Both the position numbers and the translations under genes were made by a program. A stretch of 64,000 nt of DNA from Devosia limi DSM 17137 (lineage in GTDB: Bacteria; Pseudomonadota; Alphaproteobacteria; Rhizobiales; Devosiaceae), in the NCBI RefSeq assembly GCF_900128975.1, contig NZ_FQVC01000002.1, forward strand, positions 248,001-312,000, in the 5' to 3' direction. Under the pieces are notes generated by a model. The model searched no databases. It had not been told where the DNA came from and worked only from the letters and a program-made list of their open reading frames with translations. Positions 1 to 64,000 of this stretch are shown here, in pieces. How positions within the stretch are numbered: position 1 is the stretch's first letter; every line of letters begins with the position of its first letter.

Positions 1-327
1 GATATCATCAAGGCGATCTGGCGCCTCTCGGCTTTCTACAAGCATGAGAGCTGCGGGCAGTGCACGCCGTGCCGCGAAGGCACCGGCTGGATGATGCGCG
101 TGATGGCTCGCATGGTCGAAGGCCGCGCCCAGAAGCGCGAAATCGACATGCTGTTCGAAGTGACCAAGCAGATCGAAGGCCACACCATCTGTGCACTCGG
201 CGACGCTGCTGCGTGGCCGATCCAGGGCCTGATCCGCAACTTCCGCCACGTCATCGAAGAGCGGATCGATCAATACACCTGGTCCTCGACCAGCGACGGC
301 GCCGTGCCGTCGATCGCGGCGGAGTAA
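1..327 (+). CDS. nuoF: NADH-quinone oxidoreductase subunit F, C-terminal part (5' end outside window)
   Basis: This is the last 108 codons of NuoF, the FMN- and NADH-binding subunit of the complex I peripheral arm. The reading frame is open from base 1. Near its start it carries the Cys cluster [12 protein letters not shown], which supplies three ligands of the N3 4Fe-4S centre, and the fourth is the Cys in the HTICALGD motif about 40 residues on. The tail (RHVIEERI) is typical of NuoF C-termini. nuoG starts 5 bp after the stop, so the two are co-transcribed. The N-terminal NADH and FMN sites lie upstream of the window. Confidence 0.96.
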
Positions 328-332
328 GGCCG

Positions 333-2435
333 ATGGCCAATATCAAAGTCGACGGCCAACTGGTCGAAGTCCCGGACTACTACACGCTGATGCAGGCGGC
401 CGAGGCCGCTGGCGCTGAAATCCCGCGCTTCTGCTATCATGAGCGCCTGTCGGTAGCCGGCAATTGCCGTATGTGCCTGGTTGAGGTGAAGGGCGGACCG
501 CCCAAGCCACAGGCCAGCTGTGCCATGTCGGTCAAGGATCTGCGGCCCGGTCCGAATGGCGAGCCGCCCGAAATGTTCACCAATTCGCCGATGGTCAAGA
601 AGGCCCGCGAAGGCGTGATGGAATTCCTGCTGATCAACCACCCGCTGGATTGCCCAATCTGCGATCAGGGCGGCGAGTGCGATTTGCAGGACCAGGCCAT
701 GGCTTATGGCGTGGACAAGAACCGCTTTGCCGAAAACAAGCGCGCCGTCGAGGACAAGTATATTGGCCCGCTGGTCAAGACCTCGATGAACCGCTGCATT
801 CACTGCACGCGGTGCGTTCGCTTCACCACGGAAGTGGCTGGCATTGCCGAGATGGGCCTGCTGGGTCGCGGCGAAGATGCCGAGATCACCACCTATCTCG
901 AAAAGGCGCTGACCAGCGAGTTGCAGGGCAACGTCATCGATCTCTGCCCGGTTGGTGCGCTGACCTCCAAGCCCTACGCATTCCATGCCCGTCCATGGGA
1001 ACTGGTGAAGACTGAATCCATCGACGTGATGGATGCTGTCGGCTCCAATATCCGCGTCGATAGCCGTGGCCGCGAAGTGATGCGCATCCTGCCGCGCATC
1101 AATGAGGCGATCAACGAAGAGTGGATTTCGGACAAGACCCGTTTTGTCTGGGATGGCCTCAAGAACCAGCGTCTTGATCGCCCCTATGTTCGCAAGGGCG
1201 GCAAGCTGCAGCAGACCGGCTGGGACGAGGCACTCGCCACCGTCGCTGCTCGCGTCAAGAAGGCCGGCAGCAAGGTCGGCGCCATCGCCGGTGACCTGGC
1301 TGCGGTTGAAGAAATGTTTGCGCTCAAGGCGCTGCTGGCCTCGATCGGCTCGGGCATGACGGATGTGCGTCCGGCTATGTCGGGGATCGATCCGTCCATG
1401 CCGCGCTCGGCCTATCTGTTCAATCCGACCATTGCGGGCATCGAGCAGGCCGACGCGATCCTCATCATTGGCACCAATCCGCGCAAGGAAGCGTCGCTCG
1501 TCAATGCGCGCATCCGCAAGACCTGGCGCGCCAAGGGCCTGCCGATCGCCGTAATCGGCGAGCGTGCCGACCTGACCTATGATTATGCCTATCTGGGCGA
1601 AGGCTTCGAGACGCTGGCCGATCTGGCCGCCGGCAAGGGCGAGTTCGCTGCAGTGCTGGCCAATGCCAAGAACCCGTTGATCATCGTCGGTGAAGGCGCC
1701 GTCTCGCATGCCACGTTGGGCAAGCAGGCTGGCCGCGACACCATCGCGCTGGCTGCCAAGCTGGCAACCGGTGCGAATGTCGCCGAGGGCTGGAACGGCT
1801 TTGCGCTGTTGCACAATGCAGCCAGCCGCGTCGGTGGCCTCGACATCGGCTTCGTGCCGCATGACGGTGGCGTCTGCTCGGCCGACCAGATTGCTCTGGC
1901 TGGCAAGGGCGAGCTCGACGTGCTGTTCCTGCTCGGTGCCGACGAATACGACATGTCGGCCATGGGCAAGGCATTCGTCGTCTATATCGGCAGCCATGGC
2001 GACAAGGGTGCACATCGCGCCGATGTCATCCTGCCGGCGGCGACCTACACCGAAAAGTCGGGCACCTATGTCAATACCGAGGGCCGCGTGCAGGTAACGA
2101 CCCGCGCCGTGTTCCCGCCGGGCGAGGCCAAGGAAGACTGGGCAATCATCCGCGCCCTGTCGGGTGCCATGGGCATGCCACTGCCGTTCAACTCGCTGAC
2201 GCAGCTGCGCGGCGCCATCTATGCCGAATTCCCGCACCTGGCTCGTATTGACCAGATCGCGGCGGGTTCGGTTGCCGATGTGGTCAAGCTGGCCAAGGCC
2301 GGCATCAAGACCAAGTCGGCTCCGTACGGTTCGGCTGTCGCCGAATTCTATCTCAGCAATCCGATTGCTCGCGCTTCGGCAACCATGGGCGAATGCGCCG
2401 CAACGGCCGCCGGTTTGCGGCAGGCAGCGGAGTAG
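333..2435 (+). CDS. nuoG: NADH-quinone oxidoreductase subunit G
   Basis: This 700-residue subunit of the complex I electron-input module carries the iron-sulfur chain after NuoE/F. The N-terminal ferredoxin domain shows 2Fe-2S ligands Cys34, Cys45, Cys48 and Cys63. It is followed by the His-Cys3 cluster (NHPLDCPICDQGGEC), the 4Fe-4S motif CIHCTRC and the distal Cys in DLCPVG. The rest is a molybdopterin-oxidoreductase-like fold that has lost its cofactor. The start ATG at 333 was chosen because MANIKVDG begins the ferredoxin domain; an open frame continues upstream to 60 but overlaps nuoF. The length is normal for alphaproteobacteria, shorter than the E. coli protein of about 900. Confidence 0.97.
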   Translation: MANIKVDGQLVEVPDYYTLMQAAEAAGAEIPRFCYHERLSVAGNCRMCLVEVKGGPPKPQASCAMSVKDLRPGPNGEPPEMFTNSPMVKKAREGVMEFLLINHPLDCPICDQGGECDLQDQAMAYGVDKNRFAENKRAVEDKYIGPLVKTSMNRCIHCTRCVRFTTEVAGIAEMGLLGRGEDAEITTYLEKALTSELQGNVIDLCPVGALTSKPYAFHARPWELVKTESIDVMDAVGSNIRVDSRGREVMRILPRINEAINEEWISDKTRFVWDGLKNQRLDRPYVRKGGKLQQTGWDEALATVAARVKKAGSKVGAIAGDLAAVEEMFALKALLASIGSGMTDVRPAMSGIDPSMPRSAYLFNPTIAGIEQADAILIIGTNPRKEASLVNARIRKTWRAKGLPIAVIGERADLTYDYAYLGEGFETLADLAAGKGEFAAVLANAKNPLIIVGEGAVSHATLGKQAGRDTIALAAKLATGANVAEGWNGFALLHNAASRVGGLDIGFVPHDGGVCSADQIALAGKGELDVLFLLGADEYDMSAMGKAFVVYIGSHGDKGAHRADVILPAATYTEKSGTYVNTEGRVQVTTRAVFPPGEAKEDWAIIRALSGAMGMPLPFNSLTQLRGAIYAEFPHLARIDQIAAGSVADVVKLAKAGIKTKSAPYGSAVAEFYLSNPIARASATMGECAATAAGLRQAAE

Positions 2436-2444
2436 GGGAGCACA

Positions 2445-3542
2445 ATGGACTTTATTCTCTCCGCGCTCGATTATCTGCTCGGTATCCCGATCCTGGGATG
2501 GGGCACGCATGTCGGCTTCATCTATGTAGCGCTGCTGCTGCTGGTTTGCCTGCTGGTGTTCACCGCATTCATCCTGCTGGCCGACCGCAAGATCTGGGCT
2601 GCCGTGCAGATCCGCCGTGGCCCCAACGTGGTGGGTCCGTTCGGCCTGCTGCAGAGCTTTGCCGACTTGCTGAAGTTCGCCTTCAAGGAAGTCGTCATCC
2701 CGGCCGGCGCCGACAAGATCCTGTTCATCGCAGCGCCGCTGATCACTGCCACGCTGGCGCTGTCGGCCTGGGCCGTGGTGCCGGTCAATGAGGGCTGGGT
2801 GATTGCCGACCTCAATGTGGGCATTCTCTATATCCTGGCGATTTCCTCGCTTGGCGTTTATGGCGTCATCATCGGCGGTTGGGCTTCCAACTCGAAGTAC
2901 CCATTCCTGGGTTCGCTCCGCTCGGCGGCGCAGATGGTGTCCTATGAAGTCTCCATCGGCTTGGTCATCATCACCGTGCTGCTTTGCGTGGGTTCGCTGA
3001 ACCTCAGCGATATCGTGCGGGCACAGTATGAGATGGGTCTGGCCCATATGATCGGCCTGCCGCAGTTGAGCTTCCTCAACTGGTTTTGGCTGCCGCTGTT
3101 CCCGATGTTCGTGGTGTTCTACGTCTCGGCGCTGGCTGAAACCAACCGCCCGCCATTCGATCTGGCGGAAGGCGAGTCTGAGCTGGTTGCCGGTTTCATG
3201 ACCGAGTATTCCTCGACCCCCTACATGCTGTTCATGTTGGGCGAGTACATCTCGATCCTGCTGATGTGCGCCATGACCACCATCCTGTTCCTGGGTGGCT
3301 GGGCCAGCCCGATCGACCTGCCGCCATTCACCTGGATCCCGGGCGTCATCTGGTTCGTGCTCAAGCTGAGCCTGGTGTTCTTCATGTTCGCCATGGCCAA
3401 GGCCATCGTCCCACGCTACCGCTACGACCAGCTGATGCGCATTGGCTGGAAAGTGTTCCTGCCGCTCTCGCTGGTCACCGTGATCGTTCTTGCGTTTATT
3501 CTCCAGCTCACTGGTTGGGGCTGGCACGGAGGGGTTGCCTGA
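2445..3542 (+). CDS. nuoH: NADH-quinone oxidoreductase subunit H
   Basis: This 365-residue integral membrane subunit joins the peripheral arm to the membrane arm and forms most of the quinone chamber. About eight hydrophobic helices are visible. The conserved [16 protein letters not shown] loop after the first helix and the [19 protein letters not shown] loop around residues 225-245 are quinone-site signatures of the NuoH/ND1 family. The stop overlaps the nuoI start by one base (TGATG), which implies translational coupling. Confidence 0.98.
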
Positions 3543-4030
3543 TGCGCGCCGTCCAGTTCGTCAATACGCTGCTGCTCAAGGAGTTCGTTTCGACGTTCTT
3601 CCTGGCGATGCGCTATTTCTTCGCGCCAAAGCCGACCATCAACTACCCCTTCGAAAAGGGCCATGTCAGCCCGCGCTTCCGCGGCGAACATGCGCTGCGC
3701 CGCTATCCCAATGGGGAAGAGCGTTGCATTGCCTGTAAGTTGTGCGAAGCGATCTGCCCGGCCCAGGCGATCACCATCGAAGCCGGTCCGCGCCAGAATG
3801 ACGGCACCCGCCGTACCGTGCGCTACGACATCGATATGGTGAAGTGCATCTATTGCGGCTTCTGTCAGGAAGCCTGTCCGGTAGATGCCATCGTCGAAGG
3901 CCCGAATTTCGAATTCGCCACTGAAACGCGCGAAGAGCTCTACTTCTCCAAGGAGAAGCTCCTCGCCAACGGTGATCGGTGGGAGCGTGAAATCGCTGCC
4001 AACATTTCCGCCGACTCCCCGTATCGCTGA
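3542..4030 (+). CDS. nuoI: NADH-quinone oxidoreductase subunit I
   Basis: This 162-residue, 8Fe ferredoxin-type subunit (TYKY) carries clusters N6a and N6b and passes electrons to N2 in NuoB. The two ligand sets are clear: Cys62, 65, 68, 72 ([11 protein letters not shown]) and Cys102, 105, 108, 112 ([11 protein letters not shown]), each followed by Pro. The N-terminal amphipathic helix contains the usual MRYFF motif. The ATG at 3542 overlaps the nuoH stop. The frame is open upstream to 3266, but that part is out-of-frame nuoH sequence. Confidence 0.98.
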
Positions 4031-4041
4031 GAGGGAAGAGC

Positions 4042-4650
4042 ATGACCCTTCCACTATTCTTCTTCTACATGTTCTCGGCGATTGCGATCGCCTCGGCCGT
4101 GATGGTCATTTCGGCCCGCAATCCGGTGCATGCCGTGCTGTTCCTGATCCTGGTGTTCGTCAACGCCGCGGGTCTGTTCATGCTGGCCGGCGCCGAGTTC
4201 CTGGCGTTGATCCTGGTCGTCGTTTATGTCGGCGCCGTGGCCGTGCTGTTCCTGTTCGTCGTGATGATGCTCGACGTGGACTTTGCCTCGCTGCGGCAGG
4301 GCTTCCTGCAATATGCGCCGATCGGCGTGGTTGTCGGGCTGGTGCTGCTGCTTGAACTGCTGCTGGTCGCCGGCAGCGTGATGGTGGCGCCGGAAACGGC
4401 CGGTGCTGCGGTGCTGCCGATCGACGGCGGCATCGAGAATACGCGGGCGCTGGGGCAGGTGCTCTATACCCGCTACGTGTTCCTGTTCCAGGGCGCCGGT
4501 GCGGTGCTGCTGGTGGCGATGATCGGGGCGATTGTCCTGACGCTGCGCCACAAGCCAAACGTCAAGCGTCAGAATCCAAACGTTCAGGTCGGCCGAAAGG
4601 TCTCCGAGACGCTGGAAGTCGTCAAAGTTAAAAGCGGTCAAGGGTTATAG
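4042..4650 (+). CDS. nuoJ: NADH-quinone oxidoreductase subunit J
   Basis: This 202-residue membrane subunit is homologous to ND6. It has five hydrophobic helices, including the conserved segment with [18 protein letters not shown], the pi-bulge helix of TM3 that moves during turnover. The last 40 residues are hydrophilic and Lys/Val-rich, as in other Rhizobiales NuoJ. A purine-rich RBS (gagggaagagc) lies just before the ATG. Confidence 0.97.
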
Positions 4651-4660
4651 GGGGTCAAAC

Positions 4661-4975
4661 ATGGGCTTGGGTATCGGGCTCGGTCACTACCTGACCGTAG
4701 CGGCAATTCTGTTCACGCTTGGCGTGTTCGGTATTTTCATCAACCGCAAGAATGTCATCGTCATCCTGATGTCGGTCGAATTGATCCTTCTCGCGGTCAA
4801 TCTGAACTTCGTCGCCTTCAGCGCCCAGCTGGGTGATTTGCAGGGGCAGATCTTTGCCCTGCTGATCCTCACCGTGGCTGCAGCAGAGGCTGCTATCGGG
4901 CTGGCGATCCTGGTTATTTTCTATCGCAACCGTGGTTCCATCGCGGTTGAAGACGTCAACATGATGAAGGGCTAA
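4661..4975 (+). CDS. nuoK: NADH-quinone oxidoreductase subunit K
   Basis: This 104-residue, three-helix antiporter-like subunit corresponds to ND4L. It includes the two membrane glutamates of the proton path: Glu in [11 protein letters not shown] (helix 2) and Glu in [11 protein letters not shown] (helix 3). The length is right for the family. It lies 10 bp after nuoJ and 11 bp before nuoL. Confidence 0.97.
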
Positions 4976-4986
4976 GAACCTCCGCT

Positions 4987-7029
4987 ATGATTCAAGCGAT
5001 TGTTTTCCTGCCCCTCATCGGCGCACTGGTCGCGGGGCTTCTGGGACGCACCATCGGGCATCGGACCAGTGAGTATCTCACCACTGGACTGCTGCTGATT
5101 GCGGCCGTGCTATCCTGGATAGTTTTCATTCCCGTCGCCTTTGGTGACGGGCTGGTTGGTGCGACGACCGAGGGTCATAGCGCTGTGATCCAGGTCGAGC
5201 TGATGCGCTGGATCCAGGTTGGTGACATGGACCTGCGCTGGGTGCTGCGGGTCGATACGCTGACCGCCATCATGCTGGTCGTGGTCAACACGGTCTCCAG
5301 CCTCGTGCACGTCTATTCGATCGGCTACATGGCCGAGGATCCGCATCGCAGCCGGTTCTTCGCCTATCTGTCGCTCTTCACTTTCGCCATGCTGATGCTG
5401 GTGACCGCCGACAACTTCCTGCAGATGTTCTTCGGCTGGGAAGGCGTGGGTCTGGCCTCGTATCTGCTGATCGGCTTCTGGTACACCAAGCCGTCGGCCA
5501 ATGCCGCGGCGATGAAGGCTTTCATCGTCAACCGCGTCGGCGACTTCGGCTTTGCTCTGGGTATTTTCGGCGCCTTCATGGTGCTGGGCCAGATCACGTT
5601 CGATGGCGCTTTCCATGCCGTCGAGGGTGCTGCCGAAGCGCGGATCAACTTCCTCGGCTTCGACCTGCATGCGATGACCGTGGTCTGCATGCTGCTGTTC
5701 ATGGGTGCCATGGGCAAGTCGGCACAGTTCCTGCTGCACACCTGGCTGCCGGACGCCATGGAGGGCCCGACCCCGGTGTCGGCGCTGATCCATGCCGCGA
5801 CCATGGTGACCGCAGGCGTATTCATGGTCGCGCGGCTGTCGCCGCTGTTCGAGACCTCCGAGTTCACGATGACCTTCGTTTTGATCATCGGCGCCATCAC
5901 CGCGTTCTTCGCGGCGACGGTTGGCCTGGTGCAGAACGACATCAAGCGTGTCATCGCCTATTCGACCTGTTCGCAGCTCGGCTACATGTTCGTGGCGCTG
6001 GGGGCAGGGGCCTATTCGGCCGGTGTGTTCCACCTGTTCACTCACGCCTTCTTCAAGGCGCTGTTGTTCCTGGGGGCCGGCGCGGTGATCCACGCCATGC
6101 ACCATGAGCAGGACATGCGGAACATGGGCGGGCTGCGCAAGAAGATCCCGATCACCTATGCGATGATGCTCATTGGCACGCTGGCACTGACGGGTGTTGG
6201 CATTCCAGGCTCCGAATGGCTGGGTTTTGCCGGGTTCTTCTCCAAGGATTCGATCATCGAGGCGGCTTATGCCGTTGGTGGCAATGCCGGCAGCTTCGCC
6301 TTCTGGATGCTGGTTATCGCGGCGCTGTTCACGAGCTTCTACTCGTGGCGCCTCATTCACCTGACCTTCCACGGTTCGCCCCGCCCGGCTGCTAATGATC
6401 ACCACGACGATCATGCGGCCCATGACGACCACCATGCCGATCATGGCAGTGCCTATGACCACGCCCACGAGGCGCCGCCGGTCATGCTGGTGCCGCTCTA
6501 TGTGCTGGCCTTTGGCGCTGTTGTGGCGGGTGCAGTGTTCTACGGCATGTTCTTCCACGATGTGGAACACATCGCGCACTTCTTCGCCGGCTCCGTCGTC
6601 GTTGATGCGGAGATCATCGATGCCGCTCACCACGTCCCGACATGGGTCAAGTGGAGTGCGACCATTGCGATGCTGTTCGGGTTTGTCACTGCGCTCTATA
6701 TGTACATCTTCGCGCCGGAGACGCCCAGGCGTCTGGCCGAGACCAATCGCGGCCTCTACCAGTTCCTGCTGAACAAGTGGTACTTCGACGAGCTCTACAA
6801 CACGATCTTCGTCAAGCCTGCCTTCTGGCTCGGCAATGCCTTCTGGAAGGGCTTCGATGACTGGCTGATTGACGGCAAGCTCACCGAAGGCCTCGGCCGC
6901 CGGGTGCAGAACGTCACCTCCTGGGTCACCAAGCTCCAGTCCGGCTATCTCTATCACTATGCGTTCGCCATGCTGATCGGCATTGCAGCGCTGTTGACCT
7001 GGGCCATCGCGGCCGGGGGACTGATCTGA
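4987..7029 (+). CDS. nuoL: NADH-quinone oxidoreductase subunit L
   Basis: This 680-residue distal proton-pumping subunit belongs to the Mrp-antiporter (ND5) family. The core around residues 130-330 has the conserved [18 protein letters not shown] helix, with the essential Glu, and the [20 protein letters not shown] loop. The C-terminus has the long lateral helix followed by an anchoring helix. Residues about 470-496 form an unusual His/Asp-rich loop with more than ten histidines, discussed in the findings. The stop overlaps the nuoM start by one base. Confidence 0.98.
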
Positions 7030-8537
7030 TGACCTTCGCCAATTCAATTCTGACCATCCTGACGTTCCTGCCCCTGCTGGGTGCGGCGATCCTCGTGTTC
7101 ACGCCCAAGACTTCGCTCAATGCGATCCGCTGGATCGCCTTTGCGGTCACCGTGGTCACCTTCGTGCTGTCGCTGGCCATGTGGCAGAGCTTCGATCCAT
7201 CCAATCCGGGCTTCCAGTTCGTCGTGAACATGCCCTGGATCGGCGACAGCATCGGCTATCGCGTCGGCGTCGACGGCATCTCGGTGCTGTTCGTGGTGCT
7301 CTCGGCACTGCTGATGCCGTTCTGCATCCTGGCCAGCTGGGAATCCATCGAGACGCGGCTCAAGGAATACATGATTGTCTTCCTGATCCTGGAGACGCTG
7401 ATGATCGGCGTGTTCACCACGCTCGATCTGGCGATGTTCTACGTGTTCTTCGAAGGCACGCTGCTGCCGATGTTCCTGATCATCGGTATCTGGGGCGGCA
7501 AGCGCCGCATCCAGGCCAGCTACAAGTTCTTCTTCTATACGTTCACCGGCTCCGTGCTGATGCTGCTGGCGATCATGGCGATGTACTGGAATGGCGGCAC
7601 CACCGACATTTCCAAGCTGCTGACCCATGACTTCCCCGAGAGCATGCAGACCTGGCTCTGGCTGGCATTCTTTGCCTCGCTTGCGGTCAAGATGCCGATG
7701 TGGCCGTTCCATCGCTGGCTGCCGGAAGCGCACGTTGAGGCGCCGACTGCCGGTTCGGTGATCCTGGCCGCGATCCTGCTCAAGCTCGGCGGCTATGGCT
7801 TCCTGCGCTTCTCGCTGCCAATGTTCCCTGACGCCTCGGCCCAGTTCGCCAACTTCGTCTTCCTGCTCTCGGTTGCTGCCATCATCATCACTTCGCTGGT
7901 GGCGCTGGTGCAGACCGATATCAAGAAGCTGATCGCCTATTCGTCGGTTGCCCATATGGGCTTCGTGACCATGGGTATCTTCGCGGGCAATGCCTTGGGC
8001 ATCCAGGGCGCCATGTTCCAGATGATCTCGCATGGTCTGGTGTCCGGTGCGCTCTTCCTTGCGGTTGGCGTCATCTATGACCGCATGCACACACGTGACA
8101 TCACCGCCTATGGTGGCTTGGTCGAGCGGATGCCGCGCTATGCCTTCGCGTTCATGGTTTTCACCATGGCCAATGTGGGTCTGCCGGGGACCTCGGGCTT
8201 CGTCGGTGAATTCCTGACGATGATCGGCGTGTTCCAGGTCAATACCCTGGTGGCGTTCGGTGCAGCGTTCGGCGTGATCTTCTCGGCCTGCTATGGGCTG
8301 TGGCTCTACCGGGCGGTGATCTTCGGTGCGCTGACCAAGGAAAGCCTCAAGGGCATTCTCGATCTCAGCCTGCGTGAGAAGGTCATTCTCTATCCGCTGA
8401 TCGTCATGATCATTTTCTTCGGCTTCTATCCGGCTCCAATCCTCGACACCACTGCGGCGTCGGTCGATGCGCTGGTCGCCCATTACTCTGCATCGGTTGG
8501 CCTGGCGCCGGTCGAAGCAGCAGTCGTAGCCCATTAG
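7029..8537 (+). CDS. nuoM: NADH-quinone oxidoreductase subunit M
   Basis: This 502-residue proton-pumping subunit belongs to the ND4 type. It shows about 14 hydrophobic helices, the [16 protein letters not shown] segment, the [21 protein letters not shown] helix with the key Glu, and the [20 protein letters not shown] loop. The start ATG overlaps the nuoL TGA (TGATG). The spacing to nuoN is 10 bp. Confidence 0.98.
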
Positions 8538-8547
8538 GAGGGGACCC

Positions 8548-9993
8548 GTGGTTTCCGACGTTACCGATTTCGCGAGCCTCGCGCCTGCCTATCCCGAGAT
8601 GCTCCTCGCCATCGGGGCCATCGTGCTGCTGCTCGTGGGCGTGGTGATCAACAAGGAGCGCTCGACGCTCGTGTCGATGCTGGCCATCGGCTTGCTGGTG
8701 GTGGTTGCCGCCCTGGTGCTGCTGCAGCCCGCCGATGGCGTGCTGTTCAATGGCGTGTTCATTGCCGACGGCTTCGCGCGCTACATGAAGGTGCTGGTGC
8801 TGGGCGGCTCGGCCTTTGCTTTGATGCTGGCGCTGCCGCATGCCGAAGAAAACGGCACACACAAGTTCGAATATTCCATCCTTGTCCTGCTGGCGACGCT
8901 CGGCATGATGACGATGGTTTCGGCCAATGACCTGATGAGCCTCTATATCGGCATCGAGTTGCAGTCGCTGGCGCTCTATGTGCTGGCTGCAATCAAGCGC
9001 GATGATCCGCGGGCGACGGAAGCGGGCCTCAAGTATTTCGTGCTGGGTGCGCTATCATCGGGCATGCTGCTCTATGGCGCTTCGCTGATCTACGGCTTTA
9101 CCGGCCATACCAATCTGCAGCAGATCGTTATTGCCATTGCCAATGATGGCCGCTCGGTCGGTCTGGTATTCGGCGTGGTGTTCCTGCTGGCCGGCGTGGC
9201 GTTCAAGATCTCGGCCGTGCCGTTCCACATGTGGACGCCCGACGTCTATGAAGGTGCGCCGACCCCGGTCACCGCCTTCTTTGCCACCGCACCCAAGGTC
9301 GCGGCGATGGCGCTGCTGGTTCGGCTGGTTATCGATACTTTCGAGCCGATCAGCCATGACTGGCAGCAGATCATCGTCTTCCTGTCGTTGGCATCGATGG
9401 TGCTGGCAGCGTTTGCCGCTATCGGCCAGCGCTCCATCAAGCGACTGATTGCCTATTCCTCGATCGGCCATGTGGGCTTTGCGCTGGTTGGTCTGTCGTC
9501 GGGCACCCAGGGGGGCGTCGAGGGTGTGGCGATCTATATGGCGATCTATATCACCATGACTGTCGGCCTGTTTGCCTGCCTGCTGTCGCTGCGCAACAGC
9601 AATGGCTATGTCGAGAATATCGATGACCTGGCAGGGCTGGCCAAGGCGCGGCCATTCGTGGCGGCCATCATGGCCATCCTGATGTTCTCGCTGATCGGCA
9701 TGCCGCCGCTGGCTGGCTTCTTTGCCAAGTGGCACGTGTTCCTCGCCGCTATCGAGGCCCAGCTGTTCGTGCTGGCCGTTGTTGGCGTGCTGGCTTCGGC
9801 CGTCAGCGCCTTCTACTACCTGCGCGTCGTCAAGGTGATGTATTTCGACGAGCCGACCAGCGAGTTCGCTGCAGTGCCGAACGAACTCAATGTCATCATG
9901 GCGGTCAGCGGCTTCCTGCTTGTCACCTATTACTTCACCGTCGGCGGTTCGCTGGCGAGTGCGGCACGCGTTGCTGCAGGAAGCCTGTTCTAG
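8548..9993 (+). CDS. nuoN: NADH-quinone oxidoreductase subunit N
   Basis: This 481-residue antiporter-like subunit (ND2) is the last complex I gene in the operon. Family motifs include [19 protein letters not shown] (residues about 130-150), the [20 protein letters not shown] loop and the [16 protein letters not shown] helix. The start is GTG at 8548, supported by an AGGAGG-like RBS about 7 bp upstream. birA begins immediately after the stop. Confidence 0.97.
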
Positions 9994-10830
9994 GTGAGCG
10001 GCTTCACCCTCGGGTCCAAGGCACGCACGGCCGGTTACCGGCTGCGCGGGTATGACGCCATTGGCTCGACCAATACCGAAGCGCTGGCCGCGGCCGCCGC
10101 CGGCGATGCCGGCGGCGTGTGGTTTGCGGCCAAGCAGCAGACCGCTGGCCGGGGCAGGCGGGGCCGCCAGTGGGAAAGCCCGCATGGCAATCTCGCCGCC
10201 ACGCTCTTGATCGTTCCCGATGCCGATCCCACATTGGCTGCAACGCTGGGCTTCGTTGCCGGAGTTTCCCTCAACCGTGCGCTGTCGGGCATCCTGCCTG
10301 CCGGGATCGTCAAGGTCGGCATCGATGGTGCCGATGGGATGGTCAATGGCGGCAAGGCGCGGATCGCGCTCAAGTGGCCCAATGACGTGCTGGCGGACGG
10401 TGCCAAGCTCGCCGGCATCCTGCTGGAAGCGCAGAAACTTCCCGATGGCCGTCATGCGATTGCCATTGGTTTTGGTGTGAATGCGGTTGCGGCGCCGGCC
10501 GGATTGCCCTATCCGGCAACCAGCCTTGCCGATCTCGGCGTGGCGCGCAGCGCGGAAGAGATTTTCGACGCACTCAGCGATGCCTGGGTGGAAACCTTCG
10601 GCATCTGGCAGGACGGGCGCGGAATTGCTGATGTGCTGACGCAATGGCGCGGCTCGGCAGCAGGGATCGGAGCGCCGGTTGCGGTCAATCAGAACGGAAC
10701 CATCGTCCGCGGAATTTTCGAAACCATCGACGACGCAGGGCGATTGATCGTGCGCGCCGATGACAACCAACGCATCGCCATTACGGCTGGTGACGTCCAT
10801 TTTGGGGCAACGGCCAGCGCCCGAAGCTGA
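9994..10830 (+). CDS. birA: Biotin--[acetyl-CoA-carboxylase] ligase, catalytic-domain form
   Basis: This 278-residue biotin protein ligase activates biotin to biotinyl-AMP and transfers it to a Lys of BCCP and other biotin enzymes. The biotinyl-AMP loop GRGRRGRQW is at residues 52-60 and KWPNDVL at about 126-132; the C-terminal SH3-like cap follows. It has no N-terminal winged helix, so it should not act as a biotin repressor. The GTG start lies directly on the nuoN stop (TAGGTG), placing it in the nuo transcript, an arrangement common in Rhizobiales. Confidence 0.93.
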   Translation: MSGFTLGSKARTAGYRLRGYDAIGSTNTEALAAAAAGDAGGVWFAAKQQTAGRGRRGRQWESPHGNLAATLLIVPDADPTLAATLGFVAGVSLNRALSGILPAGIVKVGIDGADGMVNGGKARIALKWPNDVLADGAKLAGILLEAQKLPDGRHAIAIGFGVNAVAAPAGLPYPATSLADLGVARSAEEIFDALSDAWVETFGIWQDGRGIADVLTQWRGSAAGIGAPVAVNQNGTIVRGIFETIDDAGRLIVRADDNQRIAITAGDVHFGATASARS

Positions 10831-10905
10831 CCACAGATGACTGCGCGGGCGACCGGCGGACCAAAGTCCGGCCGGCGTCGTGCATTGAAAGGACTAGTAG
10901 AACCC

Positions 10906-12579
10906 ATGGCTAAAAACCAACGGGATGAACTCGTTTTCGTGCCACTCGGTGGCGTCGGCGAGATCGGCATGAATATGGGCGCGTATGGCTTCGGCCCCGA
11001 GCGCTCGCGCAAGTGGATCGTTGTCGATTGCGGCGTGACCTTTGGCGGGCCGGACCTGCCGGGGATCGAGCTGATCATGGCCGATCCGGAATTCCTGGAA
11101 GAGCGCGCCGATGACATTCTCGGCCTGATCCTCACCCACAGCCACGAAGACCATTATGGCGCAGTGCTGGACCTGTGGCCCGGCTTTGAAAAGCCGGTTT
11201 TTGCGACGCCGTTCACCGCAGCAATGCTGGCGGCGAAGCGGGCAGGCGACGGCATCGTCGAGAATGTCGACATCACCATCATGCGGCCGGGCAAGGCATT
11301 CAATGTCGGCCCCTTCACCATCGAGGCGATCAACGTTGCCCACTCGATTCCCGAGAGCAATGCGCTGCTGATCTCGACCCCCATCGGCCGCGTGCTGCAT
11401 ACCGGTGACTGGAAGCTGGATCCGACCCCGGTTGGCAATGCACCCACGGATGTTGCGCGCCTGCAGGAAATTGGCGCCGACAAGTCGACGCCCCTGGCGC
11501 TGATCTGCGACTCGACCAATGCGATGAAGGACGGCGAGAGCCCGAGCGAGGCCGATGTTGCGGCCAATCTCGAAGCGATGATCGCCGAATCCAAGCACCG
11601 CGTTGCGGTGACGACCTTCGCCTCGAATGTGGGCCGGGTCATTTCCGTCGCCCGCGCCGCCGCCAAGTGCGGCCGCCAGGTGGTGATGTCGGGCCGCTCG
11701 CTGCACCGCATTACCGGCATTGCCCGCGAACTGGGCATGCTTGAAGGCGTGCCGCCGCTGCTGGATCAGGATGCCTACCGCACTATTGCGCGCGACAAGA
11801 TCGTGCTGCTCTGCACCGGTAGCCAGGGCGAAGCCCGCGCCGCCATCGCCCGCATTGCGCGTGGCGAGCACCCGGTGATCGATCTGACCGCCGGCGACCG
11901 CATGATCTTCTCGTCCTGGGCGATCCCGGGCAATGAGCGCGAAGTCAACGACATCCAGAACATGCTGATCGACAAGGGCGTCGAAGTCATCACGCAGAAG
12001 GACGGCCTGGTGCACGTGACCGGTCACCCACGTCGTGAAGAACTGCGCCGCCTCTATGGCTGGATGCAGCCCGAAGTGCTGGTGCCGGTCCATGGCGAAG
12101 CCATGCATCTGCAGGCCCATGCCAAGCTCGGCCGCGAAGCCGGGATTGCCAATGTGCTGGAAGCGCGCAATGGCGACATGGTGCGCCTGTTCCCCGAGCC
12201 GCTGGTCCACCCGGCCGAAGTGCGCGTCGGCGAGCTTTATCTCGACGGGCTGGTGCTGTGCACGCCAGACGAGAGCGGCGTCAAAGGCCGCCGCCGGCTG
12301 TCGTTCGGCGGCCATGTCGTGGTCAGCCTGTGCGTCAATGGCAATGGGCAGATCGTGTCCGGCCCCGACCTGGTGATCGAGGGCCTGCCCGAGACCGAAG
12401 ACGAGTCGTTGACCGAGCTGGTGGAACACACCATTGCCGGCGTGCTCAAGAGCGTGCCGCCCAAGCGCCGCAGCGATACCGAGGTGTTGAATTCGGCACT
12501 GTTCAAGGCGATCCGTAACGAAGTGAATTCCTATTGGGGCCGCAAGCCCAACGTTTCGGTGTTCGTGCACCGCGTGTGA
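10906..12579 (+). CDS. rnj: Ribonuclease J
   Basis: This 557-residue metallo-beta-lactamase/beta-CASP ribonuclease of the RNase J family processes or degrades RNA by endo- and 5'-exonuclease action. The zinc-binding HxHxDH motif is at residues 78-83 (HSHEDH), with further metal His residues in the PESNALLISTP region and in VPVHGEAMHL. ATG 10906 was chosen because GAAAGGA lies upstream and the RNase J core starts there. An in-frame ATG at 10837 would add 23 residues rich in Arg. This is the last gene before the terminator at 12602. Confidence 0.93.
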   Translation: MAKNQRDELVFVPLGGVGEIGMNMGAYGFGPERSRKWIVVDCGVTFGGPDLPGIELIMADPEFLEERADDILGLILTHSHEDHYGAVLDLWPGFEKPVFATPFTAAMLAAKRAGDGIVENVDITIMRPGKAFNVGPFTIEAINVAHSIPESNALLISTPIGRVLHTGDWKLDPTPVGNAPTDVARLQEIGADKSTPLALICDSTNAMKDGESPSEADVAANLEAMIAESKHRVAVTTFASNVGRVISVARAAAKCGRQVVMSGRSLHRITGIARELGMLEGVPPLLDQDAYRTIARDKIVLLCTGSQGEARAAIARIARGEHPVIDLTAGDRMIFSSWAIPGNEREVNDIQNMLIDKGVEVITQKDGLVHVTGHPRREELRRLYGWMQPEVLVPVHGEAMHLQAHAKLGREAGIANVLEARNGDMVRLFPEPLVHPAEVRVGELYLDGLVLCTPDESGVKGRRRLSFGGHVVVSLCVNGNGQIVSGPDLVIEGLPETEDESLTELVEHTIAGVLKSVPPKRRSDTEVLNSALFKAIRNEVNSYWGRKPNVSVFVHRV

Positions 12580-12601
12580 TCCCGGCCTAATTCGATCAAA
12601 G

Positions 12602-12632
12602 GCGCCGCAGCAACAACTGCGGCGCTTTTTTT
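12602..12632 (+). terminator. Rho-independent terminator after RNase J
   Basis: A nine-base-pair perfect GC-rich stem (GCGCCGCAG / CTGCGGCGC) with a six-base loop is followed by seven Ts. It closes the nuo-birA-rnj transcription unit. Confidence 0.9.
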
Positions 12633-12729
12633 GCCTGCGACATCGTGCAGCCGATTTGCTGGTTTCGTCGGCCGGTCGCCGTGGTAAACCAAGTTCGACG
12701 GTTCATCCGTGCGGTTAAAGGGACACAAC

Positions 12730-12975
12730 ATGCAGATCGGTTCGATCCTCGCCATCTTCTTTGTCGTCTGGTGGCTCTGTCTGTTTATCGTGCTGCCGAT
12801 TGGCTCGCGCAGCCAGCTCGACGCCGGCGAAGTGGTGCCGGGAACCGAGCCCGGGGCTCCTGTCACGGTCCGCCTGTGGCGGCAACTGGCCGCGACCACG
12901 GTGCTGGCCGGGTTCATGACAGCGCTGCTGTTCTGGGGCCTGAGCAACGAAACGCTGCAGCGCTACTGGAGCTAA
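12730..12975 (+). CDS. DUF1467 family small membrane protein
   Basis: This 81-residue protein has two hydrophobic helices (residues about 5-25 and 53-75) joined by a hydrophilic loop with the family-typical LPIGSRSQ and PGTEPGAP segments. It matches the DUF1467 family, found in alphaproteobacteria and often just upstream of proS, as here. Function unknown. ATG 12730 follows a purine-rich stretch (aaagggacac). An in-frame ATG 21 bp upstream is less likely because it lacks an RBS. Confidence 0.85.
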   Translation: MQIGSILAIFFVVWWLCLFIVLPIGSRSQLDAGEVVPGTEPGAPVTVRLWRQLAATTVLAGFMTALLFWGLSNETLQRYWS

Positions 12976-13206
12976 GGGCTCCTCACTTCCTTATTGTTCG
13001 TGTTCTTTCTACCCATGGACTTGATCCGTGGGTCCTCTATCCGCGCGCGCGGGATTCGAGAGGCCCGCCGATCAGTTTGCGGGCAGCGCTGTTGGTGGGG
13101 GGCTCATCTGAGCGGCGAGTGGTCAGTGCCAGTGGCTGGGATAGCATCTGATATCCCCCCACCGTCATTGCCCGGCTTGTCCGGGCAATCCACCTTGACG
13201 CCATCC
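12976..13206. repeat. Non-coding stretch with two short palindromic elements
   Basis: There is no credible gene here. It contains an imperfect inverted repeat ACCCATGGA / TCCGTGGGT at 13011-13033 (one mismatch) and a perfect one ATTGCCCGG / CCGGGCAAT at 13167-13189 with a five-base loop. From memory, both resemble palindromic intergenic repeat units scattered through rhizobial genomes. No other copy was noticed in this window, so repeat status is inferred. Confidence 0.45.
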
Positions 13207-13530
13207 CTAAAGCTTCTTGCCCTTCGGCAGCGCGTGCGCATGGGCCATCTGCAGTGCCGCAAGCAGGTCTTCGCTTGTAGCCGGGGCCAGTGTCATCTCG
13301 GTCCAGCCCTGGCGCCCCCAGGCATTATCGACGGGGGCGAATATTTCGGGTGCAACCATGCATTTGAGTTCCTGCTCTTCGGGCGTCAGTTTCAGATTGG
13401 CGGTTTGGCCGTGAGCGGGCAGGGTCACGAAGATGCGAGCGACCTTGAAGGCGACGCGGTCGAAATGCGGGGCCTCTTTAGTCCCCTCAAGCTCCAGGGC
13501 GATGTGGCGAAGATCTGCTGCAGTTGCCAC
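13207..13530 (-). CDS. MmcQ/YjbR family protein
   Basis: This 107-residue single-domain protein of the MmcQ/YjbR family has a CyaY-like fold and is sometimes annotated as DNA-binding. Typical features are the early HIALELEGTKEAPHFDR segment, KVARIFVTL, and a C-terminal half containing WGRQGWTEM and LLAALQMAHAHA. The start was set at GTG 13530 because GAAGGAGG lies seven bases before it. The frame is open further upstream to an ATG at 13575, but that stretch crosses a terminator hairpin. Biological role unknown. Confidence 0.82.
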   Translation of the reverse strand: MATAADLRHIALELEGTKEAPHFDRVAFKVARIFVTLPAHGQTANLKLTPEEQELKCMVAPEIFAPVDNAWGRQGWTEMTLAPATSEDLLAALQMAHAHALPKGKKL

Positions 13531-13556
13531 GCAAACACCTCCTTCAAATCCAGGAA

Positions 13557-13584
13557 ACAAAAAAGCGGGGCACAAGGCCCCGCT
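13557..13584 (-). terminator. Rho-independent terminator, minus strand
   Basis: Read on the minus strand, AGCGGGG and CCCCGCT pair around a seven-base loop and are followed by a T-rich run. It ends a transcript coming from the right, where no protein gene is visible on that strand. It therefore most likely ends a small RNA, or limits read-through into the YjbR-like gene. Confidence 0.7.
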
Positions 13585-13735
13585 GAAATGAGTTTGTTCG
13601 ACAATACGCTGGACTTAGGCACGCTATACAGCGGCAGCCAACGCTCCTCCCTTGACGTTGTCGACGTCAGGCGGTTTGTGACCGCCTTTGCTTTATTGTG
13701 GGGGACCCTAACAACAGATTTTGTACCTGTCACCT
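13585..13735 (-). ncRNA. Candidate small RNA (unidentified)
   Basis: This is a 150-bp stretch with no convincing gene. It ends in the minus-strand terminator at 13557-13584 and contains two abutting perfect hairpins: 13670-13686 (GGCGGT / ACCGCC with short loop) and 13653-13669 (TGACGT / ACGTCA). I do not recognise it as 4.5S, 6S, tmRNA, RNase P RNA or a known riboswitch. The opposite reading, a plus-strand leader of proS with the 13670 hairpin as a weak terminator, is possible because a T-rich run follows that hairpin. Confidence 0.35.
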
Positions 13736-13833
13736 AGATTCTGCATGGCTTCCATGCTTGCAACGGATGGACGAGTAGGATTTCAGTGGGCATCAACAAG
13801 AGCCACGAGTCGCCGACAAATTCTGGAGTTCAC

Positions 13834-15183
13834 ATGCGCCTGTCTCGCTACTTTTTGCCGGTGCTTCGCGATGTGCCCAAAGAAGCCGAAATTGTCTCGC
13901 ATCGCCTGATGCTGCGGGCAGGGATGATCCGCCAGCAGGCGTCCGGTCTCTATTCCTGGCTGCCGCTCGGATACAAGGTGCTGATGAAGGTCCAGAAGAT
14001 CATCGAGGAGGAGCAGAACCGCTCCGGTGCGGTGCAATTGCTGATGCCCACCATCCAGCCGGCAGACCTGTGGCGCGAAAGCGGCCGCTACGATGCCTAT
14101 GGCAAGGAAATGCTGCGCATCGAGGATCGGCACGAGCGCGAATTCCTCTATGGCCCGACCAATGAGGAGATGATCACCGACATCTTCCGGACCTATGTGA
14201 AGTCCTACAAGGACCTGCCGCTCAATCTCTACCATGTTCAGTGGAAGTTCCGCGACGAGGTCCGTCCGCGCTTTGGCACCATGCGCTCGCGTGAGTTCCT
14301 GATGAAGGATGCCTATTCGTTCGACCTGAGCAAGGAAGATGCGGTGAAGGCCTATGAGCGGATGTTCGTGGCCTATATGCGCACCTATGCCCGCATGGGC
14401 CTGACCGCCATTCCGATGCGGGCCGATACTGGCCCGATCGGCGGCGATCTCAGCCATGAGTGGATCGTGCTGGCCGAGACCGGCGAAAGCGCCGTGTTCT
14501 GTGACAACCGCCTGCTGGATAAACCCATTCCCGGTCAGGACACCGATTTCCGTGGCGATCTGAAGCCGATTTTTGACGACTGGACCTCGCTCTATGCGGC
14601 CACCGAAGACATGGTGGACATGGCCGAATATGAGGCTGCCGTGCCCGAGGAACATCGGGTATCTGCCCGTGGCATCGAGGTCGGCCACATTTTCTACTTC
14701 GGCACCAAGTATTCGGAGCCCATGAAGGCGACCGTAACGGGGCCGGAAGGCAAGGAAATCGCCGTGCATATGGGGTCTTACGGCATCGGGCCGACCCGCT
14801 TGGTTCCCGCGATCATCGAGGCGTTCCATGACGAGGCGGGCATTGTCTGGCCGGTCAGCGTGGCGCCGTTCGAGGCGGTGCTGATCAATCTCAAGGCCGG
14901 CGACGCGGACAGCGATGCGGCATGCGAAGCGCTCTATGACGAGCTGGTCGCCGCTGGCATCGACATGCTCTATGACGATCGCGACCAGGGTGCGGGCGCC
15001 AAGTTCACCACCGCCGACCTGATCGGCATTCCCTATCAGCTGATCATCGGACCACGTGGGCTCAAGGCCGGCGAGGCAGAGATCAAGCATCGCAAGACCG
15101 GCGAGCGTGAAACCCTGCCGATCGCCGATGCCGTTGCCCGGATCAAGGGCCTGATCGAACCACAGCGAAAGACTGACATTTGA
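13834..15183 (+). CDS. proS: Prolyl-tRNA synthetase, short alphaproteobacterial type
   Basis: This class II synthetase of 449 residues charges tRNA-Pro. Motif 2 ([22 protein letters not shown], residues about 138-160), motif 3 ([10 protein letters not shown], about 314-323) and the C-terminal anticodon-binding domain are all present. The roughly 180-residue INS editing insertion of E. coli-type ProRS is missing, as is usual in alphaproteobacteria, where trans-editing enzymes clear Ala-tRNA-Pro. ATG 13834 follows a GGAG motif. The frame is open to 13786 without a good RBS. The stop overlaps the next start (TTGA). Confidence 0.96.
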
Positions 15184-16550
15184 CCGACGAAGCGGCGCCG
15201 GCACTCAATAAGGGCACGCGCGCCTTTTCGCGCTTTGAATGGCTGGTGGCGGGGCGCTATTTGCGTGCCCGCCGCAAGGACGCATTTATCTCGGTGATCG
15301 CCGCGCTGACCATGACCGGCGTCGCCATTGGCGTGGCGACGCTGATCGTCGTCATGTCGGTGATGAACGGCTTCCGCGCCGAACTGCTGACCAAGATCCT
15401 GGGGCTGAACGGTCACTTCACCGCTATCCCGATCGAGAGCCAGTTCACCGACTACAAGGAGACCGTTGCCGCGCTCGAGCAGGTGGATGGCGTCAAGTTC
15501 GCCGTCTATTTCGTCGAGGGACAAGTGCTGGCCTCCGGACCGGGCAGTTCGACCGGTGTCACCGTGCGCGGCATGGACGCGGAAAACCTCGAGAAGCTGG
15601 ACCTGCTCTATGGCGCTGCGGTCCAGGGCGGCTGGGATTCGTGGGACGACAGCCGTGGTGTCGCCATCGGTTACCGCCTGGCGCAAAAGCTGGGCGTGTC
15701 GCTGGGTGACCAGGTGCAACTGATCAACCCCGATGGGCAGATGACGCCCTTCGGCTCGACGCCGCAGGTTCGCTCCTATCCAGTCAATGTCATCTTTGAT
15801 CTCGGCATGGTCGAGTTCGACAGCTTCTTTCTGTACATGCCCATTGGCCCCGCCCAGGACTTCTTCAAGATGTATGAGGATGTGCTGAAGCCAGGCCAGG
15901 AGCCGCTCGACCCGATGGCGAGCGATGAAGAGATCGATGCCGCCTATATGCGGGTCGGGCAGGCCAGCGCCGCCGAGATCTTCATCAACAATCCCGATGA
16001 TATCGCGACGATGCGCGGGCGGCTGCAGGCCGACCAGACCATGCGGCCAATGGTGCTCACCGACTGGCAGCAGCGCAACGAGACCTTCTTCTCGGCGCTG
16101 CAGGTGGAGCGGGTGGTGATGTTCACCATCCTGTCGATGATCATCCTGGTGGCGGCGTTCAATATCATCTCCAGCCTCGTCATGCTGGTGAAGGACAAGA
16201 GCGCTGATATCGCAGTGTTGCGGACCATGGGCGCGACACGCGGCTCGATCATGCGCATCTTCTCGATGACCGGTACGGCAATCGGGGTGGTCGGCACGCT
16301 GGTCGGGCTGGTGCTCGGGTTGATCGTGGCCGCCAATGCCGAAGGCTTGCGGGCATTTGTGTCCAACACGTTGGGCGTGGCGATCTTCCCGCCAGAAGTG
16401 TTCTTCCTGTCCACACTGCCGTCCAAGACCGACCCCTATGAAGTGACCGTCGTGGTCTGCCTCGCATTGGGGCTCAGCTTCCTTGCCACGATTTACCCGG
16501 CCTGGCGCGCCGCCCAATATGATCCGGTGGAGGCCCTGCGCTATGAGTAA
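15180..16550 (+). CDS. Lipoprotein-releasing ABC transporter permease, LolC/LolE family
   Basis: This 456-residue inner-membrane permease extracts mature lipoproteins for transfer to the outer membrane. It has one N-terminal helix after a basic stretch ([15 protein letters not shown]), a large periplasmic domain of about 220 residues, and three C-terminal helices with the FtsX-like segment [12 protein letters not shown]. It starts at TTG 15180, overlapping the proS TGA. Only one permease gene is present next to lolD, so it probably acts as a homodimer (LolF-type). Whether it is LolC-, LolE- or LolF-like cannot be settled by eye. Confidence 0.9.
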
Positions 16551-17229
16551 GGCTCATCTGATCCTGAGTGGCGTGCATCGTCACTACGGCACCGGCGACA
16601 CCATGGTGCGCGTGCTGGAAGCGGCTGATCTCACCGTGCAGAGCGGGGAACTGGTGGCGCTGGTCGCGCCCTCAGGCGCCGGCAAGTCGACGCTGCTGCA
16701 TCTGTCGGGCCTGCTGGAAAGCCCGCAGGGCGGCGAGGTCGAGATCATCGGCATCAAGACCAGCCAGCTCGGGGATCGCGGGCGGACGCAATTGCGGCGC
16801 TCGACGGTGGGCTATGTCTACCAGTTCCACCATCTGCTGCCCGAGTTCACGGCGCTCGAGAATGTCTCGATGCCGCAATTGATTGCCGGCAAGTCGCCCA
16901 GGGAGGCGGAGGCGCGGTCGATGGAACTGCTCGATCTGCTGGGCGTGGGGCCGCGCGCCTCGCACCGTCCGGCGGAGCTATCGGGTGGCGAGCAGCAGCG
17001 CGTGGCGATTGCCCGGGCGGCTGCGAACCATCCCAAGGTGATCCTGGCCGACGAGCCGACAGGCAATCTCGATCCGGAAACCAGCGATCTGGTGTTTGCG
17101 GCCCTGCGCAGCCTGATCAAGAATGAAGGCGCTGCGGCGCTGATCGCCACCCATAATCATGACCTTGCGCGGCGGGCCGACCGCATCGTGACGCTGAAGG
17201 GTGGACTTGTGGTGCCCCACATATTGTAG
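16543..17229 (+). CDS. lolD: Lipoprotein-releasing system ATP-binding protein LolD
   Basis: This 228-residue ABC ATPase drives the permease encoded immediately upstream. The Walker A is APSGAGKST (residues about 42-50), with Ala in place of the usual first Gly. The Q-loop region is [19 protein letters not shown], the signature LSGGEQQR, Walker [13 protein letters not shown] and the H-loop ATHNH. The ATG at 16543 overlaps the permease stop by 8 bp, so the two are translationally coupled. Confidence 0.95.
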
Positions 17230-17233
17230 GACG

Positions 17234-17284
17234 GGCGGGCGTGGCGCCCGCCAGGCTGGCGGCAATCCTTTTCAGATTGCCGCC
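17234..17284. terminator. Two hairpins between convergent lolD and cysK
   Basis: Hairpin 1 at 17234-17252 has an 8-bp stem (GGCGGGCG / CGCCCGCC) with a 3-base loop. Hairpin 2 at 17258-17284 has a 10-bp stem (GGCGGCAATC / GATTGCCGCC) with a 7-base loop. Neither has a clean T-run, but their position between converging genes suggests bidirectional termination or 3'-end protection. Confidence 0.5.
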
Positions 17285-17292
17285 GCAGGCGC

Positions 17293-18357
17293 CTAGGCCG
17301 GTTCGGCTTCCAGCACCGAAGCAATATCGATCGGTGGCTGATCTTCCAGCCAGCCCGGCACCGGCAGGTTCTTGGCGCGCAGGAATTCGGGGTTGAACAG
17401 CTTGGACTGGTAGCGATTGCCGTAGTCACACAGGATGGTGACGATGGTCTTGCCCGGTCCAAGATCGCGCGCCATGCGCACCGCGCCGGCAATGTTGATG
17501 CCGCTGGAGCCGCCGAGGCACAGGCCCTCATGTTCCAGCAGATCGAAGACATAGGGCAGGGCCTCTGAGTCGGGGATCTGGTAGGGATTGTCGATCTTGA
17601 GGCCTTCGAGATTGGCCGTGATGCGGCCCTGACCAATGCCTTCGGTGATCGAATTGCCCGAGGACTTCAACTCGCCCGTAGTGAAATAGCTGTAGAGCGC
17701 GGCGCCTTCGGGATCGGCCAGACCGATCTTGACGTCTTCGCTGCGGGCCCGCAGGGCCTCGGCAACACCAGCCAACGTGCCGCCGGAGCCGACGGCGCAG
17801 ATGAAGCCATCAATGCGGCCATTGGTCTGCTGCCAGATTTCGGGGCCGGTGGTTTCGACGTGAGCGCGGCGATTGGAGGTATTGTCGAACTGGTTGGCCC
17901 AGACGGCGCCATTGGGCAGCTCGCGATTGAGCTTTTCGGCCAGGCGCCCGGAAACCTTGATGTAATTGTTGGGGTGCTTGTAGGGCTTGGCCGGAACCTC
18001 GATCAGCTCGGCGCCAAACAAGCGCAGCGCGTCCTTCTTTTCCTGGCTTTGCGTATCGGGGATGACGATCACCGATTTGAAGCCCAGCGAATTGGCGACC
18101 AGCGTCAGCCCGATGCCGGTATTGCCGGCCGTGCCTTCAACGATGGTGCCGCCCGGCTTCAGCGCGCCGCTCTTGACCGCATCATGGATGATGAACAGCG
18201 CAGCGCGGTCCTTGACCGATTGCCCCGGATTGAGGAATTCGGCCTTGCCCCAGATTTCACAGCCGGTGAGCTGGGAGACGCGGTTGAGACGGATGAGCGG
18301 TGTATTGCCGATCGCGGAAATAAGGTCTTGGTGCTTGGCCATGGATCGATTTGTCAT
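17293..18357 (-). CDS. cysK: Cysteine synthase (O-acetylserine sulfhydrylase), CysK family
   Basis: This PLP enzyme, about 354 residues, makes cysteine from O-acetylserine and sulfide. The PLP-binding Lys is in NPGQSVKDRAA and the substrate loop is TAGNTGIG, a TSGNTG variant. The phosphate-binding loop is AVGSGGTLAG. An extended C-terminus beyond the fold (about residues 320-354) is typical of rhizobial CysK. The start is taken at ATG 18357; an in-frame ATG at 18342 begins MAKHQDL, which fits family N-termini equally well, and neither has a clear RBS. Cystathionine beta-synthase-like activity is an alternative. Confidence 0.87.
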   Translation of the reverse strand: MTNRSMAKHQDLISAIGNTPLIRLNRVSQLTGCEIWGKAEFLNPGQSVKDRAALFIIHDAVKSGALKPGGTIVEGTAGNTGIGLTLVANSLGFKSVIVIPDTQSQEKKDALRLFGAELIEVPAKPYKHPNNYIKVSGRLAEKLNRELPNGAVWANQFDNTSNRRAHVETTGPEIWQQTNGRIDGFICAVGSGGTLAGVAEALRARSEDVKIGLADPEGAALYSYFTTGELKSSGNSITEGIGQGRITANLEGLKIDNPYQIPDSEALPYVFDLLEHEGLCLGGSSGINIAGAVRMARDLGPGKTIVTILCDYGNRYQSKLFNPEFLRAKNLPVPGWLEDQPPIDIASVLEAEPA

Positions 18358-18490
18358 GAAAGACCCAAGCCTAGGCGGGCAGCGGCGTGGCGACAAGCCT
18401 CAAGTGTCCAATACGGCACGGCTTTTCGCCCCAAGGCGGTTTCGGGCAAGTCTGATTGCCTGCAGCCGCAAATGCGGCAACCTCATTCCG

Positions 18491-19900
18491 CTAGAGGGCT
18501 TTGGCCGCCGCCAGGGCGCGCTCGCGCGAGGTCTTGAGATCGACAATTGGGACCGGATAGGTTTCGCCCAGCACAACATTTGCCTGGCGCAGCACCTCGG
18601 CTGGCGCGGCAAACGGCTGATGCACCCATTTGTCGGGCAGGTCCGCGATTTCGGGGACCCATTGGCGCACATAATCGCCTGAGGCGTCGAAACGCTCGCC
18701 CTGAACTACCGGATTGAAGATGCGGAAATAGGGAGACGCGTCGAGCCCGGAACCGGCTACCCATTGCCAATTGCCGGGATTGCTGGCGACATCGGCATCG
18801 AGCAGGCAATCCCAGAACCAGTGTTCGCCAAGGCGCCAGTCGATCAACAGGTTCTTGGCCAGCAGCGAGGCCACCAGCATGCGCACCCGATTGTGCATGG
18901 TGCCGGTCTCCCACAACTCGCGCATGCCGGCGTCGACGATGGGAAAGCCGGTCTGGCCCGTCTGCCAGGCCTTGAGATCATCCGGCGCATGGCGCCATTT
19001 GATCCCAGCATATTTAGCCTGCATCGGCACCGTCGAAATGTCGTCGCGATGATAGAGCTGGTGATAGTTGAAATCACGCCAGCTCAGTTCCGAGAGGAAC
19101 TTGTCCACGGCTTCGGCCAGTCCTGGCTCGCGTTGCGCCAGGGCCATGGCGGCATGCCAGACCTGGCGCGGGCTGATTTCGCCAAAGCGCAGATGCGGCG
19201 ACAGGCGCGAGGTTACGGTGGCGGCGGGAAAGTCGCGCCCGAGCTTGTAGTCCTCCAGCCGTTCATCGAGGAAGTCGGCCAGCGCCTCGCGGGCGCCAGA
19301 CTCGCCAATGCGCCAATAGGGCGCCAGTTTCGACGCCCAGGCGGGTTGCTGGTAGTCGGCAGCGATGGCCGTTGGCGCGATGCGGTCACCTTCGGGGCGC
19401 GGCAGGGGCGTGGGAATGTCGCGCTGCTTGAGCGCGCGCCAGAACGGCGTGAAGACGGAATAGGGTTTTCCCTGACCGGTGGCGATGTCCCATGGCTCGA
19501 TCAGTACATTGGCGGCGAACGAGACAACCTGCACGCCGTCCCGCTTCAGCCAATCCTTGATCCCCGCATCCACGGCCCGCTCCTGTGGCGCATAGCGGCG
19601 GTTCCAGAACACGGCAGATGCACCGGTGCTGGCTATGGCATCCGCCAGGCACTGGGGTGCATCGCCCGAGGCGGTGACGAGGGGGATGCCGCGCTCGGCC
19701 AGCGCATTGCCGAGATCGGCGAGGCTATGGTGCAGCCACCAGCGGGCAGCGGCGCCGGGGGCGCGGACCGGACCAGTCTCATGGATATAAAGGGCGGTGA
19801 CGCTATCGGCCGATTTTACGGCGGCGAGCAGGGCCGGATTATCGGCAAGCCGCAGATCGTTGCGGAGCCACACGATCGCGGCGGCGGTTCTGGTGGTCAT
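18491..19900 (-). CDS. phrB: Deoxyribodipyrimidine photolyase
   Basis: This 469-residue class I CPD photolyase repairs UV dimers with light, using FADH- and an antenna chromophore. The N-terminal Rossmann domain begins AAIVWLRNDLRLADNPAL. The C-terminal FAD domain has WRDFNYHQLYH, GTMHNRVRMLVASFL-like helices, DADVASNPGNWQWVAG and SPYFRIFNPV. ATG 19900 follows GGGAGA; a TTG three bases upstream is less likely. It is on the same strand as cysK with a 130-bp gap. Confidence 0.93.
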   Translation of the reverse strand: MTTRTAAAIVWLRNDLRLADNPALLAAVKSADSVTALYIHETGPVRAPGAAARWWLHHSLADLGNALAERGIPLVTASGDAPQCLADAIASTGASAVFWNRRYAPQERAVDAGIKDWLKRDGVQVVSFAANVLIEPWDIATGQGKPYSVFTPFWRALKQRDIPTPLPRPEGDRIAPTAIAADYQQPAWASKLAPYWRIGESGAREALADFLDERLEDYKLGRDFPAATVTSRLSPHLRFGEISPRQVWHAAMALAQREPGLAEAVDKFLSELSWRDFNYHQLYHRDDISTVPMQAKYAGIKWRHAPDDLKAWQTGQTGFPIVDAGMRELWETGTMHNRVRMLVASLLAKNLLIDWRLGEHWFWDCLLDADVASNPGNWQWVAGSGLDASPYFRIFNPVVQGERFDASGDYVRQWVPEIADLPDKWVHQPFAAPAEVLRQANVVLGETYPVPIVDLKTSRERALAAAKAL

Positions 19901-19950
19901 CAAAGTCTCCCGTCGCCTCCGATACGCAGGCGACGGGCCAAAGGTTCAGT

Positions 19951-20406
19951 TTATTCCATCAGTTCGGCAAGCTGCTCCAACGCGGCGCTCCAGGCCTCGA
20001 TCGAGAAGATGCGCGATTCCGGATCGGCATGGGCGAGGCCGCGCTCGGTAATGGTAATAGCGGTGCGATCCTTGCCGACGGCCTTGAAGCCGATATCGAG
20101 CACGAAGATCAGGTCGTCCCCGTCGTCTTCCTCGTCCTTGTGCACCCAGGACATCACCAGCCGCTCATTCTCCACATATTGGAGAACTTCGCCGCTAACG
20201 ACGTGCTCTTCGGGATCTTCATCGTCGCCATAGGTGACGAACTTGTAGAGACCGCCATCATAGGCATCGAGTTCGGCATAATCGGCCTGCCATTGCTCGA
20301 TCAGGGCCGGATCGGTCCAGGCGGCAAACACATCCTCGATATTGGCGTCGATGGTACGGGTCAGCGTGATCTGGCTTTCGCCATCGGTGTCGTGGCCGTT
20401 GTTCAT
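19951..20406 (-). CDS. SRPBCC (AHSA1-type) domain protein
   Basis: This 151-residue single START-like domain has the opening ITLTRTIDANIEDVFAAWTDPALIEQW and the closing long helix, which define the Aha1/CalC-like (AHSA1) SRPBCC branch. Such proteins bind hydrophobic ligands in a central cavity; the ligand is unknown. The protein is strongly acidic, with an Asp/Glu run EEDDGDD in the middle. Its ATG overlaps the stop of the upstream MFS gene by 4 bp (ATGA), so the two are translationally coupled. A functional link with that pump is inferred. Confidence 0.85.
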   Translation of the reverse strand: MNNGHDTDGESQITLTRTIDANIEDVFAAWTDPALIEQWQADYAELDAYDGGLYKFVTYGDDEDPEEHVVSGEVLQYVENERLVMSWVHKDEEDDGDDLIFVLDIGFKAVGKDRTAITITERGLAHADPESRIFSIEAWSAALEQLAELME

Positions 20407-21626
20407 GCCGGTTTTGCCTCCAGTTTTGCCAATTCATCGGTCTTGGGCAGGAAGATCGTCAAGAAGCCGAGGATTGGCAGGAATGCGCAGAGATTGAAGA
20501 CGAAGATGATGCCGAACTGATCTGCCATGGCGCCGAGAACGGCGGCGCCGATTGCGCCAATGCCGAAGGCGAAGCCGAAGACGAAGCCGGCAACCATGCC
20601 CACTTTGCCGGGAATCAGTTCCTGCGCATAGACCACAATGGCCGAGAAGGCCGAGGACAAGATCAGGCCCACGGCGACGCTGGCAAAGGCGGTGCCCACC
20701 AGGTTGAGATGGGGCAGCATCAGCGTGAAGGGCAGGGCGCCCAGGATCGAGCACCAGATCACGGTGAGGCGCCCGAAGCGGTCACCGACGGGGCCACCGA
20801 TAAAGGTACCGGCAGCCACTGCACCCAGGAACAGGAACAGATAGAGCTGCGACTGCTGCGGAGTCAGGCCGAACTTTTCGATCATGAAGAAGGCGTAGAA
20901 GCTCGTCATCGCCGACATGTAGACATACTTGCTGAGCAGCAGCGCGCCGATGACGGCGAAGGCGCCGATGAGCTTGGGCCGCGACAGCATCTGCCGGGCG
21001 GCCTTGACCACCGGCTTTGCCGATTGTTCGCGCATATGGGCGGCATACCAGCGGCCAACCGTCGACAGGATGATCAGCGCCGCAATGGCGACAAGGCTGA
21101 ACCAGCCAATGCTGGACTGGCCGCGCGGCAGCAGGAAATAGGCTGCGGCCAGCGGGCCGAGCGCAGTACCGACATTGCCGCCGACCTGGAACAGCGATTG
21201 GGCAAAGCCCAGGCGACCGCCAGAGGCCAGGCGGGCGACGCGGGACGCTTCGGGATGGAAGATCGCCGAACCAATGCCGCCGATCATGGCGGCCAGCAGC
21301 AGGATCCAGAACGTGTTGGCAGTCGCCAGCAGGGTTACGCCAACCAGCGCAAACACCATGGAAACGGCCAGGTAATAGGGTTTGGGCTTCAGGTCGCCAT
21401 ACAGCCCGACGGCAGGCTGCAGAATCGATGCGGTCATCTGCTGGGCCAGCGTCAGCAGGCCGATCTGCATGTAATCGAGATTGTAGGCGTCTTTGAGCAG
21501 GGGATAGAGCGCCGGCAACAGGAATTGCATCAAGTCATTGAGCAGGTGCGATGCGCTGACTGCGAGAATGATGACGAGCGAAGTTTTCTGCACGGCCGGA
21601 GCGGCCTTGCTGTCGACGGCGACCAT
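20403..21626 (-). CDS. MFS transporter, fosmidomycin-resistance (Fsr) family
   Basis: This 407-residue major facilitator with twelve hydrophobic helices matches the Fsr branch. The evidence is the N-terminal SHLLNDLMQFLLPALYPLLK helix, DYMQIGLLTLAQQMTASILQP, and the FHPEASRVARLASGGRLGFAQSLFQVGGNVGTALGPL segment around residues 120-160. Family members export fosmidomycin and other small molecules; the substrate here is unknown. It is the first gene of a two-gene unit with the SRPBCC protein. Confidence 0.88.
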   Translation of the reverse strand: MVAVDSKAAPAVQKTSLVIILAVSASHLLNDLMQFLLPALYPLLKDAYNLDYMQIGLLTLAQQMTASILQPAVGLYGDLKPKPYYLAVSMVFALVGVTLLATANTFWILLLAAMIGGIGSAIFHPEASRVARLASGGRLGFAQSLFQVGGNVGTALGPLAAAYFLLPRGQSSIGWFSLVAIAALIILSTVGRWYAAHMREQSAKPVVKAARQMLSRPKLIGAFAVIGALLLSKYVYMSAMTSFYAFFMIEKFGLTPQQSQLYLFLFLGAVAAGTFIGGPVGDRFGRLTVIWCSILGALPFTLMLPHLNLVGTAFASVAVGLILSSAFSAIVVYAQELIPGKVGMVAGFVFGFAFGIGAIGAAVLGAMADQFGIIFVFNLCAFLPILGFLTIFLPKTDELAKLEAKPA

Positions 21627-21779
21627 TTGGGAGAGTCCTGATGCCTAAAATATGAGCAAGTCCTAACCCGCTCATCCGCTTCTGGCAATGCCACGAACGG
21701 ACACCACCCATGCCGGGATATCATACCGTCGATTTGGGGTGGGGGTGGTGAGTCTCAACTCAAACCAGAAGGGAACGAA

Positions 21780-21854
21780 TGGCTCCGCGGGTAGGATTCG
21801 AACCTACGACCAATCGGTTAACAGCCGATTGCTCTACCACTGAGCTACCGCGGA
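21780..21854 (-). tRNA. tRNA-Asn (GTT)
   Basis: This is a complete cloverleaf on the minus strand with acceptor stem TCCGCGG / CCGCGGA, D-arm GCTCAGTGGTAGAGC, anticodon loop CTGTTAA (GTT), and T-arm with GTTCGAATCC. The CCA end is encoded (21780-21782). Confidence 0.97.
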
Positions 21855-21949
21855 ACACTCGTTTGCGCCGTCTTGCGACAGCGAGGTCCATGTAGCCAAC
21901 TTGATTTGGTTTGCCAAGCCCCAATGCGCGAAGATGTGCAAAAGTTTGC

Positions 21950-22570
21950 TCAGCTTCCGCCGTGGATGGCTCGTCTGCCCAGCAAAACCAGGTCTGAGAG
22001 CGTATTGAGGTTGGCGAACGAATTCTGTGGCTGACTGGCAGTCCAATCCACGGGTTTGCCATCGAGCTCGGCGAGCAGCGCCTTGAGGCTTTTGGGGCCG
22101 TGACCCTCGATGGCGCGTTTTGGCAGGTTTTGCAGGGCTTCCAGCCGCCAAGCCGCATTGGTGGGGTAAAAGGAATCACCCCACACCGCATAGGCCGCGC
22201 TCGAATCATTCAGGGCGTCGCACATGGTTCGGGTGAATGATTCTGGCAGGAAGGGCGTATCGACGGCCACGGAAACCAGCTGGCCCGAACGTATGCCCTG
22301 CCGTTCCAGCCAATCCACGGCGGCTATCAGCCCGGCGAGGGGATTGCCGATATCGGTGTGCAGGTCCGGCACGGAGATACGGCCGGGCGAGGATGACGCC
22401 GCGAATGCTGTGCCGGTCGAAACAATCAGCGGCTGTTCAACGTCACCAAGCGCGGTTGCGACTCGGTCGATGAGCCGTTGCCCGCCAATTCGAATCGCCG
22501 CCTTGCGAATGCCGCCCAATCGCTCGCCTGCGCCCCCGGCCAGAACGACGGCCCAGGGACGCGCGCTCAT
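21950..22570 (-). CDS. mobA: Molybdenum cofactor guanylyltransferase (MobA-like nucleotidyltransferase)
   Basis: This 206-residue nucleotidyltransferase would transfer GMP to molybdopterin. The N-terminal nucleotide loop is VVLAGGAGERLGGIRKA (residues about 8-24) and the metal-binding region is VAVDTPFLP. The start is ATG 22570, which overlaps the benE stop by 4 bp. The frame is open far upstream (to 23341), but that is shadow of benE. The consensus LAGGxSxRMGxDK is somewhat degenerate (GGIRK), so another NTP-transferase role is possible. Confidence 0.8.
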   Translation of the reverse strand: MSARPWAVVLAGGAGERLGGIRKAAIRIGGQRLIDRVATALGDVEQPLIVSTGTAFAASSSPGRISVPDLHTDIGNPLAGLIAAVDWLERQGIRSGQLVSVAVDTPFLPESFTRTMCDALNDSSAAYAVWGDSFYPTNAAWRLEALQNLPKRAIEGHGPKSLKALLAELDGKPVDWTASQPQNSFANLNTLSDLVLLGRRAIHGGS

Positions 22571-23778
22571 TTGGCTGATGCGGGCACGGCATTGCCCAGC
22601 CTGAGCACGATCAGCAGCCCGATCCCGGCCACCAGCCCCCAGAATGGCGCACCGACGCCAAGAATGGTGATTCCCGACGCGGTGGTGACAAAGGTCAGGA
22701 TGGCGGGCAGACGGGTTTCCTCTTGGGCGAGGGCGCCCGTCAGTGCCGCGGCGAGGCTCGACAGCAGGGCCAAGCCCGCGACCGCCTGGATCAGCAGCGG
22801 CGGCGAGGCGGCGATGAAGGCGGCGGCAAGGCTCGCGCCGGGTGCCAGCAGCAAATAGACCACACCGGCCGAAACCGGGGCGGGCCAGCGCTTGGCCGGA
22901 TCGGGATGGGCCTCGGGGCCAGCACAGATCGCGGCGGTGATGGCGGCCAGGTTGGAGGTATGGCCGCCGAAGAAGGCGGAGATGGCGCTCGAGACGCCGG
23001 TCATCAGGAAGAGCGGGGCGGGCTTCAGCGTGAAGCCGTTGGCCTGCATCACCGCGAGGCCGGGCAGGTTCTGCGACGCCATGGTGACAATAAAGAGCGG
23101 CAGGCCGATGCGGACGATGGCATCCATGGTGAACACCGGCATGACCGGCACCAGCGTTGGCCAGGTGCCATCCAGCGCGCCGGGCGGAAGGTCCGTGGTG
23201 AGCGTCAGCACGATCCCCGTTGCCACCACGGCGATTGGCACGGCATAGCGCCGCGCGAATCGCAGGCCGATGCCCCAGGCGAGCAGGATCGGCAGCGCCA
23301 GCAGCGGCATTTCGGCGACAGCGGTGATCGGCGCCAGGCAAAGGGTCAGCAACATGCCAGCCAGCATGGCATTGGCAATGGGGGCCGGGATGGCGGCGAT
23401 CAGGCGCGCAAACGGCTTGATCAGGCCGGCCAGAAAAATCAGCGCCGCAGCCACGAGAAAGGCTCCAGCGACGGCCGGATAGCCGCCAATCGGTTCGCCG
23501 ACAGTCAGCAGGAACGCCACGCCCGGCGTCGACCAGGCAAAGCTGACCGGCACCTTGCTGCGGAAGCTGACGACGACATTGAGGATGCCGATGGCAATGC
23601 AGACAGAGAACAGGCCGGAACCCGCCTGCTGTGGCGACGCGCCCGCGGCGGTCAGTGCCGCCAGCACCAGCGTAAAGGTGCTGGCATAACCCACGACTGC
23701 GGCCAGTGCCCCCGCCATGATCGGCTGCACCATATCGCGCCGCATCATTGTCTCACGCTCGCCAGCCAATTCCGTCAC
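22567..23778 (-). CDS. benE: BenE-family (benzoate/H+ symporter-like) permease
   Basis: This 403-residue membrane protein with about twelve helices shows the BenE family signatures VPVSFAWSTPGVAFL, AIPAPIANAMLAGMLL and AFFGGHTSNLAAITAAICAGPEAHPDP. Members are annotated as benzoate:proton symporters, but no benzoate catabolic genes are nearby, so the substrate is uncertain. It starts at GTG 23778 with AGGA eight bases upstream; internal ATGs about 10 residues later are alternatives. Its stop overlaps the mobA start (ATGA). Confidence 0.85.
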   Translation of the reverse strand: MTELAGERETMMRRDMVQPIMAGALAAVVGYASTFTLVLAALTAAGASPQQAGSGLFSVCIAIGILNVVVSFRSKVPVSFAWSTPGVAFLLTVGEPIGGYPAVAGAFLVAAALIFLAGLIKPFARLIAAIPAPIANAMLAGMLLTLCLAPITAVAEMPLLALPILLAWGIGLRFARRYAVPIAVVATGIVLTLTTDLPPGALDGTWPTLVPVMPVFTMDAIVRIGLPLFIVTMASQNLPGLAVMQANGFTLKPAPLFLMTGVSSAISAFFGGHTSNLAAITAAICAGPEAHPDPAKRWPAPVSAGVVYLLLAPGASLAAAFIAASPPLLIQAVAGLALLSSLAAALTGALAQEETRLPAILTFVTTASGITILGVGAPFWGLVAGIGLLIVLRLGNAVPASAK

Positions 23779-23944
23779 GGCTCATTCCTGTTCTCTCGGC
23801 GCCAACCGAATTTGCGCCGGAACACGACCGACGCAACATTGGTAGCGCAAGACAGGATGGTTTGGGAATATTGGAGGAGCGCGCTGAGTCCGCTGCCGGC
23901 CGGGCTCGCGCGGCTGGATATTCTGCGAACAATTTCAGGAAAAT

Positions 23945-24018
23945 TGGAGGCCACGTCCGGAATTGAACCGGAGTACGCGGATTTGCAATCCGCTGCGTCA
24001 CCACTCCGCCACGTGGCC
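23945..24018 (-). tRNA. tRNA-Cys (GCA)
   Basis: This is a complete minus-strand cloverleaf with acceptor GGCCACG / CGTGGCC, discriminator T as expected for tRNA-Cys, and encoded CCA at 23945-23947. The anticodon loop is TTGCAAA (GCA), and the T-arm contains GGTTCAATTCC. Confidence 0.97.
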
Positions 24019-24253
24019 TCACGCCCGCTTTCTCTTGGGTTTGCCGTTCCCTGTCAAGACAGAGTTGCACACACCTGCGCTGCGTGTGTGAAAAACAGGT
24101 GGGTCGGCCATGGGAATGCGGCTCCGATTCAGCGGTTTCCCAGGCCGCGCGTGGATCGGGTTTCCGGGTGGCGAGGGGGGGGGCGGCAATTACTTTGGGC
24201 TGCGCGGCAAGTTTCAAGCCTCCCGCCTGGATAGCGGATGCCGCGCCGCCAAC
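24019..24253. other. Non-coding stretch upstream of tRNA-Cys
   Basis: About 235 bp lie between the tRNA-Cys 5' end and the minus-strand terminator at 24254. I see no gene with a ribosome binding site and no recognisable RNA. A run of nine Gs occurs near 24175. It presumably contains the tRNA-Cys promoter. Confidence 0.5.
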
Positions 24254-24278
24254 AAAAAGCCCCGCTGGTTGGCGGGGC
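24254..24278 (-). terminator. Rho-independent terminator, minus strand
   Basis: Read on the minus strand, GCCCCGC and GCGGGGC pair around a six-base loop and are followed by TTTTTG. The only gene it can serve is the small Cys/His protein at 24416-24601. Confidence 0.8.
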
Positions 24279-24415
24279 AAGTTGGTCAGGAAAGGGCGGG
24301 GCGAACGCTGAGTTGCCTCCGCGCTCAAGCCCCTGTAGCGCCGTCGTTTCCGGCAGACGCTACTATGACCATCATGGCCATATCGCCGGGGAAGGCCAGG
24401 CGCCTTTGGTCGCAC

Positions 24416-24601
24416 CTAGTCCGGCGATCCGCGTTCAAGGTCATGGGTTTGCGGTGCCCGGCCTTTCTCACCCTCATGCGTTCCGAACATATGTTCGGGC
24501 ATGCGCTTTGGCGATGTGTAGCTTGCCATGCACCATGGGCAACGAACGGCGGCGCGGGGCCGGGGTCCTGCACATGACAGACAGAGCCTTGGGGCGGGCA
24601 T
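24416..24601 (-). CDS. Small Cys/His (zinc-finger-like) protein, unknown function
   Basis: This is a 61-residue hypothetical protein. It is supported by a near-perfect RBS (AAGGAGG at 24608-24614, six bases from the ATG) and a downstream terminator on the same strand. The sequence holds CxxC at residues 7-10 (CLSC), CxxC at about 21-24 (CPWC) and His at about 37 and 42 (EHMFGTH). The second part is spaced C-X2-C-X12-H-X4-H, like a C2H2 finger, and the ends are Arg/Pro-rich. It is unlike the Ros/MucR finger spacing. About 140 bp of 3' region separates its stop from the terminator. I do not recognise a family. Confidence 0.55.
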   Translation of the reverse strand: MPAPRLCLSCAGPRPRAAVRCPWCMASYTSPKRMPEHMFGTHEGEKGRAPQTHDLERGSPD

Positions 24602-24607
24602 TATGAA

Positions 24608-24614
24608 CCTCCTT
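24608..24614 (-). promoter_or_regulatory. Strong Shine-Dalgarno site deciding the small Cys/His gene
   Basis: Seven bases AAGGAGG on the minus strand lie six bases before the ATG at 24601. This is the main reason for calling that short gene. Confidence 0.75.
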
Positions 24615-24893
24615 GGCTTCGCTCCGTGCCGGAGGAAGCGCGAACTGACATTGATACGATTGAGGGGTGGCCCTCACCGGCCAAGATGGCGAGCAGTGTG
24701 GGGAATTCAAGGCGGACAAGGGCTTTGGCGGCCTTTCGTCACAACCAGGGGTTAAGGATTTGTTGGTAAACCGAGTCGGCCGGTCGGGGTGTTGTCCCGG
24801 TGTTTTTGTCCAGGTCGATGCGCGGTGCCCTTGCACCCCGCTGGTGGCGAGGATATTCACAGCCGGCATATTGAATGGTCAGGGGCACCGCAG

Positions 24894-25550
24894 ATGATCG
24901 ATTTTGAACGGGCACGCAAGGCGATGGTGGAAAGCCAGCTGCGCACCAGCAACGTCAGCGATCGTCGCGTTCTGGTGGCCATGGGCAGTGTGCCGCGCGA
25001 GCTTTTCGTCCCGGAAGCCCGCCGCGCCGTTGCTTATATCGACGATATTCAGCCGATTGGCGCACCCGGTTCGCGCCGGTTCATTGCCGCGCCTGCCGTG
25101 TTCGGCAAGCTGTTGCAGCTGGCAGAGATTGGCGCTGGGGATAGTGTTCTCGATATCGGTGCGGGGAGCGGGTACTCGACAGCGGTGCTGGCGAAGCTGG
25201 CCGCCTCGGTTGTCGGCGTGGAAGAAGATGCCGGGCTGGTTGCCGCTGCGAATGCCAACCTGGCCGGACTGGGGCTCGGCAATGCACGTGTCATGCAGGG
25301 CTCGCTGAGCAAGCCGGGCAAGGGCGCCTATGATGTGGTCATCGTCGAGGGTGCGCTTGACGAGGCGCCGACTGCAGCTTTTGGCCAGCTCAAAGAAGGT
25401 GGTCGCTTGGTGGTGCTGATCCGGCAGGGCGCAACGGCAGTGGCCCATCTTTACGTCAAGAGCGGCAAGGGCGTCGCGGCCCGTGCCGATTTCAACGCCG
25501 TACTGCCGGCGCTGGAGACTGCGCGCCGCGAGGAAGAGTTTGTGTTTTGA
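24894..25550 (+). CDS. Protein-L-isoaspartate O-methyltransferase family protein (divergent)
   Basis: This 218-residue class I SAM-dependent methyltransferase resembles PIMT. Motif I is VLDIGAGSGYSTAVLA (residues about 82-97), and the N-terminus MVESQLRTSNVSDRRVLVAMGSVPRELFVPE is typical of the family. The substrate-loop motif GQTIS of true PIMT is absent; the corresponding stretch reads PIGAPGSRRFIAAP. Repair of isoaspartate is therefore doubtful. ATG 24894 follows AGGGG; the frame is open to 24789. It lies 130 bp upstream of tolC on the same strand. Confidence 0.85.
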   Translation: MIDFERARKAMVESQLRTSNVSDRRVLVAMGSVPRELFVPEARRAVAYIDDIQPIGAPGSRRFIAAPAVFGKLLQLAEIGAGDSVLDIGAGSGYSTAVLAKLAASVVGVEEDAGLVAAANANLAGLGLGNARVMQGSLSKPGKGAYDVVIVEGALDEAPTAAFGQLKEGGRLVVLIRQGATAVAHLYVKSGKGVAARADFNAVLPALETARREEEFVF

Positions 25551-25682
25551 GGGGGTGACCCTTGTGTTGCCCCACAATCACGACCGACCCTGAATCGTCG
25601 CCCTGGGTTAAATGAGATTGGCTATATCCGTTGTGCTTCCCATCTGGTGCACGGTAAAGTGAGCGGACTGGAGAGTCGGACA

Positions 25683-27041
25683 ATGTATCCAATGCGAATT
25701 CTGATTGCTGGTGCGATGGCTGTCACCTTGGGTGCATTGCCAAGCGCCGCTCGGGCGGAGACGCTGACGCAGGCCCTCGCCAGTGCCTACCAGAACAACC
25801 CCAATATCGCTTCCGCCCTGCTGAGCGTGAAATCGGCAGCTGAGGATATTGCGCTTCGCCAGGCTGGCAAATTGCCGACCATCGGTGCAGCGGTCGACGG
25901 CACATTCAACTGGGCCGCGACCAATAGTGGCTTCACCACTTCCGACAGCCTGACCGGTGGCCTCAGCTATCGTCAGACCCTGTTCGACAATTTCAGGACC
26001 GATGCCGAGATCGAGCAGGCGCGCGCGCTGGCCGATCTGAGCGCACAGGCCTTCCGCAATGCCGAGCAGAACGTGCTGCTCTCCGTCGCCGACGCCTATA
26101 TGAGCGTGATCCGCGACAGCGAACTGGTGACGCTGCGCGCCAACAACATCAAGTTTTTTGAAGCCCAGTTGCAGTCCGCCAAGGATCGCCTGGAAGTTGG
26201 CGAAGGCACCAAGATCGATGTGTCCCAGGCCCAGGCGCGCCTGGCGCAGGGCGTCGCATCGCACCGCTCGGCGATTGCCAGCCTGCAGACCAGCCAGGCC
26301 AGCTATCAGCGCTGGGTCGGCCACAAGCCGCAGAATCTGTCGTCCAATGTCGGCTTTTCCAACATGGTTCCCGGTAGCATCGACGCTGCCATTGCCAGTG
26401 CCGAGGAACGTCATCCGGCAATCATGAGCGCCAAGGCGGCTATTCGCTCGTCACAGGCCGGCACCGATGCGGCCGAGGCCGCTTTCGGTCCCACGCTCGA
26501 TCTTATCGGCTCGCTCTGCGCCATCGGCTGCAATGCGGGCGGCGTCAGCATCAATGCTTCTGGTTCGGTCCGGCTGTCGCTGTCGATCCCGATCTATGCC
26601 GGTGGCGCACTTGGGGCCAGTGTCCGCAAGGCCAATCTCGGCCAGATCAAGAGCGAAGTCGACGCGATGTCGGCCTATGATCAGGTCCGCGAAGCCACCA
26701 TCACCTCCTGGGCGACGCTGCAGAATGCCAGCGCCCAGATCGTTTCTGCCCAGGCCGCCGTGTCGTCCGTCCAGCTGGTGCTGGAAGGCGTCATCCAGGA
26801 ACGCGATCTTGGTCAGCGCACCACGCTCGACGTTCTGAATTCGCAGGCTGAACTGACCTCGGCGCGCGAAGCCCTGATCAGTGCCAATACCAGCCGCGTT
26901 GTAGCGCTGTTCTCGCTCATTGCCGCGACCGGCCGTCTCTCGGCTGCCGATCTCAATCTCCCGGTGACGATCAAGTCCGCGGACGCCTATACCGCGCGGG
27001 TTGAGGACACCTGGCAGGAACTGCGGACCGTCAAGGAATAA
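25683..27041 (+). CDS. tolC: TolC-family outer membrane efflux protein
   Basis: This 452-residue outer membrane factor forms the trimeric exit duct of type I secretion and tripartite efflux. The signal peptide is residues 1-25, ending ALPSAARA before ETLTQAL. Two OEP repeats follow with TolC-type heptad-rich helices. The segments SYRQTLFDNFRTDAEIEQARA and DLGQRTTLDVLNSQAEL are diagnostic of the two repeat turns. ATG 25683 follows GGAG; the in-frame upstream ATG at 25647 would bury the signal peptide. No inner-membrane or adaptor partner is adjacent. Confidence 0.93.
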   Translation: MYPMRILIAGAMAVTLGALPSAARAETLTQALASAYQNNPNIASALLSVKSAAEDIALRQAGKLPTIGAAVDGTFNWAATNSGFTTSDSLTGGLSYRQTLFDNFRTDAEIEQARALADLSAQAFRNAEQNVLLSVADAYMSVIRDSELVTLRANNIKFFEAQLQSAKDRLEVGEGTKIDVSQAQARLAQGVASHRSAIASLQTSQASYQRWVGHKPQNLSSNVGFSNMVPGSIDAAIASAEERHPAIMSAKAAIRSSQAGTDAAEAAFGPTLDLIGSLCAIGCNAGGVSINASGSVRLSLSIPIYAGGALGASVRKANLGQIKSEVDAMSAYDQVREATITSWATLQNASAQIVSAQAAVSSVQLVLEGVIQERDLGQRTTLDVLNSQAELTSAREALISANTSRVVALFSLIAATGRLSAADLNLPVTIKSADAYTARVEDTWQELRTVKE

Positions 27042-27074
27042 TCGCAGTTTCGCACTTATCGCAGTCCACACTTG

Positions 27075-27107
27075 GTGGCCGGGCAATCGCCCGGCCACAA
27101 GTTTTAG
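27075..27107 (+). terminator. Hairpin terminator after tolC
   Basis: A perfect 10-bp stem GTGGCCGGGC / GCCCGGCCAC with a 4-base loop is followed by AAGTTTTAG. The T-run is short. Confidence 0.6.
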
Positions 27108-27242
27108 TGGAAGACGCCATACTTGTCCTCGGTGGCGATTCCCAGTTGGGGTAGCGACGGTTAAGGTGGCAGTAACGAATCAGCTGGTCGCGTATGGCGG
27201 ATGACCGGAGCTGATGTCGCTGCGCACGAGTAAGAGGCACCG

Positions 27243-28001
27243 ATGAACAAGCCGGCCCCAAAAGAACCGTCGATGGATGAAATTCTGTCGTCCATTCGTC
27301 AGATCATTGCAGACGACGATGCAGCTGGGGTGCCACGCCGGCCGTCGATCCAGGCCGCGCCCGCGCCGATGCAGGCCGCTCCAGCCGCTCCGATGTCGAT
27401 TGGCAATGCGGCTATCGATCGCGATCTCAGCGATATGCTGGAAGATATCGAGCCGCTGACGCTGTCGCCCTCCCAGATTGTCGAAGAAGACGATGTCGCC
27501 CCTGCGGCAGGCCTCAGCTTCGATTCGATCCTGGCGGATACCGAGAATGGCGATGACGAGCCGATGATGGCGACGCCGCGCTTGGTCGAGCCGGAAGATA
27601 TCGCCTTTGATGTCGAGGAATTCAGCCCAGCTGCAGCCGAGCCGGAACCAGAACCGGAAAAAGAACCGGAGCCGGAACCGGAACCCGTATTCAATCCACC
27701 GCCGGCATTCGAGCCATCGCCGCGTCCAAGCGCTTCGGTTGCCCAGGCCGCGCCGATGCCCGATCCCTCGCTCAGCGCCGAATATACCGAGCGGCTGCTG
27801 GAGCCGGCGACCAATGCTGCGGTCCGCAGTTCGTTCTCCAAGCTCAACAATATGAGCCTGGGCAATGGCGGGGCGACCATCGAGTCGCTGTTGCGCGACA
27901 TGCTGCGTCCGATGCTCAAGGAATGGCTGGACGAAAACCTGCCATCCGTCGTCGAGCGCATGGTCGAGAAGGAAATCGTCCGTATTTCGCGCGGCGATTA
28001 A
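27243..28001 (+). CDS. popZ: Cell-pole organising protein PopZ (DUF2497)
   Basis: This 252-residue self-assembling polar scaffold anchors the chromosome origin (ParB) and polar regulators in alphaproteobacteria. The N-terminal binding helix reads EPSMDEILSSIRQIIADDD (residues about 8-26). The middle (about 27-185) is Pro/Glu-rich and disordered, with a PEPEPE-like stretch near residues 138-150. The conserved C-terminal oligomerisation region has LEPATNAAVRSSFSKLNN and LRPMLKEWLDENLPSVVERMVEKEIVRI. It sits directly upstream of valS, as in Caulobacter and rhizobia. Confidence 0.93.
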   Translation: MNKPAPKEPSMDEILSSIRQIIADDDAAGVPRRPSIQAAPAPMQAAPAAPMSIGNAAIDRDLSDMLEDIEPLTLSPSQIVEEDDVAPAAGLSFDSILADTENGDDEPMMATPRLVEPEDIAFDVEEFSPAAAEPEPEPEKEPEPEPEPVFNPPPAFEPSPRPSASVAQAAPMPDPSLSAEYTERLLEPATNAAVRSSFSKLNNMSLGNGGATIESLLRDMLRPMLKEWLDENLPSVVERMVEKEIVRISRGD

Positions 28002-28024
28002 TCGATCCCCGTAGCAAGCTTGTT

Positions 28025-28056
28025 GCGCGCCGCTGTTGACCCTGCGGCGCGCATTT
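28025..28056 (+). terminator. Hairpin after popZ, weak terminator
   Basis: A 9-bp perfect stem GCGCGCCGC / GCGGCGCGC with a 10-base loop is followed only by ATTTG. It may attenuate popZ transcription before valS rather than stop it completely. Confidence 0.4.
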
Positions 28057-28144
28057 GCTTGAAGTCTGCCCAATCCTGTTTTCCGGCCCGCCCTCGGTTC
28101 CGATCCCGGACCCCTGGCGGGCTGTTGCTGTTGCGAGTGTCGTC

Positions 28145-30898
28145 ATGATCGAAAAGACCTACGAGCCGGGCGCCGTCGAAGGCCGCATCTTCGCCGATTG
28201 GCTGCAAGCCAATGCATTTGCTGCCGGGGCCGGGGCCAAGCCCGGCGCCGAGCCGTTCACCATCGTCATCCCGCCGCCCAATGTGACGGGCTCGCTGCAT
28301 GTCGGCCACGCGCTGAACAACACGATCCAGGACATTCTGGTGCGCTTCAATCGCATGCTCAAGAAGGACGTGCTCTGGCAGCCGGGCATGGACCATGCCG
28401 GCATCGCCACCCAGATGATCGTCGAGCGCCAGCTGATGGAACGCCAGCAGCCGAGCCGCCGCGACATGGGGCGCGAAAAGTTCCTGGAGCGCGTCTGGGA
28501 GTGGAAGGGCGAAAGCGGCGGCGCCATCATGAACCAGCTCAAGCGCCTCGGCGCTTCGGCCGATTTCAGCCGCGAGCGTTTCACCATGGGCGAAAATGGC
28601 GCGCCGGACGACCAGATGGTCCGTGCCGTCACCAAGGTGTTTGTCGAGCTGCATAATCGCGGCCTGATCTATCGCGCCAAGCGCCTGGTCAACTGGCATC
28701 CGGGCCTGGAAACCGCAATCTCCGACCTCGAAGTCGAGAATATCGAGATCAAGGGCCATATGTGGCACCTGCGCTATCCGCTGGCCGATGGCGTCACCTA
28801 CCAGTTCCCGATTGCCCATGACGAAGAGGGCAAGCCCACCGAATACGAGACTCGCGACTACATCATCGTCGCCACCACCCGTCCCGAGACCATGCTGGGC
28901 GACTCGGGCGTCGCCGTGCATCCTGATGACGAGCGCTATGCCGCGCTGGTCGGCAAGTTCATCGACCTGCCGCTGGTGGGCCGGCGCATTCCGATCGTGG
29001 CCGATGAATATGCCGATCCGGCGCTCGGCACCGGCGCGGTCAAGATCACACCGGCACATGATTTCAATGACTTCGAGGTCGGTGTTCGCAACAATCTTGA
29101 GCAGATCAACATCTTCACCACGCGCGGCGCCATCGTCGATGACGCGCCGGCGGCGTATCGCGGCCTCGACCGCTTCGTGGCGCGCAAGCAGATCGTCGCC
29201 GACCTGACGGCGCTGGCCGAAGACAACCCGACCCGTGGCCTCGATCATATCGAGGACAAGAAGATCATGGTGCCCCATGACGAAAAGTCCAAGCTCGTCG
29301 TCATCGAGCCGTTCCTGACCGACCAGTGGTGGGTGAAGGCCGATGTGCTGGCGCAGCCGGCGCTGGCGGCGGTCCGCGAGGGCCGCACCAGGTTCGTGCC
29401 GCAGCAATACGAAAACACCTATTTCGCCTGGCTGGAAAACATCAAGCCATGGTGCATTTCGCGCCAGCTCTGGTGGGGTCATCAGATCCCGGCTTGGTAT
29501 GGTCCGGACAATCACGCCTTCGTCGCCTATGACGAAGCCGAAGCGCAGGCAAAGGCTGATGCCCATTATGGCCAGCCGACCGCGATCAAGCGCGACGATG
29601 ACGTGCTCGATACCTGGTTCTCCTCGGCGCTTTGGCCGTTCTCGACCCTGGGTTGGCCCGATGAAACCGCCGAGCTCAAGCGCTACTATCCAACCAGCGT
29701 TCTGGTCACCGGCTTCGACATCATCTTCTTCTGGGTTGCCAGGATGATGATGATGGGTCTGGAGTTTCTGGAAGAAGAACCGTTCCACACGGTCTACATG
29801 CATGCGCTGGTCCGCGACGAAAAGGGCCAGAAGATGAGCAAGACCAAGGGGAACGTGATCGATCCCCTGGACCTCATCGACCAGTATGGCGCCGACGCGA
29901 CCCGGTTCACCCTGGCAGCCATGGCCGCGCAGGGCCGCGATATCCGTTTGTCGGTCAACCGCGTCGAGGGCTATCGCAACTTCGTCACCAAGATCTGGAA
30001 CGCAGCGCGCTTCCTCGAAATGAACGAATGCCTCCGCGTCGAGGGCTATGACCCCCGCGCCAATACGCTGCCGCTCAATCGCTGGATCGTCGGCGCCACC
30101 GCGCGCGGTGCGGCCGCCGTCACCAAGGGCATCGAGGACTACAAGTTCAACGAAGCCGCCAATGCCGCCTATGACTTCGTCTGGGGCACGTTCTGTGACT
30201 GGTATGTCGAGTTCGCCAAGCCGGTGTTCATGGGCGACAACGAGGCTGCCAAGGCCGAGACTCGCGCCACTGCCGCCTGGGCGCTCGACCAGATCCTCAA
30301 GATCCTGCACCCGTTCATGCCCTTCATCACCGAAGAGCTGTGGGCGGAAACCGGCAAGTCCGGCCCGGCGCGCGAAAGCCTGCTGATCCTGACCGAATGG
30401 CCGGATCTCGCGGGCCTCGAAGACCCGGCGGCCGATGCCGAGCTGTCCTGGCTGATCGACGTGATCTCCAATGTCCGCTCGGTCCGCGCCGAGATGAACG
30501 TGCCGGCCAGCGCCAAGCTGCCGCTGGTCGTGGTTGGCGCAGGGGAGGGGACCCTTGGTCGCCTCGTCGCCGGCACCTCGCTGATTACCCGTCTGGCACG
30601 GCTTGAGGAGATCACCCCGCAAGCCAATGTTCCCGGCGGTTCGGCACAGTTCGTGGTCGGCGAAGCAACCTGGGCACTGCCCCTGGCTGACTTCATCGAT
30701 ATCCCGACCGAAAAGGCGCGTCTCGAGAAGGAAATCTCCAAGCTCGACGGCGAGGTCAGCCAGATCGACAAGAAGCTCGGCAATGAGCAGTTTGTCGCCA
30801 AGGCCCCGGAAGAAGTGATCGAAGAGCAGAAGGCGCGTCGTCAAGCCGCCGTGGATCGGCGCGATCGTATCGCCGAAGCGCTCAAGCGCCTGAGCTGA
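28145..30898 (+). CDS. valS: Valyl-tRNA synthetase
   Basis: This class I synthetase of 917 residues charges tRNA-Val and edits Thr-tRNA-Val. The HIGH-type motif is in [15 protein letters not shown] (residues about 42-56), and the KMSKS motif appears as KMSKTKGN at about 560-567. The CP1 editing domain includes [11 protein letters not shown]. The C-terminal coiled-coil arm starts at about residue 850 ([18 protein letters not shown]). ATG 28145 was chosen because the preceding 30 codons of open frame are unlike any ValRS. Length is normal. Confidence 0.97.
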
Positions 30899-31596
30899 AA
30901 GCTATAGACGAGCCTTCCTCCCCCGGGGAGGGAGGCGTCTGCGCCGACTTATGCTCTCCGGCAACCGCGACCGGCGACGCGCACGGGCTCCAGCGGGCAA
31001 TTCCCAAGACCATGTGCGAGGCACTGCCGCTGCCGCCCCCGGGGCTCGCGGTCGAGACTGGCTGAGTAGGCCGGTCGGCTCCGGGGCCAAAAGGCCGTAA
31101 AACCCCCGTCTGAGCATCGAAACCGCCCGGCGCAACGCCAGTCTGTGACGATTTCGCAACAGGCCCGCTGAATCGATTTCGGCCACGCTTCCATCAACGT
31201 TTTGTCGATGTTTCCCGCCACAATCTGACCCTAAACCGGGCGGAGAGAGGCGAGGGGCGGAACTGGGTTTGTCGGGCAGGGATTGCCGATGACCTCAGGA
31301 CAGCTCCCCGGGAGAATGCCGGCGGCCGCGTGCGGCGTCGACGGGAGTGGGGAACTATGCGTGCGACATTCAAGCTCTTCGTGGTGCAGGACTGCACCAC
31401 CAGACCGGATACGCACTCCCGCACTTGTTTGTGATGCTGTTTTGCTGAAATGCGGTCACAAACAGAGTTTACCGAATTCTTAACGTTCGCTTTCCCTGCC
31501 GGATTGGTTGGGGAAGAATGGACCGGGATTTTCAGCGGCCGCAGTGAGTTGCGGCGGTCGCGAGTGGTTCGCCAAAGCGCGGACAAAAGGAGTGTT
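30899..31596. other. Long intergenic region upstream of exoR-like gene
   Basis: About 700 bp has no gene I can support; the open frames here lack ribosome binding sites and family features. It holds a GC-rich imperfect hairpin just after valS (about 30912-30936, no T-run). At 31381-31400 there is a perfect inverted repeat, GTGGTGCAG / CTGCACCAC with two central bases. The last 150 bp are AT-richer and probably carry the promoter of the downstream gene. Confidence 0.5.
31381..31400. promoter_or_regulatory. Perfect 9-bp inverted repeat, possible operator
   Basis: GTGGTGCAG and CTGCACCAC are separated by two bases, about 200 bp upstream of the exoR-like start. The 2-base spacing fits a dimeric repressor site better than an RNA hairpin. 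No regulator is identified. Confidence 0.35.
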
Positions 31597-32406
31597 ATGC
31601 GGACTGTTAGGGAAAGATCCCTGATCTCCGTTGCGGCGGTGGTCGTTCTCGCCCTGGCGATGGCAGGTGTGCCGGCCCGGGCGCAGACGGCCGCGGATGC
31701 GGCGCTGGATATGGCCAACCTGCTCGATGGGGCGGGGGGCGGCGTCTCCAGCGATGACCTGCTCGCAGCTCTGGAAGATGCGGCCGATGCGGGCCAGCCG
31801 ATGGCCATGTGGCAGCTCGGCACGATGTATGAGAATGGCGAAGGCGTTGCCAAGGACCCGGTAAAGGCTTTCGGCTATTTCTCCCAGATTGCCAATCAGC
31901 ACGCCGATGCGGCGCCCAAGGGCGTCGAGTCCGACATTGTCGCCCAATCCTTCGTCAAGGTCGGCGATTACTTTCGCGACGGTCTCCCCGATGCTGGGAT
32001 CAAGGCTGACTCGGATCGCTCGCACGCCCTCCTTTTGCATGCAGCTACCTATTTTGGGGACGCCGATGCGCAATATCGCGTGGGCATGCTCTATCTGGAG
32101 GAAAACGAGCTGGGCGTGAACCCGCTGCAAAGCGCGCGCTGGTTTTCGCTGGCCGCGCGCAAGGGGCATGGGCCGGCGCAGGCGAAGCTGGGCGAATTGC
32201 TGTTCAAGGGCCTGGAGGGCGTCGAGCCGCAGCCCGTGGAGGGCCTGATGTGGCTGACTATTTCTCGCCAACGGGTCTCCGGTACGGGCGATGAAGGCTG
32301 GGTCACCGATATGCTGAACCATGCGCTATCGGCCGCATCGCCGGCGCAGCGCTCGGAAGCCACGACCCTGGCCCAGACAGTCGGGGCCCAGTTCGGCAGG
32401 TTCTAG
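31597..32406 (+). CDS. exoR: ExoR-like periplasmic Sel1-repeat protein
   Basis: This 269-residue secreted protein has a signal peptide at residues 1-28 (ending AGVPARA before QTAAD) and several Sel1-type TPR repeats. Repeat cores seen are AMWQLGTMYENGEGVAKDP, AQYRVGMLYLEENELGVNP and AQAKLGELLFKGLEGVEP. Length, signal peptide and repeat layout match rhizobial ExoR, which holds the ExoS sensor kinase inactive and so controls exopolysaccharide and motility through ChvI. AAAAGGAG precedes the ATG. exoS/chvI are not in the window. A generic Sel1 protein is the alternative. Confidence 0.8.
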   Translation: MRTVRERSLISVAAVVVLALAMAGVPARAQTAADAALDMANLLDGAGGGVSSDDLLAALEDAADAGQPMAMWQLGTMYENGEGVAKDPVKAFGYFSQIANQHADAAPKGVESDIVAQSFVKVGDYFRDGLPDAGIKADSDRSHALLLHAATYFGDADAQYRVGMLYLEENELGVNPLQSARWFSLAARKGHGPAQAKLGELLFKGLEGVEPQPVEGLMWLTISRQRVSGTGDEGWVTDMLNHALSAASPAQRSEATTLAQTVGAQFGRF

Positions 32407-32422
32407 CTGGCTGTCCGGATGT

Positions 32423-33202
32423 TCAGAAGCTGAACTGGCCTTCGACGGGCACGTGATCGCTTGGCTTGTCCCAGCTGCGGACATCCTTGTGGATGGTGAC
32501 GCCATCCAGTCGGTCCGCAGCCTGTGGCGACAGCATCAGGTGATCGATGCGAATACCGGCATTGCGCCGCCAGGCGCCGGCCTGGAAATCCCAGAACGTA
32601 TAGGCCGGGCCATCCGTGGTGGCGCGCAGCGCGTCGGTCAGGCCGAGATTGGCGAGGGTGCGGAAGCGCTCGAGGCTTTCCGGTCGATAGAGCGCATCGC
32701 CCCACCAGGCGTCGGGGTCGTGTGCGTCGATGGGCGCTGGAATCAGGTTGAAGTCACCCAGCAGGATGAAGGGTTCTTCGAGCGCCAGGCGGCCCTCGAC
32801 GAATTCGGTCAGCCGCTCCATCCACTTGAGCTTATAGGGGAATTTCTCGCTATCGACCGGATTACCGTTGGGCAGGTAGATATTGCAGACCCGGATGGCG
32901 CCGGTTTCGACCGAGAACACGGCCTCGATCAGCCGCGCCTGTTCGTCGCTTTCGTCGCCGGGCAGGCCACGCGTCACCTCGTCGAACGGCAACAGCGATA
33001 GAATCGCCACGCCATTCCAGCTCTTCTGGCCATGGGTTTCCACATTGTAGCCCAATGCCTCGATCTCCATCCGAGGGAAGCCCTCGTCGACGGTCTTGAT
33101 CTCCTGCAGCACCACGATGTCGGGCTTTTCTTCCTCGAGCCAGCGCAGCAGCACTTCGAGTCGGGCCTTGATGCCGTTGATGTTCCAGGTGGCGATGCGC
33201 AT
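32423..33202 (-). CDS. xthA: Exodeoxyribonuclease III
   Basis: This 259-residue Mg-dependent AP endonuclease / 3'-exonuclease of the EEP fold acts in base excision repair. Motifs are MRIATWNINGIKARL at the start, VVLQEIKT (metal Glu), YLPNG, LLGDFNLIPAPIDAHDP and the catalytic SDHVPV near the end. ATG 33202 begins the fold; 17 upstream residues in frame are not conserved. It converges on the exoR-like gene with only 16 bp between stops. Confidence 0.95.
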   Translation of the reverse strand: MRIATWNINGIKARLEVLLRWLEEEKPDIVVLQEIKTVDEGFPRMEIEALGYNVETHGQKSWNGVAILSLLPFDEVTRGLPGDESDEQARLIEAVFSVETGAIRVCNIYLPNGNPVDSEKFPYKLKWMERLTEFVEGRLALEEPFILLGDFNLIPAPIDAHDPDAWWGDALYRPESLERFRTLANLGLTDALRATTDGPAYTFWDFQAGAWRRNAGIRIDHLMLSPQAADRLDGVTIHKDVRSWDKPSDHVPVEGQFSF

Positions 33203-33376
33203 GCTGTGGTCTCCAGTCCCGCGCAAGCTAACGGCCAATGGCTGGTGCGGCAACCACTGGCGCGGAAACCGGCATCGATGGTGGCGCGGATTTCCATCGA
33301 TAACTGGCCGTCGCAGCCTTCAAGGCCGGTGGTGGGGGCCCCCGTTCTTCCATGGCGGGCCCACCTTTCACCGGGG
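33203..33376. other. Upstream region of xthA
   Basis: About 170 bp lie between the xthA start and repeat copy 1. Presumably the xthA promoter is here; I see no further gene or distinct motif. Confidence 0.4.
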
Positions 33377-33453
33377 CATTCCCGCGCAGGCGGGAATCCA
33401 TTCTTGAATGGGAGCCGTGGAGGGACGAATGGATTCCCGCCTGCGCGGGAATG
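33377..33453. repeat. Nested palindromic repeat, copy 1
   Basis: Two 26-base arms (33377-33402 and 33428-33453) are inverted copies of each other around a 25-base loop. Each arm is itself palindromic: ATTCCCGC and GCGGGAAT pair around GCAG. The same arms occur at 47776 and 53279 with unrelated loops, so this is a dispersed REP/MITE-like element. It lies upstream of xthA and downstream of erpA. Confidence 0.85.
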
Positions 33454-33528
33454 ACTCCGCGGGCGGACTGGGCGCACTAGGACGAAACGCTAATTCCGAT
33501 GGGCACCAACAGCGCCCCCAAAAAAATC

Positions 33529-33891
33529 CTAAACCGCGAAGCTCGTGCCGCACCCGCAGGATGCAACGGCGTTCGGGTTCTTGATCTGGAAGGCCTGGCC
33601 GATGAGATCGTCGACGAAGTCGATTTCGGCGCCGCCCATGAATTCCAGGCTCATGGAATCGATCAGCACGATGGCGTCGCCCTTCGACAAAACGATGTCG
33701 TCGCTGGCCGGCTTTTCCTGTACGAGGTTGTATTCATACTGGAATCCGGAACAACCGCCGCCGGCGACCGAAATTCGCAACACCGTGCCTTCGGGTTCCT
33801 TCGAGAGGATCCGTGAAACGCGTTTGGCGGCCCGATCCGTCAGGACGACTTCGGGAGTGGCTGTTGCAGCTTGGTTCATCGCGGTATCCAT
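33529..33891 (-). CDS. erpA: Iron-sulfur cluster insertion protein ErpA (A-type carrier)
   Basis: This protein of about 120 residues is an A-type carrier of the HesB/IscA family that delivers Fe-S clusters to apo-targets. The three ligand cysteines are in GGGCSGFQY and in the C-terminal SCGCGTSF. The start is uncertain: in-frame ATGs at 33909, 33891 and 33879 all lack a clear RBS, and 33891 is a compromise. Which A-type carrier it is (ErpA, IscA, SufA) cannot be decided by eye. Confidence 0.88.
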   Translation of the reverse strand: MDTAMNQAATATPEVVLTDRAAKRVSRILSKEPEGTVLRISVAGGGCSGFQYEYNLVQEKPASDDIVLSKGDAIVLIDSMSLEFMGGAEIDFVDDLIGQAFQIKNPNAVASCGCGTSFAV

Positions 33892-33967
33892 GCCGTTTGG
33901 TAATGTCATAACGGTCAGGCTAAAATAGTAACTCCCGCACGGGATGGGAAGGGCTTTGTTTTCACCA

Positions 33968-35161
33968 ATGAGCGATACGGCGCCTTACGCCAGTAAACCC
34001 GAGCAGTCGTGCGGCCGCCTCCATGGCGCCGGCCCCAGCCCAACGCGGTCCGAATATCAGCGCGACCGCGACCGGATCATCCATTCGACCGCCTTCCGTC
34101 GTCTGCAGCACAAGACGCAGGTGTTCCTGCATCATGAGGGCAAGCATTTCCGCAATCGCCTGACCCATACGCTCGAAGTCAGCCAGATGGCGCGCTCCAT
34201 CGCCCGGGCCCTGCGCCTCAACGAGGACCTGGCCGAGGCCGTGGCGCTGTCGCATGACCTTGGCCATACCCCGTTCGGGCATGCCGGCGAGCGGGTGCTG
34301 CATGAAAAGATGCTGGCCCTTGGCGGCTTCGATCACAACGTGCAGGCCATGCGTGTGGTCACCCGCCTGGAAAACCGCTATGCCGAGCATGACGGGCTGA
34401 ACCTGACCTGGGAGACGCTGGAGGGCATCCTCAAGCATAATGGCCCGCTGACCCATGCCGATGGCACTCCCTTTGGGCGCTATGCCCGTGAGGGGCTGCC
34501 GGCGGGTATCGACGACATTCCCGCCAGCGCCGATCTGGGGATCTCTACCTATGCTTCGCTCGAAGCCCAGGCGGCCGCGATCGCCGATGACATCGCCTAC
34601 AATGCCCACGATATCGATGATGCCCTGCGCGCCGGGCTGATTGTGCTCGAAGACATGATCGATGTGCCGCTGGCCGGGCCGATCGTCGCCGAAGTGCTGG
34701 GGCTTTATCCCGATGTTGCGCCCAAGCGGCAGGCCCATGAGGTGCAGCGCCGCCTGATCACCCGCTCCATCGAGGATGTCATTGCCACCAGCGCGGCGCA
34801 GATTGCCGGGAGCGGCGTCGCTAGTGCCGCGGACGTGCGCCATGCCGGGCGGACGCTGGTGTCGTTCTCGCCGGAAACGGCCGCAGCGGAGCAGGGGCTC
34901 AAGCGTTTCCTGTTCGAGCGAGTCTATCGTCATGAGTCGGTGATGGGTCCGGTTCGCCAGAGCGAAGCGGTGGTTGGATCGCTGTTCGATCACTACATGC
35001 AGGCCCGTGACTTGCCGGGCCGCTGGGGTGTCGCAGCGGCCGATGCCCCCACGCCGCAAGCCCTGGCGCGGGTGGTCGCCGACTTCATTGCCGGGATGAC
35101 TGATCCCTATGCGCTGGATGAGTATGGCCGGCTGTTTGACGCTCGACCCGATTTCCGTTAA
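33968..35161 (+). CDS. dgt: Deoxyguanosinetriphosphate triphosphohydrolase-like protein
   Basis: This 397-residue HD-domain dNTPase cleaves dNTPs to nucleoside and triphosphate. The metal motif is laid out as H...HD...D: RNRLTHTLEVSQMARS (His), ALSHDLGHTPFGHAGE (His-Asp) and, later, ADDIAYNAHDIDDALRAG (Asp). The N-terminal RSEYQRDRDRIIHSTAFRRL is family-typical. ATG 33968 begins MSDTAPY; an in-frame ATG at 33944 is possible. It is divergent from erpA and 30 bp upstream of argS. Confidence 0.92.
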   Translation: MSDTAPYASKPEQSCGRLHGAGPSPTRSEYQRDRDRIIHSTAFRRLQHKTQVFLHHEGKHFRNRLTHTLEVSQMARSIARALRLNEDLAEAVALSHDLGHTPFGHAGERVLHEKMLALGGFDHNVQAMRVVTRLENRYAEHDGLNLTWETLEGILKHNGPLTHADGTPFGRYAREGLPAGIDDIPASADLGISTYASLEAQAAAIADDIAYNAHDIDDALRAGLIVLEDMIDVPLAGPIVAEVLGLYPDVAPKRQAHEVQRRLITRSIEDVIATSAAQIAGSGVASAADVRHAGRTLVSFSPETAAAEQGLKRFLFERVYRHESVMGPVRQSEAVVGSLFDHYMQARDLPGRWGVAAADAPTPQALARVVADFIAGMTDPYALDEYGRLFDARPDFR

Positions 35162-35191
35162 CCCGGCTGCACACTTGCAGTTAGGTTTGTC

Positions 35192-36937
35192 ATGGACGTC
35201 TTCGCCCTTTTCTCCGCGCGTGTTTCCAATGCGCTTCAGGTTCTCTACCCCGAAGTAGGGCCAGACCTGCTGGCTCGCATCGTCGTGGAACCGCCGCGAG
35301 ATGCTGCTCATGGCGATCTCAGCACCAATGCCGCGATGATCGTGGCCAAGCCGCTGGGCAAGAATCCGCGCGAGGTTGCTGGCGCACTGGTCGAGCACTT
35401 TCAGGCCGACCACGACGTGACCTCGGTCGAGGTTGCCGGCCCCGGCTTCATCAATTTCCGTCTCGCCGATCCGATCTGGCATCAGGTGCTGCGTTCCATC
35501 GGGCAGCAGGGCGAAAGCTATGGTCGCTCCAATCTGGGGCAGGGCGCGCCGGTCAATATCGAATATGTGTCGGCCAATCCGACCGGCCCGATGCATGTCG
35601 GCCATACCCGTGGCGCCGTGTTCGGCGACACGCTGGCCTCGCTCATGGCGTTTTCGGGCTACGATGTGACCCGCGAATACTACATCAACGACGCCGGCAG
35701 CCAGATCAACACCCTGGCCCGCTCGACACTGCTGCGCTACCGCCAGGCGCTGGGCGAGATCGTCGAAATTCCGTCGGGCTTCTATCCCGGCGATTATCTG
35801 GTGCCGGTGGGGCAGGGGCTGAAGGAAGAGTTCGGCACGGGCCTGCTCGAAATGCCCGAGGCGGAAGCCCTGGCTATCGTCAAGGAGCGCGTGCTCGTGG
35901 CGATGATGGAACTGATCAAGGCCGATCTGGCCAAGCTCGGCATCCATCACGATGTGTTCTTCTCCGAGCGGCAGCTGCATGGCCCCGATGGCGACATTGC
36001 CCGCACACTGGCCTGGCTGCGCGAGCAGGGCATGATCTATGAGGGCCGGCTGGAGCCGCCAAAGGGCAAGACCCCCGAGGATTGGGAAGACCGCGAGCAG
36101 ACCCTGTTCCGCGCGACCGATTATGGCGACGACACCGACCGGGCGCTGATCAAGTCGGATGGCTCATATACCTATTTCGCCGCTGACATCGCCTATCATC
36201 GCAACAAGTTCCTGCGTGGCTTCAAGCACATGATCAACGTGCTGGGCGCCGACCACTCCGGCTATGTGAAGCGTCTGCAGGCCGCCACCAAGGCCGTATC
36301 GCTCAACGCGGCCGACATGGACGTGCGGATCTGCCAGCTGGTGCGGCTGATGAAGAACGGCGAGCCGTTCAAGATGTCCAAGCGCTCCGGTGATTTGGTG
36401 ACTTTGGCTGACGTGGTGGATGAAGTTGGTGTCGACGCCACGCGCTTCATGCTGCTGTTCCGGCGCAATGATGCGGCGATGGACTTCGATTTCGCACTGG
36501 TCAAGGAGCAGACACGGGATAATCCGGTGTTCTACGTCCAGTACGCTCATGCCCGCGCCTATTCGATTTTCCGCAATGCCGAGAAGGAATTCCCGGGCCT
36601 CGATTTCTCGCCGGCTGCATTGGCAAGCGCTGACATCGAGCGCATCGTCAGCGCGGCGGAGCTGGACCTGGTTCGCGTTCTGGCCGCCTGGCCACGGACT
36701 GTTGCTGCCGCCGCGGTGGCGCATGAGCCGCACCGGATTGCCTTCTATGTCCATGACCTGGCAGCGGCCTTCCACGGCTTCTGGGCCAAGGGCAAGGATG
36801 ATCCTCAGTTACGTTTTGTTAACGCTGAGGATCCAACACTCACGCTGGCCCGACTCGCCCTCGTCGATGCCGTGCGCCAGGTCATTGTAAATGGTCTGGC
36901 AATATTGGGCGTCTCGGCGCCCGAGGAGCTTTCATAA
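35192..36937 (+). CDS. argS: Arginyl-tRNA synthetase
   Basis: This class I synthetase of 581 residues charges tRNA-Arg. It has the N-terminal tRNA D-loop recognition domain (about 1-115) and the HIGH-type motif in [19 protein letters not shown] (residues about 128-146). The KMSKS motif reads FKMSKRSGD at about 390-398, followed by the C-terminal DALR anticodon-binding domain. The order dgt-argS-SPOR protein is often seen in Rhizobiales. Confidence 0.97.
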
Positions 36938-37017
36938 TTCGGGCGCAATAGTGTGATGACTGGCGAAAAACGGCCTGAACAAGGCGCCGCATCCAGCAAC
37001 CAGAGGGCGCTGCTTTA

Positions 37018-39408
37018 ATGACGACAGCGAAACCGCAGCATATGGCAGGACAAGGCGACTCGTCTGACGATTTGATTGCAGAACTTGCCAAGCTGATGGC
37101 CCAGGACGCTCAGACCGAGCGTCCAGAGCCCGCGCCACGGCCCCAGCCGCCGGCAGCCGCACCACCACCTGCGCCCACGCCCACGCCTGCTGCGCCCCAG
37201 CCATTCTCCCTGCGTATTCCCGGTGCTGCCGAAGCGCCTGCCGCGCCGGTTACGCCGCCTGCGCCTCGGGTCGATCCGGGTCGTCCCAGCGAGCCGGCTG
37301 CAACCGCGCCGCGCCAGGAGCCTGGATTCGCGCCGGTCGCCAGCCGTCCGGTGGCGCCCCAGTCGTCGGCGCCGGCAACGCCTTCCGGCGCCGATGCCGT
37401 TGAACCGTTCAGTTTCGACTTCGATCTGGGCAAGCGTTCCCAGCCCCAGCCCCAGCCCCAGCCCCAGCCCCAGCCCCAGCCCCAGCCCCAGCCCCAGCCC
37501 CAGCCCCAGCCCCAGCCGGCTGCTCCGGAGTTGCGCCAGTCAGCGCCTGTGCAGGCCGCGACCCCGGCTGCGCCCCAGCCGGCGCCGGTTGCCCCGCGTC
37601 CCGCCTCGGTCGCGCCATCGCCGGTCGATCTGGACGAGCACGATACCATTGCCGATCTGATTGCTGCAGAGCTCTCGAGCGATACCCTGGCGCCCGCCGT
37701 ACCGGCGCAGTCCGCTCCCCCGGCTGATACTGCCGCGCCCCGGCCTGTCCTGGATACGCCATCGCAGCCGCCGCGTGCCGAAGAGCGCGCTCGCGATGCT
37801 GAGCCGGTTGCCCAGCGCGGCCAGCCTGAAAGCGACAGCTTCAAGATCCCGCCCGTCTTCGGACTGGGGTCGCGGGTCACCCCCGTAGCGCCAGCGCCGA
37901 GCCCGTCTGCGCCCGCGCATCCCGCGTCGCGCATCGAGCCACCGGCTGTCGCGATGGGCACGCCCTCGCTAGCGATGGGCACGTCCTCGCCAGCGATGGG
38001 CACGCCCTCGCCAGCGATGGGCACGCCCTCGCCAGCGATGGGCACGCCCTCGCCGGCGATGGGCACGCCGCGTTCCGCCCCTATCGTGCCACCCGCCGAG
38101 CCATCTCCGGCGCCATCGGCTGACGACTCGGTTGGTCTGGATCCGATCGATGAGATCGAAAGCCTGATCGGGCGCGCGGTGCGCGTCGATCTGGACAGCC
38201 AGCATCCGGCCTCGTCACCAGCGCCCGCCGCGCCGGTGGCCAGCCCGGCCTTGCGCAGCCTTGCCACGCCCACTATTCCGGTGCCCAGCCAGCCTGCGGC
38301 GCCATCGCGCGGCTATTCGGGCGCCGATGAGGCCATTCTTGCCGCTGCCGCCGCGACCGGCGCCCAGATTGGCTGGGTTGAGCCGCCAGAAGAACTTTCC
38401 AGCCTGGCCGAGCCCGAGCCGCGCCGCAGTCGCGCGCCGCGTGCGGGGCGGTTCTCGCGTGCCTTGGTCGGGCCGTTCATTGCCGTTGCGCTATTGCTGG
38501 TCGCAGGCCTCGGGCTCTACTGGGTCTTGGGACTTGGTGGCGAGCCGGGCCCGGTGCCGCTGCTGACCGCCGATGCCGATCCGGTCAAGGAAACCCCTGC
38601 GGTCGACTCGACAACCTCACCGCAGCAATCGGTGGTGTTCAACGAAATCGACGGCGTGGTTCCTGGGGCCGAAGAGCAAATCGTTTCCCGGGATCAGGCG
38701 GATCTCAACGAGGTCACGCAGGTCGCCACGCCAGACCTGAGCGAAGAGGGCCTGGCCAACCGCAAGGTGCGCACGGTGACCGTTCGCCCGGATGGCACGA
38801 TTGTCAGCGGTGACGAGAGCGTGGCCGGTTCTGCGATCCTGCCCGTCGATCGTCCGAATGTGCCAGCAGTGCCCGGCGCGGCAGCGCCCGATCTGGTCGC
38901 TGCTACCGCACCGGCTGCCACGCCGGCGGAAGCGCTGCCGGAAACGCCGGTTGCCGTTACTCCAGAGCCCGTCGCCGTGCCTCCGGTCTCGCCCGGCTCC
39001 ACGGTTCCGGCCGTCGATGGCAATGGCACGCCGATCCCGGGCAAGACTGCCACGATCCCACTCAACCGCCCGGCAACGTTCCGTAACCCGGTGGCTTCGG
39101 CGCCCGCGCCGGTCAATGCTGTCGTCGGCGCACCTGCAGCGCCTGCTCCGGCCCCTGGCACTGCGGCTCCGGCCTATGTGCAGCTGTCCTCGCAGCCGAC
39201 AGAAGCGGCTGCCGTGCAGAGCGCCAATGAGATCGTGCGCCGTTTCGGTTCGCTGTTTGGTGGGGCGAGCCTGGAAGTGCAGCAGACCGAAGTTGCCGGC
39301 GTCGGCACCCGCTTTCGCGTTCGGGTTCCCGCAGCGTCAACCCAGTCTGCCAACCAGATCTGCGCCTCGGTCAAATCCAATGGCGGCGACTGCTTCGTCA
39401 CCAACTGA
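37018..39408 (+). CDS. SPOR-domain inner-membrane protein with long Pro-rich cytoplasmic region
   Basis: This 796-residue protein probably binds denuded peptidoglycan at division sites through its SPOR domain. Residues 1-475 are Pro/Ala-rich, disordered and cytoplasmic, with two tandem repeats (below). One transmembrane helix follows at about 485-505 (LVGPFIAVALLLVAGLGLYW). The periplasmic linker is Pro/Ala-rich (510-715). The C-terminal SPOR domain (about 718-796) has VQLSSQPTEAAAVQSANEIVRRF and FRVRVP. It lies 80 bp after argS. Members between argS and scpA are common in Rhizobiales; the detailed function is unknown. Confidence 0.88.
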   Translation: MTTAKPQHMAGQGDSSDDLIAELAKLMAQDAQTERPEPAPRPQPPAAAPPPAPTPTPAAPQPFSLRIPGAAEAPAAPVTPPAPRVDPGRPSEPAATAPRQEPGFAPVASRPVAPQSSAPATPSGADAVEPFSFDFDLGKRSQPQPQPQPQPQPQPQPQPQPQPQPQPAAPELRQSAPVQAATPAAPQPAPVAPRPASVAPSPVDLDEHDTIADLIAAELSSDTLAPAVPAQSAPPADTAAPRPVLDTPSQPPRAEERARDAEPVAQRGQPESDSFKIPPVFGLGSRVTPVAPAPSPSAPAHPASRIEPPAVAMGTPSLAMGTSSPAMGTPSPAMGTPSPAMGTPSPAMGTPRSAPIVPPAEPSPAPSADDSVGLDPIDEIESLIGRAVRVDLDSQHPASSPAPAAPVASPALRSLATPTIPVPSQPAAPSRGYSGADEAILAAAAATGAQIGWVEPPEELSSLAEPEPRRSRAPRAGRFSRALVGPFIAVALLLVAGLGLYWVLGLGGEPGPVPLLTADADPVKETPAVDSTTSPQQSVVFNEIDGVVPGAEEQIVSRDQADLNEVTQVATPDLSEEGLANRKVRTVTVRPDGTIVSGDESVAGSAILPVDRPNVPAVPGAAAPDLVAATAPAATPAEALPETPVAVTPEPVAVPPVSPGSTVPAVDGNGTPIPGKTATIPLNRPATFRNPVASAPAPVNAVVGAPAAPAPAPGTAAPAYVQLSSQPTEAAAVQSANEIVRRFGSLFGGASLEVQQTEVAGVGTRFRVRVPAASTQSANQICASVKSNGGDCFVTN
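37441..37518 (+). repeat. Tandem hexanucleotide repeat (Gln-Pro)13
   Basis: Thirteen tandem CAGCCC units encode alternating Gln-Pro inside the SPOR protein; only the last unit differs, ending in CCG. The purity suggests recent slipped-strand expansion. Copy changes keep the frame, so they alter linker length rather than switch the gene off. Confidence 0.95.
37951..38076 (+). repeat. Tandem 21-bp repeat, six units
   Basis: Six 21-bp units encode variants of Ala-Met-Gly-Thr-Pro-Ser-Pro in the SPOR protein. The middle three are nearly identical in DNA and the outer ones have drifted, as expected when expansion occurs from the centre. Confidence 0.93.
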
Positions 39409-39413
39409 ATTGA

Positions 39414-39443
39414 ATTGGGGGTAGGGCCCGCCTTGCCCCCAAT
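39414..39443. other. Inverted repeat after the SPOR gene
   Basis: An 8-bp perfect stem ATTGGGGG / CCCCCAAT has a 14-base loop and no T-run. It may be a weak or Rho-assisted terminator. Confidence 0.3.
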
Positions 39444-39512
39444 CCGCTTGACGCCCAAGGGTCTAGCGGCCAAGCATGACGCAGAGTTTCCAGCGTTGCG
39501 GCCCATAATGTC

Positions 39513-40301
39513 ATGACAGGCGATCAGACCAATTGGTTCGATACACCCGTTGCGCCAGCAGCGGACGATGTCATGTATGTCGATGTCGACGGCTATGAAG
39601 GTCCGCTCGATCTGCTGCTTGATCTGGCGCGCCGCCAGAAGGTCGATCTGGCTGCCATTTCGGTGCTGGCGCTGGCCGAGCAATATCTCAAATTCATCGA
39701 GACCGTGCGCGAGAAGCGCATCGAGGTTGCCGCCGATTATCTGGTGATGGCAGCCTGGCTGGCCTATCTCAAGAGCCGGCTGATGGTGCCGCAGGCGGCC
39801 AGCGACGACGAGCCGTCCGGCGAGATGCTGGCGGCGATGCTGCAATTCCGGCTCAAGCGCCTCGAGGCCATGCGCAAGGCTGCCAGCCAGCTGATGAACC
39901 TGCCGCGCCTGGGCTTCCAGGTCTATGCGCGGGGCATGCCCGAGCCCATCGAGATTGCCCGCAAGAGCATCTGGGAGGCTTCGCTGTATGATGTGCTCAA
40001 GGCCTATTCGGGCCAGCGCGAGCGTGGTGCGACCACCGAGTATTCGCCACATGTGCGCACCGTCTGGTCGCTCCAGGAGGCGCGCGAAATCCTGCAGCGC
40101 CTGATTGGCGACAGCTTTGACTGGGTGCCGATGGATACCTATCTGGCCCAATATCTACTCAGCCCCGCCGAGCGCGCCACGGTGCGCGCATCCTCGTTCG
40201 CCTCCAGCCTCGAATTGGTGCGTCTGGGCCAGATCGACCTGCGCCAGACCGAGGCCTTCGGGCCGCTGTTCATGCGCCGCCACAAGGGTGACGCCCAGTG
40301 A
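39513..40301 (+). CDS. scpA: Segregation and condensation protein A
   Basis: This 262-residue kleisin subunit bridges the SMC heads in bacterial condensin. The N-terminal FEGPLDLLL-type motif appears as YEGPLDLLLDLARRQKVDL (residues about 28-46), followed by AADYLVMAAWLAYLKSRLM. The C-terminal winged helix includes LVRLGQIDLRQTEAFGPLFM. The stop overlaps the scpB start by 4 bp (GTGA). Confidence 0.95.
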   Translation: MTGDQTNWFDTPVAPAADDVMYVDVDGYEGPLDLLLDLARRQKVDLAAISVLALAEQYLKFIETVREKRIEVAADYLVMAAWLAYLKSRLMVPQAASDDEPSGEMLAAMLQFRLKRLEAMRKAASQLMNLPRLGFQVYARGMPEPIEIARKSIWEASLYDVLKAYSGQRERGATTEYSPHVRTVWSLQEAREILQRLIGDSFDWVPMDTYLAQYLLSPAERATVRASSFASSLELVRLGQIDLRQTEAFGPLFMRRHKGDAQ

Positions 40302-40969
40302 CTGACGACGCCATGGATCGCAGCGAGATTGCCGAACGCAATCTGCGCATTCTCGAAGCGCTGCTGTTTGCTTCCTCGGAGCCGCTGGCCGCCGACGAAA
40401 TGGCGGTCTATCTGGGCGAGGGGGCCAAGGCCGGTGCCCTGCTGGTCGAGTTGCAGAAGCGCTATGCCAGTCGCGGCGTCAATCTCGTTCGGCGCGGCGA
40501 TAAATGGGCCTTCCGCACCGCCGAAGACCTCGGTTTCCTGCTGCGCCGCGAAAGCCACGAAACCCGGCCGCTGTCGCGCGCTGCGCTCGAAACCCTCTCG
40601 ATCATCGCCTATCACCAGCCGGCCACCCGGGCCGAGATTGAAGAAGTGCGCGGCGTCGCCACCGGCAAGGGCACGCTCGATATCCTGCTCGAAGTCGGCT
40701 GGGTGCGTATGCGTGGCCGCCGCCGCACGCCGGGCCGGCCGGTGACTTATGGCACGACCGACGCGTTTCTCGATCATTTCGGGCTTGAGAGCCTCGGCGA
40801 TCTGCCCGGTCTCGATGAATTGAAGGGCTCGGGCCTGTTGTCCAATCGCTTGCCGCCCTCGATGCAGATACCACTACCCTTCGATGGTGCGCTGCGCGAT
40901 GACGAGGATCCGCTGGATCCCGGCGATCTCGATGGCGCCGATGAGACGGAGCATGAACCCGGCCAATGA
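40298..40969 (+). CDS. scpB: Segregation and condensation protein B
   Basis: This 223-residue kite subunit of SMC-ScpAB contains two winged-helix domains. The first starts NLRILEALLFASSEPL. The second has ALETLSIIAYHQPATRAEIEEVRGV and GRPVTYGTTDAFLDHFGL. The start is GTG 40298, inside the scpA stop. Its own stop overlaps the next start (ATGA), so all three genes should be translationally coupled. Confidence 0.95.
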   Translation: MTDDAMDRSEIAERNLRILEALLFASSEPLAADEMAVYLGEGAKAGALLVELQKRYASRGVNLVRRGDKWAFRTAEDLGFLLRRESHETRPLSRAALETLSIIAYHQPATRAEIEEVRGVATGKGTLDILLEVGWVRMRGRRRTPGRPVTYGTTDAFLDHFGLESLGDLPGLDELKGSGLLSNRLPPSMQIPLPFDGALRDDEDPLDPGDLDGADETEHEPGQ

Positions 40970-42075
40970 CCATGACCGAATCCAAAGGCGAGTTGCAGGG
41001 CTGGGGTGCCCGCGGCACCTCCGGCGTCAGCTTTGCCGCGACGCTGCAGTTCGATGCGGTCGATGTGCGCCTGGGTGGCCGTGTCGTGCTCGACAGGTTC
41101 GATTTGACGCTGCAGCGCGGCGAAATTGTCTGTCTCCTGGGCGAATCGGGGTCCGGCAAGTCGACGGCGCTGCGCGTCGCCGCCGGCATTCAACCGGTGC
41201 ATGGGGGCAGCCTGCGCATCAATAACGAGATCGTCTCCGCGCCCGGCCTGCTGGTGCCGCCTGATCGGCGTGGCATCGGCCTGATGTTCCAGGACTTCGC
41301 GCTGTTCCCGCATCTGACGGTGCTGCAGAACGTGCTGTTCGGCCTGCGCAGTCTTGGCCGCAGCGCTGCCCTGCCACAGGCCCGGGCCGCGCTGTTGCGC
41401 GTTGGACTGGCGGATCGCGAGGCGGATTATCCGCACATGCTCTCGGGTGGCCAGCAGCAGCGTCTGGCCCTGGCGCGCAGCGTTGCCCCGCGACCGGGCC
41501 TGTTGCTGCTGGACGAGCCGTTTTCAAGCCTTGATGCGCGGTTGCGCGAAACGGTGCGGGCCGAGACCCTGGCCGTGCTGCGCGAAACCCATGCCACCAG
41601 CCTGATCGTCACCCATGATCCCGAGGAGGCCATGGTGCTGGGCGATCGCGTGGCGCTGCTGCGCAAGGGCCGCATCGCCCAGATCGGCACTGCTGCCGAT
41701 ATCTATCGCAGCCCGGTCGATCTGGCCGCGGCGCGCTTCTTCTCGCCGCTCAGCGAGATCGAAGCCGTCGTTTCCGATGGCCACGCCGCAACGCCATTGG
41801 GGCCGGTGGCGACACCCGGCTTTGCGGATGGCGCGGCAGTCACGGTGGCCATCCGACCGGCGGGCGGCGCCGAGATCTCGGGGCAGGGCCCGGGCATTGC
41901 CGGACGCATTGTGGGAAAGCGCGATGCCATCGGTGTCGACATCTGCGAGGTCAAAGTGGCCGGTATTGATAACCCGGTCGGTGTGCGCCAGCCGTCCAAT
42001 GCAAGTCTTGCTCTGGGGCAGGATGTCTTCGTTCGGCTCAACCGGGAACACGTTCTTGTGTTTGGGCGCGATTAA
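40966..42075 (+). CDS. ABC transporter ATP-binding protein, FbpC/PotA-like (orphan)
   Basis: This 369-residue importer-type ABC ATPase has Walker A GESGSGKST (residues about 60-68), Q-loop MFQDFALFPHLTV, signature LSGGQQQRLALARS, Walker B LLLLDEPFSSLD and H-loop IVTHDPEEA. A C-terminal TOBE region (about 270-369) resembles Fe(III) or spermidine/putrescine transporters. No permease or binding-protein gene is adjacent; it sits between scpB and tatA. The ATG at 40966 overlaps the scpB stop, with a second ATG at 40972. The substrate is unknown. Confidence 0.85.
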   Translation: MTMTESKGELQGWGARGTSGVSFAATLQFDAVDVRLGGRVVLDRFDLTLQRGEIVCLLGESGSGKSTALRVAAGIQPVHGGSLRINNEIVSAPGLLVPPDRRGIGLMFQDFALFPHLTVLQNVLFGLRSLGRSAALPQARAALLRVGLADREADYPHMLSGGQQQRLALARSVAPRPGLLLLDEPFSSLDARLRETVRAETLAVLRETHATSLIVTHDPEEAMVLGDRVALLRKGRIAQIGTAADIYRSPVDLAAARFFSPLSEIEAVVSDGHAATPLGPVATPGFADGAAVTVAIRPAGGAEISGQGPGIAGRIVGKRDAIGVDICEVKVAGIDNPVGVRQPSNASLALGQDVFVRLNREHVLVFGRD

Positions 42076-42137
42076 ACCTATTTCTGAACCTATCTTTCGC
42101 GTGTAACGCGTTCGTAAAACTTGAAGGGGAATCCAAA

Positions 42138-42350
42138 ATGCACGCGCCAGGAATTTGGGGAATACTCGTCGTCGCCGTTGTCGTGATCCTGTTGTTCGGT
42201 CGCGGCAAGATTTCAGGCATGATGGGCGAAGTTGCCTCCGGCATCAAAGCCTTCCAGAAGGGCATGAAGGATGACGACAAGCCTGTGGAGCGCGTCACCA
42301 CCACGGCCGATATCGATGCCCGTGAAGTCGACAAGAGCAAGGACGCCTGA
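42138..42350 (+). CDS. tatA: Sec-independent protein translocase subunit TatA
   Basis: This 70-residue protein has a short N-terminal helix (residues about 5-20), the FG hinge (LLFGRGKI), an amphipathic helix up to about residue 43 and an acidic tail. It forms the Tat pore that exports folded, often cofactor-containing proteins. A GAAGGGG ribosome binding site lies 8 bp upstream. Confidence 0.95.
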   Translation: MHAPGIWGILVVAVVVILLFGRGKISGMMGEVASGIKAFQKGMKDDDKPVERVTTTADIDAREVDKSKDA

Positions 42351-42411
42351 GGCGGACTGCCAGAGGGCGGCCGGTTTCCGGCCGCACCGTCGGAATATAG
42401 GATAGAATCAT

Positions 42412-43194
42412 ATGCTCGGCTTGGGCTGGACAGAGATGCTGGTCATCGGCATTGCCGCTTTGATCTTCGTCGGACCAAAAGACCTTCCGGTCGTCATGAG
42501 CCGGGCTGGCAAGATTATCGGCCAGATCCGGCGCATGGGAAACGAGTTCCAGCGTGAGATCAACAAGACGACCGGTCTTGATGAAGTGCGCAATCTGCGG
42601 AACTCGATCACCGCTCCGCTCAAGAAAACCACGGATGAAATCCGCAAGGAATTCAATGCCATGACCCCGACCGGCGTGCAGCCGAGCGGCGTCATCAAGC
42701 CGGCGGATCCCAAGGCGGAGAGCGTTGTCGACGAGATTCGCGCCGCCGCCGGCATGCCAGCGGTCAGCCCGCCCGCGGTTCCCAGGACCAATGACGAGAT
42801 TGCCGCCGAAGCCGGGTTCAAGCCCAGCGCCAAACCTGTTGCCGCGGCCAAGCCGGCTGCAGTCAGGAAGGCTCCGGTAAAGGCAAATCCGGCGCCGACC
42901 CGGCCGGTGATCACCACGGATCTCAAGCCAGTTGCTCCCGAGCCAATGGCCGAGGCGCCAGCCAAAGCTGCTGTCGCCAAGAAGCCGACCGCTAGGAAGC
43001 CGGCCGCCAGGAAGCCGGCCGCTGCTGCCAAGCCTGCGGCAGAAGCCAAGCCAGCGGCTGCGAAAAAGCCGGCGGCCAAGAAGGCTCCTGCCGCGGCCAA
43101 GCCTGCCGCCAGCGCGGCTGAAAAGCCTGCCAGGAAGGCCCCCGCGGCCAGCGCGCCCGTCACCGCCGATGCTGCGAAAGCCGAGGACGAATAG
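42412..43194 (+). CDS. tatB: Sec-independent protein translocase subunit TatB
   Basis: This 260-residue protein has the helix-hinge-amphipathic layout of TatB: GWTEMLVIGIAALIFVGPKDLP then a long amphipathic helix to about residue 60. The C-terminal half is a low-complexity Lys/Pro/Ala tail with repeated KPAA-type units, which accounts for the large size. Together with TatC it makes the twin-arginine signal receptor. Confidence 0.94.
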   Translation: MLGLGWTEMLVIGIAALIFVGPKDLPVVMSRAGKIIGQIRRMGNEFQREINKTTGLDEVRNLRNSITAPLKKTTDEIRKEFNAMTPTGVQPSGVIKPADPKAESVVDEIRAAAGMPAVSPPAVPRTNDEIAAEAGFKPSAKPVAAAKPAAVRKAPVKANPAPTRPVITTDLKPVAPEPMAEAPAKAAVAKKPTARKPAARKPAAAAKPAAEAKPAAAKKPAAKKAPAAAKPAASAAEKPARKAPAASAPVTADAAKAEDE

Positions 43195-43197
43195 ACC

Positions 43198-44010
43198 ATG
43201 GCTGACACCAAGCAGATCGAAGACAAGACCGCAGAAAAGCCGGACGAGCTCGCGGGCAGCGAAGCGCCGCTGCTTGAGCATTTGATCGAGCTGCGCAAGC
43301 GCCTGATCTATTCGGCCATCGCCATCGTGCTGCTGATGGTGGCCTGCTTCATTTTTGCCGGGCAGATATTCGATGTTCTTCTGGGGCCATATCGCTCGAT
43401 CTATCCCAATCCGGGCGATCTGGAGCTGATCTATACCGCGCCGCAGGAATTCTTCTTCACCCAGCTCAACCTGGCCCTGTTCGGCGCCATTTTCCTGGGC
43501 TTCCCGTTCGTGGCCAGCCAGATCTACATGTTCGTGGCCCCCGGGCTCTATAAACATGAGCGCCGCGCGTTCATTCCCTATCTCGTTGCCACACCGATCT
43601 TTTTTATCCTCGGCGCCTGCATGGTGTATTTCGTTGTGCTGCCAATGGCCTTGCACTTCTTTGCCGGCATGCAGACCGAAGAGATCCGCATGCTCACCAG
43701 CGTTTCGGAATATCTCGGCCTTGCCATGACGCTGATCCTGGCGTTCGGTGTCTGTTTTCAGCTGCCTGTGGTGCTGACCCTGCTGGCCCAGATCGATCTG
43801 GTGCATGTCGACCTGCTCAAGAAGGGCCGTCGCTACGCCATTGTCGGCATTCTGGGCTTTGCCGCCTTCATCACGCCGCCCGATCCGATCTCCCAGATCG
43901 GTCTTGCTGTGCCCATGTACCTGCTCTACGAACTGTCGATTCTGTCGGTTCGCATGATTGAGCGCCGCCGGGCCAAGGCAGAGGCCGAGCGTGCTGCCGC
44001 CGAGCCGTGA
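43198..44010 (+). CDS. tatC: Sec-independent protein translocase subunit TatC
   Basis: This 270-residue polytopic protein has six hydrophobic helices. The conserved cytoplasmic LLEHLIELRKRL opening (residues about 22-33) and the later FGVCFQLPVVLTLL and AFITPPDPISQ segments are TatC signatures. It recognises the RR motif of Tat signal peptides. It starts 3 bp after the tatB stop. Confidence 0.96.
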   Translation: MADTKQIEDKTAEKPDELAGSEAPLLEHLIELRKRLIYSAIAIVLLMVACFIFAGQIFDVLLGPYRSIYPNPGDLELIYTAPQEFFFTQLNLALFGAIFLGFPFVASQIYMFVAPGLYKHERRAFIPYLVATPIFFILGACMVYFVVLPMALHFFAGMQTEEIRMLTSVSEYLGLAMTLILAFGVCFQLPVVLTLLAQIDLVHVDLLKKGRRYAIVGILGFAAFITPPDPISQIGLAVPMYLLYELSILSVRMIERRRAKAEAERAAAEP

Positions 44011-44163
44011 TCTGGATCGGTTGATCGTTTTCCCGTAGACCGTGTGTGAGCCTGTCGCGTCACATCACCGTGGCCCATGCCATGCGCTGTGTTCGATGGG
44101 CTGCAAGGTCTGTTTACGGTCCGTCAGGACCCCAAGAAGAGGCGGGTCCAGGCCCGTAATTTG

Positions 44164-45492
44164 ATGTTCGATATCAAGTGGATTCGTGCCAACGCCGAGG
44201 CGTTCGATGCAGCTGTTGCCCGCCGCAAGGGCGTGTCGGTGCGCTCGTCCGATCTGCTGGCCATCGATGACCGCCGCCGCGACATCATCGTTCGGCTCAA
44301 CCAGGCCCAGGAAAAGCGCAATGCCGCTTCCAAGCTGATCGGTCAGGCCAAGGCGCAGAAGGACGAGGCCAAGGCCGAAGCGCTGATGAGCGAAGTCACC
44401 GCACTCAAGGACAGCATCCAGCAGGGCGAGGCCGAAGAGCGCGCCATCGAGCTGGAACTGCACAATGCGCTGGCCGTGATTCCCAACCTGCTGTTTGACG
44501 ACGTGCCCGATGGCGCGGACGAAAGTGGCAATGTCGAGTATTTCGGCCGCAACGGCACGCCCGAGACGGTGGCCAAGGTCCGCGCGCCGCGCCCCAGCTT
44601 TTCGTTTGCCCCCAAGGAGCATTACGAGATTGGCGAGGCCCTTGGCGGCATGGACTTTGAAGTCGCCGCCAAGCTCTCCGGCAGCCGTTTTGTGGTGCTG
44701 AAAGGGCAGGTGGCCCGCCTCGAGCGCGCGCTCGGCCAGTTCATGCTCGACCTGCACACCAATGCGCATGGTTATACCGAAGTGCAGCCGCCGCTGCTGG
44801 TCAAGGACGATGCGCTGTTCGGCACCAACCAGTTGCCCAAGTTCGAGGACGACCTGTTCTTCGCCGGGCATGCCGGCGGCCGTCTGGCCCTGATCCCAAC
44901 GGCCGAAGTGCCGCTGACCAATCTGGTCCGTGAATCCATGCTGTCCGAGGAAGAACTGCCGCTGCGGTTCACCGCGCTGACGCCATGCTTCCGCTCGGAA
45001 GCCGGTTCGGCCGGCCGCGACACGCGCGGCATGCTGCGCCAGCACCAGTTCAACAAGGTGGAGCTGGTCTCGATCACCTCTCCCGAAGCCTCGGTCGATG
45101 AACATGAGCGCATGCTTGGCTGCGCCGAGACCGTGCTGCAGAAGCTCGGCCTGCATTACCGGGTGATGAACCTGTGTTCGGGCGATGTCGGCTTTGGCGC
45201 CAAGCGGACCTATGACCTCGAAGTGTGGTTGCCGGGACAGGACACCTATCGCGAGATTTCGTCGGTGTCCGTCTGTGGTGATTTCCAGGCCCGTCGCATG
45301 GATGCCCGCTATCGCCCGGCTGGCGAAAAGCAGGCGCCGCGCTTCGTGCACACGCTCAATGGCTCCGGCACCGCTGTCGGCCGCTGCCTGATCGCGGTCA
45401 TGGAAAACTACCAGCAGGAGGATGGCTCGGTCCTCGTGCCCGACGTGCTGCAGCCCTATATGGGTGGCCTCAAGTCCATCGGCGGTCGCTGA
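44164..45492 (+). CDS. serS: Seryl-tRNA synthetase
   Basis: This class II synthetase of 442 residues charges tRNA-Ser (and tRNA-Sec if present). The N-terminal coiled-coil arm covers residues about 25-110. Motif 2 has [29 protein letters not shown] and motif 3 [21 protein letters not shown] 44164 starts MFDIKWIR, the usual SerRS beginning; an open frame runs upstream to 44077. It overlaps surE by one base. Confidence 0.97.
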
Positions 45493-46262
45493 TGGGTCTG
45501 CGCATTCTGATCACCAATGATGATGGTGTGGATGCGCCAGGCATCGCCATCATGGCCGCCATTGCTGCCGAACTCAGCGACGATGTGTGGATCGTCGCGC
45601 CGGATGGCAACCAGAGCGGGGCCGGGCATCGGTTCACGCTCGGCCGCGAACTCAGCATCGACCAGCGCGGCGAGCGCCGCTTCGCGGTCGTCGGCGGCTC
45701 GCCCGCCGATTGCGTGGTCACCGGCTATACCCACATCCTGCGCGATCATGTGCCCGACCTGGTCCTGTCCGGCGTCAATGCCGGGCAGAACCTGGGCGAT
45801 ATCATCAATGTCTCGGGTACGGCCGCCGGCGCCCGTGAAGGCGCCCTGCAGGGCGCACTGGGCATCGCCATGAGCCAGTCCATCGACTATGAGCGGGGCC
45901 GGGGCGTCGAGTGGCACAACGCCGCCCGCTATGGCGCCGCCACCGTGCGCACCATCATGGCGTCGGCCAGCGGCCGCGACGTCTATTACAATGTCAACTT
46001 TCCAGACTGCGATATCGAGGAGGTGACGGGCATTGCCGCCGTCGCCCACCAGCGGTTCTCGCGCTCGCCGTTCCGCTATTACCAAAGCGACAATGCCGAC
46101 AAGTTCTTCGTGGCAATTCCCGAAACGCCGCTGCCGCTCACGCCCACCAGCGACTTCGAGGTGTTGCGCCGTAACTATGCCGTTACGGTTACGCCGCTGG
46201 CCCTGCAGCAGACCGATGCGCCGACGCTCGCGCGTCTCCAGGGCAAGCTGAGCCTGGATTAG
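45492..46262 (+). CDS. surE: 5'-nucleotidase SurE
   Basis: This 256-residue metal-dependent survival protein dephosphorylates nucleoside monophosphates and short polyphosphate. The active-site motif ITNDDGVDAPGI is at residues about 6-17 with the metal-binding Asp pair. NQSGAGHRFTL and the SGVNAGQNLGDIINVSGTAAGAREG loop complete the site. The ATG shares a base with the serS stop (TGATG). Confidence 0.96.
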   Translation: MGLRILITNDDGVDAPGIAIMAAIAAELSDDVWIVAPDGNQSGAGHRFTLGRELSIDQRGERRFAVVGGSPADCVVTGYTHILRDHVPDLVLSGVNAGQNLGDIINVSGTAAGAREGALQGALGIAMSQSIDYERGRGVEWHNAARYGAATVRTIMASASGRDVYYNVNFPDCDIEEVTGIAAVAHQRFSRSPFRYYQSDNADKFFVAIPETPLPLTPTSDFEVLRRNYAVTVTPLALQQTDAPTLARLQGKLSLD

Positions 46263-46436
46263 CCTGCTGTCCTGCGGCGCATGCCCTGTGGTTTTGGCGC
46301 GGCTGCCGCCCTTAACCTTACCCAATTCGGAATCAGGGGCGTCGCTTTTTGCTCAAATCGCATCGGCCTTAAACTCGTCTTTACCTTACCGGCCTAGTCT
46401 CTGACATGTGTTGAGGTTCTGCGTACGAGTGAGCTG

Positions 46437-47669
46437 ATGAGTAACCGCGTATCCCGTCGGGCACTGAAAAGTGCTGTAGCGATTGCAGGCGTCCTGGTCG
46501 GCGCCGTAGCCCTCTCGGGGTGTACAGCCCTCGGTAGTCGCAGTTTCGGCGACAGCACCGTCACCGGTTCGACCGGCCAGTCGACCCCCTCCAACATGAA
46601 TCAGCCCATGCCGTCCTCGCTTGGCGCGCCGCCAATGCAGGTGGCTGCAAACCAGTTCGTGCCGCCTGCCAATGTTGGCGGCTTCGGCGGGTTCCAGCAG
46701 CCGCAGCAGGGTTTCAACCAGCCAGTTTATTCGGCTCCGATCGCCTCCGGGACGGGCGCCATGCCGCCCTCCGTATCCTCCCAAGACCTGCCAGTATTGA
46801 GTTCAACGTCTCCAATGGGAACACAGCAAGCCATGTCCGCACAGCAGACCCTTGCCCCGGTCGCAGCCATGCCCCCCGCCGCTGCTCTGGGCTCTTTGCC
46901 GCCCGCCGCCACCGCGCCAAACCTGGTCGCCGTACCGGCCAATGCCTATGCCCACACCATCGCCAGCGGCGAGTCGCTTTACACCATCGCGCGCCGCTAT
47001 GACGTGACCACCCAGGCCATTGTCCAGGCCAACGGCATGTCCTCGCCCGACAAGATCGTCGTCGGCCAGAAGGTCATCATTCCGGGACGTGCGGATCTGT
47101 TGGCCACCAAGGCGCCGGCCGCCACTCAGGTCGCCGCCGCTCCCGCAGCTGCACCCCTCGGTCAGTTGTCTGCTCCAGCGGGCAATGCAGTGCAGGCCGC
47201 CACGGCAACGCCGGCTCCGGCGCCGGCTCCTGTCGCCGCCGCTCCGGTTGCCGCTCCTACCCAGGTCGCCAATGTGCCGGCCGCCGAGCCGGTCATGTCG
47301 GGCAATGACAAGTTCCGTTGGCCGGTCAGCGGTCGCGTGATCACCGATTTCGCATCGTCCAAGGGCACCGGCATCAATATCGAAGCGGCCGAAGGCGCAA
47401 CGATCAAGGCTGCCGAGAATGGCACGGTGATCTATGTCGGCTCGGGCGTCGAAGGTTACGGCAACCTCGTGCTGATCCGTCACCCCAATGGCTATGTCTC
47501 TGCCTATGCCCACCTCAAGTCGATGAGCGTCTCCAAGGGGTCGGTCGTCGGTCGCGGCGATACAATCGGCGCCGCCGGCATGACCGGCTCGGTCACCAAG
47601 CCCCAGCTCCACTTCGAGCTGCGCAAGGGTGCTACCCCGGTCGATCCAATGCCGCTGCTCGCCAGCTAA
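46437..47669 (+). CDS. nlpD: NlpD-like lipoprotein with LysM and degenerate M23 (LytM) domain
   Basis: This 410-residue protein has a lipoprotein signal with LSGC and the lipidated Cys at 29. A Gln/Pro/Ala-rich linker follows, then one LysM peptidoglycan-binding domain at about 170-218 (HTIASGESLYTIARRYDVTT) and a C-terminal M23 domain (about 290-410). The zinc ligands are lost: the HxxxD region reads TGINIEAA and HxH reads QLHF. That fits NlpD/EnvC-type activators of cell-wall amidases rather than active endopeptidases. It lies 174 bp after surE. DipM-like function is possible. Confidence 0.9.
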   Translation: MSNRVSRRALKSAVAIAGVLVGAVALSGCTALGSRSFGDSTVTGSTGQSTPSNMNQPMPSSLGAPPMQVAANQFVPPANVGGFGGFQQPQQGFNQPVYSAPIASGTGAMPPSVSSQDLPVLSSTSPMGTQQAMSAQQTLAPVAAMPPAAALGSLPPAATAPNLVAVPANAYAHTIASGESLYTIARRYDVTTQAIVQANGMSSPDKIVVGQKVIIPGRADLLATKAPAATQVAAAPAAAPLGQLSAPAGNAVQAATATPAPAPAPVAAAPVAAPTQVANVPAAEPVMSGNDKFRWPVSGRVITDFASSKGTGINIEAAEGATIKAAENGTVIYVGSGVEGYGNLVLIRHPNGYVSAYAHLKSMSVSKGSVVGRGDTIGAAGMTGSVTKPQLHFELRKGATPVDPMPLLAS

Positions 47670-47692
47670 AAAACAACGAGGCCACTCGTAGA

Positions 47693-47720
47693 AATCCCCG
47701 CGCAAGCGGGGATTTTTGTT
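47693..47720 (+). terminator. Rho-independent terminator after nlpD
   Basis: An 8-bp stem AATCCCCG / CGGGGATT with a 6-base loop leads into TTTGTTTG. It closes the serS-surE-nlpD region. Confidence 0.8.
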
Positions 47721-47775
47721 TGTGGGGTAGTTCCGGGGTATTTGCCGGATAGCAGAAATCTTCCCTATCCACCGG

Positions 47776-47854
47776 GTCATTCCCGCGCAGGCGGGAATCC
47801 ATTCTTCTTCGAGCAGGTCAGCCCAGAATGGATTCCCGCCTGCGCGGGAATGAC
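47776..47854. repeat. Nested palindromic repeat, copy 2
   Basis: The arms are the same as in copy 1 (ATTCCCGC-GCAG-GCGGGAAT inside each), with a different loop. Here the element is flanked by a further inverted pair, CCACCGGGTCATT at 47769-47781 and AATGACCCGGTGG at 47868-47880. It lies between converging nlpD and the DUF815 ATPase gene. Confidence 0.88.
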
Positions 47855-47919
47855 TCCATGGGGATTAAATGACCCGGTGGAAGAGGGACAGAGGCGCCGA
47901 CCCGAAAAGGCCCCCCCCC

Positions 47920-48801
47920 CTAATTCACCGCCTTGCCCATCTCACCCGCCAGCGTCCGCACCAGCTGGATCGCCACGCGGCCCGAGCGGGCGCCACGCGT
48001 CACCGACCATTCGATCGCCCGCGCCCGCAGCGTTTCCTCGTCAAGGCCCAGCCCGTAGTGATCGGCATAGGCCGTCACCATGGCCAGGAATGTCGGCTGG
48101 TCGCAATTGTGGAACCCAAGCCACAGCCCGAACCGGTCGGACAGGGAGACTTTTTCTTCAATGGCCTCGCCGGGATTGATGGCGGTCGCGCGTTCATTGT
48201 CGATCATGTCGCGCGGCATCAGGTGGCGCCGGTTGGAGGTGGCGTAGAACAGGACGTTGTCCGGCCGCCCTTCAAGCCCGCCATCGAGAATGGTCTTGAG
48301 CGATTTGTAGCTGCCCTCGTCCTTGTCGAAGCTCAGGTCGTCGCAAAAGACGATGAAGCGGGCCGATTCATTGCCGATCAGGCGCATCAGGGTTGGCAGG
48401 CTGGTCAGGTCGTCGCGGGCGATTTCGATCAGCACCAGCCGCTCGAACCCGTCATCGCCACGTTCGGCGATATCGGCGTGGATGGCTTTGACCAGTGAGC
48501 TCTTGCCCATGCCCCGCGCGCCCCAGAGCAGCGCATTGTTGGCGCCGTGGCCCCGGGCGAATTGTTCGGTGTTGCGCAAAAGGATGTCCTGCACCGCATC
48601 GATTCCCTTGAGCATCGATAATGGCACGCGGCTGACCTTGGGCACCGGCATCAACATACCGGCATCGGCATCCCAGTGATAAGCATTGGCGTCACCGAGT
48701 CTTGGGCCGGCGGTTTGCGGGGCAGGGGCGATATCGGCCAGCGAGCGGGCAATCTGCTCGAGTGAAGCGGCGATATCCGCCAGATAATCCTTGGTCTTCA
48801 A
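47920..48801 (-). CDS. DUF815 family AAA-type ATPase
   Basis: This protein of about 293 residues is a P-loop ATPase of the DUF815 family, common in alphaproteobacteria and of unknown function. Walker A is GARGMGKSS, Walker B is FIVFCDDLSFD, and an arginine-rich TSNRRHLMPRDM follows. The N-terminus has a short helix (DYLADIAASLEQIARSLADI). The start is taken at TTG 48801, seven bases after GAGGA. The open frame continues to an ATG at 48870, giving 316 residues, but that part resembles no family member. Confidence 0.85.
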   Translation of the reverse strand: MKTKDYLADIAASLEQIARSLADIAPAPQTAGPRLGDANAYHWDADAGMLMPVPKVSRVPLSMLKGIDAVQDILLRNTEQFARGHGANNALLWGARGMGKSSLVKAIHADIAERGDDGFERLVLIEIARDDLTSLPTLMRLIGNESARFIVFCDDLSFDKDEGSYKSLKTILDGGLEGRPDNVLFYATSNRRHLMPRDMIDNERATAINPGEAIEEKVSLSDRFGLWLGFHNCDQPTFLAMVTAYADHYGLGLDEETLRARAIEWSVTRGARSGRVAIQLVRTLAGEMGKAVN

Positions 48802-49007
48802 TGGGTCGTCCTCGTCTGATCCGCGGCAATTTGTGACCCCCGGATTGCCTTTGCAATCGTCGGGGGGCAAATGTATAGTCCGGCCGATTTTGCACGGGGC
48901 GCAAGTGCATAAAGCCCCATATGCGTCCAGTCAGTGTCGCCAGCGACATTTGGTCGGGTCGTAAAACCTCTCCAAACCCAAGAAAAAAACGATAAGGAGC
49001 TCGCCTC

Positions 49008-49361
49008 ATGTTTGTAACGCCCGCTTATGCACAGGCCGCCGGCGCACCCGCCGGTGGTGGCATCACCGATATCTTCATCCAGCTGATGCCGATCCTGCTG
49101 CTGGTGGTCATTTTCTGGCTGCTGATCTTCCGTCCGCAGCAGAAGCGCATGAAGGCACAGCAGGCCATGCTGTCGGCCATCCGTCGTGGCGACACCGTGG
49201 TCACCACCGGCGGCATCGTCGGCAAGGTCACCAAGGCCGTTGATGGCGAAGACCTCGAAGTCGAAATCGCTCCGACCGTGAAGGTCAAGCTGGTGCGCGG
49301 CATGATCGCCGACGTCCGCTCCAAGGCTGAGCCGGTCAACGACAACAAGCCTGCCGCCTGA
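49008..49361 (+). CDS. yajC: Sec translocase accessory subunit YajC
   Basis: This 117-residue protein has one N-terminal helix (residues about 22-45, LMPILLLVVIFWLLIFRPQQKRMK) and a basic cytoplasmic domain beginning RRGDTVVTTGGIVGKV. It belongs to the SecDF-YajC complex that supports preprotein export. AAGGAG lies just upstream. A terminator hairpin separates it from secDF. Confidence 0.95.
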   Translation: MFVTPAYAQAAGAPAGGGITDIFIQLMPILLLVVIFWLLIFRPQQKRMKAQQAMLSAIRRGDTVVTTGGIVGKVTKAVDGEDLEVEIAPTVKVKLVRGMIADVRSKAEPVNDNKPAA

Positions 49362-49373
49362 TTCGAAGCTTTT

Positions 49374-49399
49374 ACCGGAGCCCGCTGGGCTCCGGTTTT
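49374..49399 (+). terminator. Rho-independent terminator between yajC and secDF
   Basis: A perfect 10-bp stem ACCGGAGCCC / GGGCTCCGGT has a 3-base loop and is followed by TTTGATT. It may reduce rather than abolish read-through, since the next gene starts 24 bp later. Confidence 0.75.
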
Positions 49400-49422
49400 G
49401 ATTCTGCCCTAGGACGACTTCA

Positions 49423-51972
49423 ATGCAGTTCTCCCCGCTCCGCACCGCCATCATCGCCTTTGTCGCCTTGCTGGGAGTGCTTTTCGCAGTACCCAGCTTT
49501 CTGCCGCAGAATGTGCGAGAGGCCTGGCCCAGTTTCCTGCCGCAGCAGACTATCGTGCTCGGACTTGATCTGCAGGGCGGGTCCCATCTGCTGCTGCAGG
49601 TCAATGAGGATGGTATTGTCACCGAGCGGTTGCAGAGCCTGCGCCGCGATGTTCGCAATCTTCTGGCGAACCAGAATGGCATCGGCAATCTCATCACCAC
49701 TGATGCGGAAAATGCCACGATCACCATCGAGTTGACCGATCCGACGCAGAAGGAGGCGGCCCGTACCGCCATCCAGACGCTGCAGACCACGGTCAGCAAT
49801 TCGATGTTTGCGGTTGGCGGCGTCAACGAGCTGTCGTTCGGCGAAACACCCGACGGCAAGCTGACCATTACGCTGACGCCCGAGGGCATTACCGAGCGCA
49901 TGTCGGCACTGGTCGCCCAGTCGATCGAAGTGATCCGCAAGCGCGTCGACGAACTCGGCACCACCGAGCCTTCGATCCAGCGCCAGGGCACCAGTCGCGT
50001 GCTGGTCCAGGTCCCGGGCTTCGGCGATTCCGAGCGTCTCAAGGACATCATTTCACGCACCGCGCGCCTGACCTTCCACATGGTCTATCCCGGCATGTCT
50101 GCTGCCCAGGCGGAAGCCCAGGGCCTGCCAGCCGGCACCATGATCCTGCCTAGCCAGGATGGTGGCAAGGAACTCATCTATGAAGACATCGCCCTGGGTG
50201 GCGAGTCGCTGGTCGATGCGCAGCCGTCGTTTGACTCGCAGCGCAACATGCCGGTTGTCAGCTTCCGCTTCGATACGCGTGGCGCCGTCACTTTCGGCCA
50301 GATCACCTCGGCCAATGTCGGCCAGCGCTTTGCTATCGTCCTCGATAACCAGGTGATCACCGCGCCGCAGATCCAGCAGCCGATCACCGGCGGCACCGGT
50401 CAGATCAGTGGCAGCTTCACTACCCAGACGGCAAACGACCTGGCCGTGCTGCTGCGGGCGGGTGCTCTGCCGGCCTCGCTCGACGTCATCGAAGAACGCA
50501 CCGTCGATGCCAGCCTTGGCGCTGACTCGATCCAGCATGGCCTGACCGCCGGTATCGTTGCCTCGGTGCTGGTCGTCTCCTTCATGGTCATCGCCTATGG
50601 GCTGTTCGGTGTCTTCGCCAATATCTCGCTGGTCCTGAACATCGTCCTGATCTTTGGTGCGCTCTCCATGCTGGGGGCCACGCTGACCTTGCCGGGTATT
50701 GCCGGTATCGTTCTGACCATCGGTATGGCCGTTGACGCCAACGTGCTGATCTACGAGCGCATACGAGAGGAGCAGAAGGCGGGTAAAACACCGTTGCAGG
50801 CGATCAATGCCGGCTTCGATCGGGCGTGGGGCACCATTATCGACTCCCACCTGACCCAGCTCATTGCTGCCGTCGTGCTCTATTTCCTCGGTTCGGGTCC
50901 GGTGCAGGGCTTTGCCGTTACCCTCGGCCTCGGCATCCTGACCTCGCTGTTCACGTCCTACACGGTCACGCTCTACTTCGTGGGCATGTGGTACCGCTGG
51001 CGCCGGCCGAAGACCCTCAAGATCCAGCATTTCCGCTTCATTCCGGACGGGACCAAAATCCCGTTCATGAAAATCTCGCGCTATGTGATCGCCTTCTCGA
51101 TCATCATGTCGGTGCTGTCGATCGGCTCCGCCGTGTTCCGCGGCTTCAATCTCGGTATCGACTTTGTCGGTGGCACCGCCATCGTCATCCAGCACGAAGA
51201 CGGCCCCGCCGATGTCGGCAAGGTCCGCGAGCTGCTTGACGGGCTGAACCTGGGCGAAGTGCAGGTGCAGGGCTTCGGTACGCCCGAAGACGTGCTGGTC
51301 CGTGTGCAGGCTCAGGAGGGCGGGCAGGACGCCGACCAGGTTGCCGTGGCCAAGGTGCGCGAGGCGCTGGCGACGGAGAACTACACGGTTCGAAGTACCG
51401 AAGCGGTCAGTGGCACGGTTTCGGGAGAGCTTGCCTGGAAGGGCGCCATTGCGGTGATCATCTCGCTGGTGGCCATCCTGATCTACATCTGGTTCCGCTT
51501 CGAGTGGCAATTCGCCTTGGCGGCGGTGACGACGACGACCCACGACGTGATCATGACCATCGGTCTGTTCTCGATAACGGGGCTGGAGTTCAACCTGACG
51601 TCCATTGCGGCGGTGCTGACTCTCGTCGGTCTGTCCCTGAACGAAACCGTGGTGGTCTCCGACCGAATCCGCGAAAACCTGCGCAAGCATCGCAAGATGC
51701 CGTTGCCGGACCTGATCGATCTGTCGATCAACCAGACCATCGTCCGCACCACGATCACGCAGTTCACCGTGTTCCTGGCGCTGATCCCGCTGGTGCTGTT
51801 CGGCGGCGAAGTGATCCGCAGCTTTACCATCGCCATGACCTTCGGGTGTCTGGTGGGCATGTACTCGTCGATCATCGTCAACGGGCCGATCCTGATCAAT
51901 TTCGGCCTGAAGTCGAAGGCCGACGAGCCAAAGGATGCCCGGCCGAAATCGGCTGATGGTGCATCCGTCTGA
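49423..51972 (+). CDS. secDF: Protein translocase subunit SecDF (fused)
   Basis: This 849-residue RND-type protein combines SecD (residues about 1-520) and SecF (about 540-849) in one chain, giving twelve helices. It uses the proton gradient to pull preproteins through SecYEG. SecD motifs are DLQGGSHLLLQV near the start and GMAVDANVLIYERIREE. SecF motifs are GIDFVGGTA and LNETVVVSDRIRENLR. Fused SecDF is usual in Rhizobiales. It overlaps the next gene by 17 bp. Confidence 0.97.
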   Translation: MQFSPLRTAIIAFVALLGVLFAVPSFLPQNVREAWPSFLPQQTIVLGLDLQGGSHLLLQVNEDGIVTERLQSLRRDVRNLLANQNGIGNLITTDAENATITIELTDPTQKEAARTAIQTLQTTVSNSMFAVGGVNELSFGETPDGKLTITLTPEGITERMSALVAQSIEVIRKRVDELGTTEPSIQRQGTSRVLVQVPGFGDSERLKDIISRTARLTFHMVYPGMSAAQAEAQGLPAGTMILPSQDGGKELIYEDIALGGESLVDAQPSFDSQRNMPVVSFRFDTRGAVTFGQITSANVGQRFAIVLDNQVITAPQIQQPITGGTGQISGSFTTQTANDLAVLLRAGALPASLDVIEERTVDASLGADSIQHGLTAGIVASVLVVSFMVIAYGLFGVFANISLVLNIVLIFGALSMLGATLTLPGIAGIVLTIGMAVDANVLIYERIREEQKAGKTPLQAINAGFDRAWGTIIDSHLTQLIAAVVLYFLGSGPVQGFAVTLGLGILTSLFTSYTVTLYFVGMWYRWRRPKTLKIQHFRFIPDGTKIPFMKISRYVIAFSIIMSVLSIGSAVFRGFNLGIDFVGGTAIVIQHEDGPADVGKVRELLDGLNLGEVQVQGFGTPEDVLVRVQAQEGGQDADQVAVAKVREALATENYTVRSTEAVSGTVSGELAWKGAIAVIISLVAILIYIWFRFEWQFALAAVTTTTHDVIMTIGLFSITGLEFNLTSIAAVLTLVGLSLNETVVVSDRIRENLRKHRKMPLPDLIDLSINQTIVRTTITQFTVFLALIPLVLFGGEVIRSFTIAMTFGCLVGMYSSIIVNGPILINFGLKSKADEPKDARPKSADGASV

Positions 51973-52363
51973 GTTGACCGTGAACGAAACCGGTCACTAT
52001 CCCTATCAGGCCGCCATTGACGTTTACGGCAATGGCGGCTTCCGCTTTGCCGAAATGTCGCATCGCGGCTCGCTGCTCTGCCTGCCCACTGGTATGCATG
52101 GCTGGGACGTGACGCAGTCGTCCGAGATCACCCTGGAAACGCTGGCGCCGGTCCTGGCCTGCGCCGACGACATCGATGTGCTGCTGATCGGGCAGGGCAT
52201 GGATATCGCTTTTGTCAGCCCGATCATTCGCGATGCCTTCCGGGCGCGCGGCGTCATCGTCGAGGCCATTGCCACGGGCGGTGCGGTGCGAACCTATAAT
52301 GTGCTGTTTGGCGAGCAGCGGGCCGTGGCTGCGGCACTGATTGCTGTCGACAGGGTGCGCTGA
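51956..52363 (+). CDS. Mth938-like (DUF498/NDUFAF3-type) protein
   Basis: This 135-residue single-domain protein of the Mth938/DUF498 family includes mitochondrial NDUFAF3, a complex I assembly factor. Visible signatures are IDVYGNGGFRFAEMSHRGSL, the DIDVLLIGQG loop and IVEAIATGGAVRTYNVL. The start is ATG 51956; the GTG at 51959 is an alternative. It overlaps both the secDF end (17 bp) and the following gene (1 bp), so it is surely in that operon. The bacterial function is not established. Confidence 0.88.
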   Translation: MVHPSELTVNETGHYPYQAAIDVYGNGGFRFAEMSHRGSLLCLPTGMHGWDVTQSSEITLETLAPVLACADDIDVLLIGQGMDIAFVSPIIRDAFRARGVIVEAIATGGAVRTYNVLFGEQRAVAAALIAVDRVR

Positions 52364-53208
52364 TGGCTGCCGAGAGTTTCGTCCACGCCGCCGATGCGCT
52401 GCGGACCAGTGACCGTGACCGCTATCTGTCGACCCTGGTGCTGACCGGGGCGCATCGCGATGCCGTGGTGGCGCTCTATGCCTTCAACGCCGATGTCGCC
52501 GCCATTCGCGCCCGCGTCTCCGATCCGACACCGGGTGAAATCCGCCTGCAATGGTGGAACGACGCGCTGGAGGGGCAGGGCCATGGTGCAGTGCGCCAGA
52601 ACCCCATCGCCGATGCGCTGCTCGATACCATCGCCACCTACAGCATTCCCAAGGGCACGCTGCAGCGCCTGCTCGGCGCGCGGCGCTTCGATCTTTATGA
52701 CGATCCCATGCCCGATCTCGAAAGCTTCGAGGGCTATGCCGGCGAGACCGCCTCGACGCTGTATCAGCTGGCGGCGATGATCCTCAACGATGGCGAACTG
52801 GTCGAAATCGGTGACGCCGCCGGCCATCTCGGCGTCGCGCACGCCATGATCGGGCATCTGCGCGCCTTCGGCCACACCGCCTCCCAGGGCCGGATCATGC
52901 TGCCCTGGTCGGTCTTTGCCGCCAATGGCGTGCGCGAGCGCGACATCTTCTCGGGTCAGGCGAGCGAAGGCGTGGTCGAAGCCCTGGGCCAGATCAGCGA
53001 CCTGGCGTCCGAGCATCTCGCCAAGGCCGAAACTGCCATCATCGCCTTGCCCGGCAAGCTGCGCCCAGCCTTCGCGCCCATCGCCATGCTCAAGGCCCAG
53101 CACGCACTGTGGCAGACTGACCAGTCGACGCCTTTCGCCGCCGCCCCCGACGACGCCGACTGGCGCAAGATCACGCGTCTGGCCTGGTGGACCTTCCGCA
53201 ACCGGTAA
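52363..53208 (+). CDS. Squalene/phytoene synthase family protein (NDUFAF6-like)
   Basis: This 281-residue isoprenoid-synthase fold protein shows the family cores ALYAFNADVAAIRARVSDPTPGEIRLQWWNDAL and YAGETASTLYQLAA. The paired Asp-rich motifs (DxxxD) of true squalene/phytoene synthases appear weakened: RVSDPTPGE in the first, no clear second. No other carotenoid or hopanoid genes are nearby. It resembles the mitochondrial complex I assembly factor NDUFAF6, which is also a non-catalytic member. Its ATG overlaps the upstream stop by one base. Confidence 0.83.
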   Translation: MAAESFVHAADALRTSDRDRYLSTLVLTGAHRDAVVALYAFNADVAAIRARVSDPTPGEIRLQWWNDALEGQGHGAVRQNPIADALLDTIATYSIPKGTLQRLLGARRFDLYDDPMPDLESFEGYAGETASTLYQLAAMILNDGELVEIGDAAGHLGVAHAMIGHLRAFGHTASQGRIMLPWSVFAANGVRERDIFSGQASEGVVEALGQISDLASEHLAKAETAIIALPGKLRPAFAPIAMLKAQHALWQTDQSTPFAAAPDDADWRKITRLAWWTFRNR

Positions 53209-53278
53209 GGCGGCGGTCAACTGTCCCGCTTCACTCACCAATTCATCCCCACTCGCAGAATCATTCACCCACCACGGA

Positions 53279-53355
53279 GTCATTCCCGCGCAGGCGGGAA
53301 TCCATTCTTGGGAGCCACAAAGGGAAAAATGGATTCCCGCCTGCGCGGGAATGAC
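53279..53355. repeat. Nested palindromic repeat, copy 3
   Basis: The arms are those of copies 1 and 2, here separated by a 21-base loop. The flanks CCACCACGGAGTCATT on the left and AATGACCCGGTGGG on the right again resemble the outer pair of copy 2. It lies between converging genes. Confidence 0.88.
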
Positions 53356-53437
53356 CCGGTGGGATGACGTGGATGTGTAGTGGAGGGGGAGTGAGGTGAG
53401 ACGAAGCTGGGTTAGCCGAGGCGCGCCGAACCGCAGC

Positions 53438-53887
53438 CTACCGCCCAGCCCCAAACGCCACGAACTCACCACTCAACCGCCCAGCCTCGACGCCATCGGT
53501 GATCAGCACCGCTCCCAGCGAGATTCGGGCCCGGCCCTTGCGCTCCAGCATCCGCGCAAAGCCGTCCCAGTTGGCGCCAGCCTCAAAGTATGAGCGCGCG
53601 GTAAAATCGCCGGCGATCGGCGCGAGGTAGTCCATGCTGTTGCGCTGGATCACCACCCGGCTTTCAAATCCGGCAGTGGTCAGCCGCAAATGTAGCAGGG
53701 ACCAGGCGGCGAGAATGGCGACGGCAGATGCACTGCCGCCAAAAACCGTATCGCGGTGATTGATATTGGGTGCCAGCGGAGCGCCCAGCACAACCGCGTC
53801 GGGCCCGATCTCGACCACGCTCACCTGCATTGCCGACGAAAGCGGAATGTGGGCGTGGAGATAGGCTTCGAGCTCGGTCGAGGTCAT
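53438..53887 (-). CDS. YiiD_C/PaaI-like hotdog thioesterase
   Basis: This 149-residue protein has a single hotdog fold. The segment PNINHRDTVFGGSASAVAILAAWSLLH (residues about 40-66) is the hotdog helix with the usual H-x-x-T-x-F-G-G-S pattern of the YiiD C-terminal thioesterase family. The substrate acyl-CoA is unknown. It begins 26 bp after the trmFO stop on the same strand, so it may be co-transcribed. Confidence 0.83.
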   Translation of the reverse strand: MTSTELEAYLHAHIPLSSAMQVSVVEIGPDAVVLGAPLAPNINHRDTVFGGSASAVAILAAWSLLHLRLTTAGFESRVVIQRNSMDYLAPIAGDFTARSYFEAGANWDGFARMLERKGRARISLGAVLITDGVEAGRLSGEFVAFGAGR

Positions 53888-53913
53888 GGCGCGCTCCGCT
53901 GGTGTGCCGGGCC

Positions 53914-55296
53914 TTAGGCCCAGCTCTTGATGTCCTCGAGCGCGCGGGCGGTGATGGCCCGGCGCTTGGCAACGACCTTGTCATTGCCCTTCCATTTGAC
54001 GCCTTCCGGCTTGATGACCTTCACTTCCGGGAACAGCCCGAAATTGACGTTCATCGGCTGGAAGCTGCGCGCGCCGCTATAGCCTTCGGCTTCGATATGG
54101 CCGCCGGTAATATGGCCGATCAGCGCGCCCAGCGCCGTCGTCACGGGTGGCGTCGCCATGACCTCGCCGCGGGCCTCGGCCGCAGCAAGGCGCCCGGCGA
54201 TCAGGCCAACCGCAGCGCTCTCGACATAGCCCTCGACGCCCGTCACCTGGCCGGCAAAACGGATACGCGGATCAGCCTTGAGCTTGAGGTCGGGGCTCAA
54301 CACCTTGGGCGAGTTGAGGAATGTATTGCGATGCAGGCCGCCGAGGCGCGCGAACTGGGCGTTCTCGAGACCGGGGATCATGCGGAAAATGTCGGCCTGG
54401 ATGCCGTAGCGCATCTTGGTCTGGAAGCCGACCATGTTCCACAATGTGCCCAGCGCATTGTCCTGGCGCAGCTGGACAATGGCGTAGCACTTGACCGTCG
54501 GATTGCGCGGATTGGTCAGGCCAACCGGCTTCATCGGTCCATGGCGCAGCGTTTCGACGCCGCGCTCGGCCATCACCTCGATGGGCAGGCAGCCGTCGAA
54601 ATAGGGGACCTTTTCCCAGTCCTTGAACTCATGCAGCGGGGCAACCTTCAGTGCCTCGACAAAGGCGAAGTACTGGTCCTTGTCCATCGGGCAGTTCAGG
54701 TAGTCGGCGCCGGTGCCGCCGGGGCCAGCCTTGTCGTAGCGCGACTGGGCCCAGACAATGTCCATATTGATGCTGTCAAAATGCACGATGGGGGCAATCG
54801 CATCGAAAAAGGCCAGTGCGTCTTCGCCAGTCTTGGCCAGGATCGCTTCGGCCAGTGCCGGCGAGGTCAGCGGGCCGCTGGCGATGATGACATTGCGCCA
54901 TTCCTCGGGGGGCAGGCCGGCGACCTCATTGCGGTCGATGGTGATATTGGGATGGCTCTCGATTGCCTGCGTCACTGCGGCGGAGAAGGCATGCCGATCC
55001 ACGGCGAGCGCGCCGCCGGCTGGCAGCTTGTGCTCGTCGGCCGCACGCATGATCAGCGAGCCGCATTGACGCATTTCTTCGTGCAGCAGCCCGACGGCGT
55101 TCTGGTCCTTGTCGTCCGAACGGAAGCTGTTGGAGCAGACCAGCTCGGCCAGGCTGTCGGTCTGGTGGGCATCGGTGCCGCGCACCGGCCGCATTTCGTG
55201 GAGCACGACCTGGGCGCCCGACTGGGCGGCCTGCCATGCGGCTTCGGATCCGGCGAGACCGCCGCCGACGATATGAATAGGTTCTGATGTGGACAT
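53914..55296 (-). CDS. trmFO: Methylenetetrahydrofolate-tRNA-(uracil-5-)-methyltransferase TrmFO
   Basis: This 460-residue folate/FAD-dependent enzyme makes m5U54 in tRNA using methylene-THF instead of SAM. The FAD-binding [12 protein letters not shown] is at residues about 11-22. [25 protein letters not shown] and [17 protein letters not shown] are family signatures. The start is set at [13 protein letters not shown] (ATG 55296); a long in-frame extension upstream is not conserved. Confidence 0.95.
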
Positions 55297-55413
55297 GGCT
55301 GGCAAATACCAAGCCTGCAGCGCCCATGCAACTGGCGTCTGAACCAACCTGCATTCCATTATTGCTTCCCCTTCCGTTGCGGGGAACAGTGCCGGCAGCA
55401 ACGGGAGGGCGCG

Positions 55414-56067
55414 ATGACATCCGGCTTGATTCTGTGGGGCCGCAAGAGCTCCGCCAATCTGCAGAAAACCCTGTGGGCGCTTGAAGAGCTGGGCCTCACC
55501 TATGAGCATCGCCTCGTCGGCGGTTCACATGGCGGGCTGGATGATCCGGCCTATCGCGCGCTCAATCCCAATGGTCTGGTGCCAACGCTGCAGGATGGCG
55601 ACCTGACCGTCTGGGAAAGCCACGCGACGATCCGCTATCTCGCCGGCGCCTATGGTCAGGAAAGTCTCTGGCGCGCCGATCCGCGTCAGCGGGCCAGGGT
55701 CGATCAATGGACCGACTGGACGGCGACGACGTTTCAGCCAGCCTGGCTGGGCCTGTTCTGGCTGGCGGTGCGCACGCCCACGGACCAGCAGGACGCCAAG
55801 GCGATTGCCAGGGCATACAACAAGACCATTGCGGCGCTGACGCTGATGGAGCGGGAGCTGGGGCAGCACGCCTATCTGGCGGATGAGGAGCTGAGCTATG
55901 CCGATATCGCGGCGGGCATTGCGCTCTATCGTTGGTTCACCATGGCAGTGGACCGTCCCGATATGCCCAATGTGCAGGCGTGGTATCAGCGGCTCAGCGG
56001 GCGCGCGGCGTTCCGCCGGACGGTGATGGTGTCCTATGCCGAACTCGTCGGCAGGTTGGCGTTCTGA
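55414..56067 (+). CDS. Glutathione S-transferase family protein
   Basis: This 217-residue protein has a thioredoxin-like N-terminal domain starting [23 protein letters not shown] and the GSH-binding [10 protein letters not shown] motif (about 67-76). The C-terminal all-helical domain contains [14 protein letters not shown] Ser is at the usual catalytic position (RKSSAN). It is divergent from trmFO across about 117 bp. Confidence 0.9.
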
Positions 56068-56089
56068 TCACGTCGTGACCAGAAAGCAA

Positions 56090-56120
56090 AACACCCGCGT
56101 CTCACAGAGAAGCGGGTGTT
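56090..56120. terminator. Bidirectional terminator between GST and DUF1127 genes
   Basis: A 9-bp stem AACACCCGC / GCGGGTGTT has a 13-base loop. On the minus strand it is followed by TTGCTTT, and on the plus strand by CGGTTTTC, so it can serve both converging genes. Confidence 0.7.
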
Positions 56121-56156
56121 CGGTTTTCGTCGACGCTTAGTACAGTCTGGCTACGA

Positions 56157-56306
56157 CTAAAGCGAAGAAGCATGGTCGCGGGCGATACGATTGATATCGG
56201 TACGAGCGATGCCCAGGTCGTTGAGCTGACGATTGTCGAGAGCGGCAAGCTCACGGACGGTCTGCTGGTAAGCGGCCCATTTCTTGAAAGTCTTGCGAAT
56301 GTCCAT
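56157..56306 (-). CDS. DUF1127 (YjiS-like) small basic protein
   Basis: This 49-residue protein begins MDIRKTFKKWAAYQQT and ends with the DUF1127 core LAALDNRQLNDLGIARTDI. Members are Arg-rich mini-proteins, abundant in alphaproteobacteria, some of which bind RNA and affect phosphate, carbon and RNA metabolism. AAGGAGA lies 6 bp before the ATG, and the terminator at 56090 follows. Specific role unknown. Confidence 0.88.
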   Translation of the reverse strand: MDIRKTFKKWAAYQQTVRELAALDNRQLNDLGIARTDINRIARDHASSL

Positions 56307-56504
56307 TTGAAGTCTCCTTTCGTTTACGAGGATATATCTAGGTCGGGTCGGCCAAGATGAGCAGTGGGTGATTTCTCAATCTTGCTATGCGAGGGGCGCA
56401 GGGCTTTAACCAGAGACGTTCACATCCGGTTAAGTCTGGTGGCGCGCTTGCGGCCGCCGGGAGGCAATTCGGCGGCCGCTGCTAAATTTGAGGGTTCGAT
56501 CCGG

Positions 56505-56657
56505 TTAGCGGTCGAACAGCGATCGGGTCATCTTGGAAAAGTCGGGGCCCGAAATCCCCAGCAGATCGGCATCACGCGTCGAGGGAACGTCCATTTCCCG
56601 CAACGTCTGCTTGATGTCGACCAGGCGCTTGATCCGCCAGACGGCACGCACAAACAT
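56505..56657 (-). CDS. Small protein, possible divergent DUF1127 relative
   Basis: This 50-residue reading frame on the minus strand has AGGGGA about 7 bases before the ATG and a stop at 56505. The protein opens FVRAVWRIKRLVDIKQTLREM (Arg/Lys-rich helix). It then shows DADLLGISGPDFSKM, which mimics the spacing of the DUF1127 motif L-x-D-x-G-(I/L)-x-x-x-D-(I/F). A 9-bp hairpin at 56450-56479 follows without a T-run. It is probably real but unrecognised. Confidence 0.55.
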   Translation of the reverse strand: MFVRAVWRIKRLVDIKQTLREMDVPSTRDADLLGISGPDFSKMTRSLFDR

Positions 56658-56804
56658 TGGTCAATTCCCCTGGAGCTGGTTTACGACAACCGCAGGATGG
56701 GCCCATTCGCTCGGCGCCACCATGCCGTATACGTCAAGCGCGACATGCGCGGACCGCATGGCAAATTCACAAAACTCTCGCAATTGCCGAAATCTACAGG
56801 CGAA

Positions 56805-56838
56805 ACACCCGCCCACGCGCATGGCGCGGAGCGGGTGT
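56805..56838 (-). terminator. Hairpin downstream of uvrA
   Basis: An 8-bp stem ACACCCGC / GCGGGTGT with a GC-rich inner stem lies 40 bp beyond the uvrA stop on the minus strand, followed by TTCGCC. The U-tract is poor. The stem core is shared with the hairpin at 56090. Confidence 0.5.
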
Positions 56839-56877
56839 AACCGGTCATAGTTTCGTTACCGAAAGGCCGATAGCCGG

Positions 56878-59784
56878 CTATTCAGCCGCCTTGGTGGCAA
56901 AGATCGGCCGGCGTTCCATGACTTCCTTGAGGAAGGTCCCGGTATGGGAACGCTTGTTCTCGGCGATATCCTCGGGCGTTCCGACACCGACGATCTCGCC
57001 GCCGCCATCGCCGCCTTCGGGGCCGAGATCGATGACCCAGTCGGCTGTCTTGATCACCTCGAGATTGTGCTCGATGACCACAACCGTATTGCCGCCATCG
57101 ACCAGCTCATGCAGCACATCGAGCAGCTTGGCCACGTCGTGGAAGTGCAGCCCCGTCGTCGGCTCGTCCAGCATATAGAGCGTTCGCCCGGTGGCGCGCT
57201 TGGAGAGCTCCTTGGAGAGCTTGACGCGCTGCGCCTCGCCCCCCGACAGGGTCGTGGCGGGCTGGCCAACCTTGACATAGCCCAGGCCCACCCGCTGCAG
57301 CGTTGCGAACTTGTCGCGGATCACCGGCACGGCCGAGAAGAACTCGACGCCCTCATCGATGGTCATGTCGAGGATGTCGGAGATCGACTTGCCCTTGAAC
57401 TGCACATCGAGCGTTTCGCGGTTGTAGCGCTTGCCCTTGCAGACGTCGCAGGTGACGTAGACGTCGGGCAGGAAGTGCATCTCGATCTTGAGAACGCCGT
57501 CGCCCTCACACTTTTCGCAGCGTCCGCCTTTGACGTTGAACGAGAAGCGGCCCGGGCCATAGCCGCGCTGCTTGGATTCCGGCAGGCCGGCAAACCATTC
57601 GCGCAGCGGGGTGAAGGCCCCGGTGTAGGTGGCCGGATTGGAGCGCGGCGTGCGGCCGATCGGGCTCTGGTCGATGTCGATGACCTTGTCGAGATATTCG
57701 AGGCCGGTGAGGCTTTCATGCGGGGCAGGGATCACCCGCGCGCCATTGAGGCGGCGTGAAATGGCCTGGTACATGGTGTCGATCATCAGGGTCGACTTGC
57801 CGCCGCCCGACACACCGGTAATGGCGACAAACATGCCCAGCGGCACATCGACAGAGACATTCTTGAGATTGTTGCCGGTGGCGCCCTTCAGCGACAGCGC
57901 CTTGCCCTTTTTGGGCTGGCGGCGTTCCGTCGGCATGGGGATGCCCATGCGGCCCGAAAGATATTTTCCGGTCAGGCTGTCGGGGTGGTTCAGCACGTCC
58001 TGGGGCGTGCCTTCGGCGACGATATTGCCGCCATGCACGCCTGCGCCGGGGCCGATATCGACCACATAGTCGGCGGTCATGATGGCGTCTTCGTCGTGTT
58101 CGACCACGATGACGGTATTGCCGATGTCGCGCAGCCGGCGCAGCGTTTCCAGCAGGCGGGCATTGTCGCGCTGGTGCAGGCCGATGGAAGGCTCGTCGAG
58201 CACGTAGAGCACGCCGGTCAGCCCCGAGCCGATCTGGCTGGCCAGGCGGATACGCTGGCTTTCACCACCCGACAGCGAGCCGGAATTGCGCGCCAGCGTC
58301 AGGTAATCCAGGCCCACATCATTGAGGAAGTTCAGGCGTTCGCGGATTTCCTTGAGGATACGCTCGCCAATATGTTTCTGGTTCTCGCTCAGCGATGCCG
58401 GCAGCCGCTCGAACCATTCCGAGCTGGCGCGGATCGACTTCTCGGTCACCTGGCCGATATGCAGGCCATCGATCTTGACCGCCAGCGTTTCCGGCTTCAG
58501 CCGATAGCCACCGCAGGCCACGCAGGGCGCAGCCGACATATACTTCTCGATCTCCTCGCGCATCCCGGCGCTTTCGGTTTCCTTGTAGCGGCGCGCAAGG
58601 TTGCCGATAACGCCTTCGAAGGGCTTGGAGGTCTTGTACTGGCGCAGGCCATCGTCATAGACGAAATCGATCGCGGTCTTGTCGGTGCCATAGAGAATGG
58701 CGTGCTGCACATCGAAAGGCAGCTCGTTCCAGGCCGTGCCGGTGGAGGCGCCGAAATGCTTGGCGACCGCCTGCAGCGTCTGCAGATAATAGGGCGCGGA
58801 GGTCTTGGACCAGGGCAGGATCGCCCCGTCGCGCAGCGACAGCGTCGGGTCGGGAACGATCTGTTCGGGATCGATCTTCTGCTCGGTCCCCAGGCCGTCG
58901 CAGACCGGGCAGGCGCCGAAGGGGTTGTTGAACGAGAACAGTCGTGGCTCGATTTCGGCAATGGTGAAGCCGGAGACCGGGCAGGCGAACTTTTCCGAGA
59001 AGGTGATCTGGCGGGCAGTCCCATCTTCGGATTTCTCATCGGCGAATTCGACCAGCGCAATGCCATCGGCAAGCTTGAGGGCGGTCTCGAAGCTCTCGGC
59101 CAGCCGGCCGGAGATATCGGGGCCGACAACGACGCGGTCGACGACCACTTCCAGATCATGCTTGAGCTTCTTGTCGAGCGCTGGTGCGTCTTCGATCTCG
59201 TAGTATTCGCCGTCGATCTTGACGCGCTGGAAGCCCTTGCGCATCAGGTCGGCGAGTTCCTTCTTGTACTCGCCCTTGCGGCCGCGCACCATCGGGGCCA
59301 GCAGGAACAGGCGCGTGCCCTCGGGCAATTCCAAAACCTTGTCGACCATCTGGCTGACGGTCTGGCTCTCGATCGGCAGGCCGGTGGCTGGCGAATAGGG
59401 AATGCCGACGCGGGCAAACAGCAGGCGCAGATAGTCGTAGATCTCGGTAACAGTACCAACGGTCGAGCGCGGGTTACGCGATGTGGTTTTCTGCTCGATG
59501 GAGATGGCGGGGGACAGGCCCTCGATATGCTCCACATCGGGCTTCTGCATCATTTCCAGGAACTGGCGCGCATAGGCCGAGAGGCTCTCGACATAGCGGC
59601 GCTGTCCTTCGGCATAGATGGTGTCGAAGGCCAAAGAGGATTTTCCCGAGCCCGACAGGCCGGTCATCACGATCAGGCTGTCGCGCGGCAGGCGCACGTC
59701 GATGCCCTTGAGATTATGTTCGCGGGCGCCGCGGACGATGATTTCGCGGTTCTGGCTAGGCTTTGACGTCATCTTTTCGTCCAT
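56878..59784 (-). CDS. uvrA: UvrABC system protein A
   Basis: This 968-residue DNA damage sensor of nucleotide excision repair is a tandem ABC ATPase. The first Walker A is GLSGSGKSS near residue 37, and a long insert carries the first zinc finger (CPVCDGLG). The second Walker A is GVSGGGKST near residue 650, and the second zinc module has CEKCEGDG and CDVCKGKR. Both LSGGE signatures are present. The start at ATG 59784 ([10 protein letters not shown]) is preferred; ATG 59772 is also plausible. A LexA box lies about 190 bp upstream. Confidence 0.96.
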
Positions 59785-60325
59785 GGCTCGGGCGCGCGCC
59801 GGAGACAGCGCATCGGCAAATACAATTCGGATCTGGTCTTGGCCGGCGGGGAGAGGCTGAGATAGGCGCGTCACCCCGTTGCCGCAAGCGGTTTACGGCC
59901 ATCGCCGCCCCGCGCCGCACTCACCTTACCGTGTCCTGTGGCTTTGACCATATCGCATCGCGTCGTTGATGTGAACATAAACGGAACAAATCAGATTCGG
60001 TCAAGGGTGCGCCGCCGCGGGCATGCCATGGCAGGGCGGCGACTGCGATCCGGCCCGGGCGCGTTCGCGCCGGATGATGTGCGGTGAGACCGTCGGATGG
60101 CCGGATAGCTTGGGGATCGAACTGCCCGGGGCCGCTACCACGGCGGCAGGCGCGATCAAGCGGACGCTGCGTCCGGCAGGTCGTCGCGCGGGCGCGGGGC
60201 AGGTGAGCCGGCGCCGGTGGGAAGCCTACCCTGGATCCCGCGGTGGGGAGAGGTGAGATCGGCACAATGCCTTTTGGCCGAAGGAACCAGGGTAGGGTCT
60301 GATCGCCGCCGCAGCGGCAAACGCG
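59785..60325. other. Intergenic region upstream of uvrA
   Basis: About 540 bp lie between the uvrA start and the livF stop. It contains the LexA-type box at 59973-59987 and otherwise GC-rich sequence without a gene I can support. In many alphaproteobacteria ssb is divergent from uvrA; no ssb is seen here. Confidence 0.5.
59973..59987 (-). promoter_or_regulatory. LexA (SOS) box of uvrA
   Basis: GAAC, seven bases, GAAC on the plus strand; read with uvrA this is GTTC-CGTTTAT-GTTC, an exact match to the alphaproteobacterial LexA direct repeat GTTC-N7-GTTC. It predicts SOS induction of uvrA. Confidence 0.85.
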
Positions 60326-61096
60326 CTAGATCGCCAGGTATTCGTGGCGCAGTTCGGTGTTGTCGAGCACCTCTTTGGCGGTGCCGCTGAAGGCGACTTC
60401 GCCGGTATCGAGGATGACGGCGCGGTCGGCCAGCTTGAGCGCGGCCACGGCATTCTGCTCGACGATGATGGTGGTGATGCCCAGTCCCTTGATCGAGTGC
60501 AGGATACGCTCGATTTCCTGCACGATGACCGGCGCCAGTCCCTCATAGGGTTCATCCAGCAGCAGCAGCTTGATGTCGCGGGCCAGCGCGCGGGCAATGG
60601 CCAGCATCTGCTGTTCGCCGCCCGACAGGGTCACGCCCTCCTGAGTGCGGCGTTCGGCGAGGCGCGGAAAGCTCTGGTAGATCTGCTCCAGCTCCCAGCC
60701 ATTGCCGGGCGCCACCTTGGCCAGCATCAGATTTTCCTCGACGGTCAGCCCGGCGATGATGCGGCGGTCTTCCGGCACCAGCTGGATGCCGGCGCGGGCG
60801 GCCTGGAACGCCTTCATCTCGTGGATCGGCGCGCCGTCCAGCCAGATTTCGCCCTGCCGCATCTGCGGATCGTCGGTGCGGGCAATGGCGCGCAGGGTCG
60901 AGGTCTTGCCCGCGCCATTGCGGCCGAGCAGGGCCAGGATTTCGCCCTTGCGAACATCGAGCGAGACGCCCTGCACGATATAGCTCTCGCCGTAATAGGC
61001 GTGCATGTCGCGCACCGCAAAGAACGGCATCGTGGTTTCCACCGAGGCAGCCTGGCTGTTGGTGATGACTTGGGATTGCATGGTAATGGCACTCAT
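60326..61096 (-). CDS. livF: Branched-chain amino acid ABC transporter ATP-binding protein LivF
   Basis: This 256-residue ABC ATPase of the HAAT family has Walker A GRNGAGKTS, signature LSGGEQQML, Walker B LLLLDEPYEGLAP and H-loop VEQN. The N-terminal 25 residues precede the LivF fold. Its ATG shares a base with the livG stop (TGATG). Confidence 0.94.
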   Translation of the reverse strand: MSAITMQSQVITNSQAASVETTMPFFAVRDMHAYYGESYIVQGVSLDVRKGEILALLGRNGAGKTSTLRAIARTDDPQMRQGEIWLDGAPIHEMKAFQAARAGIQLVPEDRRIIAGLTVEENLMLAKVAPGNGWELEQIYQSFPRLAERRTQEGVTLSGGEQQMLAIARALARDIKLLLLDEPYEGLAPVIVQEIERILHSIKGLGITTIIVEQNAVAALKLADRAVILDTGEVAFSGTAKEVLDNTELRHEYLAI

Positions 61097-61860
61097 CAGT
61101 GGGCCCCTCCGAGATAGGCTTCCTGCACTTTGGGATTGCCGCGCACCTGGTCGGGCGTGCCGTCGGCAATGATGCGGCCCTGGGCCAGAACCGAGATCTT
61201 GTCGGCCAGCGAAAACACCACATGCATGTCGTGCTCGATGATCACCTTGGTCATGCCGCGGCTCTTGATCTTCTTGAGCAGCTCGATGGTGGTATTGGTG
61301 TCGTGGCGGCTCATGCCGGCGGTCGGCTCGTCGAGCAGCAGCAGGCGCGGACGCTGGATCAGGCACATGGCCAGTTCCATGCGGCGCTTGTCGCCGCGGC
61401 TGAGGCTGCCGGCCGCCATTTCGCGGCGGCTGATCATGCCCACATCCTCCAGCATATGCTCGGCCTCGGCGCGGATCTCGGTCTCGCTTTCCAGCGTGCG
61501 CAGCATGTTGAGCTTGAACGCGCCGTCGCGCTTGGCGAGGGCGGGGATCATCACATTCTGCAGCACGCTGAGATCGGCGAAGATCTCCGGTGTCTGGAAC
61601 ACCCGGGCAATGCCCAGCTGGTTGATCTGATAGGGCTTCTTGCCCGTCAGCACAGTGCCATCGAACACCACCGCGCCGCTGGTCGGTGCCAGCTTGCCGA
61701 TGATGACATTGAGCAGGGTCGATTTGCCGGCCCCATTGGGGCCGATAATGGCGTGGGTCTGGCCTTCCTCCACCTGCAGGTCGATATCGGCAAGGGCATG
61801 CAGGCCCCCGAAGCGCTTGTGGACGTCGGCAACGTGCAGGACAACATTGGAATTGGTCAT
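61096..61860 (-). CDS. livG: Branched-chain amino acid ABC transporter ATP-binding protein LivG
   Basis: This 254-residue ABC ATPase has Walker A GPNGAGKST (residues about 38-46), signature LSRGDKRRMELAM (Arg-Gly-Asp replacing the usual GGE/Q), Walker B LLLLDEPTAGM and H-loop IEHD. It pairs with LivF. The start ATG is 8 bp after the livM stop. The variant signature is common among urea/amide-type HAAT LivG proteins. Confidence 0.93.
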   Translation of the reverse strand: MTNSNVVLHVADVHKRFGGLHALADIDLQVEEGQTHAIIGPNGAGKSTLLNVIIGKLAPTSGAVVFDGTVLTGKKPYQINQLGIARVFQTPEIFADLSVLQNVMIPALAKRDGAFKLNMLRTLESETEIRAEAEHMLEDVGMISRREMAAGSLSRGDKRRMELAMCLIQRPRLLLLDEPTAGMSRHDTNTTIELLKKIKSRGMTKVIIEHDMHVVFSLADKISVLAQGRIIADGTPDQVRGNPKVQEAYLGGAH

Positions 61861-61868
61861 GGCGGTTC

Positions 61869-63011
61869 CTATTCTGCAGGTTGCGTCTTGGGCGAGGCGC
61901 TTTTGGGCGTCGACTTGCGGTTGCGGTCGATCCAGCTGGCGATACGGCGTACGCCCTCCATGATGCCGCCGGGCAGGAAGACCACGATCAGCACGAAGAC
62001 CAGGCCGAGCGTGAGGAACCAGCCTTCGCCGACAAACTTGGCGCTGACGACGACCGCCGCGTGATCGAGCCCGTCGGGCAGGAAGTCCCAGAACCGGGCC
62101 AGCATGTTTTCGTTGATCGCCGAGAAGATGTTCTCGAAATACTTGATCAGCCAGGCGCCGATCACCGGGCCGACCAGCGTGCCGGCCCCGCCCAGAATGG
62201 TCATCAGCACCACTTCGCCCGAGGCCGTCCACTGCATGCGTTCGGCGCCGGCCAGCGGATCGGTGATGGCCAGCAGCGAACCGGCGAGGCCCGCATACAT
62301 GCCGGAAATCACGAAGGCCGCCAGCGTATAGGGCCGCGTATTGAAGCCGGTATAGTTCATGCGGGTCTGGTTGGATTTGATGCCCTTGAGCATCATGCCG
62401 AAGGGCGAGCCGGTGATGCGCTGGGCGATGAAGAAGGCGATGATCAGGAAGCCGGCGCAGAAATAGAAGCCGGTAAAGCCGGTCAGCGGCAGGCCCAGCA
62501 TGGTTGGCGAGGGCACGCTTGGCGTCGCAGCCGAGAACATGCGATCCAGGTAGCGCGGGTCGTTGATATTGAGTTGCAGCCCGGTTTCGCCATTGGTGAT
62601 CGGGGTGAGCACCGAATAGGCGAGGTTGTAGCTCATCTGCGCAAAGGCCAGCGTCAGGATGGAAAAGTAGATGCCGCTGCGGCGCAGGCTGACATAGCCG
62701 ATGGCCAGGGCGAAAATGCCGGAGATGATCAGGGCGAAGATCATCGCGGGCAGGGCGTCGATGGTCAGCAGCTTCATCGACCAGACGGCGGCATAGGAGC
62801 CGACGCCGAAGAAGGCGGCGTGACCGAAGCTGAGATAGCCGGTGAGCCCGAACAGGATGTTGAAGCCCAGGGCGAACAGGCCATAGATCATGAAGCGCTG
62901 CAGCAGGTCGGGATAGGCGGCGCCAAACGGCGCCATCCAGATCGGCATGGTCAGCACGGCGATGGCGAAACCCAGGAACAGCAGCAGGTCGTTGCGCGGC
63001 ATGGTGAGCAT
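61869..63011 (-). CDS. livM: Branched-chain amino acid ABC transporter permease LivM
   Basis: This 380-residue permease has about ten helices. Family motifs are [27 protein letters not shown] (residues about 47-73), [22 protein letters not shown] and the [21 protein letters not shown] loop. It starts 1 bp after the livH stop. Confidence 0.94.
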
Positions 63012-63012
63012 A

Positions 63013-64000
63013 TCAGGCCTCCATCACGCCGCGTCGGCCAAGCAGCCCGCGGGGACGTACAAGTAGGATAACGACGGCGACGAGGTAGATGATGATCTGG
63101 TCGATACCCGGGATCAGGTCCTTGACCTGCGTCATCGAGGCGAAGGACTGCAGGATGCCGAGCAGGAACCCTGCGGCCACCGCGCCGGGCAGCGAGCCCA
63201 TGCCGCCGACCACGACGACGACGAAGCTCAGCACCAGGAAGTCCATGCCGATATGGTAGTTCGGCGGCAGCAGCGGGGTGTACATGACCCCCGCCATGCC
63301 GGCGACCACAGCCGCCAGGCCGAACATGATGGTGAAGCGCTTGTCGATATTGATGCCGAGCAGCCCCACGGTTTCGCGGTCTGCCATGCCGGCGCGCACG
63401 ACCATGCCGAAGGTGGTGAACTGCAGGAAGGCAAACACCCCACCGATGATGACCGCTGCGAACAGGAAGTAGATCAGCCGCCAGATCGGGTAGGTGATGA
63501 CATTGGCCTGCATGCCCAGAAAGGCGCCGATATCGGCCGCGCCGCGCAGGTCCGTGGGCATGGGCTGCGGAATTGGATTGGGTCCAAAGAACGACTTGAT
63601 CAGTTCCTGCGCCACGATAGCCAGACCGAATGTCACAAGGATCTGTTCGGCATGCGGGCGTTTGTAGAAGTGTTTGATGATGCCGCGCTCAAGCGCGATG
63701 CCGACGACGAGCATCACCGGAATGGTCAGGAGGATCGAAAACAGGACGGAATAATTCAGCAGCACGGCGCCGAAATCGCCGAACCAGGCCTGGACCAGCG
63801 GTTCGCGGATTTCCAGCGGCGATCCCCAGGGCGAAAGCTTGGTCGGATCGAGGGTAACAGTTTCCAGCGTGATCAGCTGGCGGAACAGTACGGCGCAGAA
63901 AGCGCCGAGCATGAACAGGGCGCCATGGGCGAAATTGACCACGCCCAGCGTGCCGAACACCAGGGTCAGGCCGAGGGCGATCAGCGCATAGGCAGCACCC
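63013..64000 (-). CDS. livH: Branched-chain amino acid ABC transporter permease LivH (5' end outside window)
   Basis: The frame stays open to the window edge, and the last visible codons upstream of the first internal ATG read [15 protein letters not shown], the normal LivH lead-in. So the gene continues beyond 64000. Family motifs include [14 protein letters not shown] and the conserved [17 protein letters not shown] near the C-terminus. The substrate-binding protein is not in the window, so the substrate (branched-chain amino acids, urea or amides) is unproven. Confidence 0.94.

Follow-up and report, generated by a model that had tools for sequence, protein, structure and literature searches.

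An NDUFAF3- and NDUFAF6-type gene pair behind secDF in Devosia limi as candidate assembly factors of the native alphaproteobacterial complex I

Why do genes of the type of NDUFAF3 and NDUFAF6, two human proteins that help to assemble complex I, lie side by side behind secDF in an alphaproteobacterium, and which process do they serve? We address this question for a stretch of 64,000 nucleotides from Devosia limi DSM 17137 (the window), in which the two genes, here called AF3 and AF6, follow yajC and secDF (Table 1). The reading frames, overlaps and coupling of secDF, AF3 and AF6 described in the first-pass annotation were reproduced: with the ATG at 51956 as start, AF3 overlaps secDF by 17 bp (38 bp for an alternative in-frame ATG at 51935), and AF3 and AF6 share 1 bp (TGATG). 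The nuo operon, to which the same annotation had drawn attention, is likewise present. The window holds nuoG, nuoH, nuoJ and the antiporter-type nuoL, nuoM and nuoN, and nuoC and nuoD sit 2–4 kb upstream of it. These genes are, however, approximately 40 kb away from the pair, such that the pair and nuo do not form one operon.

Table 1. Positions of the genes considered, numbered from the first letter of the window.
Feature	Position	Strand	Evidence
yajC, translocase accessory subunit	49008..49361	+	PF02699 E 5e-26; TIGR00739 over cut-off
secDF, fused SecD-SecF translocase subunit	49423..51972	+	PF02355, PF22599, PF21760; NCBIfam secD and secF equivalog domains over cut-off
AF3, NDUFAF3-type gene, PF04430/DUF498, Mth938-like fold	51956..52363	+	PF04430 E 1.7e-28; solved relatives 2fvt, 2fi9
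AF6, NDUFAF6-type gene, squalene/phytoene-synthase fold, no aspartate-rich motif	52363..53208	+	PF00494 E 1.3e-49; AlphaFold2 model
nuo operon, 3' part (nuoG to nuoN), proposed client complex	60..9993	+	PF00384, PF00146, PF00499, PF00361

Saada et al. 2009 reportedly linked NDUFAF3, in their abstract, to the neighbourhood of SecF/SecD/YajC and C8ORF38. This connection is not original here, and the system was already known. Searches for papers with a bacterial experiment on these factors returned none.

The family assignments made earlier for both proteins are borne out by scores far above the cut-offs. AF3 matched PF04430 with 99.2 bits (curated cut-off 33), and an NCBIfam search with it gave no match. 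Its closest solved structures were 2fvt (E 3e-33) and 2fi9 (E 6e-31); 2ab1 (C11orf67, which we take to be AAMDC) reached E 0.35 in this PDB comparison. AF6 matched PF00494 (SQS_PSY) with 169.7 bits (cut-off 26). The AlphaFold2 model of AF6 (pLDDT 95.2) had the CrtM-like 8is6 as top PDB match (TM 0.86), and a profile search of the PDB aimed at NDUFAF6 itself returned synthases and two prenyl transferases only.

Both aspartate-rich motifs (DDxxD, RDxxED) are absent from AF6 of the window. The first motif is missing in all 47 same-strand AF6 rows that cover its position and is kept in 10 of 12 opposite-strand rows of HpnC/HpnD-like paralogues, the two exceptions being a fragment and L078, which lacks the first motif. 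Weaker matches to the AF6 profile elsewhere, as well as the rows of family f19 (see below), split in the same way. Outside Alphaproteobacteria both motifs were kept in 12 of 12 fetched matches, which were picked among the higher-scoring ones. According to PMC8007014, both motifs are also absent in NDU1, NDUFAF6 and orthologues, and prokaryotic orthologues fall inside the NDUFAF6 cluster.

The gene order was mapped at 60 loci, one for each of 60 families; AF3 matches occurred in 67 families in total. AF3 immediately follows secF in 55 of these representatives, and 44 have a match to the AF6 profile downstream, counting weak or partial ones (L077, L091); at L075 one of two such matches is another homologue. 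DUF815 (45/60) and trmFO (35/60), neither of which has a known tie to complex I, are conserved neighbours as well. Among the best 80 of 589 AF6 loci, which are mostly from Hyphomicrobiales and therefore close to the window, all 80 have AF3 in their flank in the same orientation, and 76 also have secDF. The arrangement is found again and again in the class and is not a matter of chance. The order yajC-secD-secF-AF3-AF6-trmFO looks ancestral in Alphaproteobacteria. Pfam matches in the interval between AF3 and AF6 were PF06181-like, SodB or amine oxidase (L074), or there was no match; several of the frames scanned were wrong.

We then compared the presence of the pair with that of nuo across the class. 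AF3 was called by PF04430 at E ≤ 0.001 and AF6 by a match at E ≤ 1e-15 to profile A1, itself derived from AF6 genes of Alphaproteobacteria. In 47 genomes with weaker or marginal matches (22 + 25) the motifs were inspected, most stronger matches being taken on score alone. Of 173 AF6-profile matches, 21 were dropped as catalytic after motif reading; G049, G192 and G113 were counted as positive on weak scores (about 59–66 bits). With native and fused NuoCD types of nuo pooled, AF3 was present in 141 of 218 nuo-positive and 1 of 23 nuo-negative genomes, and AF6 in 151 of 218 and 1 of 23, respectively (raw Fisher tests 1e-8 and 8e-10; G211 classed as nuo-positive on NuoH, G269 as nuo-negative). 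The first-pass annotation had named frequent occurrence of the pair without nuo as an observation that would refute its proposal. This was not observed: of the 23 nuo-negative genomes only G269 carries the pair, an assembly of 130 contigs at 96% completeness whose congener G125 has nuo.

Both genes occurred together in 125 genomes and neither in 72, AF6 alone in 27 and AF3 alone in 17. Among the 218 nuo-positive genomes 67 lack AF6, 77 lack AF3 and 94 lack at least one of them, so that neither gene is strictly needed. In eight genomes with weak NuoD, to which no complex I type was assigned (G075, G092, G094, G115, G182, G196, G251, G262), AF3 was found in none and AF6 only in G094. In the control E. 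coli NuoD was present and PF04430 was not found, so that AF3 is no general requirement of complex I.

Family f19 contains genomes with native complex I (separate NuoC and NuoD) and genomes with the fused NuoCD form. At a completeness of at least 98%, AF6 was present in 27 of 27 genomes with native nuo, in 0 of 7 with NuoCD only and in 0 of 3 without nuo; three genomes at this completeness (G535, G549, G570) belong to the nine f19 genomes called AF6-positive on score only, the others being G533, G536, G538, G552, G571 and G578. G570, which has both types of nuo, kept AF6 as judged by score and neighbourhood. In this one family the complex I role proposed earlier gains support for AF6, as a link with the native enzyme (27/27 versus 0/10). 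When less complete assemblies are counted as well, G552 (94%) has AF6 and only NuoCD was found in it, 3 of 45 native genomes (87–93% complete) lack AF6, and 4 of 7 genomes without NuoD carry it, these four being fragmented assemblies of 82–95%. That AF6 goes with the type of complex I in this family may be the new element of this study.

For these f19 calls, motifs were read in the 30 best loci, in 19 further genomes and in G057 and G227, and in part for the second matches of AF6-negative genomes; the rows G543b, G548, G556 and G568 are catalytic by motif. NuoD loci were read for 12 native and 9 fused cases, and the remaining genomes were counted as native because their NuoD frame is not long enough to be a fusion; NuoD of G548 is a fragment and not typable. 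AF3 was not found in whole-genome searches of G057, G156, G227 and G528, despite the presence of nuoD in G057, G156 and G528; in G567 it lies beside yajC. On an HpnD marker tree of the family the contrast between native and other genomes corresponds to about one change, and we therefore rejected its counting as ten independent events. G558 and the native G559 fall into an open fork with the others on this tree, the bootstrap of which had not converged.

The co-occurrence with nuo could merely reflect genome size and common descent, with the pair doing an unrelated job, e.g. lipid or isoprenoid binding, and the gene order being simply conserved. Indeed, small size prevails among the nuo-negative genomes (22 of 23 do not exceed 2.1 Mb), and in a logistic model with log genome size the nuo term falls to p 0.13 (AF3) and 0.11 (AF6). 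The claimed co-occurrence thus stands in the raw counts but is not significant once size is included, and the counts were not accepted as proof. The single change in f19 and the conservation of DUF815 and trmFO in the same neighbourhood fit this reading as well. Still, we judge it unlikely, at roughly one chance in five: among genomes of at most 2.1 Mb, one or both genes of the pair are present in 21 of the 62 with nuo and in 0 of the 22 classed as nuo-negative (p 0.001), and the genome sizes in f19 overlap (native 2.5–6.4 Mb, NuoCD 1.9–3.7 Mb). In addition, the human homologues are listed as complex I assembly factors in a table of PMC10910544.

Slightly less probable still is that AF3 and AF6 assist the SecDF-YajC translocon in general membrane-protein insertion, with complex I as one client. 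The position of AF3 directly behind secF would agree with this, as would that of AF6: where genomes lack AF3, 11 of 14 AF6 loci have secDF nearby. NDUFAF3 is also listed as a putative human Oxa1 interactor in PMC7314023, where Saada et al. 2009 is cited for it. At two loci (L053, L403), however, the order yajC-AF3-...-AF6 is kept and secDF is absent from the stretch read, and in f19 none of the 37 AF6 loci scanned has a secDF match in its flanks (1.5 kb only in 30 of the 37). Furthermore, AF6 in f19 follows native nuo, a pattern not required of a factor for insertion in general, and mitochondria retain NDUFAF3 and NDUFAF6 although they have no SecDF. The link of SecDF to the pair is one of gene order, broken at L053 and L403, and the earlier claim that the pair acts together with SecDF was not upheld. 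Finally, an active isoprenoid synthase of the hopanoid or carotenoid pathway is very improbable and was discarded, since AF6 shares the PF00494 fold and the resemblance to 8is6 but lacks the catalytic motifs, coexists at some loci with HpnC/HpnD-like genes that carry the motif, and scores far below the NCBIfam cut-offs of HpnD (105.5 versus 278.6), HpnC (42.9 versus 250.45) and CrtB.

We favour, with a probability of about 0.6, that the pair are the alphaproteobacterial forms of the complex I assembly factors NDUFAF3/NDUFAF6, and that AF6 acts for the native enzyme of the class, with NuoC and NuoD separate, rather than for the NuoCD form. The native form we take to be the one closest to the mitochondrial enzyme. 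AF6 would be a squalene/phytoene synthase that has lost its activity and now uses its helical fold as a peripheral-membrane chaperone. Its client may be one of the membrane subunits in the Q/proximal-membrane module, with NuoH (ND1) as the likeliest, and AF3 may help to keep the Q module (NuoB/C/D/I) at the membrane. SecDF is a conserved neighbour, perhaps co-expressed, and at most a putative partner. A eukaryotic parallel is given in PMC8007014, where S. cerevisiae and C. glabrata have neither complex I nor an NDUFAF6 orthologue.

The chances seem to us about even that Alphaproteobacteria gave rise to NDUFAF6, and probably to NDUFAF3, as factors dedicated to the mitochondria-like complex I of this class with its 14 separate subunits and not for complex I in general, and that replacement by the fused NuoCD form made AF6 useless, such that it was lost. 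If true, the human disease genes would descend directly from a bacterial pathway for the assembly of one particular enzyme, and this could be tested in bacteria. With an orthologue in a class of bacteria amenable to laboratory work, and with the natural contrast of native and fused enzymes, a direct genetic test would become possible and would help to tell what it is in the native enzyme that calls for the factor.

Compared with known systems, AF6 has its fold and Pfam family in common with HpnC/HpnD/CrtB-type synthases but differs from the HpnC/HpnD-like ones in its lost aspartate motifs. AF3 shares PF04430 with NDUFAF3 (C3orf60), a member of this family; outside Alphaproteobacteria, unlike here, 7 of 8 PF04430 loci read have no secDF within 5 kb. 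For NDUFAF4, the human partner of NDUFAF3, we know of no bacterial homologue. The closest counterpart of AF6 is NDUFAF6 (C8orf38), likewise a protein of squalene/phytoene-synthase fold that lacks both aspartate motifs; a tie between its presence and that of complex I may be shared as well. AF6, known here from bacterial sequences, differs in forming an operon-like unit with AF3 and secDF.

In the window the NDUFAF3-type gene (AF3) and the NDUFAF6-type gene (AF6) lie directly behind secDF, and the closest named loci of the window AF6 are from Devosia. The first-pass annotation had put the pair into the same stretch as the complex I genes (nuo). Both are indeed inside the window, but they do not form one operon, nuo being 40 kb distant.

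Features of the AF3/AF6 locus and copies of the inverted repeat (window positions)
Feature	Position	Strand	Remark
DUF815 ATPase (PF05673)	47920-48870	-	opposite strand, upstream of yajC
yajC	49008-49361		upstream of secDF
fused secDF	49423-51972		between yajC and AF3
AF3 (PF04430)	51956-52363		17 bp overlap with secDF
AF6 (PF00494)	52363-53208		1 bp overlap with AF3
paired inverted repeat	53280-53354
paired inverted repeat	47777-47853
paired inverted repeat	33376-33454

The window also holds a paired inverted repeat, in which TCATTCCCGC...GCGGGAATCC is opposed to its own reverse complement. On both strands of the window this pattern gave 12 matches versus 0.14 expected. The copy directly 3' of AF6 has a calculated RNA fold of -75 kcal/mol (z -10.8), and the transcript may end there.

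To characterize the neighbourhood we used a class sample of 241 alphaproteobacterial genomes (completeness at least 95%) and mapped 60 loci, one AF3-positive genome per family, from 60 of the 67 families with an AF3 match. AF3 started directly 3' of secF in 55 of them, the five others being loci L053, L085, L090, L091 and L097, and an AF6-profile match followed on the same strand within 7 kb in 44. The usual order was M23 peptidase, DUF815 (opposite strand), yajC, secD, secF, AF3, a variable gene, AF6 and trmFO (opposite strand), with yajC and a SecD/F match each present in 59 of the 60 loci, DUF815 in 45, M23 in 43 and trmFO in 35. Tight AF3-AF6 contact as in the window was found in a minority of the class (at most 8 of the 60 loci); the open frames overlapped at all eight loci read in the window's own family. 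Among 14 genomes with AF6 but without AF3, secDF was close to AF6 in 11 and trmFO in 12. The intervening gene, between AF6 and either AF3 or yajC, differed by lineage: at L041, L042, L053, L072 and L092 it encodes 177-225 aa resembling the C-terminal part of Urate_ox_N (PF06181), at L045 and L055 an iron/manganese superoxide dismutase, and at L402-L404 a superoxide dismutase recognised by eye only. Outside the class, one of eight loci read (L209, genome G315) carried a PF04430 gene after yajC-secD-secF; no AF6-profile match was found in the 10 kb read there.

The tie of the pair to secDF is not absolute. At L053 and L403 AF3 follows yajC, and secDF was not found in the stretch read. In the family f19, none of 37 AF6 loci had a secDF match in the flanks, while yajC was upstream in 5 of the 7 with longer flanks. 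Gene order makes a partnership of AF3 and AF6 with SecDF possible. A passage of PMC7314023 names NDUFAF3 as a putative Oxa1 interactor.

AF6 has the squalene/phytoene-synthase fold and, judged by its motifs, is predicted to lack the chemistry. Its AlphaFold2 model (pLDDT 95.2) matched the CrtM-like structure 8is6 with a TM of 0.86. Where synthases have DDxxD, AF6 has an AFN-x-E-IA..R-like sequence, and LRA-like residues stand in place of LRDxxED. The DD pair of the first region was seen in 0 of 47 same-strand AF6 rows covering it, and in 10 of 12 opposite-strand rows resembling the catalytic paralogues HpnC/HpnD; the remaining two were a fragment and L078, which has lost the motif. Weaker AF6-profile matches elsewhere showed the same split between AF6 and catalytic forms, and outside Alphaproteobacteria both motifs were kept in all 12 matches fetched, which were picked among the higher-scoring ones. 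AF6 is under strong constraint, since aligning the window AF6 with 25 named relatives leaves 17 columns invariant, many around G58-W65 and F109-D114. Motif loss in NDUFAF6 and its orthologues was already reported, and prokaryotic orthologues were placed in the NDUFAF6 cluster (passages of PMC8007014, citing Lemire 2017). HpnC/HpnD-like genes lie on the opposite strand of the same locus at L049, L054, L057, L074, L078, L082, L084, L087 and L094. AF6 may have originated by local duplication.

Over the class, PF04430 was present in 142 of 241 genomes, NuoD in 217 and AF6-profile matches in 173, of which 152 were left once catalytic matches were removed. NuoH as second marker moved one of the 24 genomes without NuoD (G211) to the nuo-positive group; in G167, also without NuoD, the NuoH match was weak and partial. 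AF3 was found in 141 of 218 nuo-positive versus 1 of 23 nuo-negative genomes and AF6 in 151 versus 1. The sole nuo-negative genome with both is G269 (130 contigs, 96% complete), whose congener G125 has nuo. Neither gene occurred in the 12 families with nuo-negative genomes only; among the other 115 families AF3 was found in 67 and AF6 in 76. Genome size enters here, as all but one of the 23 nuo-negative genomes measure at most 2.1 Mb. Up to this size AF3 occurred in 0/22 nuo-negative versus 14/62 nuo-positive genomes (p 0.016), AF6 likewise (0/22 versus 14/62, p 0.016), either gene in 0/22 versus 21/62 (p 0.001) and both together in 0/22 versus 7/62 (p 0.18). The proposed co-occurrence with nuo is borne out by the counts but weakens in a logistic model with log size (nuo effect p 0.13 for AF3, 0.11 for AF6), such that it fits an assembly-factor role and does not carry it.

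The family f19, which we take to be Acetobacteraceae, has two kinds of complex I, with NuoD in 53 of 60 genomes. The native form, read at 12 loci, has separate NuoC and NuoD, with 58-69% identity to the NuoD encoded in the window's genome; in the fused form, read at 9 loci, NuoC is joined to NuoD and this identity is 38-43%. In the literature, Nuo14 is the name for complete clusters and Nuo13 for clusters in which C and D are fused (PMC12361115), and nuo13 and nuo14 operons of Acetobacteraceae are tabulated (PMC10715153). At a completeness of at least 98%, AF6 was present in 27/27 native, 0/7 fused-only and 0/3 nuo-less genomes; at 95% or more the values were 35/35, 0/7 and 1/4, and for all 60 genomes 42/45 native, 1/8 fused-only and 4/7 without NuoD. 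All eight mismatches were assemblies of 82-95% completeness. G570, counted as native, has both forms and kept AF6 (called on score). Genome sizes overlapped between the groups. In an HpnD protein tree, used as marker, fused and nuo-less genomes mostly grouped together and the native label required one change (support 78/89), such that the Fisher value of 3e-9 for AF6 versus nuo type is not a tally of independent events. AF3 stands outside this pattern: it was absent from all four f19 genomes searched whole, though three have nuoD, and present in f19 genome G567.

AF6, and with less certainty AF3, are most simply explained as assembly factors for the complex I native to this class, which mitochondria inherited from it. 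We consider this probable, at roughly 60%, a value that allows for the basis of the f19 calls: motifs were read for the 30 best AF6 loci and for the majority of the marginal ones, and nine positives stand on score alone. By analogy with human work (a passage of PMC8007014, citing McKenzie 2011), the role would be that of a chaperone for NuoH/ND1. The term NDUFAF is absent from PMC12361115 and PMC10715153, both on bacterial complex I types. No link between NDUFAF6 orthologues and complex I type was found among papers that name the forms nuo13 or nuo14, nor among the 10 listed of 55 matches to a search on both subjects. On the basis of gene conservation, Saada et al. in 2009 (Am J Hum Genet 84:718) reportedly connected NDUFAF3 with C8ORF38 (NDUFAF6) and with the SecF/SecD/YajC cluster of bacteria, which would make the gene neighbourhood itself an already known one.
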